Source: Methanomicrobia archaeon (GTDB taxonomy: Archaea; Halobacteriota; Syntropharchaeia; Alkanophagales; Methanospirareceae). From it: a stretch of DNA of 47,397 nt. Under the pieces are notes generated by a model. The model was given only the letters and a program-made list of their open reading frames with translations. It ran no database searches and was not told where the DNA came from. The stretch spans positions 1 through 47,397 of the forward strand of contig JAFGHB010000066.1 of the NCBI GenBank assembly GCA_016930255.1, in the 5' to 3' direction. The number at the start of each line of letters is the position of its first letter. Positions within the stretch are counted from its first letter, which is position 1. The position numbers were made by a program, and so were the translations under genes. Of this stretch, positions 1-47,397 are shown piece after piece.

Positions 1-99
1 ACGGTATTCTCCAACAGACACCTCAAAGAAGAGCAGATCATGATGATCTGCAAATTGCTGGTCGAGAAGAACGGAATACGAGCTATTTTAGCCGATTGA
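1..99 (+). CDS. C-terminal end of an unidentified protein (partial)
   Basis: An open frame enters from the left edge and ends at TGA 97-99, giving 32 residues that finish with RAILAD. The piece is charged and helix-like. It carries no motif I recognise. It lies on the same strand as the following oxidoreductase gene, 48 bases before it, so the two could be co-transcribed. The frame is consistent with coding sequence, but it is too short to name a family. Confidence 0.5.
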   Translation, partial: TVFSNRHLKEEQIMMICKLLVEKNGIRAILAD

Positions 100-147
100 A
101 CCACAACAAATAGTTATTACCATTCTAACCTTAAGTAAAGGGTAGCT

Positions 148-1920
148 ATGACGACGGCACACGGCTGGAAGAAGAGAATACTCCAGATCGACCTTTCAAA
201 GGGTAAGGTGAATAGCTTTACGCCTGATAGGTCCTTACTACAGGAATATATCGGCGGCCGCGGGCTTGGAGCGAAGATAGTTTACGATGCAGGGCGTGTT
301 GACGCGCTCTCGCCCGCAAACCTGTTGGTATTTGCTGCGGGGCCGTTAACCGGCACGACGACGCCAGCGTCTGGCAGAGTCTCCCTTTCCACGAAATCAC
401 CGTTAACTGGCACGATATTCGATTCCAACTGTGGCGGCTCATTTGGCCCCGAACTGAAGAAGGCTGGCTACGATGCGATCGTTATTACGGATAAATCGCC
501 GGAGCCGGTTGTTCTTGCGATAGAGGATGAGCACGTGGATATTAAACCTGCGGGGGCGCTCTGGGGTAAGAACGCCAAAGAAACCACGAAGCTGCTCGAC
601 GATAAGGGCCGCGTCGCCTGTATCGGCCGGGCCGGTGAGAAACAAGTGCTTTTGGCTTCAATCATGTCTGATAGGGTTCATACGTTTGGTCGCGGCGGCG
701 TGGGCGCGGTAATGGGCTCGAAGAACCTGAAGGCGGTGGTCGTAAAGGGCACCGGCAGCGTCGATATCTTTGACCACAACGAATTCATCAAGCAGAAGCA
801 GTCGATTAACCGGCTCTTGATTGCGAGTCCGACGATAACTAAAGGTCTGGCGGTCTTCGGCACGCCGTTTTTGATGAAGATCTCGAACTGGATGAAGATC
901 CTGCCGATCGCGAATTTCGAAAAGGCCGAGTCTGAGGTCGATCTGAACCCGTTCTTTGCCAAGAGCATCGTGGAACGAAAGTCGCCCCGGAGAAAGGCGT
1001 GCTATTCCTGCCCCATTGCCTGTAAACGGGAGGCTGAGACGGGAGAGGAACTGCCGGAATACGAGACTATCGGCGTGATGGGTGCGAACATTCGCAATGC
1101 CGATTATGAGGCTATTGTTACGGCAAACCGGCTCTGCAACGATTACGGCCTGGATACCGTCTCGGTCGGTGTGGTTTTGGGCAGTTACGCTGAAATACAT
1201 AACAGGGGCATTTCAGGGGATGAACTGGCAACGCTCACAAAACTGATCGGAGAACAGGAGGGTGTGGGCGAACGTCTTGGCAAAGGCGCCAGACGATTCG
1301 CAATCGACAAAGGCAAACCAGAAGCGGCCATGCAGATTAAAGGACTGGAACTGCCTGCGTACGACCCGCGTGGTGTGAAAGGCTTGGGGTTCAGTTATGC
1401 CACGTCCAATCGCGGCGGCTGTCATACCCGTGCGTACCTCGTCGCGCCAGAGATACTGCGGAAGCCCAAGGCGATTGATCCGTACACGCTTGCGGGCAAG
1501 GCGGGGCACACAAAGATATTCCAGGACCGGTTTGCCGCGGTGGATTCGCTCGTGGTGTGTAAATTCGCGTTCTTCGGCGTCGGTGAGGAGGAGTACGCGA
1601 ACATTCTGAGTGCGGTAACCGGCGTCTCATATACATCAGAGGATCTTATGCGGGTTGGCGAGCGGATATGGAATGTAGAACGGCTGTATAATTTGCGGGA
1701 AGGGTTTACGGAAGAGGACGATATGCTGCCCGAGCGGTTCTTCACTGAGGAAGTAAACGGACGCATTGTAGACAAAAACGAGTTCTTAAAGGCGCGCGAT
1801 GAATACTACCGGATGCGGGGCTGGGACGAGCATGGCGTACCGACGAAAAGGACGTTGAGGCGGTTGGGGATAAAACATTTGAGTGCCCCAATAGATCCAA
1901 TGGGCGAGATCTGTCTGTAA
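148..1920 (+). CDS. Tungsten-containing aldehyde:ferredoxin oxidoreductase (AOR family)
   Basis: This 590-residue protein matches the usual AOR length of about 600. The N-terminal domain has the family-typical GGRGLGAK stretch near residues 37-44 and AGPLTGT near 64-70, which belong to the tungstopterin-binding region. The four [4Fe-4S] ligands are visible: C285, C288 and C292 in CYSCPIAC, and C471 in VVCKF. Family enzymes oxidise aldehydes to carboxylic acids in the cytoplasm and reduce ferredoxin. The substrate cannot be told from sequence, and AOR, FOR and GOR branches look alike at this level. The ATG at 148 gives a normal N-terminus. No cofactor-synthesis genes are adjacent; the next gene is on the opposite strand. 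Confidence 0.92.
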   Translation: MTTAHGWKKRILQIDLSKGKVNSFTPDRSLLQEYIGGRGLGAKIVYDAGRVDALSPANLLVFAAGPLTGTTTPASGRVSLSTKSPLTGTIFDSNCGGSFGPELKKAGYDAIVITDKSPEPVVLAIEDEHVDIKPAGALWGKNAKETTKLLDDKGRVACIGRAGEKQVLLASIMSDRVHTFGRGGVGAVMGSKNLKAVVVKGTGSVDIFDHNEFIKQKQSINRLLIASPTITKGLAVFGTPFLMKISNWMKILPIANFEKAESEVDLNPFFAKSIVERKSPRRKACYSCPIACKREAETGEELPEYETIGVMGANIRNADYEAIVTANRLCNDYGLDTVSVGVVLGSYAEIHNRGISGDELATLTKLIGEQEGVGERLGKGARRFAIDKGKPEAAMQIKGLELPAYDPRGVKGLGFSYATSNRGGCHTRAYLVAPEILRKPKAIDPYTLAGKAGHTKIFQDRFAAVDSLVVCKFAFFGVGEEEYANILSAVTGVSYTSEDLMRVGERIWNVERLYNLREGFTEEDDMLPERFFTEEVNGRIVDKNEFLKARDEYYRMRGWDEHGVPTKRTLRRLGIKHLSAPIDPMGEICL

Positions 1921-1982
1921 CCTAATAAACAACAAATGAAACTTCATGAAAAAGCGGATAGGATTTACCTCTAAAAACCACT

Positions 1983-3356
1983 TCATAAAGTAGATTCTAC
2001 AGTATTTGATACACTTATAACTGAAAAAGGCATATTTCTAATTTTCTCGTTTCCTTTAACTAGAGCCGTCAGTTTCCCTAAGTAAGTCTGAGCATATCTC
2101 TCTCTTTCTTCTCTCCTTTTTGGAAGTTTAAACAAATAAGCAATATTATCAATTAATCCTTTTAATTCATCATCTGAAATAAGCCCCTCTCCGCTCAAAA
2201 AGCTTTTAAGTTGAGATATATAAAAAGCACAATATGCGCCATGCAAGAGGTGTAATCTTGCAACCTCTTTACTTTTTTCTTTTTGTACATAATCCTTTAT
2301 AATATCATTCCATGATTCTGCATTTTCTTGCAATATCTTAGTATTTTCCTCATAAGATCTAGAGATACTTTTGTAATATCTTTCTGAGCTTACTAGACCC
2401 TTCTTCCTCAATTCTTTCTCAAGTTCATCTTTACTATATTTATCTATTAATTTTGATAACGGCTCTAGAATTCTTTTACGATCTTCTATCGATGTAGGAT
2501 AATCAAATTCTATTCTTTCAATCTTAGATGAGGAATTTAACCCGACTTGAATACCCCTATCTTCTATTTCATAATCCTCCCCGTCAGCTAGCCATGAAAT
2601 GCCGTAACGTGCATATATATCAGGAACAACTATATAATGCCAAAATCTCGCATTAAGATAGGCTTCTAGTGGATTTCTGTGCTCTAATCCCTTTTCTATT
2701 TCTACTACATTTTGTGGGTGCCCACACAACTTCTGCCAACTTACTTTCTCAGCAATGAAATGTGGTAATTTGTTTAACTCTGGTGCTAGTCCTTTCTCTA
2801 CCTCTTTAGAATATTCATCGAGGGTATTTTGAGGCAATCCTTGAATTATCGTTTCATATTTCGTTTCCAAAATATTTACTCCTTGTTCAAAAGCAAGATA
2901 TGGCTCGACATTATTAGCTGATGCTATTAGTAAATCTTCGTATAATTGTGCCCGAATTAACTCAAATCCTTCTTTCTTTAAAGTGATAAAAAAATCCTCA
3001 AATACATCATTCTTATACTCTTCAAAATGATTAGCTAAAATAGGCACAACATCGCCCTTCAGTACTAAATTACTTAACTCTTTAGGAGTAACTCCACAAT
3101 AATTTACAAAATCCTTCTTATCATTTGTTGGCCTTATATAAATTATGGTTTTCCTACAATAGGGAATTAGAGAATACATCCAAATTGGTATGAAATTTCC
3201 CTGATACGCTTTATTATCTCCTCGACGATAAATCCCATATATGTGCTCGTATAATTCAAATTTTTCTGGAAATACGCTTATAGGGTCCCCCTCTTGAAAT
3301 TTCGCCTGATTAACGTCAATGACCATGCTTTGTATTAAATCTTCAAGAGGCATCAT
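1983..3356 (-). CDS. Unknown 457-residue soluble protein in AT-rich operon
   Basis: I do not recognise a family. The protein is mostly charged and helical, with no signal peptide or clear membrane segment. Tyr/Trp-rich stretches lie in the N-terminal third (IYGIYRRGD, near residue 41) and near residues 233-247 (ARFWHYIVVPDIYAR). Its start ATG shares one base with the TAA of the upstream MNIO-like fragment (TAATG), which implies translational coupling. A second ATG follows immediately. The gene is clearly more AT-rich than the AOR gene beside it and is the last gene of a minus-strand operon running from 5574. Lateral acquisition is plausible. Function is unknown. Confidence 0.7.
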   Translation of the reverse strand: MMPLEDLIQSMVIDVNQAKFQEGDPISVFPEKFELYEHIYGIYRRGDNKAYQGNFIPIWMYSLIPYCRKTIIYIRPTNDKKDFVNYCGVTPKELSNLVLKGDVVPILANHFEEYKNDVFEDFFITLKKEGFELIRAQLYEDLLIASANNVEPYLAFEQGVNILETKYETIIQGLPQNTLDEYSKEVEKGLAPELNKLPHFIAEKVSWQKLCGHPQNVVEIEKGLEHRNPLEAYLNARFWHYIVVPDIYARYGISWLADGEDYEIEDRGIQVGLNSSSKIERIEFDYPTSIEDRKRILEPLSKLIDKYSKDELEKELRKKGLVSSERYYKSISRSYEENTKILQENAESWNDIIKDYVQKEKSKEVARLHLLHGAYCAFYISQLKSFLSGEGLISDDELKGLIDNIAYLFKLPKRREERERYAQTYLGKLTALVKGNEKIRNMPFSVISVSNTVESTL

Positions 3357-3650
3357 TATCGCAATCCCCTAATTAGTGCATTTACTTGTAATATTATTTC
3401 TCTATCACATTCTATATTTAAAACTTTCGCTTTTTTCTTCTCAACAATATGTTCAAGTATCCTCTTCGCTTCATCCGAGTAATAGAACGGCTCGTTGATA
3501 GCATACCACTCCTCATTTTTATACTGTGGTAAATTCACGTGCACTTCATACACTCTATTAATGCCCATTTTCTCGACAAAATCAATCACATCCATGCCAA
3601 AGTTATGCGCTGATATGATCATATGTGCTAAGTCCAGCAGAAAGTTACAA
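3356..3650 (-). pseudogene. C-terminal fragment of a DUF692/MNIO-type TIM-barrel protein
   Basis: The reading frame upstream of the 457-residue gene encodes about 95 residues resembling the last third of DUF692 proteins (multinuclear non-heme iron oxidases). It has a LDLAH strand, AHNFG, then a RVYEVHVN strand, and a C-terminal IECD segment. Intact family members are about 280 residues and carry most metal ligands in the N-terminal two thirds, which are absent here. The frame stays open back to an ATG at 3730, but that part overlaps the end of the membrane-protein gene in another frame and looks non-homologous. I read this as a truncated remnant, possibly still translated from an internal ATG near 3622. 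A short functional derivative cannot be excluded. Confidence 0.55.
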
Positions 3651-3656
3651 TTTATG

Positions 3657-4175
3657 TTATCTGATGTTTCTAACCAAAATGAAAAGAGATAATACTGGAT
3701 TATTACACCATATTTCAATAAAATATACAATCCAGCCTAATAATAGAAGCCTAATAAACCAAATCATATGTTTTCCCGCAGACATAAACTTAAGTTTCTC
3801 TTCCAACCAAAATTTTTTTCTTCTATCTAGCACATTTTGAAGATCTGGGAGAGAACAAATCACAATTTCGCCCTCATTATAATTGCCAATATCACGTTCA
3901 ATTTCCCTCATTCTTTCTTTCACGGCTCCTTTGCAGCTTACATTGGACATCATATCTAAATGTAGTACATACAATGCCAGAACTCCAATAAGAAACACGA
4001 GAATCACTGATGCTCTATCATTTTCCCAAAGTCCTTTTAGCCCTATTAGAACACCCAATATACCAAGAGCGATGTAGAATTCGTAAGGTACAAGTCTATC
4101 ACGGTAAGCATAATTTCGATCTAGGAGTTCGTACTCTTTCCAGATGGTCTCAATTTCCTTTTTCTTTGAGTTCAT
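3657..4175 (-). CDS. Hypothetical membrane protein with about three TM segments
   Basis: This protein of about 172 residues begins with a charged helical segment. Two adjacent hydrophobic helices follow (FYIALGILGVLIGL and SVILVFLIGVLALYVL), then a cytoplasmic-looking charged region and a third hydrophobic segment near the C-terminus (MIWFIRLLLLGWIVYF). I chose the ATG at 4175 because AGGTG lies about 10 bases upstream; a longer frame starts at 4196. Either start overlaps the end of the methyltransferase gene, so the genes are co-transcribed. No family recognised. Confidence 0.65.
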   Translation of the reverse strand: MNSKKKEIETIWKEYELLDRNYAYRDRLVPYEFYIALGILGVLIGLKGLWENDRASVILVFLIGVLALYVLHLDMMSNVSCKGAVKERMREIERDIGNYNEGEIVICSLPDLQNVLDRRKKFWLEEKLKFMSAGKHMIWFIRLLLLGWIVYFIEIWCNNPVLSLFILVRNIR

Positions 4176-4908
4176 TGTAATGACACCTAAATACACCTAT
4201 TCTCTGAAACCATTTTTCATCCTTTATGAAAGGATAGCAATTCTTTTGGAGATGATTGATAAAATAATCCACTCTTTTACCAGATGCTTTTCCGATCTGG
4301 TATTCGTGTATTTTCAATCTCACATCAAATCCAAAGCTCTCCAACCTTTCTTTAGTCATTTCAATGTTAGCGAAATTAGAATGTTGCGTTATAAAGCAGC
4401 CACCATCTTTAAGATATTTAGGTATTTTGCTTATCAAAGGATCTAAATATTTCCTCCCATCAGGGCCAGCATCAACAGTTCTTGTAATATATTCATCGTG
4501 TTGCTCATCTGGAGGTGTTGGAAGTGCTGTCATGTTACTCACAATAATATCAAAAGTTTCTCCGTTTTTAATCGGTTCAAAAAGGTCCCCGGTCCTCGCA
4601 TCCACTTTAACATCATTTAGGGATGCATTATACTCTGTACATTTAACTGATGGGAGGTGTATATCAGTCGCTACCACCGAAGCACCTTTCTTAGCAGCTA
4701 AAATTGCGAGAATACCAGAACCAGTACCAACATCAAGCACCCTATGACCTTCCTTAACGACTTCTAGTAATTCTTTAGCCAGCAAAAAAGAATCTAATTT
4801 TGGGGGATAAACCCCTTCAAAAAGACTTATTTTCATGTCTGGCAGTTCTATTTCCAAACCATAAGATTCCATATATTCTTTTATAGATTTTATCTTATTC
4901 CCTTTCAC
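4150..4908 (-). CDS. HemK/PrmC-like SAM-dependent methyltransferase
   Basis: This 252-residue class I methyltransferase has a HemK-type entry motif, VYPPKLDSFLL, near residues 33-43. Motif I is VLDVGTGSG at 57-65 and the acidic end of strand 2 is ATD at 80-82. HemK-type glutamine or amine methyltransferases have NPPY at motif IV. Here the equivalent segment is SNMTALPTPP near 124-133, so the substrate pocket differs. AGPDGRKYL near 147-155 matches the GGPDG segment that follows NPPY in PrmC. The start is GTG, directly after the TAA of the PIG-L gene. A small-molecule or peptide substrate is possible; a release-factor role is unlikely without NPPY. Confidence 0.8.
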   Translation of the reverse strand: MKGNKIKSIKEYMESYGLEIELPDMKISLFEGVYPPKLDSFLLAKELLEVVKEGHRVLDVGTGSGILAILAAKKGASVVATDIHLPSVKCTEYNASLNDVKVDARTGDLFEPIKNGETFDIIVSNMTALPTPPDEQHDEYITRTVDAGPDGRKYLDPLISKIPKYLKDGGCFITQHSNFANIEMTKERLESFGFDVRLKIHEYQIGKASGKRVDYFINHLQKNCYPFIKDEKWFQRIGVFRCHYNELKEKGN

Positions 4909-5574
4909 TTATTCAATCACCACCCTATACACCACAAACGCCTCCGCATACTCAACTTTCGCTTGAACCCCCCTGAACCGTGCATTTGACTCTATCACAT
5001 CCACATCCATATATGGTTTCTTCACCTGTGTTTTATGCATCTTCAACGCTTCTACCTTCTTCGCCCGATACTTTGAAATATCGACAAAATAATTAGGTGA
5101 GAAAGAGGTTCGTGTTGAAGGTGATTCGTAAAATATAATCGTCTTTGCTTTTCGCGCTGCGTGTAAAGTGATAAGTGACGTTCTTACGTGATCCAAATGA
5201 TCGTCTTCTAAATAATGGGTGTAGATTATATTAGGTTGCAGTCTCATTACCTGTTGATAAACCTCTTCGAGAGTGCCTCTAGAAATGTCAATATTTGCAT
5301 CGGGCAGTCCGAATATTTTTATGTTTTCTTCTTTAACACCGAGGAACGCCAAAGCATCTTTCGTTTCTTTTTCCCGTAATTTTCCTTTTAAGGTTTTATT
5401 CTCTTCTTCGTCTATTTGTCCCCCCTCTGTGAGTGCCTCATCTGGAACTCCTCCTTCGCCTCGTGAAAAAATCAGAACATTTACAGTATCGCCCCGCTTA
5501 ACGTGCCTGGCTAAACATCCACCTAATCCCAATTCGACATCGTCTGGATGTGCTCCGATAGCTAAGATTCGCAT
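4909..5574 (-). CDS. PIG-L/LmbE family deacetylase
   Basis: This 221-residue protein has the zinc-site motif AHPDD at residues 8-12 and the second motif HLDH at 126-129. Both are hallmarks of PIG-L/LmbE N-acetylglucosamine-type deacetylases, which remove acetyl groups from sugar amides in the cytoplasm. The frame is open further upstream to 5784. The ATG at 5574 is preferred because GGGGAG lies just upstream and the family begins at this MRILAIGAHPDD segment. It is the first gene of the minus-strand AT-rich operon, followed without a gap by the methyltransferase. The deacetylase-methyltransferase pairing suggests modification of a sugar-containing small molecule or glycan, which is inference. 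Confidence 0.88.
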   Translation of the reverse strand: MRILAIGAHPDDVELGLGGCLARHVKRGDTVNVLIFSRGEGGVPDEALTEGGQIDEEENKTLKGKLREKETKDALAFLGVKEENIKIFGLPDANIDISRGTLEEVYQQVMRLQPNIIYTHYLEDDHLDHVRTSLITLHAARKAKTIIFYESPSTRTSFSPNYFVDISKYRAKKVEALKMHKTQVKKPYMDVDVIESNARFRGVQAKVEYAEAFVVYRVVIE

Positions 5575-5668
5575 CGCAGTCTCCCCGGTATTCAAAAAGC
5601 AATAATAGTAGTTATATCTTTTCCTATAGTGAAGTGAAGAACATTTTTCAATCTTTTCGTTGAACCTG

Positions 5669-6529
5669 TCACGCACTCCCCTGAACTTCCTCCAATTCGA
5701 TCTCGAACAGTTTCGGCCAGTATTTCCCGGTAACGAAGAGCCGGTCATTCGCTGCATCGTAAGCGATACCGTTAAGCACACCAACAGGCTGATAGGCGTC
5801 TTTATCGCTCAAAAGCCCGTCGAGATCGATCCGACCAATCACGTTGCCGCTCTCCGGTTCGATAATCACGATGCGGTCTGTTGGCCAAACATTAGCGTAT
5901 ACTGTCCCGCGGATATATTCAAGCTCGTTGAGGTGCGTAACAGGTGTATCGTTATCATTGACTTCGATGCGTTTGACCTCTTCAAATGTCTCGGGGTCCA
6001 CGAAATGTAGCGTTGCCGTTCCGTCACTCAGGATCAGGTGCGTGCCGTCATGGGTGAGCCCCCAGCCTTCGGTGGCGTAGGTGAAGTTTCTCGTTAAAGA
6101 GAAGCTCTCTGTATCGTAAACGAAGCCAACCCCCGACTGATAGGTCAGTTGAATCAGCGTATCGTTCCAGAGGGCTATGCCCTCGCCAAAGTACTGGCGG
6201 GGCAACTGGTATTTCTTGAGGACTTTCCCTGTTTCCAATTCGACTTTGCGCACCGTTGATTCGCCGCGTCCACCGGTTCCTTCATACAGGAAGCCGTTAT
6301 CAAAAACCAACCCCTGCGTGAAGGCTTTGGAGTCGTGGGGGTAGGTAGTGACGATTTTGTAGCGGTAAACCTGGGGAGTATTCGGCGTGGGTGTCGGCAT
6401 CGGTGTCGATATCGGCGTCGATGTCGGCAAAGGCGCTTCGTTCTCAACGCATCCTGCAAGCAGTGCTACAAGTGCTACTGCGACTATCATCGCTACCGTA
6501 ACCATTCCGCGTTTCTTATCGTCTCGCAT
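5669..6529 (-). CDS. Glutaminyl-peptide cyclotransferase-like lipoprotein
   Basis: A basic N-terminus (MRDDKKRG), a hydrophobic segment and the lipobox-like LLAGC indicate a secreted, probably lipid-anchored protein. A Pro/Thr linker follows, with TPMPTPTP repeats. The rest matches the glutamine cyclotransferase (plant/bacterial QC, beta-propeller) family: YPHDSKAFTQGL, then YEGTGG, GEGIAL, EGWGLTHDG, LNELEY, NVWPTD, and LNGIAYD near the C-terminus. These enzymes convert N-terminal glutamine of exported peptides to pyroglutamate. The frame is open back to 6610. Starts at 6538 and 6529 are both plausible; 6529 has GAGG just upstream. The gene is monocistronic, tail to head with the PIG-L gene. 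Confidence 0.87.
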   Translation of the reverse strand: MRDDKKRGMVTVAMIVAVALVALLAGCVENEAPLPTSTPISTPMPTPTPNTPQVYRYKIVTTYPHDSKAFTQGLVFDNGFLYEGTGGRGESTVRKVELETGKVLKKYQLPRQYFGEGIALWNDTLIQLTYQSGVGFVYDTESFSLTRNFTYATEGWGLTHDGTHLILSDGTATLHFVDPETFEEVKRIEVNDNDTPVTHLNELEYIRGTVYANVWPTDRIVIIEPESGNVIGRIDLDGLLSDKDAYQPVGVLNGIAYDAANDRLFVTGKYWPKLFEIELEEVQGSA

Positions 6530-6672
6530 CGTCCTCATTTTCAGCTGATACTTTGCCGCTGATACAGCGCCTATAAAATTAAGGACAAGATAACTTAGAT
6601 ATACGCCCAATGAAAAAATTTATCTTAACGTATGTCTTGATTAGTACACAGGAGTATGAGTAGGTTTTGACT

Positions 6673-7092
6673 ATGAAATCTCTCACACTTGATACCGAGC
6701 TGGATGTCAGACGGAAATTGCTCTGGTGCTTGTTCTGGGCGAACCGGAAGGCTATAAGGACTGAGGGGTGTGCACCATTTCGGATTGAGAAGATAGCTAC
6801 CGGCGAAGCACTGTACCATTCAGAGCAAGGGAAACTACTTAGATTGTCGGGTGAGGTTTTAGAAAAGGTTGAAAAGGACATGAACGGGGGTAAACCCGTG
6901 GATTTCACCATTACGATAGGCGCGGAGACCTTCGATATCACGTTCTACAGAAACGTCTTTTCCGTGACCACACGGAGGAATAAAGAGATGGAAGCAGAGA
7001 TAATTGAGAGCTTGCATGAAGAATTGATACGTGGAAAGCCGAATTTCTGCGCATCATTTCTTAAACGAATTGGAATTGATATGACCCTATGA
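6673..7092 (+). CDS. Hypothetical 139-residue protein
   Basis: No family recognised. The protein is soluble, with a tryptophan-containing N-terminal helix and a central predicted beta region (PVDFTITIGAETFDITFY), and no signal or membrane segment. The frame also allows a TTG two codons earlier (6667). ATG 6673 is chosen as the stronger start. Its TGA overlaps the ATG of the next gene in an ATGA junction (7089-7092), so it probably forms a two-gene unit with the HEAT-repeat protein. Confidence 0.65.
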   Translation: MKSLTLDTELDVRRKLLWCLFWANRKAIRTEGCAPFRIEKIATGEALYHSEQGKLLRLSGEVLEKVEKDMNGGKPVDFTITIGAETFDITFYRNVFSVTTRRNKEMEAEIIESLHEELIRGKPNFCASFLKRIGIDMTL

Positions 7093-7712
7093 AGAGGCGT
7101 GGAAAAATGGAATCAAAAGAAGATGTTGAGCGCTTGAAGCGGATTTTAAAGACGCATAAAGATTCGCTTGCTCGGGCAAAGGCAGTTGAGGCTCTGGGGA
7201 CTTTAGGCGAGCCCGCTGTTGAACCGCTCCTTCGTGCGTTACACGATGAGCACTGGGACGTCCGGCGAAGGGCAGCGTGGGAACTCGGTAATATCGGCGA
7301 TCCTGCGGTAAAACCACTTATTCACGCGTTGAATGATGAACGCTGGGACGTTCGCCGGAAAGCGGCATGGGCGCTCGGTAACATCAAGGCTCCCCGGGCG
7401 ATTGAGCCGTTAATTCACGCGTTAGAAGATGAACGCGCGGATGTTCGCGAGCAGGCAGCGTGGGCGCTTGGTGCTCTACGGAACCTCAGAGCGGTAGAAC
7501 CTTTGATTCAGGCCTTGACGGATAAAAACGCAGGTGTTCGCCGCGAGGCTGCGCGATCGCTCGCCGTGTTAACCGTGATAAACGAAGCCCGTGTCAAAAC
7601 GAAGATTCAGGACCACGAATCAACCTTAGACGAGCAGAAGCGCGCGGCATTCCAGCAATGCAAGAAGCTATACGAGCAGGAGCTCGAGAAAGCGCGTGTG
7701 AAACACGAGTAA
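7089..7712 (+). CDS. HEAT/PBS-lyase repeat protein
   Basis: This 207-residue protein consists mainly of four to five tandem repeats of about 31 residues. Each carries a core like AVEPLLRALHDE..WDVRRRAAWELGNIG (the EPLIHAL and DVRxxAAWALG cores recur near residues 43-150). These are typical HEAT/PBS-lyase repeats that stack into a protein-binding solenoid. A charged helical tail follows. No catalytic residues are expected; it is likely a scaffold. The ATG at 7089 couples to the upstream gene. A second ATG at 7107 has GAGG about 9 bases upstream and may be the true start. Confidence 0.85.
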   Translation: MKRRGKMESKEDVERLKRILKTHKDSLARAKAVEALGTLGEPAVEPLLRALHDEHWDVRRRAAWELGNIGDPAVKPLIHALNDERWDVRRKAAWALGNIKAPRAIEPLIHALEDERADVREQAAWALGALRNLRAVEPLIQALTDKNAGVRREAARSLAVLTVINEARVKTKIQDHESTLDEQKRAAFQQCKKLYEQELEKARVKHE

Positions 7713-7768
7713 TGAAAAAGCTTTTCGATTCCTTTGCCATTAAGTAGTATATTCAGGTAGCGAACGAA

Positions 7769-8341
7769 ATGGAGGAGCTAATAAAATACGGGCGGAAGAT
7801 CGTGGCGGCGGGGCTTGCGCATTCGCATTTCGGCAATGTGAGCAAACGCGTGGGCGACCAGATGCTGATCAGCACGACGGGCAGCATGCTGGACGAGCTT
7901 GAAGGCCAGATTGTTACGGTCCCTGTCGATCCCGAATCGCCCGATGAGCTTGACGTGATCGCGTCGACTGAGGTGAATGTCCACCGTGCGATTTACAAAG
8001 AGACGTCCGCGCTTGCCATCCTCCACGGGCATTCGAAATACGCGGTGGCGATGTCCATGCTCTACGAGCCGGGCGAGCAGATCGTGCCGGAAGATACGGA
8101 AAGCATGTACGTGCTGCATGAGATACCGGTAGTCCGTGGCGGTGTGGGCTCGGACGAACTGGCGCGTAACGCGGCCAACGCGCTTCGTGACCATAAGGGC
8201 ATTATCGTTCAGGGCCACGGCACGTTTGCACGCGGCGCAACGGTCGATGAAGCATTTGTCATTCTCAGCGGGATCGAACACGCCTGCATGGTTAAATATC
8301 TGGTTGATAATGCGAACGCAACAAAACGGATCAGCGTTTAG
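7769..8341 (+). CDS. Class II aldolase/adducin family protein (fuculose-phosphate aldolase-like)
   Basis: This 190-residue protein shows the zinc-aldolase pattern: GNVS near 22-25, STTGS near 35-39, the probable catalytic E68 in STEVNVH, metal ligands H86 and H88 in HGHS, and H150 in QGHGTFARG. Family members cleave sugar phosphates such as L-fuculose 1-phosphate to dihydroxyacetone phosphate and an aldehyde. Archaeal members may supply lactaldehyde or other aldehydes for cofactor synthesis; the exact substrate here is unknown. Its last 11 bases overlap the end of a convergent hypothetical gene. Confidence 0.88.
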   Translation: MEELIKYGRKIVAAGLAHSHFGNVSKRVGDQMLISTTGSMLDELEGQIVTVPVDPESPDELDVIASTEVNVHRAIYKETSALAILHGHSKYAVAMSMLYEPGEQIVPEDTESMYVLHEIPVVRGGVGSDELARNAANALRDHKGIIVQGHGTFARGATVDEAFVILSGIEHACMVKYLVDNANATKRISV

Positions 8342-8693
8342 ATTTTATCCTGCAGGAGTGCGCTGGCGAGGTGATCACATCCCGCTTCGCGTACAACAAA
8401 GCCCGTTTGCCGTCGTGAAACGCTTCTGTCAGCTTGAAATTCGCGCGACCTTCCGTGAGCGTATCAGTCCAATCAGCAGCGGCGATATGCAGGAAATCGT
8501 CGCAACTCGCCTGCTCCAGAATCAGTGTTATTTCTCGCTCTTCTCCGCCCTGCGTTAGCGTGCCTCTTAACTCAGCGCCATCAGGAAACTTGGCGAGGAA
8601 AACAGACGGGAGGCGAACGCAATAGCCGCTTGATCTGGCAGGGAGCGCATCGTTACACTTGCGGATGAGCACAGCTTCTAAAATCAGCGCCAT
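8331..8693 (-). CDS. Hypothetical 120-residue protein
   Basis: No family recognised. The start at 8693 has AGGG just upstream; the open frame extends to 8867, but that part looks non-coding. The protein is soluble, mixed alpha/beta, with three cysteines and a Lys/Arg-rich C-terminal tail. The gene converges on the aldolase gene and overlaps its 3' end by 11 bases. Composition resembles its GC-richer neighbours, so it looks resident rather than imported. Confidence 0.55.
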   Translation of the reverse strand: MALILEAVLIRKCNDALPARSSGYCVRLPSVFLAKFPDGAELRGTLTQGGEEREITLILEQASCDDFLHIAAADWTDTLTEGRANFKLTEAFHDGKRALLYAKRDVITSPAHSCRIKSKR

Positions 8694-8772
8694 TTCCCTG
8701 ATAAGCCATTTTGCACCAAAAGCTTTATTTGTTGCGACAATATTGTATCCATAGGGTTGTTGGCAGCGTATT

Positions 8773-9369
8773 ATGAATGAAGAACAGGACAAAAATGAAA
8801 CGGGAGGTCTTTCGTTTGCGGTAGCTCTTCTTGCCGCACTTGGGACTATCTTGTATGCCTCATACACTTATTTGCAAACCCCGTCTGACTCCTTCTGGTA
8901 TTTCTTTATTTGTGGATTATTTTCTATCGCGGTGGTTTTAGTATTTTGCCTTCTTTTGTATATTTTGATTAAAGGTTACTCAATAGAAGTAGCTAATCAT
9001 GAAAGAACAAGATGGTTGAATAAAAGAGCATCCACCATTTATTTGATGGTATTCCCAGTATGCACAGCAGTACTGATTATGTTTCTTTTTATTAGTGGTT
9101 TTGCATACTTATATGTGAAATCTGATATCGCAAGCACAGACAGTTGTTCTGTAATAATAGGCTTAATTACCTGGGGTAGTGCTTTCGTTGGTGTTCGTAT
9201 TATTTTTGGTGATTTTTTAGGGGATATTGACCAGTTTAAAAAAATAATCGATAAAACAGAGGGTAGATGGATGAAAAGATTGATGAAGTTTTCCATAGTT
9301 TTATGTATCTTTGGTATCACGTATGTGATATGGCTTGCTATGTTTTCTATTATCATCACTTATATATAG
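8773..9369 (+). CDS. Hypothetical membrane protein with about five TM segments
   Basis: This 198-residue protein has hydrophobic helices at about 14-34, 42-66, 88-116, 126-146 and 171-196, separated by short charged loops. No family recognised. The coding sequence is markedly AT-rich compared with the aldolase gene before it and the hydrolase after it, suggesting a lateral origin or weak constraint. It is followed by an apparent gene remnant (9397-9564). Confidence 0.65.
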   Translation: MNEEQDKNETGGLSFAVALLAALGTILYASYTYLQTPSDSFWYFFICGLFSIAVVLVFCLLLYILIKGYSIEVANHERTRWLNKRASTIYLMVFPVCTAVLIMFLFISGFAYLYVKSDIASTDSCSVIIGLITWGSAFVGVRIIFGDFLGDIDQFKKIIDKTEGRWMKRLMKFSIVLCIFGITYVIWLAMFSIIITYI

Positions 9370-9396
9370 TCATAAAAGTCATTATTAGGTGCATAA

Positions 9397-9564
9397 TTGG
9401 TTTTATTACAAAACGATGAACCAATTCATATTTTGTTTCACGTAAAGGGCCCAAATAATGGTTTAGCAATAGCCCTCGCACAGGAAGATGCCAATCATAC
9501 TTTAAATCTAAAGGCAGAAATCACGTTAAGTCCTGACTTCCCCTACAACGAAACAGTCCAGTGA
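9397..9564 (+). pseudogene. Possible C-terminal gene remnant
   Basis: A stop-bounded frame from a TTG at 9397 to TGA 9562-9564 reads like real protein: HILFHVKGPNNG, then LAIALAQED, then ITLSPDFPYN. It alternates hydrophobic and polar residues as in a beta domain. There is no good start codon or ribosome site, and the frame is closed just upstream by TAA at 9394. I read it as the tail of a lost gene, perhaps removed when the upstream membrane-protein gene arrived. Chance coding is possible. Confidence 0.25.
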
Positions 9565-9567
9565 AAA

Positions 9568-10476
9568 TCACGCAACCATCCCCTCAAGCTCTGCTTTGAG
9601 CGCCTCAGCCATCTCCGCAGCGCAGTACCCGTGCGTAGTGCACGTAACGGTATGCAACTCCTTCGGCTCGGATGCTTTCGAAAAGGTCTGCTCGGCACTC
9701 TCGTAATCGATGATGGTATCGTTTATGGAATGCAGCATCACGAACTTCCGCGGTGGGATCTCACCGAGATACGTTTCCGGATCGATCGATTGGTAAAATC
9801 GCATCATTTCAGGATCGGTTAGTCTACCTGAGGCAATTGCCGCATCTATGCCATACCCGCAGGTGCTAATGGCAACCACGCCCCGTGCTTCGGGGTCGAG
9901 CGCACAGGCAATAATGGCAAATCGCGCTCCATTGCTCTCGCCCGCATATACGACACGGTTCGGGTCGATCCCGGGCTGATTCCGTAAGATCGCAGCCGCC
10001 GCGAGTGCATCGTACACCATCTTGTGCTCGGTCGGCTCTTCACCGTTCATAAACACCTGTAAATCGCCCGGTATATCTATAACACCAAGATTACGCTGGT
10101 CAAGAGCGATGCTCGCGTAGCCGAGGCTGCAAAGATACGTTGCAAGCCCTTGCTCGCTTTCTTTCGTTACGGTCGCACCGGGAAGCAGCACGACACTGGG
10201 AACTTCCACCTGCTGCTGCGACTGTGCCACGGGCATTCGCAGCAGTCCCTCAATCTCCGTTTCACGGCTGGTGAATCGGACTTCATAAAGCGTGTAGTTG
10301 TCCGCCGTTTCGAGTTCCTCAAGTTCATAATCTGGCGTACTCAAAGAGTATTCCAGCAGCCCCTCCGGGGTTACACACCAATTCTGCCCGGTATCGGAAA
10401 GGAGTATCACGCCGGCGAGTGCCGCAATGATACAGCCAATGGCAAGCACACGAATCACCATGCGAGAATCCGTCAT
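9568..10476 (-). CDS. Alpha/beta hydrolase, membrane-anchored or secreted (dienelactone hydrolase-like)
   Basis: An N-terminal hydrophobic helix (residues 8-26, a signal or anchor) is followed by an alpha/beta-hydrolase domain. The nucleophile elbow is GESNG near residue 180. The acid is probably in NDTIIDYESAEQTF and the histidine in THGYCAAE near the C-terminus, completing a Ser-Asp-His triad. VVLLPGATVTKE supplies the oxyanion strand. The protein probably acts outside the membrane as an esterase or peptidase; the substrate is unknown. GAGGG lies about 10 bases before the ATG. The gene is monocistronic. Confidence 0.82.
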   Translation of the reverse strand: MTDSRMVIRVLAIGCIIAALAGVILLSDTGQNWCVTPEGLLEYSLSTPDYELEELETADNYTLYEVRFTSRETEIEGLLRMPVAQSQQQVEVPSVVLLPGATVTKESEQGLATYLCSLGYASIALDQRNLGVIDIPGDLQVFMNGEEPTEHKMVYDALAAAAILRNQPGIDPNRVVYAGESNGARFAIIACALDPEARGVVAISTCGYGIDAAIASGRLTDPEMMRFYQSIDPETYLGEIPPRKFVMLHSINDTIIDYESAEQTFSKASEPKELHTVTCTTHGYCAAEMAEALKAELEGMVA

Positions 10477-10641
10477 TTTTCCGTGCCCTCTCTTTTCTTC
10501 ATTCTTTTTAGCGATCTGATAAAGGCATCCAAATAATTTGAAACTCTGGCAGTAATTAAGTACATGTATTTTAGTCCTGCTCCTCTATTCTCGATGTCGA
10601 AAAAGAAAACCGTTTATTATGTGGCGGCGATTACTACTACT

Positions 10642-10911
10642 ATGAATCTGAATCCAGAAGAAGCTCAGGATCGGACCCGCGCACTTCTCACCATGATCGA
10701 AGCCGCCTACGGGATAAGGATCGTTAATCTCGACGCGGTTATCACAGCGATAACCGAAAAGACGCGTGATGAGCAGCGGATATTAACGATCAGCACCGCG
10801 TTAAATACCTGGATCGCAACGACTGCCGGACTGCGTCCGGACGTTGAAATACCTCTAGACGTGCTGAACGGTTTGTTAGAGCGAGTAATGCGGCTCGATA
10901 CAACCGAATGA
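10642..10911 (+). CDS. Small hypothetical helical protein (89 residues)
   Basis: No family recognised. Predicted all-helical, soluble and acidic. The frame is open from 10564, but a TATA-like TTTATTAT at 10612-10619 would start transcription near 10640. The ATG at 10642 then fits a leaderless start. The earlier in-frame ATGs at 10564 and 10594 remain possible. The gene stands alone between the hydrolase and the tRNA-Gly gene. Confidence 0.5.
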   Translation: MNLNPEEAQDRTRALLTMIEAAYGIRIVNLDAVITAITEKTRDEQRILTISTALNTWIATTAGLRPDVEIPLDVLNGLLERVMRLDTTE

Positions 10912-11010
10912 ATAGGTCGTAGGCACAACGCTCTGCGTTAAACAGGAAGATCAATCAGACCGGGAATCGTTCGTAAACGGTTCGCGTTCTAAAGTAAGTA
11001 AGTAAGTTCA

Positions 11011-11081
11011 TGCGGCAACCGGGGCTCGAACCCGGGTTAGAGGCTTGGGAAGCCCCTGTCCTGCCACTAGACTATTGCCGC
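11011..11081 (-). tRNA. tRNA-Gly (anticodon CCC)
   Basis: On the minus strand the sequence folds as a complete cloverleaf. The 7-bp acceptor stem pairs GCGGCAA with TTGCCGC. The D arm contains AGTGGCAGGAC, the anticodon loop TTCCCAA sits on a GGGGC/GCCTC stem, and the T arm is CCGGGTTCGAGCCCCGG. A is the discriminator base and CCA is not encoded. No intron. Its 5' end starts inside the last five codons of rpoL, which lies upstream on the same strand. Confidence 0.93.
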
Positions 11082-11378
11082 TTTGTACTTCTGCGCAAAC
11101 TCCTCAAAATCAGACGCTAGTGAAGCGACAGCGGACTTTATCGCTTCCACGGGATCCCCTTCCTTCATCTTCACGAACAATACCGGGTTGCTTCTCAGCG
11201 TATGCTCGATGGTGTAGGTTGCAATGTCTACCTGCTCATTATCGAGCAGCTTGGACGCGAGTGGCGCTAAAAGGGTATGATCCTCCCCGTCTATCTCTAT
11301 CCGTATCTCTTTATCCTTCCGCTCCACTATTCGTACCTTCTTGGGTTCTTGTTCAAGTTCGCGTTCTTCTGTCGCCAT
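11067..11378 (-). CDS. rpoL: DNA-directed RNA polymerase subunit L (Rpb11-like)
   Basis: This 103-residue protein matches archaeal RpoL, which dimerises with RpoD and is part of the polymerase assembly platform. Conserved signs are IRIEIDGEDHTL in the first half, a YTIEHTL strand and NPVLFVK, followed by the dimerisation helix. An N-terminal charged extension of about 15 residues precedes the conserved region, which is longer than the commonest form. It lies just downstream of csl4, a pairing common in archaea. The TAG stop at 11067-11069 lies within the tRNA-Gly gene: codons GCG GCA ATA GTC TAG form the first 15 bases of the tRNA. Confidence 0.92.
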   Translation of the reverse strand: MATEERELEQEPKKVRIVERKDKEIRIEIDGEDHTLLAPLASKLLDNEQVDIATYTIEHTLRSNPVLFVKMKEGDPVEAIKSAVASLASDFEEFAQKYKAAIV

Positions 11379-11417
11379 GCTTATCGTATCCTCTCCCCTT
11401 TCCCTTCCGGTAAGGCG

Positions 11418-11981
11418 TTATATCAATCCCTTACCGTAATCTTCAGACATCTTCCGTACTTCTACCCGCTTGCAGCGCTCACATGCCAGCGTATTCCCCT
11501 TCCTTTTCAGATCGCCTTTGCATTTCACGCAAATCGCTTTTATCACGCCTAAGTCTTTCCCATCGGTGCTCAGCCGCAACGCCTTTGCGTCTATCACGCG
11601 CGCCCTCACCAAGTCAAGGTAACCGAACTCGTGCTGCAATTCGTTCACATAGCCGCTCTTTACGTTTGAGATGTGGATAACACCTTGAGTGGAAGCGGCA
11701 ATTGCACGCTCCTCATGACCTTTCATGCACGCGATATTAACGACCGCGATCGTGTCCCGTATGTCCTCGATCCGGCCCAATACCACATCGCCTTCTTTCA
11801 GCGTTGGCGGTGTCTCCACCTTTGGTTGAACCTCTATAACCCTTTTATCCGTTATATTAACTCCTCCCGTCACTGTAGCATATATATTCCCCTTCTCATC
11901 ATACACACCACTGCCTGGCGTGAACTCTTCTGATGTGCCCAAGAAATCACCCGGCACTACAAATCCCTTTTCGTTCTCCAT
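11418..11981 (-). CDS. csl4: Exosome complex component Csl4
   Basis: This 187-residue protein has an N-terminal strand domain opening with FVVPGDFLG, a central S1 RNA-binding domain (GDVVLGRIEDIRDTIAVVNI, ending near IHISNV) and a C-terminal zinc ribbon with two CxxC pairs (CVKC and CERC). That is the domain order of archaeal Csl4, a cap subunit that recruits RNA and DnaG to the 3'-5' RNA exosome. It precedes rpoL on the same strand by 39 bases, consistent with co-transcription. It is divergent from ruvC. Confidence 0.93.
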   Translation of the reverse strand: MENEKGFVVPGDFLGTSEEFTPGSGVYDEKGNIYATVTGGVNITDKRVIEVQPKVETPPTLKEGDVVLGRIEDIRDTIAVVNIACMKGHEERAIAASTQGVIHISNVKSGYVNELQHEFGYLDLVRARVIDAKALRLSTDGKDLGVIKAICVKCKGDLKRKGNTLACERCKRVEVRKMSEDYGKGLI

Positions 11982-12052
11982 TCACTTTTCTCCTTCTTTC
12001 TCTTACACTTCTCCCTTAATACTTTACTTCAATGCTATTTATTAGTTTAGGT

Positions 12053-12556
12053 ATGCGTGTAATAGGCATAGACCCGGGGACTGCGCGAACTGGCTGGGGT
12101 GTTATCGAGTTCAGTAACTGCACCTTAAAAGCAGTCACGTTCGGCTGTATCAAGACGACCACGAAGCAATCAGGCGGGGAACGATTAAAGCTGATTTATG
12201 AGGAGTTGCTCGAATTGATAGCGGAGACGAAGCCGGACGAAATGGCGATCGAGAAAATCTTCTTCAACACCAACGTGAAAACGGCCTTGAGCGTTGGCCA
12301 GGCGCGAGGTGTCTGCATCTTAGCTGCTGCCACCATGGGAATGCCGATAGCCGAGTACAATACTACCGAAGTGAAGAATTTTATGACCGGCTACGGCCGG
12401 GCGGCAAAGAGCGACGTAGCGAACAGAGTAAAGGAATTGCTTCAGTTAGAGGTAATGCCAAAGCCGGACGACGTCACCGACGCCCTCGCCATTGCCGCCA
12501 CACATATAACACAGAAGTTGAATTTGGATTTGGGTGGGCTAGGCATTCAACAGTAA
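12053..12556 (+). CDS. ruvC: Crossover junction endodeoxyribonuclease RuvC (bacterial type)
   Basis: This 167-residue protein has the full RuvC pattern. The catalytic acids are D7 in GIDPGTARTGWG, E67 in AIEKIFFNTN, and D140 and D143 in KPDDVTDALA. The FNTNVKTALSVGQARG stretch is the DNA-binding loop-helix region typical of bacterial RuvC. RuvC dimers resolve Holliday junctions by symmetric cleavage. Archaea generally use Hjc, so this is uncommon. No ruvA or ruvB lies nearby, although in bacteria all three are often linked. The ATG at 12053 matches the family start; a frame open to 12032 would add seven residues. The 3' end overlaps the convergent EMC6-like gene by 18 bases. Confidence 0.93.
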   Translation: MRVIGIDPGTARTGWGVIEFSNCTLKAVTFGCIKTTTKQSGGERLKLIYEELLELIAETKPDEMAIEKIFFNTNVKTALSVGQARGVCILAAATMGMPIAEYNTTEVKNFMTGYGRAAKSDVANRVKELLQLEVMPKPDDVTDALAIAATHITQKLNLDLGGLGIQQ

Positions 12557-12832
12557 TCCGAACGTGACAAACCAGCAGAAGATAGTCATAAAGGAGATAT
12601 AAAGCCAATCTTTCGGCCCCTCGATGTTCATGTGGAAGAGCGGATAGACGAATTTCTGCGCCATGACCAGGAGGATCGCAATAAGCAAGCCATCGGACGA
12701 TGTAGGATCGGCTACCGCATAGAGTGATATAAAGCCCGCGATAACACCGCATAAAGCAGGTATAACCGTTTTTACTATGCCTTCCACGTATTCTTTCTTT
12801 TTTTTATCCACCGCGGTCTTCTCGGTCGCCAT
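12539..12832 (-). CDS. EMC6-like small membrane protein
   Basis: This 97-residue protein has a charged N-terminus, then three hydrophobic helices at about 22-40, 47-62 and 75-95. The IPALCGVIAGFIS segment and the closing KDWLYISFMTIFCWFVTFGLLLN are characteristic of archaeal proteins in the EMC6/Rab5-interacting family. In eukaryotes that family is part of a membrane-protein insertase complex; in archaea the role is inferred. A TATA-like ACTTATATAG at 12864-12873 lies about 35 bases before the ATG, implying a very short leader. The gene converges on ruvC with an 18-base overlap. Confidence 0.72.
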   Translation of the reverse strand: MATEKTAVDKKKKEYVEGIVKTVIPALCGVIAGFISLYAVADPTSSDGLLIAILLVMAQKFVYPLFHMNIEGPKDWLYISFMTIFCWFVTFGLLLNA

Positions 12833-13048
12833 TGGACTGTCCTCTTTTACTTAATTGTCGCTGCTATATAAGTATTCTTAGCCGCGCTTCTCGCGCTTCA
12901 ATACCGGCAAATCTCAGAATTTCTGCGCTGCAATCTTCCGTATCGCCGCTGATTCGTCACGCATTCGTAATCGGTGAGACATACCAAAAATATTTAACCA
13001 ATGAACGCATACTGAACTAAAAACGCAGAGTAACCGGAGAAGCCGAAT

Positions 13049-13624
13049 TTGACAAAAGTACCGAAGAAGGAACCGAAGCGAGAGGTAGGAGATGAGGAGG
13101 TTGCAGAGGCCCAGGTAGAGGTCCCCCGCGCTGAATTAGAGCGATTGAAGCAAGAATTGACGGCGAAGACTGAGTTAACAGACGAGTATTTATCGCGACT
13201 GACATACCTCCAGGCGGATTTCGAGAATTACAAGAAGATGGTGGCTCGCGAGCGTGAGCGGTATGAGCAGTGCGCGACGGAGGGGTTAATAAAGCGCTTA
13301 TTGCCGCTTATCGATACCGTTGAGGCGGCTCTTGCGTCTGCTGAGACGTGTGAGGATCTGAAGTCGTTCGTTACCGGAATTGAGCTAATCTATAAGGATT
13401 TAATAGACGAACTGAGCAAAGAGGGGTTGAAACCGATAAAAGCAGTTGGCGAGAAGTTTGACCCGTATAAGCACGAGGTAGTGATGGCGGTCATGGATAC
13501 CGACCATCCGGAAGACACCATTCTGGAAGAGCTTGAGAAAGGCTATATGCTGGGTGCGAGAGTGCTACGGACCTCGAAAGTGCGGATTTCAAAAACGCCT
13601 CCCGCGCCTCCAAACGCGGAATAG
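13049..13624 (+). CDS. grpE: GrpE, nucleotide exchange factor of Hsp70
   Basis: This 191-residue protein has the GrpE layout. A charged N-terminal tail leads into a long helix (residues about 25-75) with RLTYLQADFENYKKM, then a four-helix region and a beta domain with GEKFDPYKHEVVM and VLRTSKVRISK. GrpE dimers release ADP from DnaK. The start is a TTG with GGAG about 9 bases upstream. dnaK and dnaJ usually follow grpE in archaea that have the system, but the next gene here is on the other strand, so they must lie elsewhere if present. Confidence 0.93.
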   Translation: MTKVPKKEPKREVGDEEVAEAQVEVPRAELERLKQELTAKTELTDEYLSRLTYLQADFENYKKMVARERERYEQCATEGLIKRLLPLIDTVEAALASAETCEDLKSFVTGIELIYKDLIDELSKEGLKPIKAVGEKFDPYKHEVVMAVMDTDHPEDTILEELEKGYMLGARVLRTSKVRISKTPPAPPNAE

Positions 13625-13643
13625 ACCGACTAAATAGCCCTAC

Positions 13644-14405
13644 TTAGGCCAATGACAGGATTTTATTCTTTATCGCTTTTATTTGCTCAACCGCTGCACC
13701 TCCCACGTCCAGAGGCGCTTTGCCCTCCAGATCTGCACGTATCAAGGTCGGATCGTACGGGATAAGCCCCAGCAGCGGCAGGTTCAGCTCATCCAGCTTC
13801 GTTTCTATCCCGGTTACCAGCGCGGGATCCGTAACTTTGTTGAGCACCGCCGCGATGTTAGTGATACCGATATCCTCACCGAGCTGTTTTATCCGGGCTA
13901 CAGTCTCTACGGATCGCATCCCCGGCTCCACGACGGTCAGCATGAGGTCGACCCCTTTTGCAGTGCCCCGCCCTAAATGCTCTATTCCCGCTTCCATGTC
14001 CAGTACAACCGTGCTTTCCTTGAAGAGCACGTGTCGTAACAACGCGCGAAGGAACGCGTTTTCCGGGCAGGTGCAGCCGGTTCCGCCCTTCTCTATCGTG
14101 CCCATTACCAGCAACGTCACGCCATCCGGTCCCTCCGCACCATACGTACCGATGATATCGCTCACTTTGGGGTTCAATTTGTAAATGCCTGACCCGGTAT
14201 GCGCACTGGTGCGTTCAAAAATGAGATCCTTGAGTTCGGAGATCGACGGCGGGTTCTTTTCTATGCCCAGTGCGAATTTCAAGTTCATTGCAGGGTCTGC
14301 GTCCACAGCCACGACGCTCTGCCCATCACGCGCAAAGAGACGAGCGAGCGTGCCTGCAAGGGTGGTTTTACCCACACCGCCTTTTCCCGCAACTGCTATC
14401 TTCAT
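13644..14405 (-). CDS. cooC: CooC-type nickel-insertion ATPase for CO dehydrogenase
   Basis: This 253-residue MinD/ArsA-like P-loop ATPase has the deviant Walker A GKGGVGKTT at 7-15, AVDADPAMN at 33-41 and a VVLDMEAGIEH Walker B region. The paired cysteines C111 and C113 in TGCTCPENA form the CxC metal site that bridges the CooC dimer. CooC matures the nickel cluster of carbon monoxide dehydrogenase. That fits an acetyl-CoA-pathway archaeon, although no CODH genes are in the window. I chose the ATG at 14405 because the P-loop begins seven residues later; the frame is open to 14480. Confidence 0.9.
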   Translation of the reverse strand: MKIAVAGKGGVGKTTLAGTLARLFARDGQSVVAVDADPAMNLKFALGIEKNPPSISELKDLIFERTSAHTGSGIYKLNPKVSDIIGTYGAEGPDGVTLLVMGTIEKGGTGCTCPENAFLRALLRHVLFKESTVVLDMEAGIEHLGRGTAKGVDLMLTVVEPGMRSVETVARIKQLGEDIGITNIAAVLNKVTDPALVTGIETKLDELNLPLLGLIPYDPTLIRADLEGKAPLDVGGAAVEQIKAIKNKILSLA

Positions 14406-14626
14406 GTTCGCGACTCTCCTGTTAATAGTCCTAACCTTTTTGTCGCATAAGAGGATTGTGGCAGTGTTCAAAAGTGGCATAGTCGAAGAGCCGATGAGAA
14501 CAGAACGGAGTGAACGAGTGGCAAATCGAATTTCTCAAATATTTATATCAGGCAGGCACTTAAACAAGATATAGGAGAGGGAGATAAATATTTTATGGTA
14601 ACAGGGGTATAATGAAGTGAGACAAG

Positions 14627-14782
14627 ATGGTAAAAGAGAGGACAAAGCGATTTGGTAGAGGCGCGAACACGTGCAGGCGATGCGGTAGGAGGCGAGGTCT
14701 GGTTCGTAAACACGGGATCTATCTGTGCAGGCAGTGCTTCCGAGAGATAGCGAGTGAAATCGGATTTAAGAAGTATAATTAG
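14627..14782 (+). CDS. rpsN: 30S ribosomal protein S14 (zinc-binding type)
   Basis: This short 51-residue frame encodes a complete archaeal S14. A basic N-terminus ([14 protein letters not shown]) is followed by a four-cysteine zinc site made of CRRC and CRQC, 15 residues between the pairs, then the conserved [13 protein letters not shown] end. It binds 16S rRNA in the head of the small subunit. S8 follows on the same strand, as in the classical archaeal order L5-S14-S8-L6, but L5 and L6 are absent here. A TATA-like stretch at 14538-14549 and a mini-ORF lie upstream. Confidence 0.95.
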
Positions 14783-14887
14783 CTGATTTTCGGAAGGCTG
14801 GGCATGAGAGGGGAGTTATTTAAACGCGTTCCATTCATAGGTTTTTATATACCGAGGGTGAATAAGAAATAGGAAAAAGGAAGAAAA

Positions 14888-15280
14888 ATGTCGCTCAATG
14901 ACCCGCTTGCAGATGCTCTTTCGCATATCAAGAATACAGAGAGAGTCGGAAAGATGGAATGTACGATCAAACCGGCCTCAAAGCTGATTGGCAACGTGCT
15001 GAGTGTAATGAAGGAAGGCGGCTATTTAGCCGAATTTGAATTTGTAGAGGACGGAAAGGCCGGATTCTTCAAGGTGAAGCTCGGCGGTAAGATAAACGAT
15101 TGCAACGCGATAAAGCCGAGGTTTTACGTCCACATGAGGGAGTTTGAGGAATGGGAGAAGAGAGTTCTCCCGGCACGGGATTTCGGCATGCTCATCGTTA
15201 CGACCTCTAAGGGCGTCATGTCGCACGCCAAAGCGATCGAGAACGGAGTTGGCGGCCAGTTGCTGGCTTTCGTTTATTAA
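14888..15280 (+). CDS. rps8: 30S ribosomal protein S8
   Basis: This 130-residue protein matches archaeal S8: [14 protein letters not shown] at the N-terminus, [16 protein letters not shown] in the first domain, and a C-terminal domain ending with [15 protein letters not shown] and [10 protein letters not shown]8 binds helix 21 of 16S rRNA early in assembly. The gap to S14 is 105 bases and contains a TATA-like TTTTTATATA at 14842-14851, so S8 may have its own promoter. A purine-rich AGGAAAAAGGAAG precedes the ATG. After the gene the strand switches to the guaA ATP-PPase subunit. Confidence 0.95.
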
Positions 15281-15365
15281 TCTGAGTTCGTCTAAACAGC
15301 TAGAAAGCAAAAAGACGAAAAAACCACCCGCACATTTGTTGCTTGCACGGGTGCATTCTTATTTA

Positions 15366-15387
15366 CTCACTCTAATCAGAGTGTGAG
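15366..15387. terminator. Possible bidirectional terminator hairpin
   Basis: Between the convergent rps8 and guaA ATP-PPase genes, CTCAC pairs with GTGAG and TCT with AGA around an AATC loop, with a two-base bulge. The position fits transcription ends from both sides. Archaeal termination usually relies on T-runs rather than hairpins, so this is tentative. Confidence 0.3.
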
Positions 15388-15390
15388 CAA

Positions 15391-16356
15391 TTAAACCGCT
15401 TCGATCGTTGATGGCGGTTTCTGGGTTATGTTGTACGTAACACTGACCACACCGGGCACTTCGGTCGTTATACGATCGGCTAATCGCTCTAACGTCTCGT
15501 ATGGAAGTCTTGTCGGTGTTCCGGTCTGCGCATCGGTGCTCTCCCAGCATCGTACTTCGACTTGCATGCCATAATCCCGCTTGCCCTCACGCATGCCGGT
15601 GACTTTGTCCTCGTGCAGGATGGCTAAATACTGGAACGCTCCAGTGTTCTGCAATTCCGCTTCGACGATCGCTGTTGCTTTCCGTACCACGTCGACGCGT
15701 GCCGGTGTGACCTCGCCAATGACTCGTGCGGCCAATGCGGGGCCTGGGAATGGCGGTCTGCTGTAAAGCTCTTCGGGTAGCCCGAGCGCCTGCCCAATAA
15801 CTCGTACTGCAGGCTTTCTGAGCTGGATGACGGGCTCAATAACGGTGTAGCCGAATGCCGCTTGCGTATCGATTCCTAACTGTGCGAGAATGTTATGCTG
15901 CCGTTTGACGCCCGCAACCGTCTCTTCGACGTCCGTAAAATTAGTGCCCTGGAGCAGATAATGCGCGCCGCTCTCCTTCACCAGCGTACCAAAGACTGTC
16001 TTGTAAAACGTCTGCGTAATCGCCTCGCGCTTCTCTTCGGGATCGGTAAGGCCTTTGAGCGCATCGAAAAACTGCTGCTTTGCATCCACAATCTCTACCA
16101 GTATGCCCATCGCCCGAAAGAGCGAGACGATCCGCTCCGGCTCGCCCTCTCTCATAATGCCATTCTCAATGAAATAGGTCTTCAGTCGATCGCCTAACGC
16201 TCGGTGACCCAGCAGCGTCACCGTAGACGAGTCAACACCACCGGATAACGCATTGATCGCCAAACTGTTGCCGACGACCAATTTAATCTCCTCTACTTGC
16301 TCTTCTATAAACGCTTCGGGATTCAAATCCTCGAGTTTCAGCTCTGTAAGTTCCAT
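15391..16356 (-). CDS. guaA: GMP synthase, ATP-pyrophosphatase subunit B
   Basis: This 321-residue protein has the PP-loop SGGVDSS at 38-44 and the C-terminal dimerisation domain of GMP synthetase (RPPFPGPALAAR, ending near the QKPPSTIEAV tail). It aminates XMP to GMP using ATP. In most archaea the glutaminase is a separate protein, and no such domain is fused here. The ATG at 16356 lies 28 bases after a TATA box centred near 16384, so the mRNA is probably leaderless. An upstream in-frame ATG at 16380 would overlap the TATA box and is rejected. Confidence 0.95.
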   Translation of the reverse strand: MELTELKLEDLNPEAFIEEQVEEIKLVVGNSLAINALSGGVDSSTVTLLGHRALGDRLKTYFIENGIMREGEPERIVSLFRAMGILVEIVDAKQQFFDALKGLTDPEEKREAITQTFYKTVFGTLVKESGAHYLLQGTNFTDVEETVAGVKRQHNILAQLGIDTQAAFGYTVIEPVIQLRKPAVRVIGQALGLPEELYSRPPFPGPALAARVIGEVTPARVDVVRKATAIVEAELQNTGAFQYLAILHEDKVTGMREGKRDYGMQVEVRCWESTDAQTGTPTRLPYETLERLADRITTEVPGVVSVTYNITQKPPSTIEAV

Positions 16357-16378
16357 GATTCTAATAGGCCAAATCGGC

Positions 16379-16390
16379 ATTATAAATATT
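16379..16390 (-). promoter_or_regulatory. TATA box of the guaA ATP-PPase gene
   Basis: The minus strand reads AATATTTATAA here. The expected start site about 25 bases downstream falls at the ATG at 16356, supporting a leaderless transcript. Confidence 0.55.
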
Positions 16391-16413
16391 TACAAAGCAC
16401 GAGTAACCTCGCG

Positions 16414-18243
16414 TTAATAATAATACCAGATGCTCCGGTAATCGTCGGGATCTTCGCCTCGGTCCTTCAACTTCTCGAGATAGCTCCGTATCGTCACATC
16501 CGTGTACAGGTAGGGTTTTACTCTCGCTATATTCTTCTCCCAGGGATGGAATGCATACATTCTTCGCCCATCCGGCTGTATGGCAATGAGTTCACGGTCC
16601 TGCCAGGCTCGGAGATGATTCTTACCGAGGAAAGGCACGTTAAATACCGGCTCGTCCGTGCGGAAGATCCCGGGCAGCAATCGCGCCTCCTCTTTCCGCT
16701 CCTGCAGAATGCGCGCGAGTGGTACTGCGTAATCTTCGATCTCTGATTTCCCTTTCATATTGAAGGTGTAATACGGATCAACTCCAATCTGCTTTATCGC
16801 AATGCGTAATGCCGCAGTCTCGAATCGTCTGCTATTCGCAAAGGTGAACACCTGCTGGTTATACACGTGCATGCCATGCATCTTAACGCATCTGATCGCG
16901 CTCGCCGTCTCGGGCGTAACCTCGTACGGATGCTCGAAATGGGTGACCATGCAGAGTGTCTGCTTGCCCACCTCATAATAACTGGCAAAGATCTCGCACA
17001 GTTCCTCGGTGACCCGTTGCGGCACCGTAATGGGTATGCGCGTGGCGATTCGGATACTGTGCAAATGCGGGATTTCCGACAGCCGCTTCACGATGTACTC
17101 AATCATGGTATCGGTCATCGCTAGCGAGTCGCCGCCGGTGACCAGGACGTCCATCATACTCTCGTGTTCCGCGAACCAGTCTAAAGCCCGGTCAATGCGC
17201 TCTTTTGGCGCTAAGGCGTAATCCATTAACGGTTCCGTGAGTTCCCAGTTGCGTTGACAGTACACGCAGATCTGCGGACACGAATCGTACGGCTTGACGA
17301 TCGCGACGGTGGGATAGCGGCGGGTAACGAGCTCTATCGGCGAGGTGTCGTGCTCACGCATGAAGTCAAACGCCAGCTCCTTATCCTCTTTATGCGCAAT
17401 CATGTTCTCGACATAACTCAACGGCGGGAATACCTGCCTCCGTACCGCGTAATCATAATCCGTCGGCTCGGGATCCATGAGCTGCAAATAGTGCGGGGTG
17501 ACCCCGAAAGGAACTTTATTCTCGATCGCGAGCTCAATGGCCTCCTCCTGGAGGGGGTTTAACGTGATTATCCTCTTGATCGTCTCGAAGCCCTGCTTGT
17601 TCTTGAAGACGTGCTTGAAGTGCCATTGCCAGTCGTCCCAGTCTTCCTCAGAGGCGCCGAGTTCTGCGAGAATCCGCTTCTTGTGCTCCTTGCGTCGTTC
17701 AACGATCTCAGGCTTGAGGCCACAGGGATACCGCACAAGATACGTGCTCATGCGCTGTCCCATCTGATCAAGGTAATCGGACCGTATTAACGCCGCTTCG
17801 CGTCCTTTATACTGGTCGAAATCAGGTATTGGTATGCCTTCCATCAAGCGTGAGGGGTAGACGTCCGATTGCCCTTTTATCGCTTTAAATAGATGCACAA
17901 ACTCATCGATGAAATCGTTGGTTACTTCAGCATCGCCGGTTACTGCAGCAGTCCAGAGATGTTCCAACGCTGACGTCTCGGCTAAACGCTCATTTCGTGG
18001 AGAGATTATGTTCTCCAGGGCGCCAACGGCATCTTTAAGGACGATGTAATCCCATGATTTAATGTGATCAATATCACGGCGGTATGACCAATCCAACGCG
18101 TTAAGGTAGCTGATAATCTTCTCACGAGCGCTTTCTAACGTTTCACTCTCTTTCAAGAGCACGTATATCTCCGGTGCGGCCTCCCAGCACTCGTGCCAGC
18201 GTATCGCCATGTCCCACCGTAGCGTCATGTCCGTAGCTTCCAT
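16414..18243 (-). CDS. KamA-family radical SAM protein (lysine 2,3-aminomutase-like), long form
   Basis: The radical SAM cluster motif CPQICVYC gives C322, C326 and C329. TGGDSLAMTD at 369-378 and HFEHPYEVTPE near 435-445 match the aminomutase core. GKNHLRAW near 540 offers a lysine for PLP. Lysine 2,3-aminomutase moves an amino group within lysine to make beta-lysine, an osmolyte precursor in methanogens. Two things differ here. The protein is 609 residues rather than about 420, with an N-terminal helical region of about 240 residues. The usual glycine-rich GGGGK-type PLP segment is replaced by FNVPFLGKN. The substrate may therefore not be lysine. No acetyltransferase gene (ablB) is adjacent. 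Confidence 0.85.
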   Translation of the reverse strand: MEATDMTLRWDMAIRWHECWEAAPEIYVLLKESETLESAREKIISYLNALDWSYRRDIDHIKSWDYIVLKDAVGALENIISPRNERLAETSALEHLWTAAVTGDAEVTNDFIDEFVHLFKAIKGQSDVYPSRLMEGIPIPDFDQYKGREAALIRSDYLDQMGQRMSTYLVRYPCGLKPEIVERRKEHKKRILAELGASEEDWDDWQWHFKHVFKNKQGFETIKRIITLNPLQEEAIELAIENKVPFGVTPHYLQLMDPEPTDYDYAVRRQVFPPLSYVENMIAHKEDKELAFDFMREHDTSPIELVTRRYPTVAIVKPYDSCPQICVYCQRNWELTEPLMDYALAPKERIDRALDWFAEHESMMDVLVTGGDSLAMTDTMIEYIVKRLSEIPHLHSIRIATRIPITVPQRVTEELCEIFASYYEVGKQTLCMVTHFEHPYEVTPETASAIRCVKMHGMHVYNQQVFTFANSRRFETAALRIAIKQIGVDPYYTFNMKGKSEIEDYAVPLARILQERKEEARLLPGIFRTDEPVFNVPFLGKNHLRAWQDRELIAIQPDGRRMYAFHPWEKNIARVKPYLYTDVTIRSYLEKLKDRGEDPDDYRSIWYYY

Positions 18244-18432
18244 ACTTCATATATGGCCTTCCACACATTTTACTTTTTACGGATTTTTGTTCGCGGGTGG
18301 GAGGGGTGAAGGGGCGTTGTGGTGTGGTTTTGGGCCTCTATAACTTACATGTTAGGAATAAAATTTCTGGTTAGTCATTAACTACAGATACGGGAAGGAA
18401 AGCCGATGTGTTGAAAAACGAAGGGTTTAACT

Positions 18433-18951
18433 TTACCGCTCGTCGTTTCTCTTAAGCGTGATTTTTTTAGAAATATCCTTATGTGTTGTTTTCAGTATCA
18501 CTTTAGCATTAATTTGTTTTTTATCCTCCGGTAACAGAGTATTTTTAAAAACTGTTAAGGTAACTGTTTTTCTATCATTTCCTTCAATTCTGATGGGATT
18601 GAACTCAAATTCTAACCCATATGGATGCATAATTTTCTCATCAGACATGGATAGATTATTCAACTCTTCATAGTCAGAATAAAAATCAGCACCATTTAAT
18701 GTAGTTGGTTCCAAACCTTTGTTTGTTAATTCAACTTTGATTCGTATTTCGGTTTCATTATATGTATCAAAATCTTGAACTTGGTGTGATGTAAATAAAT
18801 CTTGCTCTAAATTTATTTTTAGATCCACTCTCTTTTTTCTAAATTCAATTAATCTTAAGAATAAAAGTGCAAACGCAATTAATGAGCCAAGTGTGTGAAA
18901 CCAGTCAGAAAGGCTCATACCAGATATCGTTTGGATTATTTTTTCAAACAT
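18433..18951 (-). CDS. Hypothetical protein with one N-terminal TM helix
   Basis: This 172-residue protein has one hydrophobic helix at about 21-35 (LGSLIAFALLFLRLI) and a soluble domain rich in beta strands and lysine. No family recognised. The soluble part alternates charged and hydrophobic residues like an immunoglobulin-type or polysaccharide-associated beta domain, but that is only an impression. The gene is distinctly AT-rich compared with its flanks and sits alone in a gap between larger genes, as an acquired orphan would. Confidence 0.6.
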   Translation of the reverse strand: MFEKIIQTISGMSLSDWFHTLGSLIAFALLFLRLIEFRKKRVDLKINLEQDLFTSHQVQDFDTYNETEIRIKVELTNKGLEPTTLNGADFYSDYEELNNLSMSDEKIMHPYGLEFEFNPIRIEGNDRKTVTLTVFKNTLLPEDKKQINAKVILKTTHKDISKKITLKRNDER

Positions 18952-19396
18952 GTTTATTTTAAATTTAATCCTATTTTTTATTAGTTGTCATGGTGGTAGA
19001 TAGCATCTGATAACTTATATCTCAACTTGGTTTACATACAATCCCTTCTGAGGGACTTCCCCCATATTTAATAATTTTATCCAACCTTTGTATCTGTGAG
19101 TTATCCAACAGGCTACTTACCCCCTACAATTATTACCCACGAGCACATATAATCCTTTCGTTTTCTCTCTATTTCCCCCGTCTTCTTCAACCACCTCTTG
19201 ATACCACCTTAAACGCGCAGACCTGCACGGCTGTTTGTGCCTCCGTACATCTAAGCAAAGGAATCGAGAAGAAGTTACGCTTTAGGTAGGCAGGTAGGTA
19301 AACGCCGCGGTTTCCTTGCTGCACAAACCTTCTCGTTCAGAACGCGGTTTCTCTTCAAAACCTGATTTTTCAGTCGTGCCGAACGAGGGGACATCC
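18952..19396. other. Intergenic region, no gene seen
   Basis: This stretch of about 445 bases has no convincing reading frame, tRNA or structured RNA on either strand. It contains short runs such as AGGTAGGCAGGTAGGT near 19284 and several T-rich tracts. It separates the AT-rich orphan from the HEAT-like protein. Confidence 0.5.
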
Positions 19397-20218
19397 TTAT
19401 TGCAGTAAGTGCTTCAGTGCAGCCACCTCATTCGGGAAGTTTTTGGCTAACCGGTTCTTCTTCAGGTTCTCTTTCAGTATCCACCGAATATCCTTATCCT
19501 GTTTTCGCGACTCGATAAGCTGCTCCATGTATGCAAACCCCTCTTCTGGGATCGCAGCAATAACCACACTCAGGGTATACCCCAGCCCTTTCTTCAAGGC
19601 CGTGAACTGCTCTGATTTCCGCTCGTTCACGCTCACAATACGGTCAAAGATCTTTTTATGCAGCGCCAAGGCCCGTGCGGCGGTCTGCTTCTCTCGCAGC
19701 AGTAGAGGTTCTGCCACGCCTGCAGCCACGGCCCGCATCGCGAGCCAGTCGCCGTTAGCAATCCAACCTTCTAATTCGGTCAACGTCGTTTCACTTTGCG
19801 TTTCAATCAATCGCTGGAGAGCCATTGCCACTCCTTCCCGCATTCGCCAGCGAAGATCACCTGCTACCCCTCTTAACTGAGTTAGGGCTTCTTGATAGCA
19901 TGCAGCCGAGACCGCACCAAGAGCTCCGACAGCGCACGCCCCACAGAACGGTAGGAATTCTTTCGGATCGTTTACCGGCGCTTCATCTGCGGAAATCACC
20001 GCTAATTGTGAACAGAATCGCCAGAGTTGTTCAGGAGCTTCTGCAAACAGTTCCTCGACGACTTCTGCAAACGTCACTGCCAGCTCCAGATTTCCTCTCG
20101 GTCCTGGGAGATTGCTATTTGCGAGAAGATAATTGACAATCGTATCGGCATTGCCCGTTTCGAGGAATTCGTCAAATAACGGAACCAGATCCTGTTTATG
20201 CTTCTCCTTCTTGTTCAT
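19397..20218 (-). CDS. Helical-repeat (HEAT-like) protein of unknown function
   Basis: This 273-residue, almost fully helical protein has no signal or membrane segment. Helical pairs such as DWLAMRAVAAGVAEPLLL and the final WILKENLKKNRLAKNFP resemble DNA-alkylation-repeat/HEAT solenoid proteins, where the end of a run of helices reads as repeated R-x-L and N-L-x-K patterns. A few Cys lie around residues 92-107. No catalytic residues are evident. It is monocistronic. The function is unknown, and assignment to the HEAT superfamily rests on overall character only. Confidence 0.65.
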   Translation of the reverse strand: MNKKEKHKQDLVPLFDEFLETGNADTIVNYLLANSNLPGPRGNLELAVTFAEVVEELFAEAPEQLWRFCSQLAVISADEAPVNDPKEFLPFCGACAVGALGAVSAACYQEALTQLRGVAGDLRWRMREGVAMALQRLIETQSETTLTELEGWIANGDWLAMRAVAAGVAEPLLLREKQTAARALALHKKIFDRIVSVNERKSEQFTALKKGLGYTLSVVIAAIPEEGFAYMEQLIESRKQDKDIRWILKENLKKNRLAKNFPNEVAALKHLLQ

Positions 20219-20399
20219 TCCTGTGATTCCTCACGCCTTCGGCCCTTTCGCACTTCAATAGGAATAACGGGGCGATAGGTTATTAAATACAATCGTCCGT
20301 TTCTCGCTTTCCGCTCAATAACCTCATTCATACTCTTATTTCCGCCCGAGCAAGTTATTCATTCCACTTCGTTTTTCAGGCTCGTGTAAAATCTATCTC

Positions 20400-20987
20400 G
20401 TGCGCTCCTTTCAATCCAGGGGCAATGCACCAAACGGCGGGGCTTGCGGCATCTTTGCGTTAATAATAATAAACGGCAGCTTCATTGACACTACGATCCG
20501 CGACATTTCCGGGAATTCCACAGCCCGTGGCATCTGTAATATGTACGCGATCAATGTCAGTTTCTTGACCGGAGAGCTAACCAACTGCGGGCACGGGGCA
20601 TGGCTGGAGGAAGGAGACAACAACCGGATTGAAGGGTTTATCATCCGCGATAACACGCTCTTTGATACGGGCGTGCACCTGGAAACCGATACGAATGATA
20701 CAATAGTATGCCGGAACTGCTTCTTCAATAACGTGCTCCAGGCGTGGGATAACGGCACCAATAACATCTGGGATGGGAATTACTGGGAGCCTGAACCGGG
20801 AGAGCCTGGCGATCCCTACTTATACTTAATACCAGGAAATGCTGGAAGTAGAGACAACCACCCATTGAGTTACTGTCCGCTGTGTGCCGTGGAAGTACCG
20901 GTGCTAACTCTATTTGGATTACTAGCACTCGTCGGCCTGCTTTCGGCAGTTGTTGCAATGACCATAGCCACACGAAAGAGGCGTTAA
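20400..20987 (+). pseudogene. C-terminal part of a surface beta-helix (NosD-like) protein, N-terminus missing
   Basis: The frame encodes parallel beta-helix repeats with N-rich turns (NNRIEGFIIRDNTL, NDTIVCRNCFFNN, NIWDGNYWEPE), as in archaeal secreted NosD/periplasmic copper-binding-like proteins. The C-terminus ends in a hydrophobic helix and basic tail (PVLTLFGLLALVGLL, ending ATRKRR), like archaeal C-terminal sorting or anchor signals. There is no signal peptide, and the apparent GTG start falls within non-homologous sequence, so the N-terminal part has been lost. The open frame extends back to about 20322. Call it a truncated remnant. A short form expressed from another start is possible. 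Confidence 0.5.
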
Positions 20988-21160
20988 AAAAAAGGCCTCT
21001 TTCACTTTTATTTTCCGTTTTAGCAGAGGGTTTCTTTTTTCAGAAAAGATAAAGTGTAAGAACGCTTTAACAAAGTTACATATTTAACCATCTCTTGTTC
21101 CGCCACAAAAAGAATAATTCTTTCTTAGCACAGGTTCTTTCTTATAGAAAGAAAGTGTTG

Positions 21161-22852
21161 TTACATCTCATCAGGCGCTTCGATGCCCAGCACCGCCAAC
21201 ACATCGCGTACACCGATTCGTGCACAGTCGACGAGCGCCAGCCGCGCTTTCATCAGGTCAGTTTCCGCCGTGAGCACAGGGCAATCTTTATAAAACTGAT
21301 TGAAACCTTCGGCAAGCTCGCGTGCGTATTTAGCCACTTGATGCGCCTTCAAATCCGTAGCTGCTGCATCGATGATGGAATCGAGCTTGGATAACTTCTT
21401 TATTAACGTTATTTCGCTCGCATCCTTCAGTAGTGTGACATCGTAATCCTCGCTTACCACGTAACCCTGCTCCTCCGCGGCGCGTAGTATGCTGCACGCA
21501 CGTGCATGCGAATATTGAATGAACGGTGCGCCTTTCTTCTCGATATCCAGCGCATCGTCGAAATCGAAGACGATATGCTTGTCCGGCGATACCTTCACCA
21601 TATCGTACCGCAGCGCACCAATTCCCACCTTTCGCGCAATCTCACGCTTCTTCCGCTCATCCAGATCGGTTCTCCGCTTCGTCACCTCGTTACACGCCCG
21701 TTCCTCGATCCGCTCCATGAGATCGTCCGCCGCGATATAGCGACCCGCGCGCGTGGAGACCGAGCCGGACGGCAAAGAAACGAACGCGAAGATGACGAAT
21801 TCCGGCGATTTAACGCCCAGTAGTTCCAGCGCCTTGGCCAATTGCTGTGAGACCAGCTCGTGATCTTTGCCAAACACATCTATTACGCGATCGCAGTTCG
21901 TGCCCTTCCAGCGATGGTACGCGAGGTCTCGTGTCGTGTAAAGCGAAGTTCCGTCTGTCCTCTGGATCACCAGCGCCTTCTCAATACCTTCCAGTTGCAG
22001 CAGTAGCGCGGAGCCTTCGCGCTTGATATCTCCCTTCTGTTTTAGCTCCTCGATTACACCCTGCACAGCGCCGCTTCTTGCAAATTCGCTCTCCCACACG
22101 AAGACCACCTGCTGGATATTCAACCGTTCGAAAGAGGCTTGAATGCCAGAAAGGCATTTCTGCACCGCCGCATTGTATTTCTGCAGAATCGTCGTATCGC
22201 CTGCCTCGTACTTTCGCATGAGTGCCCCTACTTCTTCCTGCAATTCCGCGTTCGCCTCCAGCAGCCGATTTGCCGCAATGTAAACGTCCGCAACGGCGTG
22301 GTCCGCTTTTTTCGTGTCATCGTAGGGTATTCGCTCCGCACCCCAGACGACAACCGCTATTTGCCGCCCCATATCGTTCAAATAATACTGCGTCTCCACC
22401 TCGTACCCCGCACGCTTCAGCACGCGTACCAGCACGTCGCCGATAACCGCATTTCGCAGATGCCCGATGTGCAGCGGGCCGTCAGGATTCGCCGACGTGT
22501 GCTCGAGTATGATCTTCTCTCGCTTCTTCTCCGCTTCTAAGCCACGTTGTAGCTCGCGCAGAGTCTTACGCAAGAATGCGTCATTCACGAAGAAGTTAAC
22601 ATACGGGCCAACAGCAGCGACGTCTCCGATCAACGTGTCTTCCGTAGAGAGTTCCAGATGCTCAACAATATCCAAGGCGATGGCCGCAGGCGGCTTCTTG
22701 TATCTGCGCGCTAACGAGAACGCAAACCGGGACGCGAGATCCGCATGATCGCCCTCAGTCAGATCCAATGCCAAATCGCCGTACTCATAAGCGGCCTTTT
22801 CCAATGCGGCCTTCAGCACGTGCTCAGCTTCCTTTTTGAATTCGAGGAACAT
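21161..22852 (-). CDS. argS: Arginyl-tRNA synthetase
   Basis: This 563-residue class I synthetase starts with an ArgRS-type N-terminal domain (VGPYVNFFVN near 81-90). HIGH is at 128-131 in PDGPLHIGHLRNA. TDGTSLYTTRDLAYH and the DVFGKDH region follow, and the anticodon-binding helical bundle ends the protein. The KMSKS-equivalent is SVSTRAG, lacking the usual lysine, as in a number of ArgRS. It charges tRNA-Arg. A TATA-like stretch near 22877-22888 lies about 30 bases upstream of the ATG, suggesting a leaderless or very short-leader mRNA. Confidence 0.96.
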   Translation of the reverse strand: MFLEFKKEAEHVLKAALEKAAYEYGDLALDLTEGDHADLASRFAFSLARRYKKPPAAIALDIVEHLELSTEDTLIGDVAAVGPYVNFFVNDAFLRKTLRELQRGLEAEKKREKIILEHTSANPDGPLHIGHLRNAVIGDVLVRVLKRAGYEVETQYYLNDMGRQIAVVVWGAERIPYDDTKKADHAVADVYIAANRLLEANAELQEEVGALMRKYEAGDTTILQKYNAAVQKCLSGIQASFERLNIQQVVFVWESEFARSGAVQGVIEELKQKGDIKREGSALLLQLEGIEKALVIQRTDGTSLYTTRDLAYHRWKGTNCDRVIDVFGKDHELVSQQLAKALELLGVKSPEFVIFAFVSLPSGSVSTRAGRYIAADDLMERIEERACNEVTKRRTDLDERKKREIARKVGIGALRYDMVKVSPDKHIVFDFDDALDIEKKGAPFIQYSHARACSILRAAEEQGYVVSEDYDVTLLKDASEITLIKKLSKLDSIIDAAATDLKAHQVAKYARELAEGFNQFYKDCPVLTAETDLMKARLALVDCARIGVRDVLAVLGIEAPDEM

Positions 22853-22985
22853 GGTCTGTGGTAGTAGTAGGAATACGGCTTTTTAAAGGTTTTAGCTTTT
22901 AGAACGAAACGTTCGTGCGAATCGGAGCAGACTGGATCGACCGTTCTCCAAAACTCTTTTCTTCTGGTAACTGGAACGTCTGTAT

Positions 22986-23747
22986 ATGCTCACGTTCGTT
23001 GGTCTCGGCCTGTACGATGAAAAGGACATAACCGTGAAAGGGTTGGAGGCGATACGAGCGGCAGATACCGTTTTCGCTGAGTTCTACACCTCGCCGCTGG
23101 GTGGCAAAGCGATCGATACGATGGAGGCGCTGTTCGGCAAGCCAATCGTTCTATTAGACCGCAGCGACATCGAGGAGCACGCAGAGGAAAGGATCTTATC
23201 GCGTGCAAAGGATCAAAACGTAGTGCTGCTCAGTGGCGGCGATGCGATGATTGCCACGACGCACGTCGATCTGCGGCTCCGAGCGATCGATAGAGGGATA
23301 GAGACGCGAGTGATACACGCGCCGTCCATTTCATCGGCAGTTGCTGGCATCTGCGGCCTTCAGAATTACAAGTTCGGTAAATCCGTAACGGTTTCGCCAC
23401 CGTACAAGGACGTCATCTCAGAAGTGCCTTATGATACGATAAAGGCGAACAAGGAGCGTGGGCTGCATACGCTGCTCTATCTCGATCTCTCGATGCGTAT
23501 CAACGATGCGGTCGAGTTACTGGAGGCAGTAGAAGTTAAAAGGGGTGGAACTGTGCTTAAAGAATCGATATTCGTGGGAATTGCACGAGCAGGCTCTGAC
23601 AAGCCGGTGGTGAAAGCGGATCATTTAGAGGCGTTGAAGCATTACGAATTCGGCGAGCTGCCGCACGTGCTCATCGTTACCGGCGAACGCCATTTCCTTG
23701 AGAAGGAGGCGCTGATTAAGATCGCAGGGGCGCCAGAAGATATTTGA
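22986..23747 (+). CDS. dphB: Diphthine synthase
   Basis: This 253-residue protein starts MLTFVGLGLYDEKDITVKG and continues with AADTVFAEFYTS and LLSGGDAMIATTH. That is the tetrapyrrole-methylase-like fold of DphB/Dph5. It methylates the 3-amino-3-carboxypropyl group on the modified histidine of elongation factor 2 in diphthamide synthesis, using SAM. The gene is divergent from argS with 133 bases between them. Length and start fit the family. Confidence 0.95.
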   Translation: MLTFVGLGLYDEKDITVKGLEAIRAADTVFAEFYTSPLGGKAIDTMEALFGKPIVLLDRSDIEEHAEERILSRAKDQNVVLLSGGDAMIATTHVDLRLRAIDRGIETRVIHAPSISSAVAGICGLQNYKFGKSVTVSPPYKDVISEVPYDTIKANKERGLHTLLYLDLSMRINDAVELLEAVEVKRGGTVLKESIFVGIARAGSDKPVVKADHLEALKHYEFGELPHVLIVTGERHFLEKEALIKIAGAPEDI

Positions 23748-23801
23748 AATCTTCTTGAGTTTTTGCGTTCCAATTTTTTATTGATGCTGATTCTTCAGTC
23801 G

Positions 23802-24632
23802 TTATATCAAGTCTATCCCCAGAGGATTTTCAAGTTTCTTTAGTTCCGGATCGATCTCGTATTTGGTAAAGTTGTACTTTACTCGATACTCTTCTCTTAT
23901 TTTTTCAAGTGCGTCTAAAAGCTCCTCATCTAATTCCTTTAATTGCCTTAACAAACCTTCAATCTCTTTATCAAGTTTATCAACCTGAGGTTTCTCTCTA
24001 AATTTTAATAGTTCATCTCGGTATGCTTCCCAGAAATCAATATTCGGTTGGACAGAATTAGGGCTTCGCTCTATTTCATATTCTCGATTTATAATAAAAT
24101 TTCCAAAAATTATATCAGGCTTTTCAAAAGGTACTCCATTTAATCTATTAGATCCCTCCCGGGATTCATTGAATTTCTTTACCAAGACTTTTAAGCGCTC
24201 TTTAAGTTCAGGAGTTTTAACTTCTCTTTCAATCGTTGCATAGGCAGCATACAGCTTGTCATATAACGCATCGTGAGAAGAAAACTTTTCATTCAAATCA
24301 GGAAACTTATTGAAGACATCTCTCTCTGCGCTGCTACACGCTTTAATACCAGTACAGAGAAGTTTAGAAGGATATCCTTCGAAGAAACACATCCCTGTAG
24401 GATTGCGAATCCATTTGATTTTATTGTGTTCGATCGCCTCAATTTCTTTTTCTAGACGCTTGATAGTTGGAGTTAAAACCTCTTGAACTTCCTCTAAAAT
24501 TTTGTTTCGCTCTCGATCTTGTACCATCAATTCCGTTTGTTTACTCACCTTTCTGGCATACCAAGCGGTTACCGCGACCAAAGCCGTGACAAGAATAATG
24601 TTGCTCAGTACACCAGCAGCATCCCAGTTCAT
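23802..24632 (-). CDS. Hypothetical protein with N-terminal TM and coiled coils
   Basis: This 276-residue protein has one N-terminal hydrophobic helix (residues 8-24), a charged coiled-coil linker to about residue 70, a middle domain with three cysteines (MCFFEG, LLCTG, ACSSA), and a further long helical stretch (PQVDKLDKEIEGLLRQLKE) near the C-terminus. No family recognised. The gene is AT-rich compared with dphB and the MFS gene on either side. It is plausibly a membrane-anchored cytoplasmic protein. Confidence 0.65.
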   Translation of the reverse strand: MNWDAAGVLSNIILVTALVAVTAWYARKVSKQTELMVQDRERNKILEEVQEVLTPTIKRLEKEIEAIEHNKIKWIRNPTGMCFFEGYPSKLLCTGIKACSSAERDVFNKFPDLNEKFSSHDALYDKLYAAYATIEREVKTPELKERLKVLVKKFNESREGSNRLNGVPFEKPDIIFGNFIINREYEIERSPNSVQPNIDFWEAYRDELLKFREKPQVDKLDKEIEGLLRQLKELDEELLDALEKIREEYRVKYNFTKYEIDPELKKLENPLGIDLI

Positions 24633-24722
24633 TGATTCTCACGCTTTTTTATACTTCGTGTATAGTTATAAAGATGCCTATTTGTTGATGCTTCAGAAAA
24701 AAAATTCGGCCGGAGTTTTTAC

Positions 24723-25943
24723 TTAAGCTGATTTTTTGGCAATTCCAACCATCCGCCACACCACAACCATCACCACAAGCAGCAGCACGGCATACGCAAG
24801 GAACAGCACTCGCGCACCGAAGACTTCAGAAAGCGCGCCGCAAACAAGTGGGATGCCGCCTAACCCTGCATAAAATGCCGTGTAATAGATCCCCATCACT
24901 TTCCCGCTTCGCTCTCGCTTTCGCTCTTGTCCCGGATCGTGTGCACCTTCTCCCGCCGTTGCTTTCGATGCCAGCGTTAACGTGCCCAGTGAAATCGCAC
25001 CGAGCCCCGCACCGAGGAGAACGCTCATTATCACCAGCTCGAACACGGCTGTTGCGACGTACAGCACCAGCAAGCCGCACGCGCACAAAAACAAACCACC
25101 AAGCGCGAGGACGACCTCTCCAATCTTCGTCATCAGCCGGTTAAATCCCGCTTGCAACACTGCAAAGACGAGGAACATCGTCGAGAGAATTGCACCGATA
25201 ACTCCTGCAGAGAGCCTGAGATTCTCGGGCGCAAACGCAAACGGAGAGAATAGAGCGCCCATAATTCCTGCGACGCCGATCCCGAAGAAGATCACGAGAC
25301 AGGCAAGAGTCAATGTCTTCCTCTCCCGTTCAGATAACGATACCTTCGTCCCTTTTCTCTGCACTCGCATGGTCGTCGGCTCATGAACAAAGAGCACCAC
25401 CAGTACCACGCTGAGCAGTGCAAACGCGACGCAGACGAAAAACGGCATGAAAAGACCGTACGCATCAAATAGAATGCCGCCTGACGCGGGACCGACCGCC
25501 AACCCAACACCCAGACCGATGTTATACACACCCATTGCACGACCTCGTTCTTCATACTTCGTCACCTCGGAGAGCAACGCGGTGATTGCAGGGAAGAACA
25601 AGCCCGCTCCCGCGCCCTGTAACGCCCGTACGAAGATCCAGTCATACGACTCGTTTGAAAACGGAAACAGCGCAGACGCAAGCGCATAAAGTAAAAGTCC
25701 CACGATGATCAACGGCTTTCGCCCCACTTTATCCGACATAGCACCGCCAGGTATATTGAGCGGGGTGCTCGTGATGGTAAAGGCCGAGAAGATCAAAGCA
25801 GCGACGAGGAACGGCGCTCCTGAAGCCTCCACCCACGTGCCGAGCAGTGGCGCAATGACCGTGACGCCGAATTGCGTGCTGAAAACGCAGATCGCTGCGA
25901 TAATAACTACCTTTGTAAGCCTCTGGTCAGCGTCTGAATGCAT
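24723..25943 (-). CDS. Major facilitator superfamily transporter (DHA1-like)
   Basis: This 406-residue protein has about 12 hydrophobic helices in two halves, separated by a charged central loop (VQRKGTKVSLSERERKT near 203-217). MFS motif A appears as GAMSDKVGRKPL between helices 2 and 3. RALQGAGAGLFFPA and GVYNIGLGVGLAVGPASGG match the helix 4-5 signatures of drug-efflux-type members. The second half carries an insert of charged residues (GEGAHDPGQERKRERSG). The substrate is unknown. The gene is monocistronic. Confidence 0.88.
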   Translation of the reverse strand: MHSDADQRLTKVVIIAAICVFSTQFGVTVIAPLLGTWVEASGAPFLVAALIFSAFTITSTPLNIPGGAMSDKVGRKPLIIVGLLLYALASALFPFSNESYDWIFVRALQGAGAGLFFPAITALLSEVTKYEERGRAMGVYNIGLGVGLAVGPASGGILFDAYGLFMPFFVCVAFALLSVVLVVLFVHEPTTMRVQRKGTKVSLSERERKTLTLACLVIFFGIGVAGIMGALFSPFAFAPENLRLSAGVIGAILSTMFLVFAVLQAGFNRLMTKIGEVVLALGGLFLCACGLLVLYVATAVFELVIMSVLLGAGLGAISLGTLTLASKATAGEGAHDPGQERKRERSGKVMGIYYTAFYAGLGGIPLVCGALSEVFGARVLFLAYAVLLLVVMVVVWRMVGIAKKSA

Positions 25944-26366
25944 GTAAAGTAATAAATTTTTCCTTCTTAATTAACCATTATCCTCTCACGGGTGGTTTGT
26001 TTTGTACTGTACCTCCAAAATCACTTCTTCAAGGATCTTTCTCCCCTTCGCTCTTCTCTCTTTCACTTACTCACTCACTCTTCGGTACGTCACGATCATT
26101 CGGAACGGAAATTGCTACGTAGCCCTGAGTGTTCCACTCCGGAACTAATGATCGATCAAAATCGACCTCCTCGCAGATAGAGGTTACTTGTCTTGTCGCT
26201 TGTTTTACCGAAAGCAAGTCCCTCAATAACTGTAAAATTTAAGCTTTTGCTACGGTAGTAATGTGAAACAAAATGTGTTAATCTACATCCAAGAACACGA
26301 AAATATCACTAATCCTTATATAGGACAAAGTAGTTGCTAACCTTAACCTAAGGGATAAACCAAAGG
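25944..26366. other. Intergenic region with promoter of the zinc-finger gene
   Basis: I see no gene in about 420 bases. Its right end carries a TATA-like CTTATATAGG at 26315-26324, about 45 bases before the start of the small zinc-finger gene. The left part is T-rich and next to the MFS promoter. No structured RNA recognised. Confidence 0.5.
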
Positions 26367-26624
26367 ATGGAATTCAAAAGAAGTCTTGATAAGAAAGGAA
26401 CCACAAGAAGTCCTCGTAAACTGCGATACCTCTGTGGCTATTGCAGTGGTACCGGTACGAGACGGGGAGATTCAACATTACCCTGCCTTATCTGCGGCGG
26501 TACTGGGCGCCGGCCGTCTAAATTGAAAAACGAGTGTATGTGCTGTGAAGGGTCGGGTCTGAAGCCGGGGAGCATAGCGTTACCCTGCCCAACCTGTGGC
26601 GGGTGGGGTTATATTAAAGGATAG
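26367..26624 (+). CDS. Small protein with four DnaJ-type CxxCxGxG motifs
   Basis: This 85-residue protein has a basic N-terminal tail of about 22 residues and then almost only a DnaJ-like cysteine-rich region. The motifs are CGYCSGTG, CLICGGTG, CMCCEGSG and CPTCGGWG, at roughly residues 23-30, 40-47, 57-64 and 74-81. Four such motifs form two zinc-binding modules in DnaJ, but no J domain or substrate-binding domain is present. It may be a chaperone adaptor or a zinc carrier. The TATA box at 26315-26324 gives it its own promoter. It is not near grpE in this window. Confidence 0.8.
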   Translation: MEFKRSLDKKGTTRSPRKLRYLCGYCSGTGTRRGDSTLPCLICGGTGRRPSKLKNECMCCEGSGLKPGSIALPCPTCGGWGYIKG

Positions 26625-26668
26625 CATTCCACTCATGTGCGATAGACTTACCGTAACAATTCACACCA

Positions 26669-27973
26669 CTACTTCCATTTCCACATCACGATACCCTCAG
26701 CAACCTTGGGCAGAAAGAGCGTTGACTTCTGCGGGAACACCTTCTTCTCCACGTGCGCCTTGTATTCCACATCGGCTATACGCAGCCGTCTGAGGAAGAA
26801 CGCAACCTCGTACGCTTCCTTATCCACTTTCTCGATCGCCTCTTGCGGACTGGCGGTGAAGACCACATCCTCAGGCTCGCCAATAAGCGTTGGCCCAATA
26901 AGCCATTCGTGCAGGCTGATGACATCCAGTCCCACTCGCTCGCCGCGGGCCTCCGCTAATTTCCCGATTCTTTCCTTATCCGCTCGCAGCACGTAGTACT
27001 TCTCTCCGTCGTACATACCAAATCGCACGTCAAATTCATCGGTGCTTTCGTTAAGCCTCGAATAGATCTGTGCCTCGCCCGCACGCTTGTCGTACGATTC
27101 TACCGTGAAATAATCCGCTATCCTCGCCCATAACTCCTCCCTACGGCATTGCCGCACACAGCGATGCCAAGGTAGCAATAAAAGCGCTCGATCACCGCCT
27201 TCTACCAGCATCATCAGCGTATATGCCGTGCCCTCTTCCTGATCCTTACTCACCTGATACGCCGCGGTGTATCGGTGGTGCCCATCAAGAATCATGATCC
27301 GCTTCTCACGCACGAGCTGCTGGATCTTATCAATAACGTCCTTGTCCGCTACCTCCCAGAGCAGGTGGCGAGCGCCGTTTATCACAACGTCCATGACCGG
27401 CTTTCGCTGCTCATCTAGCTCCAAATCCGGCCTGTGAAAGCCCAGGTAATCCTCAAAGATGTTGTTTATCTCATGGCCCGGCATGTTGTATTCCGCGACG
27501 ATCGGCGAGAAGTTCATGCCGCACGCTTTCATCAGATGGCTTCGCTCGCGCGTCTTCGTCTCAAACGTCTTCTCATGCCCCACTATGCTGTGCTCGTTGA
27601 GTTTATCGACCTTCACCAATGTGACCAACCCGAATGCGAAATAGACCTCTCTTCGCTCCTCTCTGGGGATTTGCTCCACTAGACTCCTCGAGAGGCTGTA
27701 CCGAATCCCGTAGATATAGAACGCGGGGTGGTCACGCCCTTTCAAAATCCCCTCGGCGAAAAGGCGCTCTAAACTCAGTTTCGCGTAATCTACGAAATCG
27801 TCCTCCGCCACGCCCTCTTTTCTCGTGCTAAAATGGATTACATTGTTCCTATCGGCTGCATAACGCTCGTACTGCTGCGCATCAATGGTATCGTAGACAG
27901 GGCATACCAGTTCGGCTCTGGTCTCCAGTTCCGGGTTCAGTATCGTCGCCTTGAACGGTCTTATCTCCACCAT
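26669..27973 (-). CDS. DUF1015 family protein
   Basis: This 434-residue protein begins IRPFKATILNP and CPVYDTIDAQQYERYA, and holds ILDGHHRYTAAY near residue 226. These are signatures of the DUF1015 family, which is related to the ParB/SbnI-type serine kinase fold. The HHRY segment corresponds to the nucleotide-dependent catalytic region in relatives, so ATP- or ADP-dependent phosphorylation of a small molecule is plausible. It stands alone and is convergent with the zinc-finger gene (44-base gap). No pathway context. Confidence 0.85.
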   Translation of the reverse strand: MVEIRPFKATILNPELETRAELVCPVYDTIDAQQYERYAADRNNVIHFSTRKEGVAEDDFVDYAKLSLERLFAEGILKGRDHPAFYIYGIRYSLSRSLVEQIPREERREVYFAFGLVTLVKVDKLNEHSIVGHEKTFETKTRERSHLMKACGMNFSPIVAEYNMPGHEINNIFEDYLGFHRPDLELDEQRKPVMDVVINGARHLLWEVADKDVIDKIQQLVREKRIMILDGHHRYTAAYQVSKDQEEGTAYTLMMLVEGGDRALLLLPWHRCVRQCRREELWARIADYFTVESYDKRAGEAQIYSRLNESTDEFDVRFGMYDGEKYYVLRADKERIGKLAEARGERVGLDVISLHEWLIGPTLIGEPEDVVFTASPQEAIEKVDKEAYEVAFFLRRLRIADVEYKAHVEKKVFPQKSTLFLPKVAEGIVMWKWK

Positions 27974-28339
27974 CTCCTCACTTCCCTACTCTATCACTAT
28001 TTCGTCATTTGTTTTAATTCTTTCCGCTTTTTCGTTCGATGACCGACCACGGAACGAGTGTATGTTATTCAAGAAAGCTCGTGACGATTTCCTTCACGGT
28101 AACTTCTCCCTCCCTGGTATCGTCGTTAGATGCGCTGGTGTACGGCGTGCGCTCTACCAATCGCGGGCCTCATTCAGGTTTCTGCTTCTTTGGCACTCGG
28201 TTTAAATTTTAAAAGTGCGCTTCAGAAGAAGCCACACGCCAGAAGATAAATATAATAAAAACAAATAGGATGTAAATCTGTAAACAATATAAATCCGTAG
28301 GTTGTATAGATTAGAAGAAAGATAGGAGGAAAATGAAAG
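27974..28339. other. Intergenic region carrying the tuf promoter and leader
   Basis: I see no gene in these 366 bases. The right half is AT-rich with several TATA-like stretches (AATATAATAAAA near 28247-28258; CAATATAAATCC near 28287-28298). GGAGG at 28325-28329 serves the elongation-factor gene. A long leader is possible if the upstream TATA boxes are used. Confidence 0.5.
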
Positions 28340-29605
28340 ATGGCAGAGAAAGAGCACATGAATTTGGCTATGATAGGGCACATAGACCACGGGAAATCAA
28401 CGCTGTTGGGACGGCTGCTGATGGATGCAGGGGTCATTGATCCACATGTAATCGATGAGTACAGGAAAAAGGCACAAGAGATAGGAAAAGGATCATTCGA
28501 GTTCGCTTGGGTGATGGATAGTTTGAAGGATGAACGAGAGCGGGGCATTACCATAGACGTCGCTCATCAGAGATTTGATACTAATAAGTATTATTACACA
28601 ATCGTGGATTGTCCGGGTCACCGAGATTTCGTGAAGAACATGATTACCGGGACCTCGCAGGCGGATGCAGCGGTGTTAGTGGTAGATGCCAAGGACGGGA
28701 TAATGGCACAGACCAAGGAGCATGTCTTCTTAGCAAGAACCTTGGGCGTAACGCAGCTCATTATCGCTATCAATAAAATGGACCGGGTGAATTACGAGCA
28801 GAAGAGCTACGAAGAACTGAAGAAGGCGCTTTTAGAACTCTTGGGTGTTGTGGGCTATAAAGAAGGAGCGCTCGTGTTTATTCCTGTTTCTGCGTTCGAA
28901 GGCGAGAATATCACGAAGCCCAGCGAGAAGATGAAATGGTTTGATGGACCTACCCTTTTGGATGCACTGGACCTCATGAAAGTGCCAGAAAAACCCATTA
29001 ATCTCCCGCTTCGATTACCGGTGCAGGATGTATATACCATAACCGGCGCGGGGACGGTTCCCGTGGGCCGGGTGGAGACCGGAAAGATAAAGAAAGGCGA
29101 CACGGTGATTTTCAACCCGCCAGCCAAGACCGGTGAGGTGAAATCGATAGAGATGCATCATGAAGAAATCCCAGAAGCTATTCCGGGCGACAATATCGGC
29201 TGGAATGTGCGAGGGGTCGGTAGGACGGATATACGGCGAGGCGACGTATGTGGGCATACAGACAATCCGCCAACGATTGCAGACGAATTTACCGCGCAGC
29301 TCATTGTGCTTCAACATCCGACCGCCATTACGATTGGCTACACACCAGTGTTCCATTGTCACACTACTCAGGTCTCTTGCACAATAACCGAGATTGCCAA
29401 AAAGTTAGATCCACGAACCGGTGCGACCAAAGAGGAGAATCCAGACTTCATAAAGACCGGCGATGCCGCTATTGTAACGGTAAAACCGTCGAGACCGCTG
29501 GTTATCGAGCGTGTGAAGGAGATACCTCAGCTCGGTCGGTTCGCTATCCGTGACATGGGGCAGACCGTTGCCGCTGGCATGGTTATGGATATAAAGGAGA
29601 AATAA
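28340..29605 (+). CDS. tuf: Translation elongation factor EF-1 alpha
   Basis: This 421-residue GTPase has G1 GHIDHGKST at 13-21, the GITID switch, G3 DCPGH, G4 NKMD and two C-terminal beta-barrel domains. It delivers aminoacyl-tRNA to the ribosome as EF-Tu does in bacteria. GGAGG at 28325-28329 lies 10 bases before the ATG. An ATG seven bases earlier is in another frame and is not used. rpsJ follows on the same strand, the standard archaeal end of the str operon, but EF-2 and S7 are not upstream. Confidence 0.97.
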
Positions 29606-29637
29606 AGCTAGGCTACACAAAGCGACGTAACCAAATA

Positions 29638-29662
29638 CGAAGCGAAGCGAAGCGAAGCGAAG
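29638..29662. repeat. Five tandem CGAAG repeats
   Basis: The pentamer CGAAG is repeated five times without interruption in the tuf-rpsJ spacer. It is short and likely arose by slippage. It may vary between strains and lies about 30 bases before the rpsJ start. Confidence 0.8.
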
Positions 29663-29692
29663 CAAAAAGGAAGAGGGAAGGGGACAAACAGA

Positions 29693-30004
29693 ATGAACCA
29701 AAAAGCACGGATAAAGCTTTCGAGTACGGATCATAAGAAATTGGATGACATCTGTCAACAGGTGAAGCGGATAGTCGAGACGACAGGAGTGAGAATGTCA
29801 GGACCCATACCTCTCCCGACAAAGAAACTCGTTGTGCCATGCAGGAAGAGCCCTGATGGCGAGGGCTCTCCCACCTGGGACCATTGGGAAATGCGCATAC
29901 ATAAACGGTTGATCGATCTGGAAGCGGATGAACGGGCACTGCGACAACTGATGCGCGTACCCATTCCCAAGGATGTGCACATAGAAATTGTGCTGAAGGG
30001 GTAG
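29693..30004 (+). CDS. rpsJ: 30S ribosomal protein S10
   Basis: This 103-residue protein shows the archaeal S10 pattern: [42 protein letters not shown] and a C-terminal [12 protein letters not shown]. It is in the head of the 30S subunit. GGAAGGGGA precedes the ATG by several bases. It forms the tuf-rpsJ pair seen in most archaea; the tandem CGAAG run lies in the 87-base spacer. Confidence 0.96.
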
Positions 30005-30041
30005 TAGATACAAACCAAACGCGACAGACAAATATAGAAAA

Positions 30042-30049
30042 CTATAAAT
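30042..30049 (+). promoter_or_regulatory. TATA box of the 74-residue coiled-coil gene
   Basis: CTATAAAT is a near-consensus archaeal TATA box located about 65 bases before the ATG at 30111. It would give a leader of about 40 bases holding GGTGAT. Confidence 0.6.
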
Positions 30050-30110
30050 AGCGTGTTGGTTGTATCCTATCCTATACCAACGTGTAACTAACTAAAAAGA
30101 GGTGATAAGG

Positions 30111-30335
30111 ATGGGTGTTGTACCTGATGAGGTAATAAATGAGAAGGATGCTGAAATCGCGGCACTGATAAAGGAGATAGGCGATTTAACGAACGAATTC
30201 AAGGCCGCAAGTGATGAGGAGCAGAAGACCGAGATCATAAATAAGATCACGGAGAAGGAGAAGGACCTGCGCTCCGTGCGGCAGAAGAAAGGGCAGTTTA
30301 AGGCTGTGCAAGCGGCGCCGTCAAAACTCTGGTAG
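30111..30335 (+). CDS. Small coiled-coil protein (74 residues)
   Basis: No family recognised. The protein is acidic and highly helical, with a heptad-like run through residues 12-60 (EIAALIKEIGDLTNEFKAA) and a basic end (KKGQFKAVQ). The ATG at 30111 is chosen because GGTGAT lies just upstream. The strong TATA box and Shine-Dalgarno site suggest high expression. It stands between rpsJ and the convergent hdrB gene. Confidence 0.65.
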   Translation: MGVVPDEVINEKDAEIAALIKEIGDLTNEFKAASDEEQKTEIINKITEKEKDLRSVRQKKGQFKAVQAAPSKLW

Positions 30336-30375
30336 ATAATTCGATTCTGTTCAGATCTCGATAGAGTACCACAAA

Positions 30376-30440
30376 CATAAAATAAAAAATAAAAAAGAAA
30401 GAGAAGAAAAAAAATTTTTATTTTTCTTCTTTTATTTTAG
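30376..30440. terminator. AT-rich inverted repeat between convergent genes
   Basis: A purine-rich arm of A-tracts broken by GAAAGAGAAG is followed by a T-rich arm (TTTTTATTTTTCTTCTTTTATTTT) that can pair with it. The element lies between the coiled-coil gene and hdrB, and the T-tracts on both strands suit bidirectional archaeal termination. It overlaps the end of hdrB. Confidence 0.5.
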
Positions 30441-31322
30441 CAATTTCTCAGACATCTTGGTGGTTTGCTGATCTAAACCCAGCTCCTTTTCGCTCATTCC
30501 CATTGCGAGTCCAACGAGTTGCAAAGCATAGAGAACGGGCAGATCAAAAGAGGTGCCAAACGCCTTGTTTATCTCGTATTGGCCACGATCAAGTTGCAAG
30601 TGGCAGAACGCACAGGGGTGAATTACACAATCTGCGCCCTCTTCGATCATACTCACCAACTTCTGACGTGTCCATTCTAAAGCCGTTGGGGTGTCCGCAG
30701 TTCGCACGCCGCCGCCGGCACCGCAACACATCAGCTTATCCTTGTAAACTGTTTCTTTTGCACCGATTGCCTTCACGATGTCCTCTAGAACGTTAGGTGT
30801 TTCCGCAGATCCATGCCCCCGCACCTCGCTCGGCTTGAGGAAGTGACACCCGTAATGTATCGCTACATTCACGTCCTTCATCGGCTTCGTTACTCGCTCT
30901 TTTAACCGATCTAGTCCAACCTCATCGTGAAGAACCACAATGGAATGATGCACCTCCGTAGTTCCCTTATATTCCCTTCCGGCTTTACCTAAAATCTCAT
31001 TGACCTTTTCCTTTAACTTTGGATGCTCTTTAAGCAAATGGTCGGCTTCTTGCAGCGAGCCATAACATCCGTTGCACGTCACATAGATCTCAAGTCCCAT
31101 TTCCTCCGCGATGGCGAGATTCCGCGCTGCAATAGGTAGCCATGTGTACATGTCAAAAGAGCCGAAGACACCAGGTGCCGGACAACAGGAAGCACCCACC
31201 ATCTCTTTTGTCTCTATTCCAAATTCCTTAAAGACCTTCTTCGCCGATGCTTCTATTCCCGGATACCTGTTCGGTGTGATACAACCAAGGAAATAAGCAT
31301 ACTCCTTCGTTTCTTCGCTCAT
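30432..31322 (-). CDS. hdrB: Heterodisulfide reductase subunit B
   Basis: This 296-residue protein has two CCG domains. The first has C14, C47-C48 and C83/C86 (CNGC). The second has C159, C199-C200 (CCGAGGG) and C237/C240 (CAFC). These cysteines bind the two noncubane [4Fe-4S] clusters where CoM-S-S-CoB is reduced. The start overlaps the hdrC stop by four bases (ATGA), so the two are translationally coupled. The electron-bifurcating partner hdrA is not next to it. A related disulfide could be the substrate in a non-methanogen. Confidence 0.94.
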   Translation of the reverse strand: MSEETKEYAYFLGCITPNRYPGIEASAKKVFKEFGIETKEMVGASCCPAPGVFGSFDMYTWLPIAARNLAIAEEMGLEIYVTCNGCYGSLQEADHLLKEHPKLKEKVNEILGKAGREYKGTTEVHHSIVVLHDEVGLDRLKERVTKPMKDVNVAIHYGCHFLKPSEVRGHGSAETPNVLEDIVKAIGAKETVYKDKLMCCGAGGGVRTADTPTALEWTRQKLVSMIEEGADCVIHPCAFCHLQLDRGQYEINKAFGTSFDLPVLYALQLVGLAMGMSEKELGLDQQTTKMSEKLLK

Positions 31323-31870
31323 TTCTTCTCCTCCGCTTCTTTAAGGTTCATTTTACCCCAATCAAAATCAATCAGCTTATCGAAGCCCGTTTCTTTGCAG
31401 ATTGTTTGTATTTGCTCCAGTTGTTCTTTGTATTTCTGCGTGGTTGGTGGCTGTGATTCCAGTCCGATCGATTCCCGTATCTTCATCTGGTCAGGACCGA
31501 TCGGCACGCCATGGCCGGTTTTCAACGCATACACACCAATCATCCGATGGGGCACGGACATGTGTCCCTCCTTCGCGGCCAGGTTCCGTATCGTCCGTAT
31601 GATATCCGTGCACTTTACCCCTTTCGGGCAGCGTTCATAGCACGTGTAACAGGTTGTACAGAACCACAGTTCAGGAGCGTTGAAAATCTCCTCTTTCATA
31701 TCCTCCTGTGCCATCCGAAATAACTTTCGAGTTCGTAGTGCTGTAATTCGTCCTGATGGGCAGCCGCCAGTACACTTCCCGCACTGCACGCACTGCATCA
31801 GCGATTCCATGTGCTCTTCGCCAAAGACGCCTCCGCCCCATTCAATTATCTCATCCATTAATGTTCCCAT
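31319..31870 (-). CDS. hdrC: Heterodisulfide reductase subunit C
   Basis: This 183-residue ferredoxin-like protein binds two [4Fe-4S] clusters through C27, C30, C33, C37 and C71, C74, C77, C81, each in CxxCxxCxxxC form. It passes electrons from HdrA to HdrB in the cytoplasmic heterodisulfide reductase complex. It is first in an hdrC-hdrB operon. A TATA-like TTATTTATATGG at 31943-31954 lies about 75 bases before the ATG. Confidence 0.93.
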   Translation of the reverse strand: MGTLMDEIIEWGGGVFGEEHMESLMQCVQCGKCTGGCPSGRITALRTRKLFRMAQEDMKEEIFNAPELWFCTTCYTCYERCPKGVKCTDIIRTIRNLAAKEGHMSVPHRMIGVYALKTGHGVPIGPDQMKIRESIGLESQPPTTQKYKEQLEQIQTICKETGFDKLIDFDWGKMNLKEAEEKK

Positions 31871-31976
31871 TTGGGTGTTCCTCCATATTCTCTCTTTATC
31901 TATCGAGTACCTACCTCGTTATGGTTACAACTTTTCGGCTGTCCATATAAATAAGTTGCTCTTTTTCGTTAATGCA

Positions 31977-31993
31977 CAACAACACTGTTGTTG
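31977..31993. terminator. Short perfect inverted repeat after the phosphoesterase
   Basis: CAACAACA-C-TGTTGTTG is an 8-bp perfect dyad directly after the TAG of the broken phosphoesterase gene and upstream of the hdrC promoter. It may be a terminator or a regulator-binding site. Confidence 0.3.
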
Positions 31994-32506
31994 CTACAGA
32001 TTCACCATCTTCGCACCATCAATCTCGAAATCAAGTAGAGCCGCCGTTTTCCTTCCCGTGAGGTAACCACAGCACTCCCCGGGGTTAATCACCCACGTCG
32101 TCTCTCGGTCATCGGCTCTACCTGGATACTGCTCGATCACCACTTTATGCGTATGCCCAGAGATCACTGCATCGTACCTGCCCGATGTGGCCAGGGGTTC
32201 CACGATCTGCGGCTTGTGAGTCACAATGCTCTTTTTATCAGCGAAATCAAATTCATACGGGTCTTCGTAGAGCTCCCCCACCCATTCTTATTCGTAATCC
32301 TTCTTTAAACGCAGTTTATCACCGTCATTATTGCCGAAAAAACCTGCCTGTGAGGCTTTGAGTTTTTTAAACGGCTGCGAGGTAAATGGTGAGATAAAAT
32401 CGCCCGCGTGAATCAGCAGTTCGATGCCTTCATCGTTAAAAATCGCTACTGCCTCGCCTATCGCATCAAGATTGTCATGTGTATCCGATATTATTCCCAC
32501 TTTCAT
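31994..32506 (-). pseudogene. MJ0936/YfcE-type phosphodiesterase interrupted by one in-frame TAA
   Basis: The frame from the ATG at 32506 encodes the metallophosphoesterase start MKVGIISDTHDNLDAI, then HAGDF and FGNNDGD. It then meets TAA at 32288-32290. After the stop the same frame resumes ([10 protein letters not shown]) and completes the domain with [14 protein letters not shown] and [13 protein letters not shown], ending TAG. Ignoring the stop, the protein has 170 residues, the normal family length, with every expected metal-binding motif apart from THG changed to THK. The family hydrolyses phosphodiesters with Mn or Ni. Only one base change separates it from an intact gene, so decay is recent or the base is a sequencing error. 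TAA is not a pyrrolysine codon. Confidence 0.8.
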
Positions 32507-32580
32507 GCGTTCTCACTTTCACTTTAGCCATACCATATAATTTATTTTATATGCCTGTGGTGGTAAACACTAATAGTTAA

Positions 32581-33834
32581 ATGGCTGATTCATACGCACG
32601 ACGACGCTACACCATCGTTGGCATTGATCCGGGCACGACGGTGGGAATTGCCATGATCGACCTCCGGGGCAAACTGGTAGAAGTATTCAGCGCGAAGAAT
32701 TATTCGATTTCAGATGCCATAGCATGGATCGCAGCGCGTGGAAGGCCTTTGATCGTCGCTTCTGACGTTACGCCTACACCCGCGATGGTGAAGAAGATAA
32801 GCAGTGTCTTCGCTTCTCCGGTTCATGACCTGGGCGAATCTCTGTCCACGGACGAGAAGATCGCACTGACGAAAGGCGAAGATTACGAATACAAAAACGC
32901 CCATGAGCGAGACGCATTAGCAGCCTGCGTTAACGCGTTCAAGCACTACAAGAGAAAATTCACACAGGTGCAGAAGAAGACGCCCGCGGGTGTAAATGTG
33001 GAAGTGGTAAAGGCGATGGTGGTACAAGGCGTGTCAATAAGCGCGGCCATAGACCGGCTGATCGCTCCTGAAGAGGAGAAAGAGCAAGTTACGGAAGAGC
33101 CAAGGCAGAGCGAGGGCGATAGCGGTGTGGAGCGTGAGCGGGATGGTAAAACGATCCTCAGATTACGTGGTCTCCTGAAGGATAAAGACGCGCGAATCGA
33201 GCTGCTGGAAGAACGCATAACAGCGCTCGAGACACGTTTAGAAGAAGGGGAGTGGGAGAGAGCACGCTTGAAGCGGAAACTCGATTCCACACGTTCAGCG
33301 AGTACGAGAGCGTTGAAAAAAGCGGAAGAGATACGAAAGCGGGACCGGGCGATTGAAAGCTTGAGAGCGGAAGTGAGAGCGCGCGAGCAGGAGAAAGCAG
33401 AGCTAAGGGGCATCATCGAGGCCCTGAAAGGCGGAGGGAAACGAGATGTACAGGGTGGAAAGAGGATTACGGTGATACAAACGTTCAGCCATGATGCGAT
33501 CGTGGATGCCGATAAGAACTACGGGCTTAACAAAGGCGATGTCGTGTTCCTTAAAGACGGCAGTGGCGGTGGGGCAAGTACTGCGGAACTATTGGCGAAG
33601 AAAGGTATCGTTGCGGTAATCTACGGCAAAGAGCTCTCGCATTTCGCTGTTGATACCTTCTCTCAGTTTGATATTCCTACGTTCTCCACGCACGAGCTAC
33701 CGCTGCTGTCAATCGGTGATGATGATGAAGAAGAGGGAGCGTTCGCTTTTGTGGATCTGCACCTTCTCAACGAGCGGATGGAAGAATGGAAGCGGGCGCG
33801 GCGGGAAAAGGAGGTGGTACTGCTAAATCGTTAA
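32581..33834 (+). CDS. DUF460 RNase H-like protein with coiled coil
   Basis: This 417-residue protein starts almost immediately with the RNase H-like fold: GIDPGTTVGIAMIDL, then IVASDVTPTP and NAHERDALAAC, with the probable catalytic Asp and Glu. It corresponds to the DUF460 domain, a predicted archaeal nuclease related to YqgF/RuvC. A long coiled coil follows at about 190-290, and a C-terminal domain closes the protein (GDVVFLKDGSGGG, VDLHLLNERMEEW). Family members I know are often about 600 residues with an additional N-terminal region; that region is missing here. TTTTATAT at 32545-32552 lies about 30 bases before the ATG, implying a leaderless mRNA. Confidence 0.85.
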   Translation: MADSYARRRYTIVGIDPGTTVGIAMIDLRGKLVEVFSAKNYSISDAIAWIAARGRPLIVASDVTPTPAMVKKISSVFASPVHDLGESLSTDEKIALTKGEDYEYKNAHERDALAACVNAFKHYKRKFTQVQKKTPAGVNVEVVKAMVVQGVSISAAIDRLIAPEEEKEQVTEEPRQSEGDSGVERERDGKTILRLRGLLKDKDARIELLEERITALETRLEEGEWERARLKRKLDSTRSASTRALKKAEEIRKRDRAIESLRAEVRAREQEKAELRGIIEALKGGGKRDVQGGKRITVIQTFSHDAIVDADKNYGLNKGDVVFLKDGSGGGASTAELLAKKGIVAVIYGKELSHFAVDTFSQFDIPTFSTHELPLLSIGDDDEEEGAFAFVDLHLLNERMEEWKRARREKEVVLLNR

Positions 33835-34134
33835 CGCAAAGGCAGTCGGTCGTTTTCTCTCTGCACGTGTGTCTTTACTTAATCTTGACCGTTGAAGTAA
33901 GTCCCTCTGACTCTGCAAGCAAAGGCACGTTCGCCGCAGCACCTTGCCATCGCAATCATACTATTAGCTGCGTTGAGCGGTGGCTAAAGAGCTAAAGTAG
34001 GCCTTTAATTTGTTCATACCACATTTAAGGCACAGAACACGCACAGTTACAATTCGTACCGGGGCAACAAAGGAAAGAATCGTATCATTATAAATAGTGG
34101 CACGGCATTGTAAAGTAGCACAGGTGAATGAACA
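33835..34134. other. Intergenic region with mch promoter
   Basis: I see no gene in 300 bases. The right end has ATTATAAATA at 34087-34096 and GGTGA at 34123-34127, serving mch. The left part shows no motif I recognise. Confidence 0.5.
34087..34096 (+). promoter_or_regulatory. TATA box of mch
   Basis: ATTATAAATA lies about 40-48 bases before the mch ATG. The start site about 25 bases downstream leaves a leader of about 15-20 bases that holds GGTGA. Confidence 0.6.
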
Positions 34135-35097
34135 ATGATAAGTGTGAATGAGTATGGACTGGACGTTTTTGAGGACATGATGGACCTTGCAGAGGATTTG
34201 CAGGTGGGCATAGCGGAGTTGGATAATGGGACAACGCTCATAGATGCAGGCGTGGAAGAAAAGGGGGGATTTGCAGCGGGGTTGTACGTTTCGCGGATAT
34301 GTATGGCGGACCTTGCGGATATTACATTCAACAGTTTTGACCTTGGTAAATTGGTTGTGCCGGCGGTAGAACTTACCACCGACCATCCGGTGATCGCGTG
34401 CATGGCGTCACAATTCGCGGGATGGCGGATAAAAGTAGGGAAGTTCTTCGGTATGGGCTCGGGGCCTGCACGGGCACTTTCGCTCAATCCAAAAGAGCTG
34501 TACGAGGAGATAGATTATACGGACGACGCAGATGAGGCGGTGCTGGTTCTGGAAAGCAACACGATGCCGGATGCTGAGGTGACGGCGGCGATAGCGAAGG
34601 CATGCACGGTGGAGCCAGAAGATCTTTACATCGTGGTTGTGCCAACGGCATCCATTGCAGGCTCTGTGCAGATATCCGCGCGTGGTATAGAAACCGGCGT
34701 ACACCGGCTCGAAGTGCTCGGTCTTGATATAAACCGCATAAAACACGCGCACGGCCTCATCCCGATCTCACCCCTCGTCGGTGACGATCTGAAATGCATG
34801 GGCTCGACCAATGATTGCATCATGTACTGCGGTCGCATGTATTATTCGATAGATTACGAGGACGTAGAGGAATTGAAAGGCTACGTAAAGAGCGTCCCGT
34901 CAATGAACTCGAAGGATTACGGCAAGCCGTTTTACGTTACCTTTAAAGAGGCGGAATTCGACTTCTATAAGATCGATGCCGCTTCGTTCGCACCTGCGGA
35001 GGTCACCGTGAACGAATTGAACAGTGGTAAGACGTTCACCAGCGGGAAGATTAATCCGGAGGTGTTATTGGAGTCTTTTGGTGTGGAGTCGATATAA
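34135..35097 (+). CDS. mch: Methenyl-tetrahydromethanopterin cyclohydrolase
   Basis: This 320-residue protein has the Mch sequence throughout: GTTLIDAGVEEKGGFAAG near the N-terminus, ADITF, TTDHPVIACMASQFAGW, and FGMGSGPARAL near 101-111. It interconverts methenyl- and formyl-tetrahydromethanopterin in the C1 branch of methanogenesis or its reversal. No other pathway gene is adjacent. The start has GGTGA about 8 bases upstream. It is one of the best indicators of the lineage. Confidence 0.96.
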   Translation: MISVNEYGLDVFEDMMDLAEDLQVGIAELDNGTTLIDAGVEEKGGFAAGLYVSRICMADLADITFNSFDLGKLVVPAVELTTDHPVIACMASQFAGWRIKVGKFFGMGSGPARALSLNPKELYEEIDYTDDADEAVLVLESNTMPDAEVTAAIAKACTVEPEDLYIVVVPTASIAGSVQISARGIETGVHRLEVLGLDINRIKHAHGLIPISPLVGDDLKCMGSTNDCIMYCGRMYYSIDYEDVEELKGYVKSVPSMNSKDYGKPFYVTFKEAEFDFYKIDAASFAPAEVTVNELNSGKTFTSGKINPEVLLESFGVESI

Positions 35098-35182
35098 TCA
35101 ATCCTTTCGGGATTCTAAGAAGCTTTAGGCGTCAGAGAAGACGTCAGTGTATACAGCTAGCTCGAAGAGCCGAGAAAGAGGT

Positions 35183-35866
35183 TCAGCACAGCAGCCACAC
35201 CTCTTCCTCTCCTTCTTCTTTTCTTCTTTTTAGTTTACCGTGATATGCCATATTCTCCACTACGTCCTTGAGCTGATAATAGGGCACATAAAAGTCAAAT
35301 TTTTCCCTCAGAGCAGCCCGTAATGCACGCACGCTCAGCCCCTGCCCCTCGTTCGCAATGATCTTCTCAGATAATTCCATCACGTCCTCATGAAAGCTCC
35401 AGGGATAGATGATCCAGGTCCAATCGCTCATAAGCTCGCCGTAGAAATCAGGAACGTACGAGGAAGAGGTTTTGTGGTGCATCGTTACGGTTTTTACCTC
35501 CCGTGCACCCAGGGATTCAACATACTCGACGACCAGTTTTAGGCTATCGCCAGTGTCAGTGACGTCATCGGCGATTAACACGCGTTTCCCGCTCAGCATC
35601 TCGCGTGCTTTCTCGTCAAGCCCGTATTTCAGCAGTGCGTCGCCCGTAATCGTGGCGGCTAGCCCCCAGTGCTCCATCTTCAAACTGAGCAGATCTTTGA
35701 GCAGAAAGAAATCACAGAGCACGCGAGCTAAATACCAGCCGCCTCGCGCCACGCCAACAATAATCTCCGGCTTGAAGCCCGAGGCCTTTATCTCCTCGCC
35801 CGCATCCTTGCAAAGGTCGTAGGCACAGTTCCAATCAACGAACGTGCAGCTAAATTTCTCTTGCAT
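35183..35866 (-). CDS. Purine-type phosphoribosyltransferase
   Basis: This 227-residue protein has the PRPP-binding motif VLIADDVTDTGDSL at 96-109 and GVARGGWYLAR near 38-48 (the PPi-binding loop). That is the fold of hypoxanthine/xanthine/guanine phosphoribosyltransferases, which salvage bases to nucleotides. An extra C-terminal region of about 65 residues (RALRAALREKFDFYVPY) looks like a helical DNA-binding-like extension. Base specificity is unknown. It is divergent from the M20 peptidase gene. Confidence 0.87.
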   Translation of the reverse strand: MQEKFSCTFVDWNCAYDLCKDAGEEIKASGFKPEIIVGVARGGWYLARVLCDFFLLKDLLSLKMEHWGLAATITGDALLKYGLDEKAREMLSGKRVLIADDVTDTGDSLKLVVEYVESLGAREVKTVTMHHKTSSSYVPDFYGELMSDWTWIIYPWSFHEDVMELSEKIIANEGQGLSVRALRAALREKFDFYVPYYQLKDVVENMAYHGKLKRRKEEGEEEVWLLC

Positions 35867-35930
35867 GACTTACGACTCACTCCTTCTCGTTTCACCCGCA
35901 GGTGGTATATCCCTACTATTTTTGTCTGCG

Positions 35931-35938
35931 TATATAAG
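35931..35938 (+). promoter_or_regulatory. TATA box upstream of the M20 peptidase
   Basis: TATATAAG lies 9-16 bases before the first of three consecutive ATG codons (35947, 35950, 35953). Transcription would start near or past them, so the third or a later ATG is the more likely start and the transcript would be leaderless. Confidence 0.45.
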
Positions 35939-35946
35939 GGTTTTGT

Positions 35947-37242
35947 ATGATGATGAACGAAGAAGAGCGAAAGGTGGAAGAGCGCAGGAAAGAAGATCTG
36001 GACGAGATAGTGGCAAGCAAAGAGACGCAGAAGTATCTTATTGATACCCTTGAGGCTTTGGTCAGGATACCAACGTTCGTGCCGCCTGGCGAACATTACG
36101 GCGAGATAATTGATTGGCTCATTCCTAGTTTCAACGATCTTGGATTCACATGCGACCGAATAGAGATGCCTGCGGATATTTATGAGACGCGGCAAAAGAG
36201 TGCGGAATTGAGCGGTGCGCGAGTCAACCTGCTTGCTACCAAGGATTACGGCGCAGAAGAGAGTGTGGATATTTACACGCATCTGGATGTCGTTCCGGCG
36301 GGAGAAGGCTGGAGCACGCCGCCCTTTGAGCCTGTAATTAAGGACGGCAGAATATACGGGCGCGGTGTCGCGGATTCGAAAGGAAGCGTCGCTGCACTAT
36401 TAACCGCACTGCGCATTATGGCCGAGCAGGGTCTGGAGAGCAGGTACAATATCCAGGTTGCGTTGACTACGGATGAAGAGATAGGGCTTTATTCCGGGTT
36501 GTGCTTCTTTGCCGATGACGGCCTCTTGAAGGGCGATTATTTACTGTGCATGGATACCAATAATGAGGGTGTCTGCGTGGCAACGAACGGTGTGATGAAC
36601 TGGGAGATGAAGGTGCACGGGCGATCGTGCCACAGCTCGATGCCATTTCTGGGTGTGAATGCGGTAGAAAACGCAGCGCTCGTGATTCGGGAGTTAGAAG
36701 CCCTGAAGAAAGACGTTGAGCGCAGGGAATCGGAGGCGCCCGCCAGCCCACAGATGACGGAACAGACGGGCCGGAAACACATAACGTCCGTTTTTAACGT
36801 TACAATGATAAACGGCGGTGTGAAGGAGAATCTGATACCTCCGAGCTGCACCGTGCGGGGCGACCGGCGCTACATCCCCGAAGAAGTGGAAGAAGAGGTA
36901 GTAAAGGAGTTTGAAGCAGCGGTAGAAGCGATAAAGAGTAAGCACGGAATTGCGCTGGATTTGTATCCGAAGCCGGGATTCCCGCCTATGTTCACCGATC
37001 CTGATGACAAATGGGTAAAGCGTGTGCAGGTTGCGGCAACGGATGCTTTTGGCGTTTCCAAAGGAGTAATAGGCGTGCAGGGTGGTCTGGACGTAGCGTA
37101 TGCAGTACAACGAACGAAGCAGCCGGTGTGCGCATTCAGTGTTGGTAATTGGATGGAAAGCAACGCACACGGCCCTGACGAGAACGTCAGGCTAAGCGAT
37201 TTAACAAACTACGTGAAGTTTTTGGTACGGCTGCTGACGTAA
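35947..37242 (+). CDS. M20 family metallopeptidase (ArgE/DapE-like)
   Basis: This 431-residue protein has the dinuclear-zinc pattern: H112 in YTHLDVVP, bridging D143 in GRGVADSKG, catalytic E177 with E178 in TTDEEIG, D203 in CMDTNNEG, and a C-terminal His in NAHGPDENVR. A dimerisation insert (residues about 215-330) sits between the two halves. Relatives deacylate acetylornithine or succinyl-diaminopimelate or cleave dipeptides; the substrate here is open. Three ATGs lie in a row at the start, and the TATA position favours the third (35953). The N-terminus is charged and probably not conserved. Confidence 0.88.
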   Translation: MMMNEEERKVEERRKEDLDEIVASKETQKYLIDTLEALVRIPTFVPPGEHYGEIIDWLIPSFNDLGFTCDRIEMPADIYETRQKSAELSGARVNLLATKDYGAEESVDIYTHLDVVPAGEGWSTPPFEPVIKDGRIYGRGVADSKGSVAALLTALRIMAEQGLESRYNIQVALTTDEEIGLYSGLCFFADDGLLKGDYLLCMDTNNEGVCVATNGVMNWEMKVHGRSCHSSMPFLGVNAVENAALVIRELEALKKDVERRESEAPASPQMTEQTGRKHITSVFNVTMINGGVKENLIPPSCTVRGDRRYIPEEVEEEVVKEFEAAVEAIKSKHGIALDLYPKPGFPPMFTDPDDKWVKRVQVAATDAFGVSKGVIGVQGGLDVAYAVQRTKQPVCAFSVGNWMESNAHGPDENVRLSDLTNYVKFLVRLLT

Positions 37243-37304
37243 ATTCCGGACGCAACCATCCCTGCTCACCATCCGCCTCGCTGCGCTCACGAGAATAAAT
37301 AGTT

Positions 37305-37625
37305 CTATCTGGCGGTACTTACACACTCTGTCTCTTGCGAGACGAGTTTTGTTGCAAAAGAGCCATCGAAATGAAGGGCGATTTCACGTATCGCAGCCCC
37401 TATTGAGTCTGACGCATGTACGACGTTGCGCCGCAGGTCTATCCCGTAATCGCCACGTATGGTCCCCGGCTCCGCTTCTTTTGGATCTGTTGTGCCTGCC
37501 ATTTCTCTCACACGGCGATCACGTTTTCGCCATCGATCACCATTCATTGATACCGTTAGTGCGGATATACTATGGGAAACGAAACCCTCGAAGAACTTCC
37601 TTTGCGATACCTGCGATAAGACCAC
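37305..37625 (-). pseudogene. Decayed nucleoside-diphosphate kinase
   Basis: The minus-strand frame encodes the second half of an [24 protein letters not shown], then the catalytic-histidine segment NVVHASDS. Upstream in the same frame, RKFFEGFV also matches NDK. Between them the conserved [11 protein letters not shown] segment is in another frame (37510-37543), so two compensating frameshifts are present. The N-terminal third, including the KPDG motif, is not found. An intact NDK gene lies 260 bases away on the other strand. The remnant cannot make an active enzyme. Confidence 0.75.
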
Positions 37626-37888
37626 TCAGCGCGTAGGGCGTATTTATGGATGTAGCCAAGAACAGCCCAATGAGTTGGGTTCACCAGCTCTGTAAAGACA
37701 GTCGTGACCAAGCTTGTGGACCCTAAGAGCAGTATATTCTTCATTTATCTGCCTCTGAAATTATTCGTATGAAAACTATGAACACATATAAAAATATGCC
37801 TTGACTATTTAATAACGGGGATTTATATTTTTGATGGTATATATATTAGACAATTCTATTGAAAATCAAACCAGAAGGTGTGCAAGCA

Positions 37889-38416
37889 ATGACCGAAGCA
37901 ACAGAGAAGCCGCAATACACAATGATTATTCTGAAGCCCGACGCACTGGTGAAATCCTTGGTTGGGAGCATCCTCTCCCGCCTTTTAGAAGCACGCCTGA
38001 GGATTGTTGGTGCAAAGGTTGTCAAAGTATCTCGGGAACGTGCGGAGCAGCATTACGCGCATTTAAAAGACGAACCGTTTTTTGATGACCTTTATGAATA
38101 CTTTTCCGGTAAAACCTATGGTCCAAAGTATGAACGCGTACTTGTGTTTGTGTCCACAGGGGAGGACGCAATCTCAAAAGTGCGAAGGATCGCTGGTGCA
38201 ACGAATCCACTCGACGCAGACCCGATATCCATCCGCGGAGCATACGGCAGGATTAATAAACAAGGCATCATGGAGAACGTGATCCATTGCTCAGACTCCG
38301 AAGAATCCGCAAAAAAAGAAATCCACCTTTGGTTCAATCCCGATGAAATTGTTGAAGAGATCTATCCCACCAAAAAAGTCATTAAGAACAATTGCGAAGT
38401 GATTGAATGGGCATAG
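37889..38416 (+). CDS. ndk: Nucleoside-diphosphate kinase
   Basis: This 175-residue protein has YTMIILKPDALVKSLVG at the N-terminus, the hydrophobic core, the substrate-binding GATNPLDADPISIRGAYG, and the catalytic H133 in NVIHCSDS. NDK transfers the gamma-phosphate of ATP to other nucleoside diphosphates through a phospho-histidine. Compared with the usual 150 residues it has a longer C-terminal tail, as in a subset of NDKs. The ATG at 37889 is chosen; a TTG start at 37859 would add LKIKPEGVQ, which itself looks like an NDK N-terminus. The decayed copy is adjacent. Confidence 0.93.
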   Translation: MTEATEKPQYTMIILKPDALVKSLVGSILSRLLEARLRIVGAKVVKVSRERAEQHYAHLKDEPFFDDLYEYFSGKTYGPKYERVLVFVSTGEDAISKVRRIAGATNPLDADPISIRGAYGRINKQGIMENVIHCSDSEESAKKEIHLWFNPDEIVEEIYPTKKVIKNNCEVIEWA

Positions 38417-38580
38417 TGCGTTCCGTTCATGTGTCAATGCGTGAATTCATTGATGTGACTGGCTTACTCATCAAAAACGTTCTTTCTTTCACTCTTTCGT
38501 CTCTTCTTCACTCTTACATGTGTCTCTTCTGATCATGAATACTGTAACTATACTTCTCCTGCATCGTTAAAATCCTTAAT

Positions 38581-39441
38581 TCAGAAATAGCTCTTAATTA
38601 ACTCCACGTTGCGCTCCAGCTCTTCATAATCCATCTCCTTTCGCTCTCGATTCTTCCAAAAAGTCTCTACCAGCAGATACTTATAGGTGGTGGCTTTCAA
38701 GAGCTTGAATACCTCATCGAGGTCCAAGTCCCCTGTACCAAGTGCTAGATGATCTCGCACTACATTTCCGGTGCAAGCGCAATCGTGCACGTGCACCACC
38801 AGTATCTTCTGACCACATTTGTCTATCCATTTCTTCAGGTAATCCAGATAGCCCCCGTCACCCGTTTTGGTCTTTGAGTGGCGTGCTTCCGCCTTTATCG
38901 CATGTCCTATATCGAAGGTGAACTGCAGATGGGGGTAGAAGCGCGAAAGCGCATCGTGTATCAGGTCGGACTTATCAAACGGGACTAACTCATTCTCCAC
39001 GCAGATGGGTATACCAAACTCGGAAGCCAGTCGCGTTAGCTCCTCGCATCTTCCCAGACTTTTCTGTTTTATCTGCGGTCGCACGTCCTCGAGCTTGTAG
39101 GTGGTTACTCGTGGATGCAGATGGCAATTGTAGTACAACGATCGCGGTAGAAACACGGCGGAAAACGCCATACAGTTTCTTAAAACGGTCATGCTCGCAT
39201 CTGCTATCTCATCCCGCGGATGCGCTACGGGTGTATCAATCGGCGAATGGAATCCGATTTTCAAACCAAACTCCTCTACCAGCTGCTTTAGCTCTTCTCG
39301 CTCCGCTTTGGGCATGCTATCGGGCAGCGGATAATCAAGCGAAAACTCGATGTAATCCAGGCCAAGTTTGTAAAGCTCTTTCAGTGTCGTCTGGAATGGT
39401 CTGTTTCCGTACCATACTGGTGCACCTAATAAAACGCCCAT
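38581..39441 (-). CDS. Sugar phosphate isomerase/epimerase-like TIM-barrel protein
   Basis: This 286-residue protein is of the AP-endonuclease-2/xylose-isomerase-like barrel family. Visible signs are YIEFSLDYPL, a GFHSPIDTPVAHPRDE strand with candidate metal ligands, ICVENELVPF, HLQFTFDIGHAI, and a VVHVHDCACTG strand. Members isomerise or epimerise sugars or cleave abasic DNA; the type cannot be fixed here. The ATG at 39441 is chosen because GAGGGGGG lies about 10 bases upstream. A TTG start at 39462 would place that site inside the gene. Confidence 0.82.
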   Translation of the reverse strand: MGVLLGAPVWYGNRPFQTTLKELYKLGLDYIEFSLDYPLPDSMPKAEREELKQLVEEFGLKIGFHSPIDTPVAHPRDEIADASMTVLRNCMAFSAVFLPRSLYYNCHLHPRVTTYKLEDVRPQIKQKSLGRCEELTRLASEFGIPICVENELVPFDKSDLIHDALSRFYPHLQFTFDIGHAIKAEARHSKTKTGDGGYLDYLKKWIDKCGQKILVVHVHDCACTGNVVRDHLALGTGDLDLDEVFKLLKATTYKYLLVETFWKNRERKEMDYEELERNVELIKSYF

Positions 39442-39507
39442 TTGTTTGTTACCCCCCCTCAAAGCGGGTCTTTAACTGTCACGTCCCCTACGACTGCCAA
39501 ACGAATT

Positions 39508-40848
39508 TCACGGCGCTTTCCGTTTCACGATTAACGTTAACCCGTCGCGATCTATTATTTCCACTTTTTCACCCCCGGATATCCGGTCACCGGCCACAGT
39601 TCGAGCGTTCCAGATTTCGCCTCGTAATTTCACCGTGCCTTCGTCCTCGTTAATTTCTGTCTCCGCCTTCGTTACTCGTCCGATAAGCTCTTCGCCACCT
39701 ACTTGCGCTCGTCGCTTTCTCAGCTTCAGCACGGCGCCCATAGCGAAGAAGAAGAAAGCTGCGGATGCTATCGCAAAGCCAATTATCGTCAATGCGAAAC
39801 CCCCGAACCAGCCGGACTCAGGACTAATGAGAAAAGGCTCTTTCGGTAAGATTAAGGCTCCGATGATCAGGCATACGGCGCCACCCGTCGTGAGTATGCC
39901 AAAGGTAGGCGTAAGCGCCTCCGCAATGAACAGCAGAACAGCGACGACAATCAGGAGTATTCCAAACACGTTTACCTCGAACAGTCCTATGCCGTACAGC
40001 GCTAAAATCAGGCAGATTGCACCGATCATTTCCGGTACGTAGGTCCCCGGAGACATAAAGCCGAAGATCAGCCCGTATATGCCAACCATTAGCAGAATAA
40101 CTGCTATTTGTGGATCACTCAGCGTTTCTAACAGCGAAGATCGCACCGTTTTCTCCTTGATGTGGAGAGATGCGCCTTTTGTCGCTATTGTTCTGTTCTC
40201 AGTGCCTATTTTAACGGTCATGCCATCAACCGTGTTTAAAAGCGCTGTTTCGTCCTCTGCAATGAGATCAATTATTCCTCGTTCCAACGCGAGATTCTCG
40301 TTGAGCGCATCGTTATCGGTAACAAAGCGCTTGGCTTGCGTTGCGTTTCTACCCCGCGATGCTGCAATGCTCTCGATATGTCCTGCGAAGAAGTTTATGG
40401 TTTTCTCATCCGCGGCCTTTCGCCCTTCTACACCGATTTCGACCGGCATTGCCGCTCCGGTTGTCGTTCCGGGCGACATCGCGGCGATGTTCCCCGAAAT
40501 GAGGATAAATGAGCCTGCGGATGCCGCTATTGCGCCTTTTGGTGCTACGTACGTAATCACAGGCATATCTAAATTCAGGATCGCTTCGGTTATTTTCAGC
40601 GTAGAACCAACGATCCCGCCAGGCGTATCGAGTTCAATCAATGCCGCTTCGGCCCCCATCTCCTCTGCTTCTCGTAAGCCCTCAACGATGTCTAAGGCCG
40701 TGCCTTCGGTAATTGTGCCTTCGATTCTTATCACGTAAATTACGTGTTCGTTGCCGATAACGGCACCCACCGATGGTGTAATCAAAGCACTTGCAATGCT
40801 AACGAGAACAAGGCTAAGAAGAATCACACGCACAAGCTTGCTGGTCAT
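39508..40848 (-). CDS. NfeD/ClpP-class membrane serine protease
   Basis: This 446-residue protein has a signal peptide (hydrophobic residues 7-22) and a ClpP-like protease domain with nucleophile S110 in AASAGSF and the general-base lysine K149 in DEKTINFFAGHIE. Four or five C-terminal membrane helices follow (residues about 245-375), and a cytoplasmic OB-like NfeD domain closes the protein (GRVTKAETEI, ending RDGLTLIVKR). Relatives such as the Pyrococcus 1510-N protease cleave stomatin near its C-terminus; no stomatin gene is in the window. AGGAGG lies 10 bases before the ATG at 40848. Confidence 0.92.
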   Translation of the reverse strand: MTSKLVRVILLSLVLVSIASALITPSVGAVIGNEHVIYVIRIEGTITEGTALDIVEGLREAEEMGAEAALIELDTPGGIVGSTLKITEAILNLDMPVITYVAPKGAIAASAGSFILISGNIAAMSPGTTTGAAMPVEIGVEGRKAADEKTINFFAGHIESIAASRGRNATQAKRFVTDNDALNENLALERGIIDLIAEDETALLNTVDGMTVKIGTENRTIATKGASLHIKEKTVRSSLLETLSDPQIAVILLMVGIYGLIFGFMSPGTYVPEMIGAICLILALYGIGLFEVNVFGILLIVVAVLLFIAEALTPTFGILTTGGAVCLIIGALILPKEPFLISPESGWFGGFALTIIGFAIASAAFFFFAMGAVLKLRKRRAQVGGEELIGRVTKAETEINEDEGTVKLRGEIWNARTVAGDRISGGEKVEIIDRDGLTLIVKRKAP

Positions 40849-41013
40849 CTGTGAAAAGCCTCCTTTGCGTTCTATACTATATATGTCACAACAACACTTA
40901 TGAAAGTTTGTTTGCACTGGCACTTTTCGGTAAAACCCATCTTGAATACCTTCACAAACCTATTCTTCTAAAAAAATCGCGGAGGGATGGTTTGGGGGTC
41001 TGGTCCCTTACTG

Positions 41014-44000
41014 CTACATGAAATCACTCAAGGCTTTCTGCTTCTCTGGTGCGACGGGAAAGAGCGCTTGTATATCCTTGTCTAAGAGTTCCAGCCGTTG
41101 CCTTGTATAACTGGATACATGGTACTCCTCTGCGATGCGGAGCGAGACAGCGAGATACTTTCGGATGCTCGCCGCATGCACGGTGGGAACGATCTTACTG
41201 CCGCATCGCGTGCATACGCCACTCAGCGGTATCCGCCGGTATTTTGTGTTGCATTTGCTACACCGCATCTTCTGTGACCCAAACGCACGGAGGTTTCCTT
41301 TGATGTCGCGCAGGAAATGGTTATCGATAACGGTTTCTGCGACTTCGCTCTCATTTACCGCGCGTATCATCCGTGCCAACCGCAGTTGCGCCTCCATCTT
41401 CTCCACCATCGTATCCAGTTGCTTATAGAGCGAATTAACAGGACCTGCCGCGATATCTGAGGTTTCATGCGTATAGCCGAATCCGTACACATCCTTCGGT
41501 TCCTCTATCCTACTCGCTGCGGTCTCTATCTCCACCTCTTTCGGTGACTTACCCGCACATGCCGCTTCGTAGAACTCCAGCGGATACTCGCGTGCTGTAG
41601 AGACGTTGTGCGCTTCCTTGTCCACCTCCTTCGGATTGAGGAACGGTATGAGCACAAGCGGGGCATCCATCTTACCACCTCTTTTCTCCGGTAGGAATGA
41701 CAGTGAGAAATTGAGCAGTGCATCCAAAAGGAGCAGAACTGAATCTTCGTCACCATCGCAATTCCGGCGTTTCGCGGCATGGAAAAACGGATGCGCATAA
41801 CATGCCGAAGCCGTTGTGAATCCTATTATCCTGCCTAATATCCCCGCAGAGGTGTGCGGTGCCAGACCGAGCACGAGATGCCCGATGAGGTCTTCCTTAA
41901 CTGATGTGCTGTAATAAGGCGCTAAGCCATAGAATTGCGAGAGCAGCGAGTCCACAAACTGTGACACCTTCAGCAAATACGATGCGGCGTCAACCGAAAT
42001 AATAATATCCTGCTGCTTGAGCTCGACCACCTGCGTCCCGGTCTGCAACACCTCGCCGTTCGTATCGTACGAATAGCCCAACTCACGCGCCTTTTTCACG
42101 CTCAAGCCGATCTCGTTGGGTTTGAAATGCGTGAGTGGCAAATTCGTGAAGTCGTAGCGGATCGTGCCGTCCTTGAACACGACTACGTCATGCTTCGCCC
42201 TCAAAATCCCCTTTCCGAGATGTTCAGCCACTTTCTGCTTTGATATAAGCCCCTTTACGCATTTCACGTCCAATTTGCTCGTGTTCGTATGATCCTCGCC
42301 CATTCGCTTCATCGTCTTCTGATAATAGCTCCGCAACGCAATGCTCTTCTTTGCAGTTCCGTTTCTATTCTGCGTTTTGTTGGTTACCGTCGTCGTTTTG
42401 CCCGGCCGACCGATCGCCTGTAGCTCCACGTCGATGACTTCGTTCTTCAAGGCTTCCTTCAACGACCGGTTCTTACCACCGTAGTCGCCAAGCGGGAAGA
42501 GCGAATGCGGCGCAGGCTTCATCCTCCTCTCTTTCGATTTCTCCGGCCGGCCCATCCGCATACCGATTCGTGTCGGCGCTCTGTTCCTCGTCCTTAACCC
42601 TACCGATTCGTCACGTTTCAAATCCTCGGTTATGCCTAAACACCGCAACAACGCAGTCGGCTCCGCGATCGCCAAAAAACCTTTCTTAACCGTCGTTCGA
42701 TGTAGAACGAGCAAATCCTCCAGAATTCGCTTTACGCTCTCATCATCGGGAATCCAGAGCGTTTCTCCCTCAACAATCCCCTTTTCGCAGATAAACGCAG
42801 CGAGATGTTCTCTATCCTCATCCGTTATATCCCCCCAGAGATAGGTATACACAGGATGGAGCGGCACCCCGTAGATGGACGAGATTTCTATCGCTTTTGC
42901 TTGATCCGGTGGTTTCAACCGCCATTTCGCTGCTTCCTCCTTGGATTTCACTTCTAACTCCTTCAACCACCACTCATGCGCGTATGCACCGGGCATTAAG
43001 CGATGGCCGGTCTCCAGAAAATCGCCGTAATCGATGAGTATCTCGCCCAAATCCACTATCTCGGCTACCTCCGTCTCGAACTTGCCGAACGTCTGGGGAT
43101 CTAATCTGACGAGCGAGCCGTCGTTCAATTTCACCGTTGGCCCTTCGATCGAGTCCACAGGGGCAACGCAGCCCGCCTTACCTGGTAGTTCCGGCTTTAT
43201 CTGCGTTCCCGCCGCAATGAACCCTAACAGTGACATTGTCGTCGGATTCAATCCAATGGTCTCCAGTCCCGTGTTGCGTGCACGCCCGTAACGAAGCCTG
43301 AATGCGCCCTTCGCCGATGGCCCACCAAATACCGGTCTCCCGGCGATTAAATCAGCTAAGAAGCTCTTCTTTCGTTGCTCGCCCTTCGATTTCACCAGCT
43401 TCGTTACCCAGTCCCAGCCTTCGAGTTCGAGCCGATCGACATGCCGCTTGATCTTCGGCGCCTTCATTGCGACGCCTTCCGTGAGTACAAGCACCATTCC
43501 ACCTCGAACCTTATCGGTTGCAACGCGTTGAAGTCCCGTATAACCGCCTACTTCGATCTCTTCCGTGGGATCGCCGTCAATACAGATCGGGCAGCTCCGT
43601 ACGATTTCCCGTATCTCGTCATCGCTCGGCGTGTACTGCAAACCGCTTATCCGTGCATAGACCGAAACTTCCAGAACGTACCGGCCGATCTCGTCTTCAC
43701 GGGGATGATACGCCTCAAAGCCCATTTTCCGCCTTATATAATCCCCGGCCAGTACCGAGAGCGCCTGAGCAGTTCCGCCCGCACTTCTTATCGGCCCCGA
43801 ATAAAAAATCTTGATGTACTCACTCCCGTCGTCGTTTCTAGCGGATTCCACACGCGCGATTCCCTCTATCGGCGCCGCGACCACGCCTTCCGTGAGTATC
43901 GCCACGGCGGTTCGCACAGCGTGCTCGACTACCTCTATCCTTTTATACGTGCCGAATCTACCTTCGACGAAGTCCGAGCCGATCCGTAACGCGATTTCTT

Positions 44001-44214
44001 CCCGGCCATTACCTTCACGCTCCAATTCGTGTATCCGCGTACTCAAGCCCTTAACGCCGATGAGCGCCTCCACGCGCTCCGCGAGGTCTTTCGTGATATG
44101 TATCTCAGGAGCTGGTGCGGGATCAAAACCCTTTCTCCTCGCCTCTTTCGCTATTTTCAGCTCATCCGATAAAGTTTCCTTTAACGTCTCGTGGTACTCA
44201 GAAGTCGAAGACAT
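41014..44214 (-). CDS. polC: DNA polymerase D large subunit DP2
   Basis: This 1066-residue protein is the catalytic subunit of the archaeal replicative polymerase PolD. NCDGDEDSVLLLLDA carries the active-site aspartates, and CSKCNTKYRRIP plus CTRCGSK near the C-terminus form a zinc ribbon. The N-terminal KEARRKGFDPAPAPEI and GPIRSAGGTAQALSVL segments are conserved. No intein is present, although many DP2 genes have one. The small subunit DP1 (with the exonuclease) is not nearby. Its TATA box (ACTTATAA, 44240-44247) lies about 28 bases before the ATG, so the mRNA is leaderless. Confidence 0.96.
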   Translation of the reverse strand: MSSTSEYHETLKETLSDELKIAKEARRKGFDPAPAPEIHITKDLAERVEALIGVKGLSTRIHELEREGNGREEIALRIGSDFVEGRFGTYKRIEVVEHAVRTAVAILTEGVVAAPIEGIARVESARNDDGSEYIKIFYSGPIRSAGGTAQALSVLAGDYIRRKMGFEAYHPREDEIGRYVLEVSVYARISGLQYTPSDDEIREIVRSCPICIDGDPTEEIEVGGYTGLQRVATDKVRGGMVLVLTEGVAMKAPKIKRHVDRLELEGWDWVTKLVKSKGEQRKKSFLADLIAGRPVFGGPSAKGAFRLRYGRARNTGLETIGLNPTTMSLLGFIAAGTQIKPELPGKAGCVAPVDSIEGPTVKLNDGSLVRLDPQTFGKFETEVAEIVDLGEILIDYGDFLETGHRLMPGAYAHEWWLKELEVKSKEEAAKWRLKPPDQAKAIEISSIYGVPLHPVYTYLWGDITDEDREHLAAFICEKGIVEGETLWIPDDESVKRILEDLLVLHRTTVKKGFLAIAEPTALLRCLGITEDLKRDESVGLRTRNRAPTRIGMRMGRPEKSKERRMKPAPHSLFPLGDYGGKNRSLKEALKNEVIDVELQAIGRPGKTTTVTNKTQNRNGTAKKSIALRSYYQKTMKRMGEDHTNTSKLDVKCVKGLISKQKVAEHLGKGILRAKHDVVVFKDGTIRYDFTNLPLTHFKPNEIGLSVKKARELGYSYDTNGEVLQTGTQVVELKQQDIIISVDAASYLLKVSQFVDSLLSQFYGLAPYYSTSVKEDLIGHLVLGLAPHTSAGILGRIIGFTTASACYAHPFFHAAKRRNCDGDEDSVLLLLDALLNFSLSFLPEKRGGKMDAPLVLIPFLNPKEVDKEAHNVSTAREYPLEFYEAACAGKSPKEVEIETAASRIEEPKDVYGFGYTHETSDIAAGPVNSLYKQLDTMVEKMEAQLRLARMIRAVNESEVAETVIDNHFLRDIKGNLRAFGSQKMRCSKCNTKYRRIPLSGVCTRCGSKIVPTVHAASIRKYLAVSLRIAEEYHVSSYTRQRLELLDKDIQALFPVAPEKQKALSDFM

Positions 44215-44239
44215 CGTACATATCTAATATTCTGAGGGG

Positions 44240-44252
44240 TTATAAGTGTTTC
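44240..44252 (-). promoter_or_regulatory. TATA box and BRE of polC
   Basis: The minus strand reads CGAAACACTTATAA, combining a BRE-like purine stretch with a TATA box. The expected start site at about 44217 gives a leader of only a few bases before the ATG at 44214. Confidence 0.55.
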
Positions 44253-44365
44253 GATTCGGGCTGTTTTATACGTGAAAAGTCATGAAACGACCGTTAAATG
44301 GCTGTTTTTGCTCTTAGCAGTGAAGACAATTCATTCCCAAAATAGTGCTCTGACAACCTAAACCT

Positions 44366-45814
44366 TCACAACGTGTATCGCTTCCCCTGCTCAATAAGCT
44401 CCACGTTCGTAAAGAACTCCTTGAATAGCTCCGGACGTTCCGTATGCACCGGAAACACCCGCTCAGGATTTATCTCCGTAATCATCGCTTTCAGTTCAGG
44501 CCCCGAAGCGTGTCCCGACGCATGAGCGGAATATTTCCGGATTCCGAAATGGTCTAACCAATGCCTCTTTCGCTCCTCGTCCAATAGCATCTCATCACTG
44601 AACGGTTCGCAGGACGATTTTATCCATATCGCGGTTTTCGGCTGGATATCGGTAAGTTGATTTATCTCCCAGAGGCTCAGGGAGACCACGTAATGCTCGG
44701 GATTGTTCTGCAACCCATCGCAGGTTATTGCGTTTTCCCTGTTGATCAAGGGCCTTTCCCAATTCGCATAGTCCTGCTTGACCAATCTACTATCAATTCT
44801 GTCCCTCCCGATTAAGCCCCAGCTCTTCTTTGGCACTAAGATCTTCACATAACCGAGTTCGAAAGGAGCTGACGAGCCCAACGCTTCTATAAGGTACGCA
44901 AGTTTCAGAGGTACGACAAATTCGCGCTGATTCACCCGAGCAGCTTCAAAGATCGTGTTCACCCTGGCAAGATCGCGAATTGGATGCTCGACAAAGACCA
45001 GTCCTTGTGCCGTAGCGATCAACTGCGTGATTTCGTTCTTTACGCCTGCTTCGCTGTCCTTTTCTCTCTTATCAATTCGTGTGCCCTCGGATACAAGCCA
45101 GGTTGGCTTAGCGGCTTTCGCTTTTTCAACAAATCGGTTGCTTAATACTTGATTAAAGCCGTGGAACCTGATATCGCCCGTGTAAACTAAGGTGTCCTCG
45201 CCTGAATGGATGATGTAGCCGCACGCACCAGGTAAGGAATGATCCACGGGCACCATTTCGATCTCCATCGAGCCGATTGAAACGCGCTTCTCTGGCTCCA
45301 GCACGTGGAAATTTCGCTCGTGGACAAACTCCGTGTTCTTCCTTGTTACTCTGCTTACGGTTCCCCGCTGGTTCGTATAAAAAGTGAACGCATCGCAGGC
45401 TGTGGTTAAGTCTGATAATGGATTGCTGCCCGTCTCTTCCACTACCTGGAGGATGGTTCGTGTCGCTTCCGTACAGTAAATAGGGATATCCGGCCGCAGG
45501 AAATGGATATACTGCGCGTGGTCAGCGTGAGCGTGGGTAAGTAAGACAGCGTCTATACTCCTCGCTTCTGGCCGCCGGCCCATGTGCGTGAGATAATCCG
45601 TTCGGTAAATGCCTTTGATATCTGGCAGAAGCCTCAATTCAAAGAAGTCCGCTAACGCAGTGCATTTACGCGGTTGTAAGAACTCGGCGAAGTACTGATT
45701 AGCAACGTTGAAGCTCATACCGAAATCGAGGAAGAGCTTTGTGCCGTCGGCTTCGAAAAGAATCTTATTTCCTCCGATTTCGTTCACACCGCCGTAGAAC
45801 GTGAGCGCGGGCAT
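44366..45814 (-). CDS. RNase J-like beta-CASP metallo-beta-lactamase protein
   Basis: This 482-residue protein has GGVNEIGGNK at the N-terminus, the zinc motif HAHADH at 94-99 and VPVDHSLPG near 208. GDIRFHG and, near the C-terminus, HASGHASGPEL and VFPVHTERPELF match the beta-CASP motifs of RNase J and archaeal CPSF-type nucleases. Members cleave RNA endo- or 5'-exonucleolytically. The N-terminal half contains an insertion (residues about 40-85) and the spacing is unlike the canonical RNase J, so the exact class is uncertain. It is monocistronic, convergent with nothing, next to polC on the same strand. Confidence 0.87.
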   Translation of the reverse strand: MPALTFYGGVNEIGGNKILFEADGTKLFLDFGMSFNVANQYFAEFLQPRKCTALADFFELRLLPDIKGIYRTDYLTHMGRRPEARSIDAVLLTHAHADHAQYIHFLRPDIPIYCTEATRTILQVVEETGSNPLSDLTTACDAFTFYTNQRGTVSRVTRKNTEFVHERNFHVLEPEKRVSIGSMEIEMVPVDHSLPGACGYIIHSGEDTLVYTGDIRFHGFNQVLSNRFVEKAKAAKPTWLVSEGTRIDKREKDSEAGVKNEITQLIATAQGLVFVEHPIRDLARVNTIFEAARVNQREFVVPLKLAYLIEALGSSAPFELGYVKILVPKKSWGLIGRDRIDSRLVKQDYANWERPLINRENAITCDGLQNNPEHYVVSLSLWEINQLTDIQPKTAIWIKSSCEPFSDEMLLDEERKRHWLDHFGIRKYSAHASGHASGPELKAMITEINPERVFPVHTERPELFKEFFTNVELIEQGKRYTL

Positions 45815-45962
45815 TTTATCTCGTAGAGTATTTTAGCGTGCAAAGTATAAACGTATGTGCTACGAGAGGTTTACTCTACTCGCGTAGGCATACTTGCTGG
45901 AAAGAGAGGTTAGACTAGACGCTCGAGGCTGAAGCAACAAAACCAGCTAGGCACCAGTCTAT

Positions 45963-46244
45963 TCACTTTTGGTCGACCTTTAGCAGTTCCGCACAGATAA
46001 AAAAGCCGTTCCCTGTGAGATAGATACTACCGCTTGGAAGCCGCTCAACCAGCCGCTTGTCCAGAAGCTGCTTCAGGTAACGTTCGGCGTCTTCCTCGCT
46101 ATAGCCGCTCACATCCTCCAGGCTGACCGGATTTGCTATTCCACCGCACGCGTCGTACAAATCACGAAGAAACTTCAGTTCCGATGCATCCATCGACGTA
46201 TACAAATCACGAAGCAGCTTTCGTTTTTTGCCTGATTCGCTCAT
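45963..46244 (-). CDS. Small winged-helix-like protein
   Basis: This 93-residue protein looks like a compact winged-helix DNA-binding domain: an N-terminal KRKLLRDLYTSMDASELKF helix pair, a recognition-like VSGYSEEDAERYLKQLL and a wing ending LPSGSIYLTGNGFF. The frame extends to 46502 but the ATG at 46244 has GGGGA upstream and the extension looks non-coding. It may be a transcription regulator. It is divergent from the small 57-residue gene. Confidence 0.6.
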   Translation of the reverse strand: MSESGKKRKLLRDLYTSMDASELKFLRDLYDACGGIANPVSLEDVSGYSEEDAERYLKQLLDKRLVERLPSGSIYLTGNGFFICAELLKVDQK

Positions 46245-46385
46245 CTTCGTCCCCTTACCTAATTTATCTTCTCCACCAATCGTACTTAAAGCCGTTGCTG
46301 CGCGCCACGAAAGTTTTAAGGATACCGATATACCTTTATTCCATAATAGTCCGATGCTCGGATGGAATGGAAGTGGGAGGGTAAA

Positions 46386-46559
46386 ATGGTAGTAACCGCA
46401 AAAGTGAGGTTCGTAACCGGAGAGACAGAAACATACAAGGATTGCATAATCGATAAGAAGAATCGGATAGTTAGTATACAAGGCAAAGGGAAATTGCATC
46501 AACTCGGCGAGATAGGGTTTATTCCGTTCGAAGCGATACTATCCGTGGAATACGATTAG
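46386..46559 (+). CDS. Small hypothetical protein (57 residues)
   Basis: This short protein is rich in beta strands (VTAKVRFVTGETETYKDCII). The frame starts at 46362; the ATG at 46386 is chosen because GGGAGGG lies just upstream. No family recognised. It precedes the alpha/beta hydrolase on the same strand by 60 bases and may share its transcript. Confidence 0.5.
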   Translation: MVVTAKVRFVTGETETYKDCIIDKKNRIVSIQGKGKLHQLGEIGFIPFEAILSVEYD

Positions 46560-46619
46560 ACGCAATCACGTTTTTGCCTTTCAGGAAAAAGCAGTCGTGC
46601 ATTTTCGTCAACAGCAAAG

Positions 46620-47397
46620 ATGGAAGAATTGATCACCTTTTATTCTGAGAATCAGAAGATATTCGGAAACCTGCATCTACCGTACGCAAAAGCGCCCTGT
46701 GTCATCGCGTTGCATGGCTTAGAGAGTAGTAAGGATAGCGGTAAATGGCCCATCATAGCCGCGAGACTTACTGCGGAAGGCTACGCATGCTTGCGATTCA
46801 ATTTTCGGGGCTGCGGGAGCGGGTCAGAAAAAAGCGAGGGGGAGTTTGAGGAGGTAAGCCTGACGGGGAGAATAAGAGATTACAACTGTGCTTTACGATT
46901 TCTAGAAGAAACAGGCAAGGTTGATATGCGCAGAGTGGGCGTTATTGGTTCTAGTTTTGGCGGAATGGTCGCCGTAGCGGTCCCGGATAACAGAATCAAA
47001 GCCATGGTAAGTCTAGCCACTCCGTACACGATACTTCAGATCCCCGCAGGGAGCCGATTTAAAAAAGGATTCTACGACGATCTGCGGGCCTATGATCTGC
47101 TAAAAGCTGTACGCGGTGCGCCGCCCATCCTCATTCTGCACGGCAGCTCGGATTTAGTTGTTCCGCCCGAGCATGCACAGAAGCTCTATGAGGCTGCACC
47201 GGAACCAAAACGACTGGAGATCGTAGAAGATGCAGACCATGTGTTTTCTCAGCGTGAGCACTTAGATCTGGTGATCAACCTGAGTTTGGAGTGGTTTAAA
47301 ACGTATCTCATTTATAGTCAAAAACCAAACAATTCATACTTAACACCCTCGCCTAGAAACCGCTCGATCCAGCCATGCGCGAAACTAAGCCGGGATG
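46620..47397 (+). CDS. Alpha/beta hydrolase, cut by the right edge
   Basis: The frame starts with ATG 46620 and stays open to the window end. It encodes an alpha/beta-hydrolase: oxyanion region CVIALHGLESSKDS, FRGCGSG, nucleophile elbow GSSFGG, the acid in HGSSDLVVPPEH and the histidine in DADHVFS. These correspond to the Ser-Asp-His triad of BAAT/prolyl-oligopeptidase-like small serine hydrolases (acyl-CoA thioesterase or esterase type). The tail after EWFKTYL looks less conserved. The 3' end is missing. Confidence 0.85.
   Translation, partial: MEELITFYSENQKIFGNLHLPYAKAPCVIALHGLESSKDSGKWPIIAARLTAEGYACLRFNFRGCGSGSEKSEGEFEEVSLTGRIRDYNCALRFLEETGKVDMRRVGVIGSSFGGMVAVAVPDNRIKAMVSLATPYTILQIPAGSRFKKGFYDDLRAYDLLKAVRGAPPILILHGSSDLVVPPEHAQKLYEAAPEPKRLEIVEDADHVFSQREHLDLVINLSLEWFKTYLIYSQKPNNSYLTPSPRNRSIQPCAKLSRD

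Follow-up and report, generated by a model that had tools for sequence, protein, structure and literature searches.

The ruvC gene and its locus

The window, which is the whole stretch of 47,397 nucleotides analysed here, contains a bacterial-type ruvC gene placed between exosome and RNA polymerase genes on one side and a gene for an EMC6-like protein on the other, as the initial annotation had described. The locus comprises the following features:

11067–11378, minus strand: rpoL-like RNA polymerase subunit gene (NCBIfam RpoL model, 89 bits, under its own cut-off of 103; assigned with the aid of synteny)
11418–11981, minus strand: csl4, exosome subunit (NCBIfam Csl4 equivalog, 200.8 bits versus a cut-off of 90)
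12053–12556, plus strand: ruvC, encoding a crossover junction endodeoxyribonuclease of 167 aa with D7, E67, D140, and D143 as catalytic acids
12539–12832, minus strand: EMC6-like membrane protein gene (PF19094, 84.8 bits; synteny)
13049–13624, plus strand: grpE (PF01025, 148.9 bits)

Upstream of ruvC, csl4 and the rpoL-like gene are divergent from it, with the rpoL-like gene downstream of csl4. The EMC6-like gene is downstream and convergent, its 3' end overlapping that of ruvC by 18 bases (12539–12556), and grpE comes next. Elsewhere in the window, the DUF460 protein noticed earlier (32581–33834) did match PF04312, with 124 bits; we take it to have an RNase H-like fold.

The open reading frame at 12053–12556 was confirmed as a full-length bacterial-type RuvC, with family membership and catalytic residues intact. 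It matched Pfam RuvC (PF02075) over profile positions 1–148 of 148 (157.6 bits, E 2.6e-46, cut-off 22.2) and exceeded the curated cut-offs of the NCBIfam RuvC equivalogs NF000711 (197.1 versus 163) and TIGR00228 (133.9 versus 100.65). An in-frame ATG at 12032 could extend the protein by 7 residues; the Met at 12053 is the start in most homologues. The closest solved relatives by sequence were bacterial RuvCs, E. coli RuvC (1hjr) being the top one. An AlphaFold model built from a 15-sequence alignment (pLDDT 91.7, pTM 0.88) superimposed on 1hjr with a TM of 0.89 and an rmsd of 1.4, and a structure search with this model returned bacterial RuvC chains as all of its top twelve matches.

Alignment with E. 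coli RuvC placed D7, E67, D140, and D143 opposite the E. coli acids D7, E66, D138, and D141, and F70, K108, and K119 opposite F69, K107, and K118, respectively. All seven residues are identical in the 44 distinct ANME-1 RuvC sequences, so the four acids, already listed as intact for the window protein, are intact throughout this set. A simple codon count, made on equal-length pairs alone from 12 chosen loci, gave ruvC dN/dS values of 0.06–0.24 in the 25 listed pairs of lowest dS, indicating that ANME-1 ruvC is under purifying selection.

The host family of the window is ANME-1/Methanophagales, a group of methane-oxidising archaea, and the host genome has a completeness of 95.5% and a contamination of 0.9%. 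Named relatives of the window RuvC, at 67–79% identity, come mostly from Methanophagales/ANME-1 assemblies. Among 38 named ANME-1 loci (L031–L068, including L053, labelled Candidatus Nitrosotalea, L064, labelled Methanomicrobiales, and L044, labelled Candidatus Syntrophoarchaeum), csl4 adjoins ruvC in 31, the EMC6-like gene in 32, and both in 29, which answers the initial question of whether relatives share the gene at this position. In some ANME-1 genomes grpE belongs to the ruvC locus as well, and in genus g5 of ANME-1 ruvC is located elsewhere. When ANME-1 genomes without RuvC were approached through the Csl4 locus, the gene order of the genus differed and a clean empty ruvC site was not established. 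The GC content of ruvC (0.516) and its GC3 (0.643) resemble those of nine other window genes (0.466–0.545 and 0.559–0.642, respectively). As a side observation, L053 has an ANME-1-type rpoL-csl4-ruvC-EMC6-grpE locus, suggesting a mislabelled or mixed assembly.

Distribution of RuvC, Hjc, RuvA, and RuvB

HMM searches detected RuvC in 44 of 48 ANME-1 genomes, and found Hjc (PF01870, E 1e-3) and RuvA (RuvA_N) in none of the 48. A lenient Hjc search of 15 ANME-1 genomes, with E up to 5, disclosed scattered sub-cut-off matches only. No RuvB over cut-off was present in the 47 ANME-1 genomes scored, at seven candidates per genome; the RuvB_N search, which scored nearly all candidates, gave generic AAA+ scores except in one genome (G017). 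This genome, which lacks RuvA, encodes a divergent RuvB-like AAA+ protein with both RuvB_N and RuvB_C (L271, 2493–3470, minus strand), whose frame of 326 residues reached 183 bits on the RuvB equivalog versus a cut-off of 299. The same models gave high RuvA and RuvB scores in G052 and G054, two genomes of the same class as ANME-1, in which RuvA, RuvB, and RuvC are all present at separate places. Judged by the RuvA and RuvB models, ANME-1 is without the RuvABC resolvasome and, judged by the PF01870 nuclease, without the archaeal Hjc pathway.

At the thresholds used, no RuvA or RuvB was found near ruvC or anywhere in the window's genome, and no hjc was found in that genome. The lack of RuvAB neighbours remarked on in the initial annotation thus extends genome-wide and family-wide. 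Its suggestion that RuvC might work in parallel to Hjc was not supported, given that Hjc was found in 0/48 ANME-1 genomes and that the lenient search of 15 gave no confident match.

The four ANME-1 genomes without RuvC are also without Hjc, which implies either that RuvC is not strictly required or that another resolvase exists. In two of these four, G023 and G032 (94% and 93% complete, respectively), the searches recovered neither RuvA nor a true RuvB either. In Alkanophaga volatiphilum RuvC is present and RuvB was not found.

The phylum-wide sample comprised 294 genomes, 85 of which have a RuvC over the cut-off. This count leaves out G077, whose match has an internal stop and falls below the cut-off (E 5e-4); including it would give 86. 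PF01870 matched in 136 of the 294, comprising 107 confident matches (E <=9.1e-30) and 29 weak ones (3.6e-6 or worse). RuvC and a confident Hjc never occur in the same genome (0/294), and six genomes, all outside ANME-1, combine RuvC with a weak Hjc-like match; the mutual exclusion of RuvC and Hjc holds only for confident Hjc. A Fisher test on the two enzymes ignores genome relatedness and overstates significance, and it is the pattern by family that we regard as evidence. In 79 of the 294 genomes the searches gave no RuvC above the cut-off and no PF01870 match of any strength, which means that another resolution route must exist somewhere. A control genome, Methanosarcina acetivorans, likewise showed neither RuvC nor Hjc by the same searches.

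The weak PF01870 proteins of G166, G142, and G295 represent one conserved protein of ~155–165 aa that is barely over the Pfam cut-off; only G295 is among the six genomes with RuvC and a weak Hjc-like match. One such weak protein scored 19 on the NCBIfam Hjc model, where the cut-off is 70. A conserved, weakly Hjc-like family (22–24 bits) was seen at L265 (844–1383, minus strand), L278 (947–1468, plus strand), and L279 (965–1468, minus strand), with the same neighbour genes each time. This family is possibly a divergent Hjc.

RuvB exceeded the cut-off in 41 of the 294 genomes, all 41 of them RuvC-positive, and mostly lies beside RuvC. The 44 genomes with RuvC and without RuvB consist of 43 ANME-1 genomes and one Alkanophaga. 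In methanogen-like genomes ruvC, ruvA, and ruvB are adjacent; in one of these, G071, the genes have four-base overlaps and both RuvA and RuvB pass their equivalog cut-offs. In G062, a genome consisting of a single contig, the ruvB match at G062:C1:602448-603360 extends over two overlapping frames, owing to a frameshift or a sequencing error, and the adjoining ruvC is intact.

Origin and sequence divergence of ANME-1 RuvC

Phylogenetic analysis placed the RuvCs of ANME-1 and Alkanophaga on one branch with a support of 100/99. The RuvCs of the f5 genomes G052 and G054, which have kept RuvAB, join this branch at 98/76, or at 99/89 in a second tree from which two long rows were dropped. The archaeal RuvCs split into a few clades placed among the bacterial ones, including separate branches (starred in the tree) whose members we presume to be Methanocella-like and Methanomicrobiales-like. 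The trees were computed on thinned sets (92 of 156 rows for RuvC and 45 of 107 for RuvB), with ANME-1 rows taken from sampled loci rather than from every RuvC-positive genome, and with a bacterial RuvC set that is mostly Bacillota. In the proposed phylogeny check, the ANME-1/Alkanophaga branch is well supported, and a single archaeal RuvC clade is absent from the best tree and not rejected (p-AU 0.21). The same applies to a single archaeal RuvB clade (p-AU 0.49).

The initial annotation had raised lateral transfer as an explanation. This stands for a remote ancestor, consistent with archaeal clades nested among bacterial RuvCs, and fails as a recent event, since the gene occurs in 44/48 ANME-1 genomes, is mostly syntenic, and belongs to a clade widespread in the lineage that groups with the sister lineage Alkanophaga. 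Such a clade is what the initial annotation had named as grounds for refutation. Together these data support vertical inheritance of the window RuvC within ANME-1, with lateral transfer probably confined to that remote ancestor. A mobile origin, for which the earlier reading had seen no sign, was rejected together with bacterial contamination and recent transfer on the basis of the conserved locus, the single clade, and the matching base composition, seen in many separate assemblies. The close-relative search found no relative in viral_contigs. Phage RuvCs are distant, the best-ranked having 48% identity, and plasmid RuvCs reach 49% among those listed.

Comparison of 45 ANME-1/Alkanophaga RuvCs with 111 other RuvCs, most of them from lineages expected to carry RuvAB, revealed eight columns (69, 103, 104, 106, 110, 121, 125, and 150) that are at least 85% conserved in the latter and changed in most of the former. 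Residues 103, 104, 106, 110, 121, and 125 are T, P, Q, A, Q, and M, respectively, in 102–111 of the 111. The number of changed conserved sites as such was rejected as exceptional: ANME-1 has 8/47 and other clades have 0–7 changes, with 6/55 in Methanomicrobiales-like RuvCs, 7/47 in two proteobacterial sequences, 5/48 in f5, and fewer in others. Changes at individual positions of the stretch recur elsewhere as well; both proteobacterial sequences carry A instead of P at 104, and in T. thermophilus RuvC residue 103 is G and residue 121 is E. Six of the eight columns fall within residues 103–125 (scan P 0.005, post hoc). Only this clustering appears notable, and we treat the signature as a possible lead only. 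The stretch aligns with M108, K111, and K122 of T. thermophilus RuvC, residues that the structure paper (PMC3834835) places at or near DNA.

A tentative extension, which we regard as rather doubtful, is that ANME-1 and Alkanophaga resolve junctions by a stand-alone RuvC that has lost its connection to RuvAB and works with recombination factors of archaea instead. The 103–125 cluster would then mark either an abandoned surface for the RuvAB hand-off or a new surface for the junction or a partner. If so, the clustered substitutions would be a natural experiment that maps the RuvC–RuvAB interface.

Proposed role of RuvC in ANME-1

ANME-1 RuvC shares its sequence family, fold, and catalytic and key contact residues with bacterial RuvCs (E. 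coli 1HJR, T. thermophilus 4LD0, and D. radiodurans 7XHJ). It differs in lying on an archaeal chromosome beside exosome and RNA polymerase genes, with RuvA and RuvB not found. Hjc, whose cellular role we propose RuvC to share, belongs to a restriction-enzyme-like family (PF01870) unrelated to RuvC, and was not detected in ANME-1. A RuvC-like resolvase that acts stand-alone is that of Lactococcus phage bIL67 (4KTW), which is far more distant (TM 0.68, 18–19% identity) than the bacterial enzymes; unlike it, ANME-1 RuvC is chromosomal with a conserved position. Within the same phylum, a 2012 study (PMC3403352) reports RuvABC in only two of 97 archaea examined, both Methanomicrobiales, and suggests a recent transfer; these are Methanoregula boonei and Methanospirillum hungatei, and the study interprets their RuvC as acquired from bacteria. 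ANME-1 differs from them in being without RuvA and RuvB and in having its RuvC on a separate branch. As archaeal resolvases, the literature names Hjc (PMC7690668) or Hjc and Hje (PMC8708640). Full-text searches, which covered few subscription papers, found no paper on RuvC in ANME-1; a match for RuvC and ANME-1 concerned Methanoperedens plasmids and is unrelated.

We consider it probable that ANME-1 relies on a functional, vertically inherited RuvC, in place of Hjc, to resolve Holliday junctions. Replacement of Hjc fits better than duplication because Hjc is not detectable in ANME-1, and RuvC most likely resolves junctions alone, given that it is retained intact and that no other known resolvase was detected. 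In the history that we infer, the phylum would have acquired a bacterial ruvC-ruvA-ruvB system in one or a few events, and Hjc would then have been lost in RuvC-bearing lineages. The ruv operon would have become scattered in the class of ANME-1, and ruvA and ruvB would later have been lost in the ANME-1/Alkanophaga branch, leaving RuvC as a stand-alone resolvase.

Dimeric two-metal cleavage is established for bacterial RuvC. By analogy, we infer that the ANME-1 enzyme would bind the four-way junction as a homodimer and cut two opposing strands symmetrically, D7, E67, D140, and D143 holding two metal ions for cleavage, and that it would do so as the sole resolvase. Branch migration, if needed, may be left to an archaeal helicase; Hel308 (Hjm) and Hef are candidates.

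Other readings of the data can be weighed against this one. RuvC may be active and yet not be the main resolvase, with nucleases such as Hef processing the intermediates and RuvC confined to a narrower repair role or to other branched DNA. This is in line with the RuvC-less ANME-1 genomes, which gained no Hjc, and with the 79 phylum genomes that have neither enzyme, and the substitutions clustered near DNA-contact residues could reflect a shift in substrate. We judge it unlikely, as the catalytic and contact residues specific for junctions are all retained and the presence of RuvC is complementary to that of confident Hjc. Continued pairing with a RuvAB-like motor, be it a RuvA and RuvB so divergent as to escape recognition or a different AAA+ helicase, appears improbable: the RuvB-like protein of G017 that would suggest it occurs in 1/48 ANME-1 genomes, RuvA_N occurs in none, and the models that failed in ANME-1 recognise both subunits readily in G052 and G054.

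That the gene is instead a recent transfer, part of a mobile element, or a bacterial contaminant in the assembly is scarcely credible. RuvC does belong to a bacterial family, with genes for it on phages and plasmids as well, but ruvC recurs across dozens of distinct ANME-1 assemblies, for the most part at the same locus. Its GC and GC3 resemble those of nine other window genes, and the close-relative search showed no relative among viral_contigs.

A resolvase role for RuvC in place of Hjc would mean that, in whole families among the sampled genomes of the phylum, a bacterial-type enzyme takes the place of the archaeal one. The comparison also exposes a gap, namely the 79 genomes and the Methanosarcina acetivorans control in which the same searches recover neither enzyme. 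ANME-1 would offer a natural example of RuvC without RuvAB, with implications for the way in which RuvC locates junctions and for the exchange of information-processing enzymes between domains.
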